Part shown: positions 1 to 29,539 of the stretch, in pieces
Layout of the letters: each line of letters starts with the position of its first letter
Position numbering within the stretch: the first letter of the stretch is position 1
Source of the DNA: a virus
IMG/VR virus record: IMGVR_UViG_3300037485_000651
Coordinates: 1 to 29,539 of that record
DNA: 29,539 nt
Strand: one strand, 5' to 3'
Notes under the pieces: generated by a model
What the model saw: only the letters and a program-made list of their open reading frames with translations
The model's database searches: none
What the model was told of the DNA's origin: nothing
Made by a program: the position numbers and the translations under genes

Positions 1-1646
1 ACACGAAGTCCAGGCGTGTTATCTGTTTGATAAATCATAAGCCCCGCAACGGGAGTGCTTATAGCATCCCTTTGTACCTTTGTCATTCTCGGTAACAATA
101 GCCCCTGCGTTGTGCTTGTAACTGATAATGCTGCTGATGCAGGAGCATAAGCGGTAGAACCTACGTTTAAGTTTGTTCTGATTTGAACCTTACCATCTGT
201 GCCTCTGAACTTCATTAATGAGTCGTAAGTAGAAGTGCCGAAGCCGATGTACATTTCCCTATTCGTATTCCCTGACTTTAAATACCATCGCCATTTTATT
301 CCGTTAGCTACGTCCGTCATTGCATATTGTGCAGTACTTCCATTACCACCTGCAAGCCACGTTTCAACCGTTCCGTTAGCACCTAATTGCCTTGTGTATA
401 AACTTGTGATAGTTCCTGTCGTATTTCCATCAAGGCTAAGCCCTCCCCAGTTTTGTGTAGTAAGCCCTGATGATACTGCTGAAAATCCGTATTTGTTGGC
501 AACGGCAACCGTAGTATTTACAAGGCCTGTATAAGTAGAGCTGCTTCCATAAGAAGTGCCTGGTGATACATTTATTGGAGCATTGAATCCAAATGAATTT
601 AAAGGCTGCGCACCTGCTGATACAGTGTTATTGAATAATGTTCCGTTTAAAGAAAGTATAATTTGCGCTGTATTTGTTGCGCTATCTTGATTTTTCAAAG
701 TAATATCGCCTACACCCTTGAAGCCTGCTAATAACCTATTCAATGAAGATGCGAGTTGTGGCGTATCGCTTGCGCCTCTCATTACATTCATGTTATCTAA
801 AGCCAAGTTGTAGGTTGTGTAACCGTTTAAGTTATTCACGTAAGCAGTTGCAAGCCTTCTTGCTGAACCATTAATAGCTTTAAATTCAGGCATTACGCCA
901 TGAAATTCACTATGCCCCGCACCTCCTATCTGATACCATGTTTCCGTTCTTACTCCCCATGTAGCTTCATTCGCTATTGTAGGCGTGTTAAATCCACCGT
1001 TATAGCCCCATAACAAACCAACTACATTAGGTCTTCCATCTGCATTAACGCCCGGATAGCGTTGATACCCTAATCCGCTAAACATCGAAGGTCTGCCATT
1101 TGGATAGCCTGTAATACCGTACCCTTTCGGATAGATGGTTACAAATTGTTTTCCTTCATTTGCTGAAAGTGTATCAACAAAATTTATTGTCGTGTCGGTG
1201 TTGTTGCCAACGTGCAGTACCTGATCTAAGTTTTGTGAACCACCACCGCCCGAACCAACACTATCGGTAAACTGGTTTCGCCATGTTCCATTTTTCAATG
1301 CACTTACATTTATCCCAATTCTTCGGAGTGAATCAATACCTCCACCACTTGAATTGAAAGTAATGTTTGGATAAGTGCCTGTTAAAGTCATGTTCGTTCC
1401 TGCAATAGGATTGAATTGCGCTGGAGCAGTTCCGCTTACTGCCGTCCATCTTACTCCGTTGCCTATGTACATTGTAGTGCCTTTTACAGCAATACCTGTT
1501 TTGTTTACAGTTGTGTCGGAAGGTATCCTTAAAACAGAATCAGCCCAAGCACGTTTGAACTTATAGCCCCATGCGTTCATGGGTGTCCATTGCGCTGATG
1601 CGGAATAACAAATTAAAATAACGGAAATCGTAAGTAATTTTTTCAT
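1..1646 (-). CDS. Secreted-type tail fibre/structural protein, 3' end off the window
   Basis: The frame is open from an ATG at 1646 to the left edge, giving at least 548 residues with no stop in view. Residues 1-18 form a clear signal peptide (MKKLLTISVILICYSASA, then QW), unusual for a virion protein. The body is rich in Gly, Ser, Thr and Asn, has a Gly-Ser linker near residue 130, and looks like beta-rich fibre sequence. The last visible part reads LLLPRMTKVQRDAI followed by GLMIYQTDNTPG, a pattern I associate with fibres and surface proteins of Bacteroidota and their phages. It is the last visible gene of the tail module; its ATG overlaps the upstream TAA by one base (TAATG). A receptor-binding or side-fibre role is inferred from position and composition; a host-type surface protein is the alternative. 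Confidence 0.75.
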   Translation of the reverse strand, partial: MKKLLTISVILICYSASAQWTPMNAWGYKFKRAWADSVLRIPSDTTVNKTGIAVKGTTMYIGNGVRWTAVSGTAPAQFNPIAGTNMTLTGTYPNITFNSSGGGIDSLRRIGINVSALKNGTWRNQFTDSVGSGGGGSQNLDQVLHVGNNTDTTINFVDTLSANEGKQFVTIYPKGYGITGYPNGRPSMFSGLGYQRYPGVNADGRPNVVGLLWGYNGGFNTPTIANEATWGVRTETWYQIGGAGHSEFHGVMPEFKAINGSARRLATAYVNNLNGYTTYNLALDNMNVMRGASDTPQLASSLNRLLAGFKGVGDITLKNQDSATNTAQIILSLNGTLFNNTVSAGAQPLNSFGFNAPINVSPGTSYGSSSTYTGLVNTTVAVANKYGFSAVSSGLTTQNWGGLSLDGNTTGTITSLYTRQLGANGTVETWLAGGNGSTAQYAMTDVANGIKWRWYLKSGNTNREMYIGFGTSTYDSLMKFRGTDGKVQIRTNLNVGSTAYAPASAALSVTSTTQGLLLPRMTKVQRDAISTPVAGLMIYQTDNTPGLR

Positions 1647-2077
1647 TATGAACCCTCAATTAAAGTTAAAGCCCCTGTTCCCTTAAAACCAACGTTGAAA
1701 GTGGCTATGTTATCAAATGAACTGATTACGCTTGAGTTTTGCACGTAAAAATCAGCCTGCAATGTCATAAAATTATTATTTTGGTCTTCGTAGTTGAACT
1801 GCATCAATAACTTAATCCCATTTAACTGATAATAAATTAAACTGGCAATAGTCAACGGATTATCTGTTTTTTCCAAATTCACAAGCCCTTCAATATCCCC
1901 TTCAAAGCTGTATGAGGTTGGTATAAATGTCTTTGCCGTTCCAGTGCCAATTATGCTTGTTTCTAAAAAGTCTGTGTTAATATTGATAGTACAGGTTCTT
2001 GCACAGCCGTAAGTTATCCACTGAGCCAATGCCTCATTGTAAAAAAATACTACAGCGTCCGTGCCTTTAACTATCAT
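1646..2077 (-). CDS. Tail-tube-like protein (second copy, distal tail)
   Basis: This 143-residue protein has no motif I can name with certainty, but its layout parallels the tail tube protein encoded at 6589-7020, which is also 143 residues. Both have a central S(Y/F)xFEG motif, then a short hydrophobic helix-like stretch with a basic/polar loop, and a C-terminal strand of the form FxxVGxFxGTLxxxG (here ATFNVGFKGTGALTL). The likely explanation is a tail-tube fold reused at the tail tip, as in distal tube or baseplate proteins of long-tailed phages. It is coupled to the tail-tip gene by an ATGA overlap and to the fibre by TAATG. Homology to the tube is inference; a structural tail role is well supported by position. 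Confidence 0.65.
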   Translation of the reverse strand: MIVKGTDAVVFFYNEALAQWITYGCARTCTININTDFLETSIIGTGTAKTFIPTSYSFEGDIEGLVNLEKTDNPLTIASLIYYQLNGIKLLMQFNYEDQNNNFMTLQADFYVQNSSVISSFDNIATFNVGFKGTGALTLIEGS

Positions 2078-4236
2078 ATCTTACCGTATAAATATTTGAA
2101 CTCGTAAACACTTTCTAAGTCAGCATTTATCTCTCCGTCCTCCCACATTTCAACACCACTGAAATCGGCTAAGTCATTTTTATAATTAATGCTTAATTGC
2201 CCAAAAATAACATTTAAAGTAGGATAAATTGATGAATTAAAAATTGTTAATTTATTAACTATTCGACTGCTTTGTAAAATCCCAATTACCGTACCCTCTA
2301 AAATAGTTCTTGTTTTACGCCTCCAAAAAAGTTCTTGAAAAGTGGTAATCTGACCTAACTTTATTTCATCCGGTAGCCATTCCGATGTTCTGTCTTGAAC
2401 TAAACTTGTAAAAGAATCTAAGAACTGCGTTCCGGCAATACTATTCCTCGGTGAATCATCCACATAAATTTCAAAGTCATTTGCATTTCTGCTTATTAAT
2501 GACTGTGTATTTGTATGTGTATGCCCAATTATCTTTGTTTGTGATGCAACAGCCGGAATGTACTCAAATGATAAATCTTTGTACCAAGTTTCATCGGCTA
2601 CGCTTGAAGTTTGTTCGCCAAGATAAATGTATAGTAACCCGGTGTAAGGAAGTTCCCTTGCTTCTATTTCTACGCTATGCCACTCGTTTGTATTGTCGCC
2701 CGATAAGACAGTGAATGTAAATCCGTTTGCTGCTTCCCAGCCGCCATCGTTTTTTAAATACCTTGTTGTCGTTCCGTCAAACAACCTTACAGAAAAAACA
2801 CAATTCACATTGCCGGGTTGACTTACATCCGTTCTGAAACTAAATGACCACTTGAATTTATCACCCACGTTTACTTCAATAGGGGTTGATGTTGCAGCCC
2901 TTGAGCTATCTCCTGTATTCCCTGTAATTACTGCATATCTTTCTATTTCATTGCCTGATGAATCGTAAATAACCCTAATTATTCTTTGTGCATTTGGTGC
3001 GGCAATTCCATTAAACCATAAGGAAAGGTCGTACTCGTAAACGGTATTAGATCCGCTTGTGTAAGTGCTAAGTAATACGCCTAATTGCTGAAAGTTGTAG
3101 TTTTTTAATAAGTTTTCCTGCTGATTATAGTTGAACGTTTGCCTAACAAATTTGTAAGGTCGTAAGATGCCACGCAAAAGCCCAGTAACGATTTCCCCTG
3201 CATCCCAATTAAATACATTGTTTTGCCCGGATACCGTTGATTGATACACGAAATCGTAATTATATTCAAAGTATGTTATTGAATTACCTGCTTGCCGTAA
3301 TTCATCCCACCTAATGAAGTTCCAGTCGCCTTTTGTTTGTAATAATACCATGCGATACCTTTTCAAAATACGCTCCATAACGGTATAGCATGAATCCCAC
3401 TTATCCGCATTTAAAAAATTTTCGCCATCTAAAAAAACATCCTCAAACAATCTTCCAACTACTCCTAACCTAACATCTAATTGAGAATAAACATTTATGC
3501 CAAGTTTTAATCCGGTTGCATTTAAGCAAATGGAAAATATTTCGGCAAGGCTTAATTTGTCCGTCAAATCGAAATACGGAATAGTGTAACCAATAGTAGC
3601 CGAACCGCTACTAAATGTGCCGCCGTTATACTCTACCGTTTCTATTTTAAAAGAGGTTGAGAAATAAGTCAACCCGGCAACCGTGTAAATTCCGTTAGGA
3701 CCACTTAAGCCCGATAGTGTAAACTGCTGCCCAATCTGTAAACCTAAAGGAGTTCCACTCACCGCAAAGGCATATCCTCCAGTTACATAGGATACCGTTC
3801 TTGATACAGTTGTAGGTGTGCCATAGGTGAAGTTAGCCTGATTGATAGGAACGTCTTTTAGCAGCCCCAAATTGTCCGTAAATGATAACCTGATGTAGTG
3901 GGCATAATCAACTTGTATTTCTGTACTATCGTCCTGAACTAAGAAGCCCAAAAAATGAACTCCGTAATCACCTACCAATTCGCCTTTAAACTGATCATCG
4001 TTATTACTGAAAAAAGAACTTAAAGGCAAAGCCCCTTCATTTACTATTTCAACATTCAATACGCATCCCTGAATTGGAGCAAACACATCGTCAGCTTGCC
4101 ATTGCTGAACACAAGGCTGCCCACCTAATAATATCCTTGAATCAGAACCTAAGTAATCTTTTTCGTAGATATTAAATGTGTAGGTGATGCCCTGTAAGCT
4201 ATCAAAGTTTGTTGTGTATTTTAATCCGTAACTCAT
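2074..4236 (-). CDS. Tail tip/hub protein with carbohydrate-binding-like insert
   Basis: This 720-residue protein follows the tape measure gene, where long-tailed phages encode the distal tail and hub proteins. Residues 1-140 resemble the N-terminal hub-like region of Bacteroidota phage tail proteins: GCVLNVEIVNEG, then FKGELV, FLGFLVQDD and LSFTDNLGLLKDV. Residues about 150-215 look like a small beta insert rich in Gly and Ser. Around 260-330 comes a conserved-looking segment with KWDSCYTVMERILKRY and GDWNFIRWDEL. Residues about 365-560 read like a jelly-roll carbohydrate-binding module (LLKNYNF, DKFKWSFSF, WHSVEIEAREL). The C-terminus returns to tail-like sequence (TEWLPDEIKLGQ). It probably forms the tail tip and contacts surface glycans. 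No lysozyme or peptidase motif is visible. Confidence 0.7.
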   Translation of the reverse strand: MSYGLKYTTNFDSLQGITYTFNIYEKDYLGSDSRILLGGQPCVQQWQADDVFAPIQGCVLNVEIVNEGALPLSSFFSNNDDQFKGELVGDYGVHFLGFLVQDDSTEIQVDYAHYIRLSFTDNLGLLKDVPINQANFTYGTPTTVSRTVSYVTGGYAFAVSGTPLGLQIGQQFTLSGLSGPNGIYTVAGLTYFSTSFKIETVEYNGGTFSSGSATIGYTIPYFDLTDKLSLAEIFSICLNATGLKLGINVYSQLDVRLGVVGRLFEDVFLDGENFLNADKWDSCYTVMERILKRYRMVLLQTKGDWNFIRWDELRQAGNSITYFEYNYDFVYQSTVSGQNNVFNWDAGEIVTGLLRGILRPYKFVRQTFNYNQQENLLKNYNFQQLGVLLSTYTSGSNTVYEYDLSLWFNGIAAPNAQRIIRVIYDSSGNEIERYAVITGNTGDSSRAATSTPIEVNVGDKFKWSFSFRTDVSQPGNVNCVFSVRLFDGTTTRYLKNDGGWEAANGFTFTVLSGDNTNEWHSVEIEARELPYTGLLYIYLGEQTSSVADETWYKDLSFEYIPAVASQTKIIGHTHTNTQSLISRNANDFEIYVDDSPRNSIAGTQFLDSFTSLVQDRTSEWLPDEIKLGQITTFQELFWRRKTRTILEGTVIGILQSSRIVNKLTIFNSSIYPTLNVIFGQLSINYKNDLADFSGVEMWEDGEINADLESVYEFKYLYGKI

Positions 4237-5963
4237 GTATTACGTCCTATTGTTTGTGCTGTTCTTCTATTGCTGAAATAAATATCATTGCCTCTTACCA
4301 TGCCGTAAACTTCTACGGATTGAAGTCCACCAAATATATTAGCCGTTTGCGCCGATGGTGTAATTTGTGCGCCACGTGGAACGCTGATAAGTTCAGGTCC
4401 ACGTTCACCAACTAATGACAATCCGCCCGGTGCGAAGCGTGTACCTACGGCAAATGCTTGTTTCTTGCTTGCATTTGAAATCAGTTTGCCAATAGCAATA
4501 AGTGAAATACCTGCCGCAATAGCCAATACAGGATTCTTAATAAGTGCAGCCCTAATGGTTTTAATCAAATTAGCAGTTGTAATGAAATACTTGCCAAGCT
4601 GCTGCAATGCTGCACCTATTTGTTCAAATATTCCTGCAAAGAAATTACCAATAGATCCGCCCGATAAAAGACTACCAAACCCTTCACCAATGCTAATTAA
4701 AACATTTGAAAAAGACTCCCTGATAATTTCCCCTACTGCTAATGAAAAATCAACTATTTGCTGAAGGCTATTTCTTGCCGGGTTTAATAAATTATTAAAA
4801 AGTGTTTCGGGGTTTTCAATTTGAATATCAAGCTTTGCCGGAATGGTAACTACTTTCGATGCAGACGGGTTTTGCTTATTGCCGTAAAACAAATCCAAAA
4901 AGTCTTGTGTGATAACCCGGTTTAACTCCAATACGCTTTTCTTCAATTCATCTACCTGCTCCTTAGTTCTTTTGATAACCGAATTACCATCGTTTGCAGG
5001 GTTCAATTTGATAGCCTTTGAGAACTCTCCCAACTGTTTGGCTAAATCTTCAATCTCTTTATTTAAAGTTGCAATTTTACCTGCCCCAGTCCTTTCAGAA
5101 AAGGTTGTTAAAGCCTCCAATTGGTTAGCGAGTACACTATTGCCCCCTGAACGCAATTCGTTAGCGGTGCGGCTGTTAATAGCCTTAGAAAGGGCTGCTA
5201 AGTTCTTTATCTGCTGTGTCTGACCTACACCCTGAATCTCCAAAAGTTTAGTTAACTTTTCTTCTAACTTTAACTGTATGATTTTTACAGCAACAACATT
5301 CTTTATATTCTCAATGTAGGATTGATAAACCCTGTCCAATCCGCTAACGGCATCACCTTCCAATTTAAGCCCCTTAAATATTTCAGGGTTAATTTTGTTA
5401 AGTTCTTTTAGTGCAACAAGTTTGCGCTCCCTTGTTTCGGTTTCGGATTTCAATACCGTTATCAGGGTAAGCACCTGAGTGGCTTCTTTACCCTGCCCTT
5501 CAAAAATACCCTTAACCGCTTCGCTGTACTTCTTTGCCGATTCGGCTGCCTCATCAGCTCTTTTTGAAGAAGCAAATAACCGATCGCCAAAAACTATTAA
5601 CGCTGATGAAACTAAAGAAACAGCCAATCCCAAACCACCTGCCCCAACAAAGGATGAACCCAACGCTTTGAGGGCTGTTTTTGTTGAGCCAGTTTCAGCC
5701 TTTAATCTTTGAAAACTTTCAAGTAATGGATTAATGTTGTTGGCAATACCAAGAAAGCCAAACGGCGCATCCTGCACCACCCTGCCCAAGTTGGTAAGGG
5801 ATTGTGTAGCCTGAGCAGTACCCTTCCCTAATGTCTGAAGTTTACTATCTAACTTTTGCGCCTCCACCGCCGTTGTTGCTAATGACTTCGTAACAACAGC
5901 CGCACCCTTAGCAACATTATCAAACCCAACGGCACTAACAACGATTTCAATATTTTGCGCCAT
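4233..5963 (-). CDS. Tail tape measure protein
   Basis: At 576 residues this is a short tape measure protein, which sets tail length and occupies the tube lumen. The N-terminal 100 residues are Ala/Thr/Gln-rich and helical (SLTNLGRVVQDAPFGF is typical of Bacteroidota tape measures). Hydrophobic segments lie near residues 100-125 and 470-500 (NPVLAIAAGISLIAIGKLI), and long coiled-coil-like helices fill 140-340. The C-terminal motif GTRFAPGGLSLVGERGPEL is a hallmark of tape measure proteins. The gene directly follows the tail chaperone pair, overlapping the frameshifted product's stop by one base (TAATG), and overlaps the tail-tip gene by ATGA. By the usual scaling of about 0.15 nm per residue the tail would be roughly 85 nm long; this is an estimate. 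Confidence 0.92.
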   Translation of the reverse strand: MAQNIEIVVSAVGFDNVAKGAAVVTKSLATTAVEAQKLDSKLQTLGKGTAQATQSLTNLGRVVQDAPFGFLGIANNINPLLESFQRLKAETGSTKTALKALGSSFVGAGGLGLAVSLVSSALIVFGDRLFASSKRADEAAESAKKYSEAVKGIFEGQGKEATQVLTLITVLKSETETRERKLVALKELNKINPEIFKGLKLEGDAVSGLDRVYQSYIENIKNVVAVKIIQLKLEEKLTKLLEIQGVGQTQQIKNLAALSKAINSRTANELRSGGNSVLANQLEALTTFSERTGAGKIATLNKEIEDLAKQLGEFSKAIKLNPANDGNSVIKRTKEQVDELKKSVLELNRVITQDFLDLFYGNKQNPSASKVVTIPAKLDIQIENPETLFNNLLNPARNSLQQIVDFSLAVGEIIRESFSNVLISIGEGFGSLLSGGSIGNFFAGIFEQIGAALQQLGKYFITTANLIKTIRAALIKNPVLAIAAGISLIAIGKLISNASKKQAFAVGTRFAPGGLSLVGERGPELISVPRGAQITPSAQTANIFGGLQSVEVYGMVRGNDIYFSNRRTAQTIGRNT

Positions 5964-6585
5964 TACACTTTAATTTTATGTCGTTTTAAAATAGCATCGT
6001 AACGCTCCTTAGTCATTGCCGGGACTTCCCTCCTTTCATTAACCGGCCATATCTTTTCAATACTTCCCACCGCCTTACTACCTGCCATTGAACTTGCAAT
6101 AATATAGGTGGAGTACCGTGTTACCATCATCCGTTCTTTCTCCCGTTCATTGTAGCCCTCACAAGCCGCATAAAACTCAACAGGTAACGATGTATAGTAA
6201 TCGTAAGCACTCCACCCAAGTTTACCCAAAGCGAACTTTAGGTTTTCGTAGGCTATTTCTTTTGCGCTTTTTTTTTCACATCTTCCTCCTGCACTACACT
6301 TATCAAGTCTTTCCAAAGGCTTGTTTCCTGAAGCGTATTAACAACAAGTTCATTAACCTTTGCCTTGTCTTTCATCTCGTCCACCCAATCACAAACCTGC
6401 TCAAAGTTGTAATCCGGTTCTTCCCTCTTTACATAGGAGTTGCCACGTAAGCCCCCGTAATACAGGGCATACATAAAAGCCGATGTACTGCCGCCGTCAT
6501 TGTGGGTGCTGATAATTTCGATGGCAAGTTGGTTGAATTTTAAGCCACGTTGCTTACCACCAATTTCAATTTGTATGTAACTCAT
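5963..6585 (-). CDS. Tail assembly chaperone G-T, made by -1 frameshift
   Basis: The zero frame runs from ATG 6585 to the A run at 6276-6268 (106 codons). A -1 slip rereads base 6268 and continues as SAKEIAYENLKFALGKLGW to a TAA at 5965-5963, giving about 207 residues. The T part holds LPVEFYAACEGYNERE and TRYSTYIIAS, the usual pattern of the second half of tail chaperones (a D/E-rich 'FxAAxEGYxER' segment and a tryptophan/tyrosine helix). No independent start is convincing for the T frame: the ATG at 6316 lies inside G and would add an unlikely N-terminus. The layout (tube, G, G-T, tape measure) matches that of lambda-like and many other siphoviruses. Confidence 0.87.
6253..6585 (-). CDS. 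Tail assembly chaperone G (unshifted product)
   Basis: This 110-residue protein lies between the tail tube and the tape measure, the standard place for the tail assembly chaperone. It begins MSYIQIEIGGKQRGLKFNQL, the ubiquitin-like beta start seen in chaperones of this kind, followed by a helical region that includes YYGGLRGN and FEQVCDWVDEM. It ends in a lysine-rich tail (VKKKAQKK) encoded across a run of nine A residues, where a -1 shift produces the longer G-T protein. Chaperones of this class coat the tape measure and recruit tube subunits; they are not expected in the finished virion. Confidence 0.88.
   Translation of the reverse strand: MSYIQIEIGGKQRGLKFNQLAIEIISTHNDGGSTSAFMYALYYGGLRGNSYVKREEPDYNFEQVCDWVDEMKDKAKVNELVVNTLQETSLWKDLISVVQEEDVKKKAQKK
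6268..6276 (-). promoter_or_regulatory. A9 slippery site for -1 translational frameshift
   Basis: Nine consecutive A residues on the coding strand fill three in-frame AAA lysine codons of the chaperone gene, followed by GCG. A one-base backward slip moves ribosomes into the T frame, which is open for 102 codons, while the zero frame stops 15 bases after the A run. Both the position in the gene order and the frame direction (-1) agree with the conserved tail chaperone frameshift. Confidence 0.85.
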
Positions 6586-6588
6586 AAT

Positions 6589-7020
6589 TTAGCTTTCTTC
6601 AGTTAATACCGGTGTTCCATAAGGCTTCAATGTGCCTGAAAACGTACCAACAGAATCGAAGCCGTAAGTACTTGATAAAGCCGAAAAGTAACCCGTACCT
6701 GTTTCGATTTCATCGCCTGCAACCGGTGTTTCAGGAGCAATTTTGAATCCAACGGTTGTTTTGTTACGTAACAATGTCCGTAGTGATGTTCCGCTTATCT
6801 TTCCTGTATTTGGGTCTTGCAAATGCTGACCTTCAAAGGTGTAAGATAGTGTTAATTGACCTGGTGAACTGTCTGGTCCACAAGCCGAAGCCGCATCAAT
6901 TTCAGCAATGGAATCCTCCTTGCCTACTGATAAAAGACAAACAACGGTGTCATAATCCGTGCCACCCAAAGGGTCAATAAATAACAACATCGTGCCGCCT
7001 TGTACTTTATGTTCTGCCAT
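6589..7020 (-). CDS. Major tail (tube) protein
   Basis: This 143-residue protein is encoded immediately upstream of the tail chaperones, the usual position of the tail tube subunit. It has the features of this fold: an N-terminal strand region (KVQGGTMLLFIDP), the central SYTFEGQHL segment, a helix RTLLRNKTTVGFKI, and a C-terminal strand pair (GTFSGTLKPYGTPVL). It would stack in rings around the tape measure. A paralogue-like protein is encoded at 1646-2077 beyond the tail tip gene. Only three bases separate it from the chaperone start. Confidence 0.85.
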   Translation of the reverse strand: MAEHKVQGGTMLLFIDPLGGTDYDTVVCLLSVGKEDSIAEIDAASACGPDSSPGQLTLSYTFEGQHLQDPNTGKISGTSLRTLLRNKTTVGFKIAPETPVAGDEIETGTGYFSALSSTYGFDSVGTFSGTLKPYGTPVLTEES

Positions 7021-7031
7021 TTTGTTTTGTT

Positions 7032-7454
7032 TTAAATGATGAAAATATTTTGTGTAAAAATTAATATTCTTGTTATAAATTTCCGTTCTCCCAACGTTCC
7101 CAATCGCTGTGTAATGTCCTGACTTAACTTTAGATCAGTCATTTGCAACCCTGATGCTGATAAATCAAATACGCTGTTCACATCCGGCTTGATGGCGTTT
7201 AAGATATTACCAACGGTTGTGTTAAGCGCTGAACTGTTCACATATTTATATTCCCAACTGTGTATGGAAATTTGTATTGAACAGTTGAAATCAAAAGAAC
7301 TCTTTGTACTTACGTCCTGACTTGTTACATCACTAACTACACAATAAATCTTATCAAGCACATCGTCCGGCTCTTCACCTTCATAAACAGGAATATTCAG
7401 GGCATCAATAGCCGTGTAATAAGCCCGTAGCAAAGGTGTGTTTATGTCTATCAT
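7032..7454 (-). CDS. Tail terminator/completion protein candidate
   Basis: This 140-residue protein lies between the gp10-like gene and the tail tube gene, where siphoviruses encode the tail terminator. It has mixed alpha/beta character: an N-terminal helix (LLRAYYTAIDAL), a strand-loop with PVYEGEEPDDV, then CSIQISIHSWEYKYVN and a long helix ending in ILNAIKPD, followed by two strands. The 'short peptide plus I-x-I-x-S' arrangement is like tail terminator proteins of the DUF3168 kind, but I cannot confirm membership from the sequence. It overlaps the upstream gene by four bases (ATGA). Confidence 0.6.
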   Translation of the reverse strand: MIDINTPLLRAYYTAIDALNIPVYEGEEPDDVLDKIYCVVSDVTSQDVSTKSSFDFNCSIQISIHSWEYKYVNSSALNTTVGNILNAIKPDVNSVFDLSASGLQMTDLKLSQDITQRLGTLGERKFITRILIFTQNIFII

Positions 7455-7975
7455 TTAAAAATGTCTTCAATGTCTTTCTCCAATACCGGTAACCGCTTTT
7501 TAATTGAAGGGTATAAGTACGGTTTAGGTCTTATCCCTTCCCTTAGAATCTTCATAGCTATTGGATATGCTGCTGACTTATCTATCCCTTTACGCCCACA
7601 CCATCCCATTATCGAAATCAAGAACTGCTTAAAATCCCCATCACCCTTGCCTCTGAACGTTCCTGCGAATGACTGCCAATCGGCTGGCAAAGAACTAACG
7701 TAACTGGCTGCAAATTTCCGTGTACCAAATTCGATGTAAGCAGCATAATTGGTAGCGGCTGTAATTCTCACATTAAGCGTTCCAACCTCTGACTTTATAC
7801 TGTTCTTTAAAAGCCCTTCATCGCTGCTGTTAGCACTTACCAATGTTACCGCATCCCTTACCACACCCTGCCCAAAGGCATCTAAGGCTTTATTCGTCTT
7901 TGCCTTAGTTTCTGTTGCCAAATTTTCAAAGTTCTGTATAACAGCATCTAAGCCGTTTGCCTTTATTGTTATCAT
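7451..7975 (-). CDS. HK97 gp10-like head-tail protein
   Basis: The 174-residue product has the pattern of the HK97 gp10 family: MITIKANGLDAVIQNFENLA with a helical N-terminus, a central YAAYIEFGTRKFAA motif, and a C-terminal RPKPYLYPSI motif. These are the two signature segments of this family, whose members help complete the head-tail joint or tail attachment. A middle section (GKGDGDFKQFLISIMGW with a CGRKG loop) is longer than in the shortest members. The gene overlaps both neighbours by four bases, so it is cotranslated with them. Confidence 0.85.
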   Translation of the reverse strand: MITIKANGLDAVIQNFENLATETKAKTNKALDAFGQGVVRDAVTLVSANSSDEGLLKNSIKSEVGTLNVRITAATNYAAYIEFGTRKFAASYVSSLPADWQSFAGTFRGKGDGDFKQFLISIMGWCGRKGIDKSAAYPIAMKILREGIRPKPYLYPSIKKRLPVLEKDIEDIFK

Positions 7976-8709
7976 AGCCCCTTAGTTCTTTGCCACCTAA
8001 TGTTAGTTCCTGCGAAAATCGTTGCTGTATTACTTGTTACTGTTGCAAACTGTAATTCGATAACCCCTGCATTTGCTCCGTTGGTTACTGTAAAAACCAT
8101 TCTAAACGGAACTTCAACTCCTATTCCTGTTGCGAATGTTGAGCCAAGCGTATTGATAGCATTTAGCAAACTGTTTGTCATTGCAGTGCTTAATGATGAG
8201 CCACCTGATTGCTGATAACCTTTTATTGTACATCCCGAAGGTGCGCCAACCGCTAATTTTAAACCGCTTACAGATGTTGCCTTGGCTGCCGTTCCATCCA
8301 CCATTACAAAGTATCTTTGATTAGCACCTATTTGAAATTTAAGATTTGTGGCAACTGCTGTAGTGCTTGATGTTGTTGCATCACTTATTAAGTAAACAGA
8401 TGAAGTATCTCGTTTTATCATCGCTGACGTATCGCTTATGTTCAGCTTTAAATTCAATGCTGTGTATAAATCTGACTGCGTATCTAAATCCCCGGTAATA
8501 CTTCCCCACGTTGGACTGCCTGTTATAGAATCCTGCAACAAGTTAATCAATGATTGATAAGTTGACTTGTACTGATTATTAGGCGCACGTAATGCCGGAA
8601 AGTAATCAGTAGCACTAATGCTGTCAATAGTAGGCAAGATGCCGTAATTGATACGCTGTGCGCTTACGGAAGAACAAACAAAAATCAATATGATAAATAA
8701 ATACCTCAT
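7972..8709 (-). CDS. Signal-peptide virion protein, fibre- or collar-like
   Basis: Among head-tail joining genes sits a 245-residue protein that begins with a textbook signal peptide (MRYLFIILIFVCSSVSA, then QR). The mature part holds SPTWGSITGDLDTQSDLYTA, a 'WGSITG...L..QTDL' pattern known from fibre proteins of Bacteroidota phages, then a Gly/Ser/Thr-rich beta region ending in FAGTNIRWQRTKGL. The combination suggests a fibre, whisker or decoration protein rather than a connector. A signal peptide on a phage particle protein would send it across the inner membrane before assembly unless it is uncleaved in the cell; how this works is not evident. The start overlaps the upstream TAA by one base. 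Confidence 0.7.
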   Translation of the reverse strand: MRYLFIILIFVCSSVSAQRINYGILPTIDSISATDYFPALRAPNNQYKSTYQSLINLLQDSITGSPTWGSITGDLDTQSDLYTALNLKLNISDTSAMIKRDTSSVYLISDATTSSTTAVATNLKFQIGANQRYFVMVDGTAAKATSVSGLKLAVGAPSGCTIKGYQQSGGSSLSTAMTNSLLNAINTLGSTFATGIGVEVPFRMVFTVTNGANAGVIELQFATVTSNTATIFAGTNIRWQRTKGL

Positions 8710-9293
8710 TAATAATAAATTATAGTTGCCACTTCCCCAGCCACAAACTCAACGCCCCAAGTAATCAATCCTGTTGCTGCATTTATGTTGACTTCTTTCT
8801 GTCCGCTTGTTGGTAACACTGGCTTTATTACAAATTGAAGGCTATCTTTAAAAGCTGCGAAAACATTTTTACCAATCAGTAGTGTATTGGTGAATGTCGT
8901 TTCACCGCCTATTCCTGTGTAATTAATTACCTGTATCGAATCGTTATCCACTGGTGCTGCTGAATTTATATTGGTGTCAATCCTTTGGCATCTTATAACC
9001 TCAAATGCTTTAAATCCTTCACTATTTATGCTCACGCTATTTATGACGTATAGTCTACCTTCGTATTCAAGTAAATCATTGCTTTTTGTCGGTCTTTCAA
9101 CTTCGTATCTTAAAATAAATCTTTGGTCATATTCCCATACCTGCTGCTGAAGCGTAGCAAGCTCCGTGGCGTTCCTTTGTTCAACCTGCGCCCACTTATT
9201 CCAACTTGCAGTCTGAACGCTTGTAAGCCCTCCAAAATCGTTTTTAACGGATGTGTAGCGTCTAACCGTTACACGCCTGTTTAGCTTATACAC
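8709..9293 (-). CDS. Head-closure protein fused to a beta-sandwich domain
   Basis: Residues 1-105 match the pattern of SPP1 gp16-like head-closure or head-tail joining proteins: LNRRVTVRRYTSVKNDFGG, then W.KWAQVEQRNATEL, F.LRYEVERP and LEYEGRLYVINSV. Such proteins normally end near residue 110. Here about 85 extra residues follow (from INSAAPVDNDSIQVINYTG), with alternating hydrophobic strands typical of a small beta-sandwich, possibly a decoration domain. The start is a GTG at 9293, overlapping the upstream stop by eight bases; no better ATG exists for the conserved N-terminus. The role of the added domain is inference. Confidence 0.75.
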   Translation of the reverse strand: MYKLNRRVTVRRYTSVKNDFGGLTSVQTASWNKWAQVEQRNATELATLQQQVWEYDQRFILRYEVERPTKSNDLLEYEGRLYVINSVSINSEGFKAFEVIRCQRIDTNINSAAPVDNDSIQVINYTGIGGETTFTNTLLIGKNVFAAFKDSLQFVIKPVLPTSGQKEVNINAATGLITWGVEFVAGEVATIIYY

Positions 9294-9804
9294 GCTGCAA
9301 TGGTTTTAAAATCTGCATAGCAATAGGACTAATCCCATCAACACTTTGCGCCCGGTTATCGTATAGGTAGAATATCTGATTTAATAACCCAGTCTTTAAT
9401 CTTTTCGATAATACATCATACCCACTTGTATAAGTGATTTGGATATTTTCATCAGTTGGAGTTATCAGTCTTTTAAATTCGTTACCTGATGTGGTGTACT
9501 CATCCGATGAAAGAACTTCCTCATCAACTATAACTTCATCAATGGCTGTTACTGGACCATAAGGTAGTAACTGCCCACCGTTGCCGTTGTTTAAAACAAC
9601 TATTCTTTCCAAGTTGATAAAACCGATGTTTGTAAAACTCTCGCACATTTCCCTTGCTGTTGTAATCAGCTCCTCTATCAAATCATCATCGGTGCTTATG
9701 TCTATCTTGCAAAAGTCTTTCGCCTCCTGTAATGTTACAGGCTCAAGAGGTGCAGAACTGCCTTCAACATCCTGAACGTCCAATATTGCGTTATACTTTA
9801 CCAT
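9286..9804 (-). CDS. gp6-like head-tail connector
   Basis: This 172-residue protein has the typical build of gp6-like connectors (HK97 gp6 / SPP1 gp15 type): EPVTLQEAKDFCKIDISTDD near residues 20-40, a helix DLIEELITTAREMCESFTN, a strand loop, then a C-terminal helix KTGLLNQIFYLYDNR. These proteins form a ring under the portal. It is the first gene after the capsid gene, separated from it by 64 bases containing a strong hairpin, and it overlaps the head-closure gene by eight bases. Confidence 0.87.
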   Translation of the reverse strand: MVKYNAILDVQDVEGSSAPLEPVTLQEAKDFCKIDISTDDDLIEELITTAREMCESFTNIGFINLERIVVLNNGNGGQLLPYGPVTAIDEVIVDEEVLSSDEYTTSGNEFKRLITPTDENIQITYTSGYDVLSKRLKTGLLNQIFYLYDNRAQSVDGISPIAMQILKPLQRV

Positions 9805-9817
9805 AAGTTTTTAAAAT

Positions 9818-9843
9818 AAGCCCCACCCAAATGAGTAGGGCTT
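9818..9843 (-). terminator. Hairpin after the capsid gene
   Basis: On the coding strand an 11-bp stem (two G-T wobble pairs) closes a four-base ATTT loop and is followed by ATTTTAAAA. The arms are AAGCCCTACTC and GGGTGGGGCTT. It lies 25 bases after the capsid stop and 13 bases before the connector start. Its likely role is partial termination or mRNA 3'-end protection so that capsid mRNA exceeds downstream messages. The U tract is interrupted, so complete termination is unlikely. Confidence 0.65.
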
Positions 9844-9868
9844 TCCCGATATGAATATGAATGAAGCC

Positions 9869-11104
9869 TTAGGATACGTTACCGAAATCACCATAGATGA
9901 AGTAGTTATCGCCATAAATAGGCAATGCTACTCTTTCCTCAATCCTTACGGTTACTTTATTCTCACGAACATTTGTACCGTCTTCGTAGAAGAACTCGAC
10001 CCTTGCAGCCTCACGACTGATGAGGTTTGCACCCATAACCCAATCACCAACGATAAACTTGTCAACTGCGAGAGCTGTACTCCTGAATACAGGAACACCA
10101 GCAATAAACATTTGATCTCCAACTTTAGTGATTACATTAACAGGTAGGTTATACAATCCTGCAACAGAACCAGTTGATTTTGTCAACCAAATACGATACC
10201 AGTCAGCAGGATTTAAAAGAATGCCATTTGCTTCACGATCGTATCCTTCCAATTGGGCAATCGCAAAAACAAGTTGCTCCACATCAATGGTTCCTCCACC
10301 TGTTGCGGCTGTAAAGTTTCCGGCATCTGTAATACCTGAAAGGTTTGGACGTGTGCCGTTACCGTTTAAAATCTGCTCATCTTCAACACGTAAAAGTTTC
10401 TCAACTAAGCGGCTTTGTAGAAATGAAGTCATGCCGGTAACATCATCAAGCATATTGCGAGAGATACGTACATAACCTGCTATCCATTCTGCCGGGCTGG
10501 AAATCTCCTGTAAGTCCAAATCGAATTGAGATTTTGCTGCTCCTTCATTCGCTGGTGCTGGATCACCTTCGCCGGCAATTTCCTTTACATAATCAAACGT
10601 GCTTTTGTTTCCCATTGCGCCACCCTGTAACAACTGGCGAATGTGAAGTTTGCGCTTGGGTAGTTCAATAATACCAGGACGCACAAATGCAACACTTGCA
10701 TCGGCAGTAGAGAAGTTGGTAGGAAATGTCATATCAACAACAGCTTTCAGGTTGAAACTAACGGTTTCACCTTTCTTCATGTTTCGAATCTTATCTCCGT
10801 TTTCCTGAACGCCCTCCGTTAACACCTCGGCAAATGATTTCTTTTGTGATGGAGCTGCGGTGCGATCGGACTTAATTCTAATTTGCAGCTGATCTAATGC
10901 CTTGATGGTAACATCCAAATCATGCTTTAATGTTTTTAATTCGTCTGCTGTTTTTTCAGCATCAGAAACATCGCCGATTTTAGCTTCGATTGCAGCCAAC
11001 TTTTCTTCAAAGTTCTTAACGGCTTCTTTGCCGTCTTTTTCAACCTTAGCTAAAAGGTCTGTTTTCATAGCCTCTAATTCGACCAGTAATTCCTTTTTTT
11101 CCAT
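9869..11104 (-). CDS. Major capsid protein, HK97 fold
   Basis: At 411 residues this is a full-length HK97-type capsid protein. Residues 1-105 are a charged coiled coil (ELLVELEAMKTDLLAKVEKD onward), the scaffolding delta domain that the neighbouring protease normally removes; the segment APSQKKSFAEVLTEG is near the expected cleavage zone. The mature part has FVRPGIIELPKRKLHIRQLL, then EWIAGYVRISRNMLDDV, the usual A/P-domain segments, LLRVEDEQILNGNGTRPNLSG, and the C-terminal IVGDW...REAARVEFF. It directly follows the protease gene with a two-base gap. No separate scaffold gene is present, in keeping with the built-in delta domain. Confidence 0.95.
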   Translation of the reverse strand: MEKKELLVELEAMKTDLLAKVEKDGKEAVKNFEEKLAAIEAKIGDVSDAEKTADELKTLKHDLDVTIKALDQLQIRIKSDRTAAPSQKKSFAEVLTEGVQENGDKIRNMKKGETVSFNLKAVVDMTFPTNFSTADASVAFVRPGIIELPKRKLHIRQLLQGGAMGNKSTFDYVKEIAGEGDPAPANEGAAKSQFDLDLQEISSPAEWIAGYVRISRNMLDDVTGMTSFLQSRLVEKLLRVEDEQILNGNGTRPNLSGITDAGNFTAATGGGTIDVEQLVFAIAQLEGYDREANGILLNPADWYRIWLTKSTGSVAGLYNLPVNVITKVGDQMFIAGVPVFRSTALAVDKFIVGDWVMGANLISREAARVEFFYEDGTNVRENKVTVRIEERVALPIYGDNYFIYGDFGNVS

Positions 11105-11106
11105 TT

Positions 11107-11823
11107 TTAATTATTTATTGTTTTACGAAATTGTTTAATTGCATCAACTAAATCCGGTTCAGTGGGGATTTCCGGCTGAATGGCTTTTAAGTCAATAATA
11201 TATTGCGATAACTGCTTTGAGTGTAGTAGTAACATTTCAATAGTTTCATCGGTAGCGTCTGTATTCTTACAAAACTTTTCAACCGCTTTTTGATGCTCAT
11301 AAATCCTATCCACATCAACTTCGGATTTCATGCCCGTTAATGGAGTTAGTGCGTTTGCGCCCCAGCCTGTAAGTGAAGAACCTTCCATTAACATTAACTC
11401 CGTCAGCTCATACCACCCGCCTGTAGGGTTTTTCATGTAACCATCAAAGTCCTGCAACTGATTTCTTTTGATAGTTATAAAGCCAATAGAGTGTTCAGTT
11501 ATCAATCCGCTTTCAACCATCTTGATAAAATCAACGCCTAAAGAGTGTTTTCCAATTTGGCTTTCATAAGCAAGCCCATAATTGTCCTCTTTTAAAAAAC
11601 TGATTTTGCCTAATGGCTGACTTACATTGTGATTCATTAAATGCTTTATCCTGCTAAAGTTTTCGCTGATTGTTTTTGCAAATGCCCCTTTGCGGATAAC
11701 ATCACCATCGCTATCTACGTTATCGAACTTTGAGAAATACCCGGTAACTATACCTTGCTTCACATCTGCATCCTTAAAGGTTGCGCCGTCTGAAAAACTT
11801 TTGTATGCAAATAATTTATTCAC
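11107..11823 (-). CDS. Prohead maturation protease, HK97/U35 type
   Basis: The 238-residue product has the features of the HK97-type prohead protease: GIVTGYFSKFDNVDSDGDVI at residues 24-43, the catalytic His in HLMNH (about H65), PLGK, and the catalytic Ser in TEHSIGF (about S112). The LMLMEGSSLTGWGANALTP segment also fits. It would cut the capsid delta domains during head maturation. The start is a GTG at 11823 that keeps the beginning of the conserved region about 24 residues in; no ATG lies close by. After residue 170 there is a mostly helical tail of about 65 residues. Confidence 0.92.
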   Translation of the reverse strand: MNKLFAYKSFSDGATFKDADVKQGIVTGYFSKFDNVDSDGDVIRKGAFAKTISENFSRIKHLMNHNVSQPLGKISFLKEDNYGLAYESQIGKHSLGVDFIKMVESGLITEHSIGFITIKRNQLQDFDGYMKNPTGGWYELTELMLMEGSSLTGWGANALTPLTGMKSEVDVDRIYEHQKAVEKFCKNTDATDETIEMLLLHSKQLSQYIIDLKAIQPEIPTEPDLVDAIKQFRKTINN

Positions 11824-11850
11824 GGGATAAAATTACTCAACATAAATAGG

Positions 11851-11880
11851 TTTGTATTATGTTATATTTTATTATCTTGC
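11851..11880 (+). promoter_or_regulatory. Possible promoter for the counter-oriented RHH gene
   Basis: TTTG at 11851-11854 and TATCTTGC at 11873-11880 are 18 bases apart, close to the Bacteroidota -33 TTTG and -7 TAnnTTTG layout, though the -7 box deviates at its last two bases. It points rightward, opposite to the late genes, and ends 13 bases before the ATG at 11894, implying a very short leader. The -7 part lies in a 16-base sequence (11867-11882) repeated upstream of the small terminase gene. Confidence 0.4.
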
Positions 11881-11893
11881 ATAAAACTTTACA

Positions 11894-12103
11894 ATGATAA
11901 CAACAGGTAAAAACATCCGGGTATCTAATGAAGTTCACCAGTCAATAATTGACCATTTATCGGATGCTATAAAAATCGGTAAATGGGTAGAAACTGCTAT
12001 TAAAGAAAAGATTGAAAAGGAAACGCTAAAGGATAGCCCATTACCTCAAAGAGAATTTGAAAGATTGACAACTAAAGAAGCCTACCCCTTGCATCCCTTT
12101 TAG
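11894..12103 (+). CDS. Small ribbon-helix-helix-like protein, opposite to late genes
   Basis: A 69-residue ORF fills most of the 248-base gap between the protease and minor head genes but points rightward. Residues 7-43 (KNIRVSNEVHQSIIDHLSDA, then IKIGKWVETAIKEKIEKE) have the strand-helix-helix pattern of ribbon-helix-helix DNA-binding proteins: a polar strand, a helix with a hydrophobic face, a glycine-containing turn, and a second helix. A possible promoter precedes it. Its last 32 bases overlap, tail to tail, the end of the minor head gene. It may be an independently expressed regulator ('moron'-like) within the late operon. Alternatively the short ORF is chance, but its protein pattern argues against that. 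Confidence 0.6.
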   Translation: MITTGKNIRVSNEVHQSIIDHLSDAIKIGKWVETAIKEKIEKETLKDSPLPQREFERLTTKEAYPLHPF

Positions 12104-12842
12104 CTTCAAAGGCTACAGTGCAACGGCAGTTCACAACTTCACTTGCTGGCACTGGTAAATTATTAGGCTGCTTCCTTGCTCCGGGTTGCATCATCTCCGC
12201 ATCGGGTAACTGGAAAGCCCTATCAATATCAATTGTGGTATTATCAATATCCCTGTGGTTATGCCTTGTTCTTGAATCCTTAACCGCAATCCATACCTTA
12301 TTCCACTTAGCAGGTGAACGCTTAATGTATAACATAGCTGCACCGTTAGCGGCAGTTACCGTTTCCGTTCTTGCAATACGCCTTGCCCTCATTGCTGAAA
12401 ATTCAGGGTTTGCAATTAGCTGCTTTACTATTTGGTCAAATGATAACCCAAGTGGCAAGGCATCGCTTAAAACCTTTGCAATTATCTCACGGCTGTATCT
12501 TGTCATCAGTTCAGCATCGTTAAGCAAATCAATGCCGTAATAATCCCTCATCAGGTCTATAATGTCCTGATTGAAGCCCATCGGTAGCTGTGCCTTGATA
12601 ATTGTCTTAATCCTTATGTCTTTGCGGACTTCGTTTGCCCACAACGGACCTACCTTTTTGTATAGTTCGTTAAGCGCTGTGTAGATAGGATAAGAAGGTA
12701 CTAACATCGGGTCTTTTGTTCTTATAAAAGCATCTATCTGCTGCTTTAATGCTTTCTTAAAAACAGTAGTAAAGTATTTCTCCCAACGCTGCTGGAATCT
12801 GCTCCATTTAAGCCAATATAGTCTATTTTCTTCCGGTGTCAT
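12072..12842 (-). CDS. MuF/SPP1 gp7-like minor head protein
   Basis: The 256-residue protein carries the head morphogenesis (MuF) domain in its C-terminal half: ARRIARTETVTAANGAAML near residue 155, then WIAVKDSRTRHNHRDIDNT, and the end motif VPASEVVNCRCTVAF. The N-terminal half is helical with WQRFQ-type aromatic/basic pattern (LKWSRFQQRWEKYF). Such proteins bind the portal and are packaged in the head, sometimes fused to toxins; here the protein ends right after the MuF domain with no extra domain. It overlaps the upstream 61-residue gene by four bases. Confidence 0.9.
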   Translation of the reverse strand: MTPEENRLYWLKWSRFQQRWEKYFTTVFKKALKQQIDAFIRTKDPMLVPSYPIYTALNELYKKVGPLWANEVRKDIRIKTIIKAQLPMGFNQDIIDLMRDYYGIDLLNDAELMTRYSREIIAKVLSDALPLGLSFDQIVKQLIANPEFSAMRARRIARTETVTAANGAAMLYIKRSPAKWNKVWIAVKDSRTRHNHRDIDNTTIDIDRAFQLPDAEMMQPGARKQPNNLPVPASEVVNCRCTVAFEAKRDARGRLL

Positions 12843-13024
12843 TGTACTGATATTGTAATGCCCAAGCCGCCCAGCCTGATAGCCAACTCCCTCTTAACTT
12901 CATTCACTTTCCACCTGTTTTGTTCTTTCTTTATCGGGCAATTCGGTTCAGGTAGTTCCTGAAGGATTACCATCTCAATTTTTTTCTCACAAATATTCGC
13001 TATTTCAACAACGCTTTTACTCAT
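12839..13024 (-). CDS. Small uncharacterised protein between portal and MuF
   Basis: This 61-residue protein is coupled on both sides: its ATG at 13024 overlaps the portal stop by eight bases, and its stop overlaps the minor head start (ATGA). It has two cysteines (C12 and C29) and a basic middle (CPIKKEQNRWKVNEVKRELA) ending in LGGLGITISVQ. I do not recognise the family. Tight coupling suggests a role in head assembly, which is inference from position. Confidence 0.7.
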   Translation of the reverse strand: MSKSVVEIANICEKKIEMVILQELPEPNCPIKKEQNRWKVNEVKRELAIRLGGLGITISVQ

Positions 13025-14276
13025 TCGGTAAACTTACATCAGGGATTGAATTGAAGTCGCTTAGAGGTTGATACCCGGTCTTTATGTAAGGAATGTCCAT
13101 TAAAGGATCGTCTATTCTATCGTATCCGAAAACCTCTCTAACCTCATTTGGTACAAATGTTGGTAGTGCCGCTATTGCTGTTGCTTTTGCGCCCATGTCC
13201 TCTTGAAGTTCAATCACGTCCGATAAGTCAAACTCAACCCGTTTGGTGTATCCTGCTGAAATTTCATCGTCGTTATTCATGCCGTCCTGAACAATTTTTA
13301 ATGTAGGCATAATTGCATTTGTGTACAACTGTTTTTTCATTTCCTTGACGTTGCTTTCCGTACTGGCTGCATCGTTATTGAAAAGTATTGAGGAAATATT
13401 AAAGGCATTACATACTTTTTGGAAGTCTATTTTTTGCAGTTCAGCAACGTCCAAATCAGCCAAGGGCAAACCGAGTTGAATATAACCCATCTCGCCAACA
13501 GCGTTATAAGGTGCGCCCTTATTTTCAACGTTGTTAAAAAATTTCTGCATTCTTTCCTGACGTAATCCGAAATTTTCTACATCAAAGTTTTCAGACTTTT
13601 CATAAACGATACCAGGTACTCCCCCATTCTGTAATTGACTAACCGAAGCATCCATCCCAGCCTTTAGCCTTGTAAGTCTGTGCGCCAAAGCCTGAACAGG
13701 GCCGAAACCCCTCCATTTGGTAAAGTAATCGTTTGACGGATTGAAGTACTTAAAATGGATTATTTCTTCAGGCAGTAAATTGATTTCAAACCCCTGTTGT
13801 AAGTCCTGATAAACATAACCCAACACCCTTGTTGGGAATCCAGTACTTAATACAATGTTGACAGAGGATGGGTGCATGAATGTTAAGTCGTAAACCCCCT
13901 TATTTACCCCTAAATCTAATTTATTCTTGAATCCAAAGGCTTCGCCAGTGCCATAAAGAAAAGTAAATAGTTCAACTCTTTTCTGCGTGGTCATTGTACG
14001 GATTAACTTTACCAACGGGTCATTAGGTGGTAATCCCTCATCGCTTACAACAGCATCGGCATACATCGGTATCATGGCTGATGTATTAGCCAACATTTTC
14101 ACAACGGAATAAATATCATCAATTGTCTGATAAGCTACAATATCTTTCCAAATGCTATAATTAGGAAAGATTTGATTTCCCACATTGACTGAACTTACAA
14201 CATTTCTGCTTGTCTGTAATAATCCTATTTGGTTGAATAATCTATCTATTCCTAAAATCTTTGTTAAGATGCTCAT
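13017..14276 (-). CDS. Portal protein, HK97 type
   Basis: The 419-residue protein follows the large terminase and precedes the minor head gene. It has portal features: IDDIYSVVKMLANTSAMIPM near residue 55, then LFTFLYGTGEAFGFKN, DLTFMHPSSVNIVLS, EEIIHFKYFNPSNDYFTKWRG with GFGPVQALAHRL, and NVEYEMQ-like LNNDAASTESNVKEM near the region that contacts the tail. Length is normal for HK97-type portals (about 400-430). It forms the 12-subunit ring at the packaging vertex. It shares a four-base overlap with the terminase. Confidence 0.92.
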   Translation of the reverse strand: MSILTKILGIDRLFNQIGLLQTSRNVVSSVNVGNQIFPNYSIWKDIVAYQTIDDIYSVVKMLANTSAMIPMYADAVVSDEGLPPNDPLVKLIRTMTTQKRVELFTFLYGTGEAFGFKNKLDLGVNKGVYDLTFMHPSSVNIVLSTGFPTRVLGYVYQDLQQGFEINLLPEEIIHFKYFNPSNDYFTKWRGFGPVQALAHRLTRLKAGMDASVSQLQNGGVPGIVYEKSENFDVENFGLRQERMQKFFNNVENKGAPYNAVGEMGYIQLGLPLADLDVAELQKIDFQKVCNAFNISSILFNNDAASTESNVKEMKKQLYTNAIMPTLKIVQDGMNNDDEISAGYTKRVEFDLSDVIELQEDMGAKATAIAALPTFVPNEVREVFGYDRIDDPLMDIPYIKTGYQPLSDFNSIPDVSLPNE

Positions 14277-15775
14277 GCTATGAATTGTTTTACTTGTTTT
14301 AAATCAAATACTTCACGCATCATAAGCATATCCATTAAATCCGGGGAATCGCCATTTAGCTTTATTTTCATTTCATCCTTACCGATAATCTTTAGCTTGC
14401 CATCCATGTCAACCTTGGACCTTTTTATCGCCTTGCGCTCAAACATAAACCTTTGTCGAATTGTCATGGTCGAATCATACATTTTATTTGCCGCCCTTTC
14501 ATTTATTTTTAAATCGCCTCTATTGGCCTTATCGCCTGAACGGTAGTAACACTGCGTTTTTAGATTAAAGTAATTCTCTTTAATCATTTTGTTAGAAGCC
14601 TTATCCCGTATTTCAATCACTGGCGAGCCGCCATTAAACGGGATTGCACCACGAATAAAGCCGTCAACAAAACTACCAACACCATCAGCGTCGTAGCAAA
14701 TGTACCTATTTTCAACCGAATAATATTTGGCAACTTCAGAAATTAATTGTATAACATCTTTACCATCGCTTTTATCCATCACTTCGATGTCCATCAATTC
14801 ATTCCCTTCCCAATACCCAACAACTAACTTATTGCTTCCTTTCATTGCAATATCAGCAGTAATGAACTTGCCCACCTTGCTAACTTCTTTCACGTTATCG
14901 AACACGCCACTAAAAGCATTGTAATCGTACACATCCATTGGGCTTGTACTCATCTTCCAATTCCCCTCAAGTAATTGCTTACGGGTATCTTCATCCTGAC
15001 TTAATAAGTTTCCCGGATAAGATGGGTCGTTCTTTAAGCCTTCTTTATTATCGTAGATTGAACCGGAAACAAATGTGATTGATTTAATAAAGTCTTTCGG
15101 GGTTAAACCTGACTGAATAACCATAGGTTCAAGAAAGTGCCAAGCCTTTTCTTTTACCTCATCGTAACTATCTCCCCAAATGTAATCAGAACCGTATTTA
15201 ATGAAATACCTGATTACGCCCCTACGTTCTAATATCGCGTACCCGGTTTCAGGGTCTATCCACCACTCGACTAATTTAGCCACCCAACTCTCAGGGTCGG
15301 GGTTGCAGGTAGCCCTTACGTAAGGCTTCACCCCACATTCGGAACGGTTACGGGATAGTAGGTAAAAGAACATACTTTCCGTGAAGTGGGTAAGTTCATC
15401 AAATCCCAAAAACGGTATCTGTGCCCCTTGCCAGTCGTATTTATTCTTTTCGTATTCTAAATGCCGAAATGAAACCTTTGAGCCGTTTGACCAAGTCCAA
15501 TCCAAACTACTTTCACGTGGTTCACCGCCTGCTCCCATGTACAACTTTACGGAGGTATCCCATAAGCCACCCTCATTCCTTACCTGAACACTTGTGCGCC
15601 TGAATATTACCGCCCCGTAATTGTTCACCTTTACGCCCCTGACAGCATCAAGAAGTAAAGCAAAGGTTTTACCCACAAATGCAGCAGCCCCACCAATAAC
15701 AATATCAGCCGTGCTGCTTAAAGCAATCTGTTGGTAACCTTCTTGTGGTTCGATATACTTTACGTTAACTGCCAC
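14273..15775 (-). CDS. Large terminase subunit (packaging ATPase and nuclease)
   Basis: With a GTG start at 15775 this protein has 500 residues. An unusual Walker A, GGAAAFVGKT (residues 28-37), lies in the ATPase domain, with Walker B FLGFDE at 122-127. The nuclease domain has ITADIAMKGSNKL, CYDADGVGSFVDGF, and GDSPDLMDMLMM near the C-terminus, the three acidic clusters expected. I prefer the GTG because the family usually starts shortly before 'EPQEGYQQIAL'. A TTG at 15844 would also be in frame but would overlap the upstream gene by 85 bases; the GTG overlaps by 16. The gene is separated from the small terminase by three enzyme genes. Confidence 0.92.
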   Translation of the reverse strand: MAVNVKYIEPQEGYQQIALSSTADIVIGGAAAFVGKTFALLLDAVRGVKVNNYGAVIFRRTSVQVRNEGGLWDTSVKLYMGAGGEPRESSLDWTWSNGSKVSFRHLEYEKNKYDWQGAQIPFLGFDELTHFTESMFFYLLSRNRSECGVKPYVRATCNPDPESWVAKLVEWWIDPETGYAILERRGVIRYFIKYGSDYIWGDSYDEVKEKAWHFLEPMVIQSGLTPKDFIKSITFVSGSIYDNKEGLKNDPSYPGNLLSQDEDTRKQLLEGNWKMSTSPMDVYDYNAFSGVFDNVKEVSKVGKFITADIAMKGSNKLVVGYWEGNELMDIEVMDKSDGKDVIQLISEVAKYYSVENRYICYDADGVGSFVDGFIRGAIPFNGGSPVIEIRDKASNKMIKENYFNLKTQCYYRSGDKANRGDLKINERAANKMYDSTMTIRQRFMFERKAIKRSKVDMDGKLKIIGKDEMKIKLNGDSPDLMDMLMMREVFDLKQVKQFIA

Positions 15776-16953
15776 TTTTCTTTTAAATATTGATATTCGG
15801 TTTCCGTGTGATTGCCCTGTTTCCTTGACGTGCTGCCATCCCAATAACGCTGTCCAATTAAGTTCTTTGTAATGACGTGAGGAGGACCATACTTTTGGTA
15901 AAGCCTCCAGTAAAATTCACAATCAAGTAATGTCTTCAAATTGGTATCAAATTCAAAGTCCACTTTGTTAAAGCCGATAACCGAAGGCATCCCGATTGTA
16001 TTTCTGCCTTTGATTATTTCGTCTGTCCATCTTGGAACTATTGGACGCCCTTTAATGCTTTTAGCATCAAGTCTAACGGAATGAGAAATAGCCCAGCCGT
16101 GCGAATCAAGTGCTTTACTAAATTCTTTAACCATATCATTGGATAAACATAAATCATCCATGTAGATGATCTTAATCTTATCGTAACTGGCTTTGCTAAT
16201 AGCGAAGTTAGTATTAGCCGAAATGCCCTGAACAGGGTTATGGTAATACTCAACGTTGTAGTTTGAACAAACGTCTTTTAATGAATGTCCGTTATCCGAA
16301 ACAATTATCTCATGCTCTCCGGTTAAGTTCGCCAAGCTGTTTAACAATTTTGTAAGCATCGCCTTACCGTTGCCGTATTGGTGGAATGCCGGAATACAGA
16401 TAGATATTCCATAGGGTAAAAGATTGAGCCATTCTTTTTTGTGCTTTTCAAATCCTTCATAGGTAGGATTATCAACCACCAACGGTATCTGTTCGCCCTT
16501 TTGAATAACACCAACCCCGTAATCGACATCATGAACTTTCATTGACAGGTCTTTCCTTTCCCTGAAGTGTAACCATGCTTTCCATACATCGCCTGTCCAT
16601 TCTCCCTGCTCACGTGGTACAGCCTGCATGGCTTTGCTTGTCGGATTACAGTCATGCACAACTATTGAACCGCCTTTGCTTAAGCAAGATAAACTGTTTT
16701 CAATATCCTTTACCACCTGCTCCGAATGATGAAGCCCATCAATGAATATAATATCGAAACTGGCTTTGTTTTGCGCAAAGAAAGCATCCGATGTAAGGGC
16801 ATGGGTAGCCAATACGGTAGGGTTCGGGTCAACGCCCACCTTAGTTTTACACTTTATTTTATTGAAGTTCCATTCCTTGTTATAAACGCCGATTTCAAGA
16901 TATGACTTGTAGCCGTGTTCAGTTATTAGGTTGTTAATAATATCCCACCTCAT
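15760..16953 (-). CDS. Methyltransferase-glycosyltransferase (GT2) fusion
   Basis: Residues 1-150 are a class I SAM-dependent methyltransferase-like domain: SYLEIGVYN at 18-25 (motif I), VGVDPNP at 39-45, SFDIIFIDGLHHSEQVVKDI at 65-84 and GGSIVVHDCNP at 94-104. Residues 182-397 are a family 2 glycosyltransferase-like domain: GISICIPAFHQYGNG (182-196), HEIIVSDNGHS, QGISANTNFAISKA and the DxD-type site IIYMDDLCLS (262-271), with the WRLYQKYG and QRYWDGS segments later. Fusion of the two suggests one enzyme that adds and methylates a sugar. The acceptor is unknown. It is tied to neighbours by short overlaps (ATGA upstream). Confidence 0.8.
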   Translation of the reverse strand: MRWDIINNLITEHGYKSYLEIGVYNKEWNFNKIKCKTKVGVDPNPTVLATHALTSDAFFAQNKASFDIIFIDGLHHSEQVVKDIENSLSCLSKGGSIVVHDCNPTSKAMQAVPREQGEWTGDVWKAWLHFRERKDLSMKVHDVDYGVGVIQKGEQIPLVVDNPTYEGFEKHKKEWLNLLPYGISICIPAFHQYGNGKAMLTKLLNSLANLTGEHEIIVSDNGHSLKDVCSNYNVEYYHNPVQGISANTNFAISKASYDKIKIIYMDDLCLSNDMVKEFSKALDSHGWAISHSVRLDAKSIKGRPIVPRWTDEIIKGRNTIGMPSVIGFNKVDFEFDTNLKTLLDCEFYWRLYQKYGPPHVITKNLIGQRYWDGSTSRKQGNHTETEYQYLKEKWQLT

Positions 16954-17573
16954 TTTAAATGACTTGTTACAGTTAGATAATCGTTTTTATGGAAGCCGTT
17001 GAAATAGAATGTATTTAGGTCCATCCCGTGCTTTTCGGCAAAGTAGCTAAAGCTACATTGGTCAAACATTGCGTGTTTGCGTTCATGCTCAAACCAATCT
17101 TTACCAAAGTCGTGAAAGAACTGATTATTCCAGTAAGCGAAGCATCCGCACCAGTATAACGGATAATCATCACCAACTATCTTTCTTTCGGCTTTTAGCT
17201 TTTCAGGGTCGTAACGGGATGCTAAGTAATTATTCCCTTTTTTAATTTCTGAAAGGATGTAATCATACTCCTCGCCAGTTGTTCCCCGGTATGGGTGGTT
17301 GCTGATAGCAATATCGTGTGTTTCCAGCCTTTCAACCATCATCCGGGCAAAGGATGGGTTTGTAATAGTTACGTTACCATCAATCCAAATGATAATTTCA
17401 TAATCAGGGAAATGGCCGTGTATATTCATTTTTACCATCTTTCCAATAGTCCTATCATCAAAAGAGCCGCCAATATCGGTTACAGTCTTAAAATCACATT
17501 CAATATCCTGCTCAATGTGCTGTTTCTGGCTGTCAAAACCGCCAATATTAGCGGATAGGATAAGTACTTTCAT
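16950..17573 (-). CDS. TOD1/DUF616-like glycosyltransferase
   Basis: This 207-residue protein has the segment KMVKMNIHGHFPDYEI followed by IIWIDGNVTI (residues 46-70), then ISNHPYRGTTGEEYDYI, GGxxGYY-like YPLYWCGCFAYW, and MFDQCSFSYFAEKHG. A basic/aromatic 'K...FPDY...WIDGN' segment, the HPxR motif and a DQ(x)SF motif are features I associate with the TOD1/MUCI70 (former DUF616) glycosyltransferase-like group. WIDGN supplies a metal-binding acidic site (D-x-N type). It probably transfers a sugar together with its two neighbours. Membership is from pattern recall, so moderate confidence. Confidence 0.7.
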   Translation of the reverse strand: MKVLILSANIGGFDSQKQHIEQDIECDFKTVTDIGGSFDDRTIGKMVKMNIHGHFPDYEIIIWIDGNVTITNPSFARMMVERLETHDIAISNHPYRGTTGEEYDYILSEIKKGNNYLASRYDPEKLKAERKIVGDDYPLYWCGCFAYWNNQFFHDFGKDWFEHERKHAMFDQCSFSYFAEKHGMDLNTFYFNGFHKNDYLTVTSHLK

Positions 17574-18208
17574 ATTTCATATTTTGATTTGGTTGGAAAT
17601 AATCGGGGTAAAACGCTTAAGTTATTGCAACTTTCGGTAGTGCTGAAATATGGTACATTTAAAGTTTTTGGTATCGTGTTGAACTTATGGTCTTCATGGA
17701 ATACACCCGTGATGTTGTTAGATGCGCAATATGACGTTTTAAAGCAGTATCCGTGGTGTACAGTCCATTTGAGGTTAATTGCCTTTAAGCCCCCCCTATT
17801 CATCACCATAGGGCAATGAGTATCGTAATTCATCACATCCCCGAAAACGTCAATCGTATTCTGCATCATCCTGCCGTAACTGCCGTTCTTATTCCTAATC
17901 CGCAAATTATCAATCATCCTACCTTTATGGTGCAACCCCTGATAAGGGGCTAATAGAAAGTGATCATCATTACAAAAATAAAAATCCCCATCCAAAAGCT
18001 CAGCCCCGGCCACCGTCTTATCAAATATATTTTTTTCCTTAAACATCACTTCGTAATCCTTGTGCGGTAAATGTTCTCCTGTGTACCAATCAGGCTTACC
18101 GCCCACAATCAACACCCTTTCAGGATTCAGCCATTTTTCAAATGACCGTAAGGCGTAGCGTAATTCATAAAAGCCTTTGCCGTTAATCAACGGAATCAAT
18201 ACGTCCAT
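17570..18208 (-). CDS. Stealth-like sugar (phospho)transferase
   Basis: The 212-residue protein reads DVLIPLINGKGFYELRYALR at the start and GDFYFCNDDHFLL at residues 74-86. In Stealth-family capsular polysaccharide phosphotransferases the first conserved region is an acidic 'D/N-x-x-ELRYSLRS' segment and the second carries 'FIYLNDDFFL'; both are recognisable here, with RSFEKWLNPERVLIVGG between them. It may move a hexose-phosphate onto a surface or virion glycan. The remaining half (YDTHCPMVMNRGG, then VHHGYCF and HEDHKF) is consistent with a short Stealth-like protein. Start is the ATG at 18208; it overlaps the small terminase by 26 bases. Confidence 0.65.
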   Translation of the reverse strand: MDVLIPLINGKGFYELRYALRSFEKWLNPERVLIVGGKPDWYTGEHLPHKDYEVMFKEKNIFDKTVAGAELLDGDFYFCNDDHFLLAPYQGLHHKGRMIDNLRIRNKNGSYGRMMQNTIDVFGDVMNYDTHCPMVMNRGGLKAINLKWTVHHGYCFKTSYCASNNITGVFHEDHKFNTIPKTLNVPYFSTTESCNNLSVLPRLFPTKSKYEI

Positions 18209-18467
18209 TATCGGGGAGTTTTATTATTTGGATAGGTGAAATGTCAAAATCAGCCCTCATATCAATCTTGTCCGTTGGCTTGCCAGCTGCGTGTTCAAAA
18301 ACGAATTTAATAAGGGATGGTTCCATTGATTTTAATAATTTTACAAATCCCTCTTTAAGCCCACCATGCACCTCGGTAATACTTTCTATGGCAATATCCC
18401 TTATCCTAAGCTCTTCAGCCTTTGATTTGCGTCCTGCCCCTATTCTTGCACCTCCTTTACCTGCCAT
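18183..18467 (-). CDS. Small terminase subunit
   Basis: This 94-residue protein begins MAGKGGARIGAGRKSKAEE, the glycine/arginine-rich start common in small terminase and related DNA-binding proteins, followed by a helix-turn-helix-like region ending EPSLIKFVFEHAAGKPTDKID, which is a familiar tail of Bacteroidota phage small terminases. It would recognise the packaging site and present DNA to the large subunit encoded at 14273-15775. The gene is first in the late operon, preceded by a terminator-like hairpin and a promoter candidate. At 94 residues it is short for the family. Confidence 0.75.
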   Translation of the reverse strand: MAGKGGARIGAGRKSKAEELRIRDIAIESITEVHGGLKEGFVKLLKSMEPSLIKFVFEHAAGKPTDKIDMRADFDISPIQIIKLPDNGRIDSVD

Positions 18468-18501
18468 TGAAAAAATATTGAATATTCAAATGCAAGATAA
18501 T

Positions 18502-18533
18502 AAAAAACCTCCAATGTAGAAACACAGGAGGTT
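18502..18533 (-). terminator. Rho-independent terminator ahead of the late operon
   Basis: Leftward transcription would meet a perfect 7-bp stem (AACCTCC with GGAGGTT) and a 14-base loop that can itself pair TGT with ACA, followed by six T residues. This is a conventional intrinsic terminator between the methyltransferase gene and the small terminase gene. It separates early from late transcription or, together with the upstream promoter candidate, could act as a controlled stop for the late genes. Confidence 0.75.
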
Positions 18534-18577
18534 AACCAAAATTTTAAACCATGAAAATAAACTTCATAATCCACACA

Positions 18578-18605
18578 TTGAAGCAAATTTATCTATCTGC
18601 TTCAA
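18578..18605 (-). promoter_or_regulatory. Inverted repeat with embedded -7 box (late promoter candidate)
   Basis: Arms TTGAAGCA and TGCTTCAA are perfect 8-bp inverted repeats around a 12-base spacer. On the leftward strand TAAATTTG at 18591-18584 fits TAnnTTTG. No -33 TTTG at proper distance is seen. It lies 110-140 bases before the small terminase start, upstream of the terminator at 18502-18533. No T run follows, so it is not itself a terminator. An operator overlapping a promoter is the best reading. Confidence 0.4.
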
Positions 18606-18623
18606 ACTTTTTGTAAAATAGTT

Positions 18624-19700
18624 TTACACATCTTCCATCTGTTGTATTGCTTTAAAAATCTGTAATGCCACCTGTGGCACAATAGCGTTACCTGCTGCCT
18701 TTATGGATTCGTTTCGCCATTTAGGAAAGGTAATGCCGTCCAGTCGGGTGGAAAGCCCATCATCTCCAAAACGAATAGGGGGTTGAGTTGGGAAGTTTTG
18801 CCAGTAATTTCCCGACTCATTTTCACCAATGAATCCTGATTCTCCAGTCCTGTTACTTTGTCCCCGCAATCCGATGCCATTGGTGTTGGCAACATCTTGC
18901 TTGCTATTACATCCTCCAAATTCCCTTTCTGTCTGTCGTTGCTGCAATTCCCCCCTGCTGCTCTTGCCCTCACGGTTGGCAGCATCCCCGCCCATCTGCT
19001 CAATGTTACGCTGTGCATACTCCCCTCCTTCACCTGTGTTGATTTCATGTTGGCTGTAGCTCCCGTGCTGTCCATTGCTGTTGGGGTGGGGATCATCTTG
19101 TAAATCCTCTCCAATAAAAATCCGTTCTTTGCTTCCTGTGCTAAGTTGCCCGATGTTCCCGAAATCCCCTTGCTTGTCATGTTCTCCATTTCCGCATCCA
19201 TTGCGCCCGGTGTCTTTAAAAGCAATAAACCAAACCCTATCCCTTCTGTGGGGAGCGTTGACGGCACAAGCTGGAAGTACATACGCCCAGACTTCGTACC
19301 CCGCAGCTTCCAAGTCAGTTTGCACCTCATCGAATACCATCCCTTCATTCCAATTAATGAGGCCGCCAACATTTTCGCCCACAACCCAACGTGGTTGAAC
19401 TTCTCTAATTGCTCTAAGCATTTCCGGCCACAAGTGGCGTTCATCTTCTTTGCCTTTTCGTTTTCCTGCAAGGCTGTAGGGCTGGCAGGGGAATCCTCCT
19501 GTAAGAATATCAATTCTGTTTGCATATTTTGTAAAATCTGTTTTAGTAATATCTGAAAATCCTTCCGCTTCCGGAAAGTGATGCCGTAAAACTTTTTGTC
19601 CAAATTCATTCCATTCGCACCAGGCTAACGTTTCCCAACCCATCCACCTGGCAGCAAGTGAAAAACCTCCGATGCCTTCAAACAGTCCTAAGTGGTTCAT
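18624..19700 (-). CDS. DNA (cytosine-5) methyltransferase
   Basis: This 358-residue enzyme has all core motifs of C5 cytosine methyltransferases: motif I GLFEGIGGFSLA (5-16), motif IV GGFPCQPYSLAG with the catalytic Cys71, motif VI GENV (106-109), motif VIII HRRDRVWFIA (149-158), and motif X AAGNAIVPQVALQIFKAI near the end. It probably methylates phage DNA against host restriction. Between 160 and 310 the sequence is low-complexity and rich in Gly, Asn and Gln, where a target-recognition domain should be, and this same DNA carries a long ORF in the +1 frame (18701-19609). It overlaps the next upstream gene by 23 bases. Confidence 0.92.
   Translation of the reverse strand: MNHLGLFEGIGGFSLAARWMGWETLAWCEWNEFGQKVLRHHFPEAEGFSDITKTDFTKYANRIDILTGGFPCQPYSLAGKRKGKEDERHLWPEMLRAIREVQPRWVVGENVGGLINWNEGMVFDEVQTDLEAAGYEVWAYVLPACAVNAPHRRDRVWFIAFKDTGRNGCGNGEHDKQGDFGNIGQLSTGSKERIFIGEDLQDDPHPNSNGQHGSYSQHEINTGEGGEYAQRNIEQMGGDAANREGKSSRGELQQRQTEREFGGCNSKQDVANTNGIGLRGQSNRTGESGFIGENESGNYWQNFPTQPPIRFGDDGLSTRLDGITFPKWRNESIKAAGNAIVPQVALQIFKAIQQMEDV
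18701..19609 (-). CDS. Overlapping ORF inside the methyltransferase gene (+1 frame)
   Basis: A 302-codon ORF starts with an ATG at 19609 and lies wholly inside the methyltransferase gene in the +1 frame. It does not read like a chance frame. Residues 40-100 (ASPTALQENEKAKKM, CGRKCLEQLEKF, MRCKLTWKLRG, RMYFQLVPSTLPTEG) and the repeated LPTPxAxD motifs in the second half (IPTPTAMD, MLPTPMASD), then QLNPLFVLEMMGFPPDW, look like segments I recall from single-frame phage methylase-associated proteins. The second half lies where the methyltransferase frame is low-complexity. It could be a separate protein or an extension made by frameshifting. The first half could instead look familiar only because the overlapping frame is conserved. 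Confidence 0.5.
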   Translation of the reverse strand: MNLDKKFYGITFRKRKDFQILLKQILQNMQTELIFLQEDSPASPTALQENEKAKKMNATCGRKCLEQLEKFNHVGLWAKMLAASLIGMKGWYSMRCKLTWKLRGTKSGRMYFQLVPSTLPTEGIGFGLLLLKTPGAMDAEMENMTSKGISGTSGNLAQEAKNGFLLERIYKMIPTPTAMDSTGATANMKSTQVKEGSMHSVTLSRWAGMLPTVRARAAGGNCSNDRQKGNLEDVIASKMLPTPMASDCGDKVTGLENQDSLVKMSREITGKTSQLNPLFVLEMMGFPPDWTALPFLNGETNP

Positions 19701-20394
19701 CTTGTTTTAAGTTATTATTAAAAAATTCCGCAACCGCTATTTGCCTTAATAGCCTGTTGTACGTTGACTGCTTATCGACTTCGCCGATGAAGCAATCTTT
19801 ATCATGGTAAAGTAAATTGCTGATAAACCTATCTGCTGCCTCCTTTATTCTTTGCTTTTCCTCGTCTGTTGGGTTTAGGTTTAAAAGCCTGTAAAGTTTC
19901 GAAGGAATGAGCATGATGTTCTTTGTTGACTTCCAAAGCCCTTGCCCTATCTCAATCCATTCTTCATCCGTTACTGGATCCGGTGGTGCTGAGAGCTCTT
20001 TAGGCTTTGGTTTTGGAAGTTCCTTGTACCGTTCCCTTGCCCATGCCCGGTAAGCGTTCATAATTTGAGAAAAGTACATACAGGAAAAGTTTTCATAATG
20101 GTTTACTTCACATTCCAGTTCCCCTGCAATAGCTTTGTCAAACGCTAAAATTACTTCTTCAATGGTATGGCTTCCAAAATTGTTCGTAATGTGATTAATC
20201 AATACGTCCTTTTCCAGCCCATTAGGGAAGTTGACAGCCCTTAACCCAACCTTTGTCATTATAAGCCTTAGAGCAGCCTGTAACGATTCCACAGGTACGG
20301 ATTTTATCTTAATGCCTTTCATGGCTTCTGCGAAGCTACCAGTTCTTGAGGGCTTCCATTCTTGCTGCTGAAGTTCCAAGTTTTGCTTGTCCAT
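19678..20394 (-). CDS. Replication-module protein, possible helicase-loader partner
   Basis: This 238-residue protein has no domain I can name firmly. It is helical, with GSHTIEEVILAFDKAIAGEL followed by FSCMYFSQIMNAYRAWARER (residues 70-125), then a Pro/Lys linker (PKPKPKELSAPPDPVTDEEW) and a helical C-terminus. A helical body plus linker next to a Lin1244-like replication gene resembles the helicase-loader or DnaT-like partner often paired with it, but this is inference. It overlaps the upstream replication gene by 59 bases and the methyltransferase gene by 23 bases. Confidence 0.6.
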   Translation of the reverse strand: MDKQNLELQQQEWKPSRTGSFAEAMKGIKIKSVPVESLQAALRLIMTKVGLRAVNFPNGLEKDVLINHITNNFGSHTIEEVILAFDKAIAGELECEVNHYENFSCMYFSQIMNAYRAWARERYKELPKPKPKELSAPPDPVTDEEWIEIGQGLWKSTKNIMLIPSKLYRLLNLNPTDEEKQRIKEAADRFISNLLYHDKDCFIGEVDKQSTYNRLLRQIAVAEFFNNNLKQDEPLRTV

Positions 20395-21028
20395 TATTTT
20401 CGGTTTTAAAGTTGCTCATTCGTGAAATCCATCCGGCGGCGGCGGCGTGCCAGTTCTTCATTTTGTTTTTGCCTACCTTCCATCCGTTGCTTTCGTAGTA
20501 GGAAAAAAAAGCCCGGTATTCCTTTTCCGCTTCGGTGGTGTTTAGTTTCGAAATGAAATAATCTTTTACTTCGGATTCGGACGGAGGAGCGAAGCGACTA
20601 TCTATTTCCTTTTTTTCTTTTATTTCTTTACTTTCTTTTCTTTCTTTCTTTGCATAAGCCTCCCCAATAGGGGGGCTATTAGGGGGGCTATTAGCCCATC
20701 TTTTTACTGCTCCCGTCTTACCGGCATCAGATAGGTTTTTCCTCAAATCCAAATGTGTGTTTAGTCGTGCGCTAAAAAATTCATCATCAGTAAGTTGGAA
20801 TAATTCAAAGTTCATAATTACAGCCCTAACCTTTACCTCAGGCATCTGCATTTGCATAGCCAAAACAGGGATAATTTTTAAAGGTAGTAAACCTCCTGAA
20901 CTGGCTAAATTCTCAATTAAAAACCAAAAGATGCCGTAACCTTCCATTCCTAATTGCTGCCGTAAAAAGAGGCATTTAACGTCCTGAGCAGCGTTGTAAT
21001 CGTGTGGAAAATAAAGTGATTTAATCAT
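20336..21028 (-). CDS. Lin1244/Lin1753-like (DUF4373) replication protein
   Basis: The 230-residue protein starts MIKSLYFPHDYNAAQDVKCL then LFLRQQLGMEGYGIFWFLIE, the winged-helix N-terminal domain of the Lin1244/Lin1753 group found in phage replication-initiation proteins. Residues 115-155 are a charged linker (KKERKESKEIKEKKEIDSR). The C-terminus, EYRAFFSYYESNGWKVGKNK followed by MKNWHAAAAGWISRM, is the usual DnaD-like tail of these proteins. It is expected to bind the phage origin and load a host helicase. The linker DNA is A-rich and repetitive. Confidence 0.85.
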   Translation of the reverse strand: MIKSLYFPHDYNAAQDVKCLFLRQQLGMEGYGIFWFLIENLASSGGLLPLKIIPVLAMQMQMPEVKVRAVIMNFELFQLTDDEFFSARLNTHLDLRKNLSDAGKTGAVKRWANSPPNSPPIGEAYAKKERKESKEIKEKKEIDSRFAPPSESEVKDYFISKLNTTEAEKEYRAFFSYYESNGWKVGKNKMKNWHAAAAGWISRMSNFKTENNGQAKLGTSAARMEALKNW

Positions 21029-21239
21029 TATTTTTTGAATTTAGCCTATCCAAAATATTATTAAAAATCGCTTTTGACTGAAAATAAATCTCAGGATCTT
21101 GTTGAAGATGAATTAATTTATCTTTTACAGAATCAATTTCTTCATTTACCCGTTCCAAATCTTTTCTTTTTTGAAGTAACTGCTGTAATTGATTTTCAAG
21201 TTTAAATTTCTCTTTTGAGATTTCTAATTGTGTTGTCAT
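21021..21239 (-). CDS. Small coiled-coil protein
   Basis: The likely product is 72 residues from the ATG at 21239 (MTTQLEISKEKFKLENQLQQ), almost entirely coiled coil with heptad leucines, rich in Lys, Glu and Gln. An upstream in-frame ATG at 21269 would add MHLDRLAYFF, which breaks the pattern, so I chose the inner start. Its end overlaps the start of the replication protein by eight bases. Function unknown; coupling suggests a role with the replication protein. Confidence 0.6.
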   Translation of the reverse strand: MTTQLEISKEKFKLENQLQQLLQKRKDLERVNEEIDSVKDKLIHLQQDPEIYFQSKAIFNNILDRLNSKNND

Positions 21240-21392
21240 AAAAAAATAAGCCAGCCGATCCAGGTGCATCCTTCACGACTGACTTTTAAATTTAACCAAA
21301 TAAATTCAACTCAAATGCACTTGTGTTGAACTTGTATGCAATGTTACTGATTTGCTGCAAATTTGCAATTTTTTTTGTAGGTTTACTTTTCG

Positions 21393-21413
21393 GTTGCGTA
21401 AAGCAAAGTGTTA
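21393..21413 (-). repeat. Cassette-end repeat, leftward copy
   Basis: On the leftward strand this 21-base element has TAAC at one end and GCTTTACGCAAC at the other. Copies at 28745-28765 and 29339-29359 on the plus strand match it at about 19 of 21 bases. It begins 11 bases after the stop of the 21424-21726 gene, as the others sit at or just after stop codons. Confidence 0.7.
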
Positions 21414-21781
21414 GCAGAAATGGCTACTGACCGTTTCCAATTGACAATTCAGCCAATAAAGCATCAGCATATTTGACTGCTATTTGCGACACATACTTTG
21501 TGTAATGTTCATCAAACGAATATTTTGTTTCTTTCGGCAATCCAATCGCTTCAAGAACATAGGTAGATGAAATTTGGGTTTCAGAAGAGTTGGCTAAAAA
21601 ACCTTTCATTGCTGAAATTGCAAAGTGTTCTCTTTTTGTTAGTCCAAAATATACATCGTGTTGAATTGTGCCATCTTGATTTTGGTGTGGCATTGGGTTA
21701 ATTGGTTGTTCTGAATTTTTTAGCATTTTATTACGTTTTTAAATTAATACCCTTGTAAATTAACCGCCACTTCTGCTAACA
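21409..21781. repeat. 16-bp inverted repeats flanking one small gene
   Basis: The left arm at 21409-21424 (TGTTAGCAGAAATGGC) and right arm at 21766-21781 (GCCACTTCTGCTAACA) are inverted repeats with 15 of 16 bases matching. Between them lies exactly one gene, 21424-21726. The left arm reaches the first base of its stop codon. This resembles the boundaries of a mobile gene cassette. Confidence 0.65.
21424..21726 (-). CDS. Small conserved-type phage protein in a repeat-flanked cassette
   Basis: The 100-residue protein has DVYFGLTKREHFAISAMKGF followed by LAN, then a C-terminal helix IAVKYADALLAELSIGN. The 'LTKREYFA..AMQGLLAN...YADALIAEL' pattern is common among small proteins of many phages; I do not know its function. 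The gene is bordered by 16-bp inverted repeats and sits downstream of a large imperfect palindrome, unlike the tightly overlapped genes around it, which suggests it moved in as a unit. Confidence 0.75.
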   Translation of the reverse strand: MLKNSEQPINPMPHQNQDGTIQHDVYFGLTKREHFAISAMKGFLANSSETQISSTYVLEAIGLPKETKYSFDEHYTKYVSQIAVKYADALLAELSIGNGQ

Positions 21782-21907
21782 AGGGTTTGTAGCAATAGGG
21801 GCAGAAGGAACTAAATTGAGCCTTAGTACTTCTATTAGGCTGTGGTGCTATATTCAACAGTAGTGCCATAAATCCCCTACTGCTACAAGCCCCAAAACGT
21901 TATCGGC
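21771..21907 (-). repeat. Imperfect palindrome, cassette-boundary type
   Basis: Outer motifs CTGCTAACAAGGGTTTG (21773-21789) and CAAGCCCCAAAACGTTATCG (21887-21906) bracket inner arms TTGTAGCAATAGGGG (21787-21801) and CCCCTACTGCTACAA (21874-21888), which pair at 14 of 15 positions. The spacer of 72 bases has weaker pairing. The right end supplies the CGA TAA (Arg, stop) that ends the 21900-22343 gene. The layout recalls attC sites and the long imperfect palindromes between accessory genes in Bacteroidota chromosomes; I cannot match the exact attC consensus. Confidence 0.55.
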
Positions 21908-22343
21908 TATTTAGGGCAAACCACTCTAAGGTAACAGTTACCTCATACGGCTGACCAAAAGCACCACTTAAACGCAAAACCTTGCTGTATTCCAAATTAC
22001 TATCTCTTATGTCATTAAAAGAAACTTGTTCATATTGACCATAATATTGATCAATCAATTTATTAGCATTTGCAACTGTATCTGCAACACCTATAACCGA
22101 CTGTTCTTTATCTTCATGGTCTTTTTCGTGGATGACAATTAAACTGCCCATAACTTGCGTGCGGCAGGACAGAACGTGTTGAACAAACTGCAACATATCC
22201 CACCAGTCAATTTCACTCTTATCTTCATTGGTTGTTAAATCCATCAAAGGATATTTGGCTTCAAAATATTGCCTTGCGACTTCTTCGATTTGTTCAATAG
22301 AAGCCGCAGCCGATAACACTGCTTTTGCGTCTTGGAATTGCAT
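21900..22343 (-). CDS. Uncharacterised acidic protein, cassette-type
   Basis: This 147-residue protein is acidic and soluble: MQFQDAKAVLSAAASIEQIE at the start, DKSEIDWWDMLQFVQHVLSC in the middle, and FGQPYEVTVTLEWFALNSR at the end. I do not recognise a family. Its last codons, AGC CGA TAA, are part of the palindromic element that follows; the gene at 29111-29341 also ends with GC CGA TAA inside a related repeat. That shared ending supports a repeat-bounded cassette origin. It starts four bases after the stop of the small membrane protein at 22347-22517. Confidence 0.65.
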   Translation of the reverse strand: MQFQDAKAVLSAAASIEQIEEVARQYFEAKYPLMDLTTNEDKSEIDWWDMLQFVQHVLSCRTQVMGSLIVIHEKDHEDKEQSVIGVADTVANANKLIDQYYGQYEQVSFNDIRDSNLEYSKVLRLSGAFGQPYEVTVTLEWFALNSR

Positions 22344-22346
22344 TTT

Positions 22347-22517
22347 TTAAGTTTTTGAGTGTCTACATAATAACGTAACATCTATTAACAAATAAATTAT
22401 TAATGCGTCTTTAAGCGCAGCACGGTAATCCATTTCCGTAATATCGTAAATAAAATGCACCGCCCCTAATGTTATAGAAATTGTCGCTAGAATAATCTTT
22501 AATTTTTCTCTTTTCAT
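22347..22517 (-). CDS. Small membrane protein (56 residues)
   Basis: A short ORF from ATG 22517 to TAA 22347 encodes MKREKLKIILATISITLGAV then HFIYDITEMDYRAALKDALI and IYLLIDVTLLCRHSKT. It has a basic N-terminus, one hydrophobic segment (residues 8-24) and a second at 38-51, so two membrane spans joined by an acidic loop. It sits four bases before the next gene start and after the other small membrane gene at 22544-22732; the two may work together. A holin-like role is possible but only inferred from size and topology. Confidence 0.65.
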   Translation of the reverse strand: MKREKLKIILATISITLGAVHFIYDITEMDYRAALKDALIIYLLIDVTLLCRHSKT

Positions 22518-22543
22518 GTTTTTGATTTTTAAAGTTTAAGTTT

Positions 22544-22732
22544 TTAATTTTCTTCAATACTGCTGTATAATTGCAAAAGAAAACTCCATGCAAAACTGAA
22601 AATAACACACGCCACCCTTGCCGCAAAACTCCAAGTAAATGGGTCAAATTCTGCTTGCATAAAAGCAAATAGAAAATAAGGAAATAGCAGATACCAAAAT
22701 AATTGACGCATCCATTTGTATTTTTTTCTCAT
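22544..22732 (-). CDS. Small two-span membrane protein
   Basis: The 62-residue product starts MRKKYKWMRQLFWYLLFPYF and continues LFAFMQAEFDPFTWSFAARV, then ACVIFSFAWSFLLQLY. Two hydrophobic segments (about residues 11-26 and 38-57) flank a short acidic loop, with a basic N-terminus that should face the cytoplasm. The family is unknown. Paired with the similar-sized membrane gene just downstream, it fits a pair of envelope-interacting accessory proteins. Confidence 0.65.
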   Translation of the reverse strand: MRKKYKWMRQLFWYLLFPYFLFAFMQAEFDPFTWSFAARVACVIFSFAWSFLLQLYSSIEEN

Positions 22733-22758
22733 TTTGATTTTATTTTTAAGGTTTTAGA

Positions 22759-22983
22759 TTATTGCCCGAACCCTGTTATCCAGCATATCACTGCATAAGG
22801 ATTGAAACAGTCAAGAGGATAGCGGTCGTTACGTGGATTTTGCTTGTGAACAGTTAATTTTTTCCTAAGCATCTCACCTCTTATGGTGCTGTAATCATAG
22901 CCTGTTTCTTTTTCGATTTGCCTCATGTTCATCCCTGTGGCTGCAAGCTCTCTAATCCTTTTGTTTTTATTATTTGTGTTCAT
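22759..22983 (-). CDS. Small helix-turn-helix protein
   Basis: The 74-residue protein has a clear helix-turn-helix: KRIRELAATGMNMRQIEKET, turn, GYDYSTIRGEMLRKK (residues 8-42), the pattern of small phage regulators and resolvase-type HTH. The C-terminus (DCFNPYAVICWITGFGQ) is short and hydrophobic. It lies between the DnaA-like gene and the membrane protein pair. It may regulate early genes or join replication control; both are inference. Confidence 0.7.
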   Translation of the reverse strand: MNTNNKNKRIRELAATGMNMRQIEKETGYDYSTIRGEMLRKKLTVHKQNPRNDRYPLDCFNPYAVICWITGFGQ

Positions 22984-23035
22984 GGCTTGTATTTAAAAGT
23001 GATGTTGGTAAAAACTTTAAAAAAAAATCTTTTAC

Positions 23036-23383
23036 TTAATTAGCAAGTTCCTGCATTTCTAATAAAATTTTATTTGCATTTTCAGCACACATAACATCGG
23101 TAGAGTAGATATTATTAAAAGACTTTATCCCTGCCATTACAGTGGTATGATCCCTGCCAAACATTTTTCCAATGTACGGCAACTTTAGTTGATAGTAATT
23201 TCTTAGAACGTAAAAAATAAAGTTGCGGCAGTCGGCTGTAGGCCTATCCCTTTTCTTTGAATATACATCAGCAATAGGCACTTCCGTTTTATTGCAGATA
23301 AATTCTATTGCAGTATCAATTTCCCTTTCTTGTGTTTTTGCTTTTTCCGGAATAGCTACCGTTACGCATGGATTGCAGTTCAT
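23036..23383 (-). CDS. DnaA domain IV-like protein
   Basis: This 115-residue protein is close to the C-terminal DNA-binding domain of DnaA alone: VPIADVYSKKRDRPTADCRN near residues 36-55, then FIFYVLRNYYQLKLPYIGKM, and the signature GRDHTTVMAGIKSF near 76-89. The AAA+ part is absent, and the N-terminal 35 residues are short. Such proteins may recruit host DnaA or compete with it at origin boxes, or bind the phage origin. A phage that encodes both this and a Lin1244-like initiator may rely on the host replisome. Confidence 0.85.
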   Translation of the reverse strand: MNCNPCVTVAIPEKAKTQEREIDTAIEFICNKTEVPIADVYSKKRDRPTADCRNFIFYVLRNYYQLKLPYIGKMFGRDHTTVMAGIKSFNNIYSTDVMCAENANKILLEMQELAN

Positions 23384-23403
23384 TTTAATTTGGTTTTATA
23401 ATG

Positions 23404-23745
23404 TTAAAAATCTAAGCCATAAATCCACTCGATATCACTCATTGACTTCACAAGAAAATACCAGCAATTAGCCGCCCCTGCTGCATCCATAAAAGCTATC
23501 TGTTCCTTGCTTAACTTATCCTTACCAACCTTTATTTCGGCACAAACAAATCTCCCAGTCTTTTTATGGAAGCCGATAATGTCGGGGATTCCCTTAGTTG
23601 CGCTGTTAGCCCTGTATGCCTTTATCTTAGCGTCATACACGCCTACATTGTTCTGCCGCCATACGTGAAAGCCTTTTAGCGTTAACGCTTTTAGAGTTTC
23701 TTTTGTCAGGTCGTTTGCTGATGCAGCATGATTGATTTTAGCCAT
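23404..23745 (-). CDS. VRR-NUC domain nuclease
   Basis: At 113 residues the protein matches a stand-alone VRR-NUC nuclease: VWRQNNVGVYDAK near residue 28, then KGIPDIIGFHKKTGRFVCAE followed by IKVGKDKLSKEQIAFMD. The GxPD...xEIK core carries the metal-binding Asp, Glu and Lys of the PD-(D/E)XK fold. In phages such nucleases probably resolve branched DNA from replication or recombination. Its start overlaps the short upstream gene at 23706-23873 by 40 bases. Confidence 0.9.
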   Translation of the reverse strand: MAKINHAASANDLTKETLKALTLKGFHVWRQNNVGVYDAKIKAYRANSATKGIPDIIGFHKKTGRFVCAEIKVGKDKLSKEQIAFMDAAGAANCWYFLVKSMSDIEWIYGLDF

Positions 23746-23873
23746 TGTAAATTTAATTTGTATTGATAAGGTATTGGAAGTAACCGATAATAGATATTAC
23801 CGGTCTTGATAATAATCTTGTTGGGTTCAGGAGGTGATAGTAAAACCTGTGGTTTTTCAATTAGTTTTTTCAA
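23706..23873 (-). CDS. Candidate short gene with TTG start
   Basis: A 55-codon frame fills the gap between two recognised genes. It would start with TTG at 23873, whose last two bases overlap the upstream TGA (TTGA), a common coupling. The product (KKLIEKPQVLLSPPEPNKII, then YYRLLPIPYQYKLNLQWLKS) is basic and Pro/Tyr-rich with no known domain. It overlaps the nuclease gene by 40 bases. The frame bridges the 124-base gap with no stop, which supports coding, but the TTG start and overlap keep confidence low. Confidence 0.4.
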   Translation of the reverse strand: MKKLIEKPQVLLSPPEPNKIIIKTGNIYYRLLPIPYQYKLNLQWLKSIMLHQQTT

Positions 23874-24223
23874 TCCAATTTTGATTTGTAATGATTCGTT
23901 ATTTTTTCCATCTGAAAATCATAGTAACGAGTAAAAGTATCAAACCCTTCATTGTTCTTTGTGTAGTTAACATACAGAACCCCTCTTAATCTTTGCGATG
24001 GAGATTTACCTTTTTCTCCATAACCTGATTCGAGATTCGATAAAACCTCTTTTTCTTCAGCCTTAAACGGATCACTCTTAAAAGCTAAGTAACCAAATTG
24101 CCCCGTGTTTTCAATTAACCCCATCAAATCCTGCGGGTTAAGTTCGTTAGTTTCAAACGTTACCTTTAACGTTTTATCCTTAAGGCTACGGTATCCTTCT
24201 AATTGTGCAGGTATTATTATCAT
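23870..24223 (-). CDS. Uncharacterised protein next to SSB-like gene
   Basis: The 117-residue protein begins MIIIPAQLEGYRSLKDKTLK and has KSPSQRLRGVLYVNYTKNNE and FDTFTRYYDFQMEKITNHYK near the end. The C-terminal half is a pattern I recall from replication regions of Bacteroidota phages; no function is known to me. It sits 23 bases after the SSB-like gene and may belong to the same recombination/replication unit. Confidence 0.7.
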   Translation of the reverse strand: MIIIPAQLEGYRSLKDKTLKVTFETNELNPQDLMGLIENTGQFGYLAFKSDPFKAEEKEVLSNLESGYGEKGKSPSQRLRGVLYVNYTKNNEGFDTFTRYYDFQMEKITNHYKSKLD

Positions 24224-24246
24224 TTGTTGATTTTTTTACTTAAATA

Positions 24247-24864
24247 TTAGAACGGTAAATCGTCTTCATGTTGGGCTTGCGTTTGTACAACATTAGGCTG
24301 ATGAATAGCAGCGTATTCCAAGCTGCCCTTCATTTTATCCTTTATGAAGTCCGGCAATGCTTCAAACGCCTCCTGATTAAAGCTGTCATAAGAAAGAACA
24401 AAGGTCGGGTTCATCTGCTCCGGCATTGTTACGCCTTTGAGTAAAGGTGTAATCCCAGCAATGTTGGCGTAAATTTTTGTAGGGTCGCTTTTGCTCGGCT
24501 TATGAATTATGTTAATCATGCAGGGCTTTCCAATTAGCTTTGTAATGTCAAAGGCCCTTGCTTCTTCTTCTGTGAAGTCCTTGCCTCTCCAACTTTTAAG
24601 GTCGGCACGTAGGCTGCTTTTCTCGTGCATTGAAAGCGTGTACTCCTTACTGGTAACAAGAGGCTGCTCTCCCTTATCTTCATTAAATACTTTTAGTTCA
24701 GTCGGCAGCTCCCAGCCGATGCGGACTTTTTTTAGCACTTTGTTTTCGCCCATTATCAACTCGTTTACCGTGCCGATTTCAATCATTTGATAGCACCGGG
24801 CAATGTAATTACCTGCCGGGATGATTTCTCTTACTGTTGAATTTGTTGTTGCTGTGATAGCCAT
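24247..24864 (-). CDS. ssDNA-binding-like protein ending in DDLPF
   Basis: The 205-residue protein has a beta-rich N-terminal part (GNYIARCYQMIEIGTV, ENKVLKKVRIGWELP) consistent with an OB-like fold and ends in EDDLPF, the acidic tip that single-stranded DNA-binding proteins use to hold partner enzymes. Between them KLIGKPCMINIIHKPSKSDP followed by TKIYANIAGI is the familiar 'GKxCxxxVxH....Y..I..I.P' segment of phage SSB-like proteins. It would coat single-stranded DNA during replication or recombination. Confidence 0.75.
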   Translation of the reverse strand: MAITATTNSTVREIIPAGNYIARCYQMIEIGTVNELIMGENKVLKKVRIGWELPTELKVFNEDKGEQPLVTSKEYTLSMHEKSSLRADLKSWRGKDFTEEEARAFDITKLIGKPCMINIIHKPSKSDPTKIYANIAGITPLLKGVTMPEQMNPTFVLSYDSFNQEAFEALPDFIKDKMKGSLEYAAIHQPNVVQTQAQHEDDLPF

Positions 24865-24889
24865 TGTGTTTTGTTTTTATGGTTTATAA

Positions 24890-25096
24890 TTATTTGTAGT
24901 TATTGGTTTGCCTGTTGAGTTTTCTTTTTTGCCTTTGGTTTAGCATTTTGCTTGGAATTGGCGCACGGCCTCCGTTAGTTAATGCAGTTACCCTAATGCT
25001 ATTGAGGTCTGAATGATTCATGCCTTCGGGTAAACTTTGGCTTCTTGAAAAAATAGCAGCAATAGTGGCAATTAATCCTAATGTTTTACTTTTCAT
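24890..25096 (-). CDS. Small basic protein with hydrophobic N-terminus
   Basis: The 68-residue product starts MKSKTLGLIATIAAIFSRSQ with a hydrophobic segment (residues 6-16) and ends in a basic tail (NQRQKRKLNRQTNNYK). The N-terminus may act as a membrane anchor or weak signal, but the hydrophobic stretch is short. The family is unknown. It is preceded by an A-rich leader and lies in the leftward early operon. Confidence 0.55.
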   Translation of the reverse strand: MKSKTLGLIATIAAIFSRSQSLPEGMNHSDLNSIRVTALTNGGRAPIPSKMLNQRQKRKLNRQTNNYK

Positions 25097-25125
25097 GTAT
25101 TTTTTTTTAATTGTTATTTGTATAA

Positions 25126-25281
25126 TTAGTTTTTGTATGGTTCAGTAGCAGTTCTATTAATCTGCTCCATTTCTTTCCTTTCTTTTTTGATTTGTTTTTT
25201 AATCGGCGCATAGTAAAAAAAATAATAGATTAGTGAAATTGTTAGTAGCAATAATGCGAAAATAAACATCAGGAATTGCAT
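25126..25281 (-). CDS. Small single-span membrane protein
   Basis: An ORF of 51 codons runs from ATG 25281 to TAA 25126. It encodes MQFLMFIFALLLLTISLIYY followed by FFYYAPIKKQIKKERKEMEQ, so a strong N-terminal membrane segment (residues 3-24) and a charged cytoplasmic-type tail. It overlaps the gene before it by 13 bases, and no other ORF explains the 172-base gap between 25097 and 25268. Function unknown; topology resembles small phage membrane proteins. Confidence 0.65.
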   Translation of the reverse strand: MQFLMFIFALLLLTISLIYYFFYYAPIKKQIKKERKEMEQINRTATEPYKN

Positions 25282-25646
25282 GGCGGTAGTTTTAGATGGG
25301 TGAGGTAATTAGGTTGCCTGGTTGCATTTTCAATGTCATCGGAAACGTAAACATTGTATGCCATACCATACCCGTTCGTAAATGGAGTGGTTATAACTAC
25401 AAGATACAATTCCTTTTCCGTGTCCTCTACTTCAAGCATGAGGTTGTTCGACGATTCATAAAAATTAGTATAAGATCCGTTAATCTGCCATGTTTTTTTT
25501 ATGCCATTAACCGCACCACCTAACGGAAATTGGTCATCGGTTTCAAAGTTAGTTAAATGCTTCACTTCCCTGCCATCGGCAGTTACTGGTTTGCCGCCTG
25601 CCTTCCATGCTTCGATGCTGAAGGGGATTGTTTTTGTTTTTTTCAT
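25269..25646 (-). CDS. Small phage protein, paralogue of 26179-26622 product
   Basis: This 125-residue protein starts MKKTKTIPFSIEAWKAGGKP, with VTADGREVKHLTNF, then FPLGGAVNGIKKTW and a later hydrophobic LYLVVITTPF. The protein encoded at 26179-26622 has the same plan (W.SGDYLKVVTGL, LLEFTEF, YPLIGSANGYRKSF, DLFLIVAD), so the two are probably paralogues. The 'W..G....T..G..V..L..F......PL.G...G' layout occurs in small early proteins of many phages; role unknown. It is coupled to the upstream gene by ATGA. Confidence 0.7.
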   Translation of the reverse strand: MKKTKTIPFSIEAWKAGGKPVTADGREVKHLTNFETDDQFPLGGAVNGIKKTWQINGSYTNFYESSNNLMLEVEDTEKELYLVVITTPFTNGYGMAYNVYVSDDIENATRQPNYLTHLKLPPCNS

Positions 25647-26182
25647 TGTATCATTGTTTTAAGGTGATTGATTTGTTCAGAACTTGCCGCATAAAATGCC
25701 GCAGAACTTGCCGCAGAATATGCCGCATCACTTGCCGCATCACTTGCCGCATAAAATACCGCAGAACTTGCCGCAGAAAATGCCGCAGAACTTGCCGCAG
25801 AATATGCCGCAGAATATGCCGCAGAAAGTTCTTCATCCGTAGAACTTGCCGCAGAATATGCCGCAGAATATGCCGCAGAAAGTTCTTCATCCGTTGCCTC
25901 GCCATTAGCATATCTTTCAGCTACATTACAAGCCTCTACACTTCTTGCATCAGGGTTTTTAATTAACTTCAAAGCCTCCCTTGCACACCACACGGCAAAT
26001 AATCTCAAAGTTTTTACATCAATAAATTCCTCCCTAAGAACCACCCATAGCCTATCGTGAGGAGGGCAATCTTCTACATTTAGAATGTCAAGTACCGTAC
26101 CTGTCCAGTCTTCGGGAATGTATTTTATCGGGTCGTAACAAAGCGTTAACGCCTTGATGTCGTTGTATGTTATTTGTTTCAT
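25643..26182 (-). CDS. Protein with alanine-rich YSAA repeats
   Basis: The product from ATG 26182 has 179 residues. A longer frame begins at 26236, but the ATG at 26182 overlaps the upstream TGA (ATGA), so it is the better start. Residues 1-105 form an alpha-helical domain (DIKALTLCYDPIKYIPEDW, DRLWVVLREEFIDVKTLRLF followed by AVWCAREAL, RSVEACNVAERYANGEATDE). The C-terminal 70 residues are an Ala/Ser/Tyr repeat of SAAY and SAAS units. Similar helical domain plus Ala-rich tails occur in phage accessory proteins I have seen; an immunity- or superinfection-type role has been suggested for look-alikes but is not shown here. Confidence 0.75.
   Translation of the reverse strand: MKQITYNDIKALTLCYDPIKYIPEDWTGTVLDILNVEDCPPHDRLWVVLREEFIDVKTLRLFAVWCAREALKLIKNPDARSVEACNVAERYANGEATDEELSAAYSAAYSAASSTDEELSAAYSAAYSAASSAAFSAASSAVFYAASDAASDAAYSAASSAAFYAASSEQINHLKTMIQ
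25684..25894 (-). repeat. Coding 12-nt repeats with a 54-nt tandem duplication
   Basis: The DNA cycles with a 12-base period (GCCGCAGAACTT-type units). Within it, 25787-25840 and 25841-25894 are perfect, adjacent 54-base copies, encoding TDEELSAAYSAAYSAASS twice. The perfect identity implies recent duplication by slippage or unequal exchange. Repeat units are in frame, so copy changes alter only the tail length. Confidence 0.85.
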
Positions 26183-26622
26183 ACTGTATATTTTTCTTTG
26201 GTGATAAAATCTAAATCCTGAATTACCTTGTGCCATGACTTGACAGCAAATATCTGTGATGCTTTCAAGTCGGGGAATGTGTAAACAAACGCATCACGAC
26301 TTTGCAACTTTTCCGCACGCACCTTAATAAAATTGCCTGTTGCTTCCCATTGGTTATTATCAACCGGGATGTTGTAATCAAATTCAATTGGTTCGTTATC
26401 GGCAACGATTAGGAAAAGGTCTTCGGCATTTTCTACTTCATCTGTGAGGTAATGTCCTTTTTTAGTGAAGGATTTTCGGTATCCGTTTGCAGAGCCGATA
26501 AGGGGATAATTTATAAGTGTTTTAAACTCTGTAAACTCCAATAATTCTGTATCAAGACCTGTTACTACTTTAAGGTAATCACCGCTTTTCCAGCGGTCGT
26601 AATCGAATTTTACTTTTTTCAT
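26179..26622 (-). CDS. Small phage protein, paralogue of 25269-25646 product
   Basis: This 147-residue protein starts MKKVKFDYDRWKSGDYLKVV, with ELLEFTEFKTLINYPLIGSA then NGYRKSFTKKGHY, DLFLIVAD and a C-terminal extension (KSWHKVIQDLDFITKEKYTV) absent from the shorter paralogue. Only the first 100 residues are shared. It overlaps the repeat protein gene by four bases (ATGA). I do not know its function; two copies around the repeat gene suggest duplication of an early-gene unit. Confidence 0.7.
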   Translation of the reverse strand: MKKVKFDYDRWKSGDYLKVVTGLDTELLEFTEFKTLINYPLIGSANGYRKSFTKKGHYLTDEVENAEDLFLIVADNEPIEFDYNIPVDNNQWEATGNFIKVRAEKLQSRDAFVYTFPDLKASQIFAVKSWHKVIQDLDFITKEKYTV

Positions 26623-26639
26623 TGTTTATGGTTTTTTGG

Positions 26640-26876
26640 TTAAAAATACTGTTTTTCATCTACCGGGCAGCCGTCAGTCTTTTGCATTGCCTCATACATT
26701 TTATTGCACAACTCCTGGCTCTTCACTTTCCGTTCCCATGCTTCGCTGTCGAACAGGTAGGCGGGCTTGCTTGTAATCTTATTGCTTGCGTAAAACAGCG
26801 CATCCTCCGCTTTATTCTTTACAGAAATAGCGTTTATGAATGCTGCATTGGCTCGGGCTTGTTGTTCGTCTGTCAT
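26640..26876 (-). CDS. Small soluble phage protein
   Basis: The 78-residue protein (MTDEQQARANAAFINAISVK, then EDALFYASNKITSKPAYLFD and VKSQELCNKMYEAMQKTDGC) is helical and charged, with no recognised domain. It sits in the leftward early operon, 17 bases from the next gene, with an A-rich leader. A plausible role in the phage early response cannot be narrowed further. Confidence 0.6.
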   Translation of the reverse strand: MTDEQQARANAAFINAISVKNKAEDALFYASNKITSKPAYLFDSEAWERKVKSQELCNKMYEAMQKTDGCPVDEKQYF

Positions 26877-26914
26877 TGTAATGAGCAGTTGTAAGGATGC
26901 TGCACCCCTGTTGG

Positions 26915-27133
26915 TTATACTAAGTAAATGTCGTTGTAATGCTCGCCATTTCTAAATTCCATAATGTGAGCGTAATATAATCCTGGAAAAATTTCATCAT
27001 CAGAAATTTGATTTCCTAAAATACCCCATTTGGCAACAGCTTGTTTGTGTGCGTTTTCAAGTGTACCTAAATTGCCTTTGCTAAATCTTTTTCCAGCAGC
27101 ATCAACGATTGTTAGTTCGATTTCTGTTTTCAT
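26915..27133 (-). CDS. First gene of the leftward early operon
   Basis: The 72-residue protein (MKTEIELTIVDAAGKRFSKG, then NLGTLENAHKQAVAKWGIL) has a strand-helix pattern: an N-terminal beta hairpin, a helix at 26-38, then FPGLYYAHIMEFRNGEHYND. I do not recognise a family. It is the leader gene of the leftward operon, directly downstream of a good promoter (TTTG and TATCTTTG, 18 bases apart) and of a 14-base palindrome that could be an operator, so it should be expressed first. Confidence 0.7.
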   Translation of the reverse strand: MKTEIELTIVDAAGKRFSKGNLGTLENAHKQAVAKWGILGNQISDDEIFPGLYYAHIMEFRNGEHYNDIYLV

Positions 27134-27154
27134 GATTTTTAGTTTTTTGGTTTG

Positions 27155-27194
27155 TTTGATAAATCAAAGATAGAACCTTTTTTTGAAAAACAAA
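27155..27194 (-). promoter_or_regulatory. Leftward early promoter with overlapping palindrome
   Basis: On the leftward strand TTTG (27194-27191) and TATCTTTG (27172-27165) are 18 bases apart, matching the Bacteroidota -33/-7 promoter, with the last box perfect to TAnnTTTG. The palindrome TTTGATAAATCAAA (27155-27168; six-base arms, two-base centre) covers the -7 end and the expected start of transcription. A regulator bound there would block transcription. It is the best promoter in the window. Confidence 0.65.
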
Positions 27195-27229
27195 AAAATA
27201 TTTTATTTTTTTCTTTAATTTTTTTCCCT

Positions 27230-27237
27230 TAGCTTTG
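27230..27237 (+). promoter_or_regulatory. Rightward promoter -7 box for the HTH gene
   Basis: TAGCTTTG matches TAnnTTTG exactly and lies six bases before the ATG at 27244 within a long T-rich, AT-rich stretch. No TTTG at about -33 is seen; the T-rich tract occupies that place. If used, the message would start at or just before the ATG and be nearly leaderless. Confidence 0.55.
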
Positions 27238-27243
27238 CAAAAT

Positions 27244-27462
27244 ATGGAAAACAAGACGTACACGATTAGACACAAAGAAGCAAATGCAGCCCTGGTAAGG
27301 GTTTCAACGAAACTAAAGGCTGAGAAAGAACTCATGCCGGCATGTAAAAAAATTGCTAAAATAGTTAGCATCCACCCCAACACGGTAAAAAATTACTTGC
27401 TTGGCCAGGGAAAGGATGGTTATCTTAAGGAGGAAATTTTAAACAATTTAAAAAATAAATAA
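27244..27462 (+). CDS. Small helix-turn-helix regulator of the divergent switch
   Basis: With the ATG at 27244 the product is 72 residues. Residues 35-61 (ACKKIAKIVSIHPNTVKNYL, then LGQGKDG) form a helix-turn-helix of the Cro/C1 type. The N-terminus (TYTIRHKEANAALVRVSTKL) is charged. A longer frame starting with TTG at 27235 exists but offers no benefit. It is the first gene of the rightward arm, divergent from the leftward operon, with promoters and a palindrome in the 110-base gap, so it is the likely regulator of one or both arms. Confidence 0.75.
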   Translation: MENKTYTIRHKEANAALVRVSTKLKAEKELMPACKKIAKIVSIHPNTVKNYLLGQGKDGYLKEEILNNLKNK

Positions 27463-27463
27463 G

Positions 27464-27673
27464 ATGGGAGCAGACTGGATATCATTTACAACTGAAACAG
27501 GGCTTAATGCAAAGTATCAAATCTACGGCGAAGATTTGAGAAATGATGTGAAAATTAAAATAGTAACATCAATGCCAAAAAGCTATTATCATTCGGCTTT
27601 AAACGAAGCCGGATCATATTATGACGAAACAATTTTACCAACACTAATTAATAATAAAAATGGCACGAACTAA
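27464..27673 (+). CDS. Small protein after the HTH gene
   Basis: The 69-residue product is MGADWISFTTETGLNAKYQI then YGEDLRNDVKIKIVTSMPKS, ending YYDETILPTLINNKNGTN. It starts one base after the HTH gene stop, so it is coupled to it. There is an N-terminal beta region and a Tyr-rich helix. I do not recognise it. It overlaps the next short gene by 14 bases. Confidence 0.6.
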   Translation: MGADWISFTTETGLNAKYQIYGEDLRNDVKIKIVTSMPKSYYHSALNEAGSYYDETILPTLINNKNGTN

Positions 27674-27815
27674 GGGTAGCGGATGGGGTGCTGGACCTTT
27701 AAACTATATAATCTGCCCTGCTTGTGGTAGAAAAAAAGCACTGTATAAAAAAGTAGATATAACAGCATATTTAAAATGCACGTTTTGTAAAGTATGGAGC
27801 AAGTTTGTAGAATAA
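27660..27815 (+). CDS. Short zinc-ribbon protein
   Basis: A 51-residue ORF (ATG 27660, TAA 27815) encodes two CxxC knuckles 20 residues apart: ICPAC and KCTFC, separated by a basic segment (GRKKALYKKVDITAYL). This is a classic small zinc ribbon that could bind nucleic acid. It overlaps the previous gene by 14 bases in another frame, and the knuckle pattern argues strongly that it is real. A copy of the conserved intergenic repeat begins nine bases after its stop. Confidence 0.7.
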   Translation: MARTKGSGWGAGPLNYIICPACGRKKALYKKVDITAYLKCTFCKVWSKFVE

Positions 27816-27823
27816 TACTTTTC

Positions 27824-27847
27824 CGCAACTAACAATTTAAAATAAAA
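27824..27847 (+). repeat. Short copy of the intergenic repeat
   Basis: CGCAACTAACAATTTAAA followed by ATAAA matches the core of the longer repeats at 28738-28800 and 29332-29395. It ends about five bases before the start of the 27853-28314 gene, so in each case the repeat leads into a start codon. Confidence 0.7.
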
Positions 27848-27852
27848 TACAA

Positions 27853-28314
27853 ATGAAAGTTAAAGTAGATAATTACAGAGGATGGGATATTTCCTTTGAT
27901 ACTGAAAAAGAAAACTTCTATGCAGAAAGTAATGAATATGATAGAGAAGAAACGAAAAAATCATTTGCTGCGGCAAAGAAGTTTATAGATGAATTTATAA
28001 AGGAAAATTTGAACTTTAAACCTGTGTGGGTTGAAGAAACGGCTAACGCATGCCGAAATGCTATTAAGGTAAAACTTATTGGCATTAGAAAAGATGGTCG
28101 TTTTGTTTACGAAGATAAAAAAGGCGAAAAGCAACAAATGTCTGATTGGAGTGAGAAAGATTACATTTTATGCAATCCCGACAACGATGTTTTTTACAGA
28201 CAAATAGCCGATTGTAATGCAAGGGTAAAATTAATTGATGAAGAAAGAAAAGAAATAGAAGCAAAAATTATAAGGGTTGGGCTGGCAGAACTTAAAAGAA
28301 AATTTACAGTATAA
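27853..28314 (+). CDS. Uncharacterised protein with a C-terminal coiled coil
   Basis: This 153-residue protein has an N-terminal strand-helix section (VDNYRGWDISFDTEKENFYA then FAAAKKFIDEFIKEN), a central beta part (VWVEETANACRNAIKVKLIG, RFVYEDKKGEKQQM) and a C-terminal coiled coil (CNARVKLIDEERKEIEAKII). I do not recognise it. It follows a conserved intergenic repeat and is the largest gene of the rightward arm. Confidence 0.65.
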   Translation: MKVKVDNYRGWDISFDTEKENFYAESNEYDREETKKSFAAAKKFIDEFIKENLNFKPVWVEETANACRNAIKVKLIGIRKDGRFVYEDKKGEKQQMSDWSEKDYILCNPDNDVFYRQIADCNARVKLIDEERKEIEAKIIRVGLAELKRKFTV

Positions 28315-28420
28315 CTATGGTAGTGCTAACCGCTAACCCGCCACTATCCCGCACCCTTAATAAACTTAAACCTGCACAATAAACTGAACGGCTTTATTAA
28401 GCAATTTAAACAATTAAAAA

Positions 28421-28735
28421 ATGAAACAAAAAACATTAATTAAACAGGCAATTGAACTTTTAGAGCAACATAGGAAAGCATTGCAGAAAATGGATTTGTT
28501 AGGCGTTCTTTTAGAAAACGAACTTACTCACAAGTCAAATGAAATAAACACCATTCAATTGTTATTAGCCAAACTAATACCAACAGAAGAAAAGCAAATG
28601 ATTGATTTTCATATTGAAGTTATGAAGATTGGGCTAATTCAAGAAGGTGGTAAAAAATGGTCAGAAGACTATTTACCTAGGATTAAAGAAACTGCTGAAA
28701 AGTATTATGGTCAAACTTTTGGTGATGTCGCTTAG
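28421..28735 (+). CDS. Uncharacterised helical protein
   Basis: The 104-residue product (MKQKTLIKQAIELLEQHRKA onward, then LLGVLLENELTHKSNEINTI) is mostly helical and charged and ends EKYYGQTFGDVA. It stops three bases before a 63-base intergenic repeat. The 106-base gap in front of it contains GCTAACC repeats and a weak GTAGTG/CACTAT palindrome but no ORF. Function unknown. Confidence 0.6.
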   Translation: MKQKTLIKQAIELLEQHRKALQKMDLLGVLLENELTHKSNEINTIQLLLAKLIPTEEKQMIDFHIEVMKIGLIQEGGKKWSEDYLPRIKETAEKYYGQTFGDVA

Positions 28736-28737
28736 GG

Positions 28738-28800
28738 TTGCCAATAACACGTCGCTTTACGCAACTAACAATTTAAAATAAACACATGAACGAAAAAGAA
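28738..28800 (+). repeat. Intergenic repeat, copy A
   Basis: This 63-base element differs from copy B (29332-29395) at only about four positions. It includes the TAAC/GCTTTACGCAAC cassette-end element (28745-28765), the AACTAACAATTTAAA leader, and the start ATGAACGAAAAAGAA of the following gene. It therefore spans one gene's end and the next gene's start. Confidence 0.8.
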
Positions 28801-29031
28801 AAAGCAAAAGAATTGGTTGAAAAATACCTAAACACAATTATTCATTTCCCATACATTGATACGGAAGATGGTAACTGTATAGGAACTGGTTATATGACGC
28901 ATAATTCTGCTGTCAGATGTGCTATAAATGCAGTTGATGAGATAATAGAATGCACTAAAAATGGTTTAGGCACAACTAAATTCTCAAAAGAATATTGGCA
29001 AGAAGTCAAGTCGGAGTTGCAGTCTTTTTAA
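28786..29031 (+). CDS. Small phage protein, MNEKE-start
   Basis: The 81-residue product (MNEKEKAKELVEKYLNTIIH then CIGTGYMTHNSAVRCAINAV) has a charged N-terminal helix, a middle segment with Cys and His, and a helix EYWQEVKSELQSF. The pattern 'EKAKELVEKY....A..CA...VDEII' is common in small uncharacterised early proteins of Bacteroidota phages. Its first five codons lie inside the intergenic repeat and are shared with the gene at 29381. Confidence 0.7.
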   Translation: MNEKEKAKELVEKYLNTIIHFPYIDTEDGNCIGTGYMTHNSAVRCAINAVDEIIECTKNGLGTTKFSKEYWQEVKSELQSF

Positions 29032-29110
29032 AGTTGCGTATAACTTTTTTGGGCTTTGTGTCCGTTGGCGATTTAAACCACAGATGTTAAATTAAAAAAC
29101 AAATATTGAT

Positions 29111-29341
29111 ATGAGCAAAAAAGTTGAATTGAAAGACGAAACCGCCAATGGCACAAAACCCGTGTTATCGGCAGGTTTTTATATCACGGATTTTTGTAAA
29201 TGCAAGTGTGGGGAGGAAGTAAGCCCATCACAAGCAGACACAGTTAATCAGATATTGTATGATGATAACAGAGATAAGGTTGTCGGTTTTGAGTGTTGGA
29301 AATGTGGTGAGTGGATTGCATTTCCTAAAACTTGCCGATAA
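29111..29341 (+). CDS. Zinc-ribbon protein with repeat-supplied stop
   Basis: The 76-residue protein has two metal-binding pairs: CKCKCGE (residues 29-35) and CWKCGEW (61-67), consistent with a small zinc ribbon. It ends ...KTCR with the codons TGC CGA TAA; the TGC CGA TAA belongs to copy B of the intergenic repeat, so the repeat supplies its last residues and stop. The gene at 21900-22343 ends the same way (AGC CGA TAA) in a related repeat. Confidence 0.75.
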   Translation: MSKKVELKDETANGTKPVLSAGFYITDFCKCKCGEEVSPSQADTVNQILYDDNRDKVVGFECWKCGEWIAFPKTCR

Positions 29342-29395
29342 CCCGTCGCTTTACGCAACTAACAATTTAAAAATAATCACATGAACGAAAAAGAA
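29332..29395 (+). repeat. Intergenic repeat, copy B
   Basis: A 64-base near-copy of 28738-28800, with about four differences, one of them a single-base insertion. It starts in the last codons of the zinc-ribbon gene and ends within the first codons of the next gene. Confidence 0.8.
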
Positions 29396-29533
29396 CTTGC
29401 TGCCGCCTACCAACCATTGTTCGACCTGATGGCAAATGAGCATGACTTGATTTTAATTCAGCAGGAAATGGATGAGATAATTATAGCGGCTCTTAAAGTA
29501 GTTGATAATTTTAAAACCTTAAAAAATAAATAA
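29381..29533 (+). CDS. Small protein, MNEKE-start
   Basis: A 50-residue ORF (MNEKELAAAYQPLFDLMANE, then HDLILIQQEMDEIIIAALKV) is helical and acidic. Its first five residues equal those of the product at 28786 because both lie in the repeat. A new ATG begins at 29535 and runs off the window. Function unknown. Confidence 0.65.
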   Translation: MNEKELAAAYQPLFDLMANEHDLILIQQEMDEIIIAALKVVDNFKTLKNK

Positions 29534-29539
29534 GATGAA

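Follow-up and report, generated by a model that had tools for sequence, protein, structure and literature searches.

A phage cytosine-5 methyltransferase gene with a nested +1-frame gene that probably encodes its recognition subunit

Two open reading frames at the methyltransferase locus

The window analyzed in this study is a stretch of viral DNA of 29,539 nucleotides (IMG/VR record IMGVR_UViG_3300037485_000651). Its minus strand carries a C5-cytosine methyltransferase ORF of 358 amino acids (alpha, 18624..19700; Pfam PF00145, E=2.5e-46), the start of which overlaps the end of an upstream ORF (19678-20394). Nested within alpha in the +1 frame is a second ORF (beta, 18701..19609, minus strand) that encodes 302 amino acids from the ATG at 19609; from stop to stop this frame is open for 307 codons and spans alpha residues 26-333, with alpha overhanging it on both sides. 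Both long open frames given in a preliminary description of this DNA are thus present with the extents proposed there.

The alpha chain displays the PF00145 hallmarks of motifs I-VIII, including PCQ, ENV and RxR, within residues 1-165 (19206..19700, minus strand), which AlphaFold and Foldseek identify as the catalytic domain. The predicted structure is confident here (pLDDT mostly at least 90, with dips at the catalytic loops), and the domain matches M.HhaI in sequence as well as fold, the Foldseek match (E=3e-17 across 165 columns) being confined to the catalytic domain. Residues 167-325 (18726..19202, minus strand), where the target-recognition region (TRD) and motif IX would be expected, are of low complexity, as the preliminary description had claimed, and most of them are modeled at a pLDDT of approximately 35-45. 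Residues 326-357 (18630..18725, minus strand) form the confidently modeled helices of motif X (NESIKAAGNAIVPQV), in which G337, N338 and A339 are invariant among 73 sequences. Alpha therefore contains motifs I-VIII and X, with motif IX not recognizable, and neither AlphaFold nor Foldseek found a folded TRD with motif IX in this chain.

Beta residues 60-120 (19250..19432, minus strand) lie over the catalytic frame and form a conserved N-terminal domain, with conserved columns, a predicted helix-helix-strand-strand order and the pattern WYS..C.LTWK....R.YFQL. This is the best part (pLDDT 60-85) of a poor AlphaFold model of beta alone (mean pLDDT 57.6). Residues 131-270 (18800..19219, minus strand) make up an LPTPxAxD-repeat region, the proposed TRD, and the sequences IPTPTAMD, MLPTPMASD and QLNPLFVLEMMGFPPDW that had been pointed out earlier all occur in this frame. 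A motif IX-like sequence (SQLNPLFVLEMMGFPPDWT) follows at residues 273-291 (18737..18793, minus strand), and the residues of the C-terminus (SQLNPxFVxEMMGFPPDWT) are spaced as in m5C motif IX. When a profile of the beta C-terminus was compared with 177,635 distinct PDB sequences, 11 of the 12 matches were M.HhaI variants, aligned at residues 266-307 (LHPRECARVMGYPDSY); since each of these has a weak E value of approximately 0.37, the weight of the result rests on which protein and which part rank first, namely motif IX of M.HhaI.

Profile searches matched beta to PHROG 1008, annotated as 'DNA methyltransferase' (E=1.2e-27), as they did all 108 of the 108 aligned beta-family members, while no match was found to Pfam and NCBIfam profiles. 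The preliminary description had pointed to a resemblance to single-frame, phage methylase-associated proteins; the resemblance is borne out by PHROG 1008, but the term single-frame is not, as the near relatives are almost all nested in the +1 frame. Beta belongs to PHROG 1008, yet the label of that family hides the nested partner frame, and beta is not itself a catalytic methyltransferase. Searches of the PDB with the whole beta sequence, including its N-terminal domain, gave no match, and Foldseek found no fold in the PDB for the beta model, which is expected given its low pLDDT. With the model poor and no fold found in the PDB, the TRD was placed by its position in single-chain relatives (see below).

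Two other features of the window, both on the minus strand, were noted. Two small overlapping ORFs at 5963-6585, upstream of a tape-measure-like gene, have a run of nine A residues (gtgaaaaaaaaagc) in their overlap, an arrangement reminiscent of programmed frameshifting in tail-assembly chaperone genes. At 25643-26236, an ORF ends in an alanine/serine-rich repeat (SAAYSAASSA...) comprising 16 copies of 12-base units, and a second frame over the repeats is open too.

Conservation and constraint of the second frame

A tblastn search with beta identified 74 phage records; Bacteroides, Paenibacillus, Lacticaseibacillus and Mycobacterium are among the hosts. Nested +1 matches occur in Bacteroides phages BKO1-TP3 and BS-TP4, Paenibacillus phage Tadhana and Lacticaseibacillus phage R9.1; both genes are annotated in Tadhana (gp54 and gp55) and one of the two in each of the others. 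The +1 relation was found in all 86 of the loci collected first (80 from IMG/VR, fetched with beta) and in 79 of 80 bacterial-genome loci fetched with beta, which derive mostly from Bacteroidota but also from Bacillota, Balneolota, Planctomycetota, Chloroflexota and one Burkholderiaceae MAG. Selection by beta was avoided in a further set of 78 new viral loci fetched with alpha, some of whose contigs are common to the first set. Frequent +1 stops among relatives had been named beforehand as evidence against a second gene; instead, 77 of these 78 loci had a +1 frame with homology to the window beta that was open over 230-383 codons (the exception, L133, has a broken +1 frame), while the +2 frame contained at least 18 stops in each locus. 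Canonical single-frame m5C methyltransferases (n=4) have 24-27 stops in the +1 frame.

The possibility that beta is mainly free-standing was examined and rejected, with only 3 of the 189 loci found by three distant beta queries having a beta with no overlapping alpha under the criteria applied; seven weak loci among the 189 had no beta match. Whole-genome sampling yielded matches in 3 of 296 genomes, including the seed, so the arrangement is rare per genome in that sample. Three loci from Bacteroides and Mucilaginibacter genomes (L240, L241 and L242) have a broken alpha (190 amino acids, or frame-shifted) with beta wholly or partly readable, and represent either decayed prophages or sequencing errors.

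Synonymous shuffles of the window that kept the alpha protein and its codon usage contained a mean of 3.7 alternative-frame stops and were open in 0.3% of trials. Across 100 non-redundant relatives, such shuffles predicted 4.7 beta-frame stops per locus and zero were observed; zero stops results partly from filtering for intact ORFs, and the unselected, alpha-fetched test therefore weighs more. Among the same number of non-redundant relatives, compared in pairs at 75-95% nucleotide identity, the differences at alpha codon position 3 amounted to 0.316 upstream of the beta ORF, 0.225 where beta overlaps the catalytic domain, 0.307 within the TRD and 0.083 across the beta C-terminus, then 0.393 just past the beta stop. 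Within the TRD, alpha position 1, equivalent to beta position 3, varied most (0.435), and repeating the analysis on a beta alignment agreed with this result (0.314, 0.285 and 0.450 for beta positions 1, 2 and 3, respectively). Protein identity over the TRD in the same pairs was 61% for beta versus 44% for the alpha frame. These patterns indicate that alpha rules the catalytic motifs, that beta rules the TRD, and that both frames are constrained in the motif IX region.

Constraint thus acts in both frames, a point that the preliminary description had left to be checked, with alpha position 3 differences dropping and then rebounding at the limits of beta. The same description had cautioned that the first half of beta might look familiar merely as an echo of the catalytic frame; this concern was not upheld, since the conservation of the beta family extends to that half, and the N-terminal part over motifs IV-VIII has an amino acid identity of 0.76 in close pairs. 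Taken together, conservation, codon-position periodicity and the shuffles strongly support the proposal that the locus is truly dual-coding.

Translation of the window beta could start at ATG 19609 or at ATG 19525 (residue 29), the shorter form also being plausible, and the start methionines of relatives cluster at the equivalents of residues 18-19 and 29. Bacillota-type loci contain Shine-Dalgarno-like sequences inside alpha before the beta start (GGAGGT in Tadhana). A Shine-Dalgarno sequence of at least 5 nucleotides precedes the principal beta start in at least 6 of 12 distinct Bacillota-type loci, versus 4% of 447 background start codons from the same region, a comparison that is approximate because each locus has several candidate starts and that covers Bacillota-type loci, the window's own start being of the Bacteroidota type.

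Nested, split and single-chain relatives

BLAST-based architecture labels were assigned to 421 loci, a redundant set, of which 340 were nested, 56 split (some of these labels stem from contig ends or mutations), 20 single-chain and 5 odd; a motif-regex scheme that left 82 of 430 loci unclear was dropped. Two of the single-chain loci, L282 and L276, are single ORFs in which the catalytic motifs, LPTP repeats, a motif IX of the form LNP/LSP...LM and motif X all occur in one frame. The alpha of one nested relative (L233) maps to L282 residues 4-158 and 370-408 (E=2e-45 and 6e-7) and its nested beta to residues 197-307 (E=1e-10), while hhalign places the beta family at residues 238-321 of L282 (E=6e-9). 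In L276, the N-terminal part of alpha, beta and the C-terminal part of alpha follow one another in the same order. These natural single-chain fusions provide the decisive evidence, at the level of sequence, on what beta is. Split relatives include L260, L357 and L388, in which alpha stops early and beta continues into motif X, and mycobacteriophage Jarcob is a mosaic with the first motifs in gene 69 and motif VIII, the repeats and motifs IX and X in another frame.

In a tree of the catalytic domain, nested is the majority state and is present in deep branches, and the tree requires 6 changes to the single-chain state and 19 to the split state (at least 3 and at least 11, respectively, by well-supported branches). 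A good deal of the tree's backbone is weakly supported; consequently, a nested ancestral form is offered as a suggestion. In some single-chain loci of the actinophage type (L290, L296, L301 and L305), the +1 frame still yields a beta-like N-terminal reading (TSGPT..., ETWP.SG.MR.G) where it overlaps the catalytic region, and both forms may be made there.

HNH endonuclease-like inserts occur just after motif IX inside the alpha/beta genes of three relatives (L006, 2499-2897; L191, 3913-4311; L036, 3801-4427). The ShiLan domain is an out-of-frame HNH endonuclease in a phage methylase, inserted as a homing element (PMC11855218), and L006 and L191 are ShiLan-like in that their HNH occupies the beta frame and alpha reads on without a stop across the insert as far as motif X; in L036 it is the alpha frame that contains an HNH_3 domain. 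Both ShiLan and the window locus have a second protein read out of frame from a phage methylase gene, but the second frame of the window locus, unlike that insertion, covers most of the methyltransferase itself.

A probable two-polypeptide methyltransferase and competing explanations

M.EcoHK31I (Lee, Kam and Shaw, 1995) is an m5C methyltransferase for YGGCCR that is reported to have its beta gene inside the alpha gene in a different frame, and the window likewise has its small ORF lying within the large one, out of frame. M.AquI (Karreman and de Waard, 1990) is an m5C methyltransferase for CYCGRG. An E. coli plasmid match considered as a candidate for M.EcoHK31I was rejected, as examination revealed a canonical single-frame enzyme. 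Both enzymes are named as natural two-polypeptide m5C methyltransferases in a published account, which places motifs I-VIII and X of M.EcoHK31I in the large polypeptide and motif IX in the small, assigns the predicted TRD to the large subunit, and gives the M.AquI small subunit the distal variable region and motifs IX and X (PMC3404938). The window resembles M.EcoHK31I in having a large ORF that contains motifs I-VIII and X and lacks IX, and a small ORF that contains IX. It differs in that the TRD-like region is apparently in beta (approximately 300 amino acids) rather than in the large chain, the two being compared by description, and in that the window-type arrangement is widespread. As in M.AquI, the enzyme is naturally split into a catalytic and a recognition part; however, motif X is in alpha rather than in the small subunit, and relatives of the split type whose beta terminates in motif X (L260, L357 and L388) are closer to M.AquI on this point. 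No description of the overlap as a family was found in open-access full text, subscription papers being outside the scope of the search.

The locus very probably encodes a two-polypeptide DNA cytosine-5 methyltransferase in which the gene for the recognition subunit, beta, is nested in the alpha gene. Dual coding, the distribution of motifs and the single-chain relatives with both halves in order can be read from the sequences; the heterodimer, internal initiation in this phage, specificity residing in beta and the biological role are what we infer from them. Alpha (frame 0) would bring the catalytic domain (motifs I-VIII), which binds S-adenosylmethionine, together with the motif X helices at its C-terminus; beta (+1 frame) would bring a small domain at its N-terminus, the target-recognition region with its LPTPxAxD repeats, and motif IX. 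Most likely initiated internally on alpha's mRNA, beta would dock on alpha, completing the enzyme and giving it DNA specificity. The phage probably uses the methyltransferase to mark its own DNA against host restriction, a likely role given that no restriction endonuclease was recognized beside the locus when the ORF list of the window was read by eye.

There are several potential alternatives to this explanation. The preliminary description had offered either a second protein or a frameshift fusion, and the former is favored, best read as a second subunit. A programmed +1 frameshift after motif VIII would yield a single catalytic-TRD-motif IX chain beside unshifted alpha, and the constancy of the +1 relation and the existence of relatives with both halves fused in one frame would fit such a mechanism. 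It is nevertheless improbable: the shifted product of the nested form would be without motif X, the N-terminal part of beta is conserved as protein although a shift after motif VIII has no need of it, and beta has its own start region, preceded in Bacillota relatives by internal Shine-Dalgarno sites. Slightly less probable still is that beta has an independent function (for example, in anti-restriction or regulation) and shares DNA with the methyltransferase gene without being part of the enzyme. Its missing Pfam match and an N-terminal domain unmatched in solved methyltransferases are in keeping with this idea, but the C-terminal half of beta occupies the exact TRD-motif IX position of single-chain methyltransferases, and alpha has neither element. 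Finally, biased composition may leave overlaps open by chance, and the +1 frame could in principle be a by-product of the codon and amino acid composition of alpha. The likelihood of this is negligible in view of how seldom the shuffled frame is open per locus, the homology of beta across phyla, the shared PHROG 1008 match of the whole beta family, and the fall and recovery of position 3 differences at the limits of beta.

To our knowledge, same-strand complete overlaps of approximately 300 codons conserved across bacterial phyla are rare. More tentatively than the reading of the locus itself, and as a nearly balanced possibility, it is proposed that dual coding is obligatory in an old and large class of m5C methyltransferases from phages and prophages, in which the +1 frame of the catalytic half would encode the recognition half (N-terminal domain, TRD and motif IX). 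On its own, the annotated methyltransferase would then be without specificity, and the nested form would be the older one, with split and single-chain forms arising more than once by frame fusion. If the two-polypeptide reading is right, many single 'dcm' annotations would represent an incomplete enzyme with an unannotated or mislabelled partner, recoded cloning of the annotated ORF would abolish activity, and methylation specificity predicted from the annotated chain would rest on the wrong sequence. In addition, with nested, split and single-chain forms in one family, how an overlapping gene arises and is resolved can be tested directly.

Follow-up and report, generated by a model that had tools for sequence, protein, structure and literature searches.

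A small phage gene behind a folded hairpin looks like a cassette of a second, apparently undescribed integron-like system of Bacteroidota and their phages

Integrons are thought to require IntI, whose special insertion grips the folded attC site, and integron cassettes also have secondary insertion sites, called attG. Other work has stated that the IntI-specific insertion near patch III defines the integron integrase (PMC9668308) and that it is essential to integron function (PMC8138268). In Bacteroidetes, a standard integron finder gave integrases without cassettes and then one complete integron only (PMC9024848). The closest described phage elements are the integrons and CALINs that Qi et al. 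2023 (PMC9892861) reported from phages, cassette-like arrays of which some are integrase-less, with methyltransferase cargo; canonical attC models served to find their sites, several are active with IntI1, and the accessible part of the article reports no recombinase of the kind described below.

The DNA analysed here (the window) is a whole virus record of 29.5 kb (IMGVR_UViG_3300037485_000651; 29,539 nucleotides) with genes for a terminase, a portal, a major head protein and a candidate tail tape-measure protein. Three successive genes (15760-18208, - strand), transcribed ahead of the terminase, are methyltransferase- or glycosyltransferase-like by sequence, and a 302-aa open frame overlaps most of a DNA methyltransferase gene in another frame (18701-19609 and 18624-19700, - strand). 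The protein at 25643-26236 (- strand) has a repetitive Ala/Ser-rich stretch (AASDAAYSAASS...) and weakly matches Imm5-like families; the underlying DNA looks tandemly repeated.

The original prediction for this record described a gene between 16-nt inverted repeats, beside a 137-base palindrome with outer motifs CTAAC and GTTAT in which the upstream gene ends, and likened the layout to integron cassettes. The repeats are present (21409-21424 against 21766-21781, 15/16 positions matching), as is the palindrome (21771-21907; GCTAAC...GTTATC on the + strand), and the outer TAAC shares bases with the stop codon of the upstream gene (TAA, 21900-21902). Folded as single-stranded DNA, 21771-21907 reaches -22.5 kcal/mol (z -3.2), and 0/200 shuffles are equally stable. 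The inverted repeat alone is weak, since three such pairs occur in the window against 0-2 in dinucleotide shuffles, and without the hairpin family described below it would be no evidence. It is comparison with other loci that lifts the locus above chance, because the covariance model of that family finds it at 119.3 bits (E 3.6e-21). Our main reading, to which we give a probability of about 0.83, takes the locus for a mobile cassette whose parent system, integron-like and, as far as sampled, confined to Bacteroidota and their phages, works by a recombination that we infer. Features of the window are collected in Table 1; cassette B is the bracketed gene with its hairpin and cassette A is the gene upstream of it.

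Table 1. Putative cassettes, hairpin sites and acceptor sites in the window
Feature	Position	Strand	Basis or remark
Cassette B, attC-like hairpin, putative recombination site (R1 family)	21766..21913	-	Covariance model R1 119.3 bits, E 3.6e-21; DNA fold z -3.2; 16/17 family pairs covarying
Cassette B, hairpin core	AAC 21899-21901; GTT 21778-21780	-	R1 family site
Cassette B, inferred mobile unit C-hairpin-GTT-gene-..AA	21411..21899	-	Complementary ends; hairpin and gene travel together in homologous pairs
Cassette B, start box GTTAGCAGAAGTGGC	21766..21780	-	Same box ahead of unrelated genes in ~12 viral contigs and Pedobacter segetis
Cassette B, end box GCCATTTCTGCTAAC	21410..21424	-	Complements own start box except one G.T
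Cassette B, gene, 100 aa, function unknown	21424..21726	-	phrog_2201 C-terminal match
Putative acceptor site 1, AACACTTTGCTTTACGCAAC, attI-like, directly after cassette B	21393..21412	-	attI matrix rank 8 of 1251 AAC sites
Cassette A, gene, 147 aa	21900..22343	-	Start box GTTATCGGCT inside 5' end (22317-22309); end box AGCCGATAAC (21908-21899)
Second hairpin, putative recombination site (R1 family)	29030..29178	+	Covariance model R1 125.4 bits, E 2.5e-22
Second cassette, gene, 76 aa	29111..29341	+	Starts within own hairpin (MSKKVELKDETANGTKPVLSAG...)
Second cassette, boxes GTTATCGGC and GCCGATAAC	29164-29172; 29334-29342	+	Cassette ends
Putative acceptor site 2, AACACGTCGCTTTACGCAAC, after gene 28421-28735	28746..28765	+	Acceptor motif match
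Putative acceptor site 3, AACCCGTCGCTTTACGCAAC, after second cassette	29340..29359	+	Acceptor motif match

The hairpin family was defined by an alignment (A1) and a covariance model (R1) built from 35 hairpins. Its consensus begins with AAC and five unpaired nucleotides, followed by 4 bp, a 1x1 mismatch, 8 bp that open with a nearly invariant T-A, a second 1x1 mismatch and 5 bp; beyond a ~60-nt loop the strand returns and closes with a single unpaired nucleotide and GTT, which makes a site of ~120 nt. Sixteen of the 17 consensus pairs have compensatory changes on both sides, the covariation score is 0.848 (0.204 when shuffled, ~0.1 with the partners slid), and 91.5% of the alignment cells pair, against 55% in shuffles. 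The hairpins vary in sequence and are constant in structure, a conserved hairpin fold being a property of integron attC sites too, and no Rfam family was found to fit them. The folded strand is modestly more stable than the opposite one (33/43 and 47/79), with a finder that is biased to that strand. Details of the site differ from attC. Only AAC and GTT are invariant in the boxes, which read GTTA-NNN (for example GTTAGCA or GTTATCG) and do not meet RYYYAAC/GTTRRRY; TAAC/GTTANNN with a long extension stands in place of the integron boxes, the spacers are asymmetric (5/1), and where integrons have extrahelical bases the consensus has two 1x1 mismatches and no conserved bulge, although this last comparison is a prediction only. 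The attC-like reading in the original prediction was right in that this is a cassette hairpin site, with the correction that neither is the site canonical attC nor the recombinase associated with it IntI. Scanning the window with R1 gave two true sites only, 21766-21913 (-) and 29030-29178 (+), all else scoring below 15 bits.

Such hairpins stand in tandem arrays, uniformly oriented, in which the end box of each cassette complements its own start box, as GTTAGCAGAAGTGGC and GCCATTTCTGCTAAC do in the window; strict matching of the ends holds in ~115/145 adjacent hairpin pairs beside viral recombinases. Which gene owns a hairpin was asked of 288 cassettes containing 55 homologous pairs. When close homologues lie at different places, the hairpin before the GTT box is 80-100% identical, and the sequence after the cassette and before the hairpin is at background (0.5-0.65). 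The hairpin therefore travels with the gene behind it, and the unit is C-hairpin-GTT-gene-..AA. This linkage rules out the palindrome as part of the upstream gene, to which it had originally been assigned; it goes with the bracketed gene, which lies downstream of it. The crossover should fall in AAC beside the 5-nt spacer, a cut position that we infer, and the geometry of the unit is that of the bottom-strand cut of integron attC. A relative of the cassette B gene at 88% identity is found in a 73-kb viral contig (L003), with a different hairpin after it and within a row of different genes that have different hairpins between them and matching end boxes for each cassette. The 15-mer GTTAGCAGAAGTGGC itself has 58 matches in viral contigs, which is about the chance number, and cassette context at only ~13 loci.

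R1 sites occur in 111/198 Bacteroidota genomes and in many viral contigs, which upholds the proposed tie to palindromes of Bacteroidota chromosomes. Two outcomes that would have refuted the cassette idea, no matching elements elsewhere or the same gene with unrelated flanks, were looked for and neither was found. One of the genomes, Pedobacter segetis, has the same GTTAGCAG cassette and encodes a 348-aa tyrosine recombinase (P0001) directly before the cassette row. Close relatives of this recombinase are encoded by 58/198 genomes; 20/30 close recombinase loci have an R1 site no more than 1.5 kb away, and 11/20 more remote ones have a site in the 11 kb around them. The two also occur in the same genomes: R1 is present in 54 of the 58 genomes with the recombinase and in 57 of the 140 without it (OR 19.7, p 8e-13). 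About half of the R1-bearing genomes (57/111) have no recombinase match at a strict threshold, an absence that may be due to draft genomes, remote members or integrase-less clusters. At several dozen chromosomal and viral loci an attI-like motif (TAAC, N5, TATAT) separates the last cassette from the recombinase. For the chromosomal recombinases nearest P0001 its distance to the 3' end is mostly ~95-105 nt, and in viral loci it mostly stands 12-51 nt before the start of the recombinase. As in integrons (IntI, attI and attC, including the sedentary chromosomal ones), tandem one-gene cassettes with a folded palindromic site and complementary ends stand in uniform orientation next to an attI beside a tyrosine recombinase, and the proposed likeness to integron cassettes is borne out in kind by the hairpin family, the arrays, the attI-like motif and the recombinase. 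The array differs from that of integrons in lying 3' of the chromosomal recombinase.

The recombinase comes closest to the plainer XerA/XerC-like type. Of the NCBIfam models, NF040815 ('site-specific tyrosine recombinase/integron integrase') fits it best, at 217 bits and so just short of the cut-off of 220, and it reaches 200.7 bits against the integron-integrase model TIGR02249 (cut-off 265). Among solved structures its nearest relatives are XerA proteins of archaea, and the alignment with the Vibrio integron integrase 2a3v falls into two pieces around a missing segment. The spacer from GKG..R to HxLRH is 58-59 residues in nearly all of 49 associated recombinases and 100 in 20 canonical IntI, so the IntI-specific insertion of integron integrases is absent. 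In a tree, canonical IntI form one supported group and the others fall outside it. The structure that AlphaFold2 predicts for one of the phage enzymes (pLDDT 87) resembles XerA best (Z 19.5; 2a3v, Z 18.1), and the catalytic R, K, H, R, H and Y are invariant in 31 phage enzymes. By inference, this enzyme acts on hairpin cassettes beside attI, unlike XerA/XerC-like recombinases at dif or chromosome-dimer sites. Chromosomal recombinases nearest P0001 have an N-terminal extension of ~70 residues (L151, 15302-15520) which the phage versions lack. Among GenBank phages, the best matches to the recombinase are ordinary phage integrases below 40% identity.

Relatives of the recombinase are also encoded in viral contigs, the largest of them 362 kb long, and the whole system is present there. 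Hairpins were detected by a strict finder at 61/80 viral recombinase loci, where with few exceptions they share one orientation and their row stops at the recombinase, and R1 has 199 matches at such loci. Terminase matches, one of them weak, were found in 8/25 of these viral records, and so at least seven records are phages. In one viral record the same GTTAGCAG cassette occurs together with a gene for the recombinase and ~20 sites. The cargo includes several DNA methyltransferases and one exonuclease, and most of it is unknown. In another viral contig (L048, 110-3850) at least nine tRNA genes adjoin a dense R1 cassette array.

Chromosomal and viral cassettes differ in gene polarity. Chromosomal cassette genes are antisense to the folded strand by 38:5, which is the classical polarity, toward the 3' site. 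Viral cassette genes are sense with it by 26:0 and 105:2, together 131/133, so that phage cassette genes point away from their own hairpin, the reverse of both this system's chromosomal cassettes and classical integrons. In 82/197 phage cassettes the start codon is inside the hairpin, as with MSKKVELKDETANGTKPVLSAG in the window, and unrelated small phage proteins begin with recurrent N-terminal tags (LNISDV, KPVLxAV, PPLLIADVSGS) that the hairpin arms encode (L264-L343), which makes sense only if hairpin and gene move together. A role of the tags in translation or targeting is possible.

Cassette A has cassette-like boxes, the end box including the stop codon TAA and the start box lying within the coding start, but no left hairpin arm was found when the upstream sequence was inspected by eye, nor does R1 match there; it looks like an older cassette whose hairpin has lost its left arm, and we infer that it is probably immobile. 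It shares a box trinucleotide with the cassette at 29164, as judged from the occurrences of GTTATCGGC, and its protein has no relatives in the viral contigs. The gene at 28421-28735 ends cassette-like in GGGTTGCCAATAAC but is without a hairpin. The acceptor motif AACNCNTNGCTTTACGCAAC occurs three times in the window (0 expected); against the attI matrix it is a weak match (ranks 8 and 26 of 1251 AAC sites), its layout resembles attI, and we read these copies, on sequence grounds, as possible landing sites. No other viral contig with the motif was found. Like attG sites, the acceptors carry solitary cassettes with no integrase nearby; they differ from the attG and attI of IntI in resembling the attI of the R1 system (N5-GCTTTACGCAA). 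The starts and first codons of the genes at 28786 and 29381 (28746-28800 and 29340-29395, + strand) are near-copies through a duplicated leader, made up of the acceptor motif and CAACTAACAATTTAAAA...CACATGAACGAAAAAGAA. No relative of the R1-associated recombinase was found in a search of the whole 29.5-kb record, as the original prediction's remark that no integrase is visible had suggested. Neither the window hairpins nor the cassette protein had a match among GenBank phages, and no closely related phage was found that shares the neighbours of this locus and could provide a version of it without the cassette.

These might be ordinary integron cassettes whose unusual attC sites are moved by the canonical IntI of Bacteroidota hosts. 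Canonical IntI is indeed common, in 57/198 Bacteroidota genomes, and phage-borne attC, including those of a Polaribacter phage, have been published, some of which recombine with IntI1 (PMC9892861). But there is no R1 site in the 188 kb around 20 canonical IntI of the same phylum (L224-L243; ~5 kb flanks), canonical IntI and R1 show no positive association across genomes (OR 0.5), the R boxes do not fit GTTRRRY, and R1 has no significant counterpart in the published phages: Polaribacter phage P12002L gives at best 19.5 bits (E 0.05), and Vibrio phage p16 and phage TJE1 give no match. On position and co-occurrence we reject canonical IntI as the driver, and we consider an IntI-moved attC unlikely. 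That the hairpins act in RNA, as terminators, leaders or translation control, and are spread by general phage mosaicism with no site-specific recombination, could be argued from the start codons inside phage hairpins, and covariation does not separate RNA from DNA. Chromosomal array genes, however, run antisense to the folded strand, so their mRNA would carry the other strand, and complementary cassette ends, attI and the association with a recombinase would be left unexplained; we consider this account highly improbable. The palindromes could also be non-autonomous, MITE-like transposons that insert between genes and flank them by chance, for they have terminal inverted boxes around the gene and copies in unrelated contexts. 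Yet the hairpins keep their structure while diverse in sequence and the units abut in arrays beside attI, and no target duplications were noticed, without a systematic test; we find this account scarcely credible.

The mobile-cassette reading leads to the following scheme. The sequences themselves show how the site is built, where the unit begins and ends, the arrays, the attI motif, the tie to the recombinase and the gene polarity. One strand of the ~120-nt site would fold into a hairpin, and the Xer-like tyrosine recombinase without the IntI insertion would cut the folded strand at AA|C, a position and a single-strand chemistry that are inferred. The cut strand may then be exchanged with attI (TAAC|N5-TATAT.CGCAA) or with another hairpin, and the unit C-hairpin-GTT-gene-..AA would leave or enter as an inferred circle. 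On chromosomes the recombinase stands next to attI and to an array whose genes have the classical polarity; in phages the genes at the same sites are reversed, with the hairpin on their 5' side, where it often supplies their start codon and N-terminus. Since the window phage has acceptors and cassettes but no recombinase, its cassettes may be moved in trans by the enzyme of the host or of a co-infecting phage. Recombination itself remains an inference, and the mobility is not backed by any observed circle, empty site or assay of recombination.

The arrays adjoin a recombinase other than the classical integron integrase, so the system looks like a second integron-like means of gene shuffling, one that has apparently gone undescribed. 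Its function, as inferred, is like that of an integron, yet it fails two tested defining features, the IntI insertion and the R boxes RYYYAAC/GTTRRRY, and by these it is not an IntI integron. No description of it was found in the literature, in a search that left out preprints and most subscription journals. With less assurance than for the locus itself, we think it somewhat probable that this is a second integron lineage, using a Xer-like recombinase without the IntI insertion and folded hairpins, which is the common cassette system in Bacteroidota and which large phages carry with mirrored cassettes and a site that doubles as a translation start, phage and host drawing on one cassette pool. 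If so, a plainer Xer-like enzyme would suffice for single-strand cassette recombination, and the origin of integrons would become testable by comparing the two systems. There would be a large uncounted pool of cassettes, given sites in more than half of the sampled Bacteroidota genomes as against one complete integron (PMC9024848), and phages that carry both recombinase and arrays would be a direct route of gene exchange between phage and host.

Follow-up and report, generated by a model that had tools for sequence, protein, structure and literature searches.

The common joints between the small genes of this phage are very probably the ends of integron-like cassettes of one gene each, which a tyrosine recombinase of the host type would exchange at the core of a short box. 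The evidence, which is drawn from sequence comparison, includes two complete hairpin sites in the window (the whole stretch of 29,539 nucleotides that was analysed, IMG/VR virus record IMGVR_UViG_3300037485_000651), the pairing of the boxes at the two ends of a cassette, long arrays of such sites, the precise loss and relocation of units in cultured phages, joins at G^TT and a chromosomal platform in Bacteroidota.

Repeat copies and the genes they join

Families of terminase, portal, capsid and protease proteins were recognised in the window, as is typical of a phage, and no tyrosine recombinase was found in it. The repeat reported by the earlier note is real: copies A (28737-28800, plus strand) and B (29331-29395, plus strand) are separated by three substitutions and a one-base insertion, show 95% identity over 41 bases, and reach from the end of the upstream gene to the first five codons (MNEKE) of the genes at 28786-29031 and 29381-29533. 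The former belongs to the unit of leader and g6 (28766-29031, plus strand; 81 aa, phrog_21441), while the latter is g8 (50 aa, plus strand), which has its leader and first five codons in common with g6. The 26-mer CGCTTTACGCAACTAACAATTTAAAA occurs exactly twice in the window and in none of 100 dinucleotide-preserving shuffles. The shorter copy described previously is also present, as a decayed module with leader (27820-27847, plus strand; two mismatches in an 18-mer) preceding the gene at 27853-28314, and so is the leftward match, TAAC..GCTTTACGCAAC at 21393-21413 of the minus strand, which is part of copy C (21393-21420) and directly follows the stop of the gene at 21424-21726. The statement that the repeat includes the stop codon of the preceding gene holds for copy B, where TAA lies inside the ..GCCGATAAC box, but not for copy A, in which TAG stands just before the repeat.

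A search for the exact repeat in IMG/VR and GTDB returned no genomes and just two viral contigs, in which 19 bases matched and the context was unrelated. A looser pattern gave mostly coding coincidences, the relevant matches being confined to the L006/L077/L079 records and L080. The nucleotide search of the window against cultured phages gave no matches, the Rfam search no matching family and the search with the g5 protein no relative. A promoter reading of the repeat was dropped, since the spacing would not suit the Bacteroidota consensus.

Complete hairpin sites and cassettes of the window

Two complete attC-like sites were identified, both outside the spans reported in the earlier note. Site S2 (29033-29175, plus strand) consists of the R'' box GTTGCGTATAAC (29033-29044), which follows g6 and forms the left end of cassette I, of arms at 29051-29070 and 29143-29161, and of the R' box GTTATCGGCAGG (29164-29175). 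Cassette I (29044-29341, plus strand; 298 bp between the AA^C points) comprises the hairpin, a start codon, g7 and a stop. Site S1 (21768-21911, minus strand) has the R'' box AATAGCCGATAAC at 21899-21911, which contains the stop of the gene at 21900-22343, and the R' box GTTAGCAGAAGTG at 21768-21780. Together with the gene at 21424-21726 (100 aa, phrog_2201), it makes up cassette II (21411-21899, minus strand; 489 bp). These are the only two complete cassettes in the window.

Both sites were called by our own scanner rather than by the published attC covariance model, and S2 emerged from an unfiltered scan of the window, as a filter requiring AACG would miss it. The hairpin scores were 31 for S2 and 30 for S1, with a maximum of 29 in 40 Markov shuffles of the window. 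The predicted folds pair the expected arms; the energy z-scores were -2.4 for S1, -1.8 for the stem and loop of S2 alone and an unremarkable -0.14 for the whole of S2, owing to its long A-rich loop. In S1, S2 and their relatives, a hairpin of paired arms (L''/L') is flanked by R''/R' boxes with a GTT core, as in attC sites, although the R' consensus GTTRRRY is not reproduced: the boxes of the window read GTTATCG and GTTAGCA, so that the core is kept while the remainder deviates.

In both cassettes the starting R' box is the reverse complement of the closing R'' box at 11/12 positions, which is the signature predicted for cassettes that leave as circles. The closing R'' boxes belong to joints B and C, so it is with these repeats that the cassettes starting at S2 and S1 end.

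Structure of the joints

Joints A, B and C each begin with a variable box, the last bases of which are ATAAC or CTAAC (GTTGCCAATAAC, CTTGCCGATAAC and TTTCTGCTAAC, respectively); a nearly constant 17-base module, AC-NNN-GCTTTACGCAAC, comes next, and then a leader. In joint A the R''-like box (28737-28748, plus strand) closes the g5 unit and is followed by the module ACGTCGCTTTACGCAAC (28749-28765). The R'' box of joint B (29331-29342, plus strand) closes cassette I, being complementary to the R' box at 29164-29175, and runs into the module CCGTCGCTTTACGCAAC (29343-29359). Joint C, located on the minus strand, is formed by the R'' box at 21410-21420, which closes cassette II (its 11/12 match to the R' box being counted over 12 nt), and the module ACTTTGCTTTACGCAAC (21393-21409). 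None of the three joints contains a hairpin, and neither g5 nor g6 has an intact upstream site.

The module may best be regarded as the half-site at the end of an array. We favour this reading because the module is constant while box and leader vary, the same module being found after differing R'' boxes and before differing leaders in A, B, C, L006 and L080, and because the arrays of the cultured lillamy phages close in a similar way, their last R'' box running into constant sequence that has no hairpin and in which a cassette has been inserted. It is nevertheless quite possible that the module is the remnant of a site from which the hairpin was deleted, with R'' fused to a decayed R': the sequence ACGCTG-CTTTACGCAAC resembles a right arm plus R' (CGCTG-TTATACGCAAC), and the R'' box of g6 is complementary to the module in 10/12 positions. 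Against such a deletion stand the single module after five different R'' boxes and before different leaders, and the lillamy array end. On the array-end reading, A and B would mark the ends of two short runs, and their likeness beyond the module, into the MNEKE codons, could reflect copying of an array end together with its start signal.

A second common joint, TCAGGTTGAACCTGAC..CTGTACTATGATTCC, is found in the same phage lineage (L006, L080, L209, L210); it replaces the GCTTTACGCAAC joint before an MDEKTLK gene, and both joints reach the leader at CAACC. In addition, the stretch at 28315-28420 of the window, between the genes at 27853-28314 and 28421-28735, reads GGTAGTG..CACTATCC and holds several TAAC boxes, possibly representing the decayed site of the g5 unit.

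Relatives and exchange of units

The earlier note had seen in the repeats a set of interchangeable small-gene units with common joints, and the relatives bear this out. The g6 unit has different neighbours in the window, L049 and L050, the similarity to L049 being confined to 28766-29049, a pattern that, on sequence grounds, points to exchange in the joint A/B region. L006 and L080 have the joint and the downstream genes in common but not the upstream gene. Gene order therefore differs among relatives, and a fixed leader with one order everywhere is not what is found.

Phage relatives, found through a conserved gene and through g6, carry GGTTGCNNATAACGTTTTGCGG.. after their genes, and a right half that matches it, ..CCGCTGTTA. 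The pattern TTGCNNATAACGTTTTGCGGC was located at 45 loci of GTDB genomes, nearly all from Bacteroidota (about two would be expected by chance, as an estimate), and on 31 IMG/VR contigs, part of the viral contigs being fragments. Counts of sites in this analysis were obtained with a scanner of our own that started from a single motif, and they favour that motif. Full elements measure roughly 60-200 bases, commonly about 125, and their arms pair within the element. The phrog_2 terminase was present in 6/12 of the cassette-bearing viral records examined; PF03354 proved a poor choice as a terminase probe, and it was phrog_2 that gave the terminases.

Several other features were observed along the way. 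In the 66.9-kb viral contig L175, about 11 small-gene cassettes with their sites stand in a row at positions 1-6627, and their genes include methyltransferase-like and zinc-finger-like ones. In the window, a DNA methyltransferase gene (18624-19700; 358 aa) matches methyltransferase families, and a second open frame of 302 aa (18701-19609) lies on the same strand in another frame. A run of 12-base repeats at 25678-25913, inside the gene at 25643-26236 (minus strand), encodes SAAYSAASS-like protein repeats and may vary in copy number.

One site in front of many genes

The gene g7 (29111-29341, plus strand; 76 aa) has its ATG and first 18 codons inside S2 and its stop inside the next R'' box. The same site is found in L215, L217, L218, L219, L220 and L175, at least 88% identical and on average 90.9% over 110 bases. 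When the 21 pairs were compared, the mean identity was 90.9% to the left of GTG^TTA and 60%, about background, to the right of it; the genes on the right are unrelated among the seven viral contigs, and the join is at G^TT. L214, in turn, carries the g7 body with a different left side.

Since the shared site includes the ATG and 18 codons, the proteins have an N-terminal peptide in common, which the loop and the right arm encode; it reads MSKKVELKNETANGTKPV in L215 and differs by one residue in the window. The stop can come from the R'' box (..TGC CGA TAA C in the g7 of the window); with the start held by the site and the stop by the R'' box, both signals are built into the cassette ends. The putative site-encoded peptide, predicted as ELKDETANGTKPV, is probably made, judging from the open frame and the A-rich leader.

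Pairing of boxes and cassette order

When a unit is excised as a circle its end box meets its start box, so that in an array the partner of an R'' box is the R' box of the preceding site. Adjacent boxes do indeed match at no fewer than 5/6 variable bases in 45/54 chromosomal pairs (permutation mean 5.1, maximum 14 in 5000) and in 14/25 viral pairs (mean 4.4, maximum 13), and the two boxes within a single site only in 12/109 and 7/57 cases, respectively. Hairpin arms behave in the opposite manner, pairing within a site (mean 28.8) and not across sites (13.7). Among cultured Flavobacterium phages, adjacent boxes are paired in 14/14 cases in lillamy9-1, 15/15 in sniff9-1, 9/10 in mumin6-1 and 7/9 in tooticki6-1. 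As in attC arrays, it is the two end boxes of a cassette that pair with each other, not those within one integrated site.

The orientation of genes relative to the motif is opposite in phages and chromosomes. With mixed or undetermined cases set aside, flanking genes were sense at 29 viral loci and antisense at none, while in genomes the figures were 1 and 30. The lillamy breakpoints account for this, because a phage hairpin stands ahead of the gene and the cut falls at the box in front of that hairpin. Chromosomal cassettes have the gene first and the hairpin after it, which is the classical order of a mobile unit of gene and then attC site; in phages the site comes first and the gene follows. 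In both settings the box that is cut would be the one beside the longer spacer.

Movement of cassettes between cultured phages

Recent movement can be followed in the deposited assemblies of cultured isolates, from which all differences given here were read. Lillamy9-1 and lillamy9-3 are of equal length, and if a 439-bp stretch bounded by AA^C points is cut out of lillamy9-1 and put back at another AA^C, the result agrees with lillamy9-3 over 9600 bases except for 36 scattered mismatches. The relocated unit consists of a hairpin, a gene and a box that pairs with its own R'. Each of the two arrangements occurs in more than one isolate, as judged by the position of a flanking site, and the 439-bp unit is also cleanly missing from sniff9-2. 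Mumin6-3 lacks another unit of 506 bp, snork6-2 one of 342 bp and lillamy9-7 one of 476 bp, and in all four losses the breakpoints lie in TAAC. Five comparisons between cultured phages placed the breakpoints at AA^C, where the shared sequence could be as short as 5 bp. Hence excision and insertion at the core box, a property of attC sites, are seen in the comparison of isolates, and one 439-bp cassette appears, quite visibly, to have been cut and pasted between the near-identical lillamy9-1 and lillamy9-3. No tyrosine recombinase was found in four cultured phages.

It is unlikely that the phage arrays are passive leftovers of a chance capture of ordinary chromosomal integron cassettes. Published phage attC clusters have been explained by off-target or illegitimate capture (PMC9892861), and the lack of a recombinase in the phages would agree with it; yet the polarity of sites to genes is opposite to that of chromosomes, the arrays extend to 11-16 sites with 7/9 to 15/15 of adjacent boxes paired, and isolates differ by recent moves.

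The swapping of small genes by homologous recombination between 63-base common joints, which the earlier note had proposed, must be considered improbable. The extent of the A/B identity would suit such an exchange, as would the approximately 12 bases of identity at the ends of the loss that separates snork6-1 from snork6-2, but the lillamy junctions share only ATAAC, and identity of that length is too short for ordinary homologous recombination. Moreover, breakpoints recur at one core position (AA^C; at the g7 site, G^TT) with different flanks and as few as 5 bp in common, and the pairing of each cassette's ends is left unexplained. Because of the fixed core breakpoints, the little shared sequence and the paired ends, the main mechanism would be site-specific, with homologous recombination between A and B possible in addition, deleting g6 and cassette I. 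That the repeat is a duplicated leader and translation start, with hairpins serving as terminators of no role in mobility, is hardly credible, for even though the repeat ends in an A-rich leader with a start codon and hairpins are intergenic, gene orders and neighbours differ in relatives, start codons and coding sequence lie inside the hairpin, and the precise relocation of a unit largely refutes it.

A chromosomal platform in Bacteroidota

Of 14 chromosomal regions, eight have a tyrosine recombinase (about 350-390 residues) with an array behind it that runs in the same direction (L186, L187, L189, L190, L192, L195, L196 and L197; e.g. Algoriphagus lacus, Cecembia rubra, Schleiferia thermophila and Pedobacter). 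In five of these loci (L186, L187, L189, L192, L196) the box of the first cassette, matched at 9-10/10, lies 89-101 nt after the recombinase stop. The junction behind the recombinase is therein attI-like by sequence, with the first cassette apparently joined at G^TT; no such junction was found in the window.

The Bacteroidota recombinase is closest to XerA-type models, and its best NCBIfam match is NF040815, with scores that reach or come close to the cut-off (191-231 bits, cut-off 220). Integron-integrase models match on both sides of the IntI-specific domain and skip that region, the domain itself being absent: where VchIntIA (2a3v) has 58 residues, the Bacteroidota recombinase has 16, about 42 being missing. 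An integrase with the IntI-specific domain, by which a complete integron is recognised, was accordingly not found among the Bacteroidota recombinases. For Bacteroidetes, the IntegronFinder 2.0 report lists no more than In0 elements and a single complete integron, that of Salinibacter (PMC9024848). No such platform was encountered in the literature searched, a partial coverage that leaves its novelty unproven. A recombinase of this kind at the head of an integron-like platform brings into question the need for the IntI-specific domain.

According to the mechanism proposed here, a phage cassette would be composed of a hairpin site, a gene and an R''-like box (..ATAAC), and a tyrosine recombinase, probably from the Bacteroidota host, would swap strands at AA^C (G^TT on the other strand). 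Supply by the host is probable because neither the window nor the cultured phages encode such an enzyme, and it is the host recombinase that would act on the phage sites. Given strand exchange at the box core, a cassette could leave as a circle and enter another box. Several cassette-bearing viral contigs (L166, L176, L182, L185) encode a tyrosine recombinase of about 280 aa, near the cassettes in L166 and L185. This enzyme may recombine cassettes on behalf of the phage, or it may be an ordinary integrase for lysogeny.

In broader terms, there is a reasonable likelihood that Bacteroidota possess an integron lineage of their own, with attI, hairpin cassettes and a recombinase devoid of the IntI-specific domain, which current tools have largely missed, and that phages keep a separate site-first pool, in which the site brings the start codon and N-terminus and the end box the stop, shuffling small genes and methyltransferases by means of the host recombinase.

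The mosaic genomes of phages are commonly put down to homologous or illegitimate recombination. Here, the swapping of genes in phages without a recombinase is accounted for by a site-specific cassette system, the products of which are visible in isolates already published. DNA methyltransferases are among the genes that the cassettes carry, and the authors who described the isolates suspected methyltransferase differences behind host-dependent plating efficiency, integrons and cassettes not being mentioned in their report (PMC7077304). Owing to the methyltransferase cassettes and this suspected link, host range can be tested jointly with the set of cassettes present.

Comparison with known systems

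Clusters of attC sites without an integrase (CALINs) have been described in phages, 17 among 10,705 genomes (Qi et al. 2023, PMC9892861), and one site of the Bacteroidota phage P12002L was recombined by IntI1 (PMC9892861); the main text of that study makes no mention of Flavobacterium phages. The present system resembles the phage CALINs of the same study (PMC9892861) in that units of a single gene alternate with hairpin sites in virulent phages that have no integrase, and the layout of the P12002L intergenic regions is the same as here. It differs from published phage CALINs in its arrays of 11-16 sites, in relocation between isolates, in the site-first order and in the start codons encoded by sites.

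With sedentary chromosomal integrons (IntI, attI, attC) the Bacteroidota platform shares a recombinase, an adjoining attI-like junction and an array pointing away from it, as well as the G^TT core, hairpin sites and cassette-specific pairing of boxes, whereas the recombinase described here has no IntI-specific domain and the R' box is not GTTRRRY. The catalytic domain is like that of XerA/XerC/XerD-type recombinases (NF040815, 'site-specific tyrosine recombinase/integron integrase'), from which the enzyme is distinguished by about 80-100 extra N-terminal residues and by its place at the head of a cassette array. Since IntI is absent, the box consensus differs and the order of the cassette is reversed, the system of the window is not filed as a canonical integron, although it works like one. 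Phage attC clusters are already on record; the site-first cassettes, their mobility and the non-IntI platform appear to be new.
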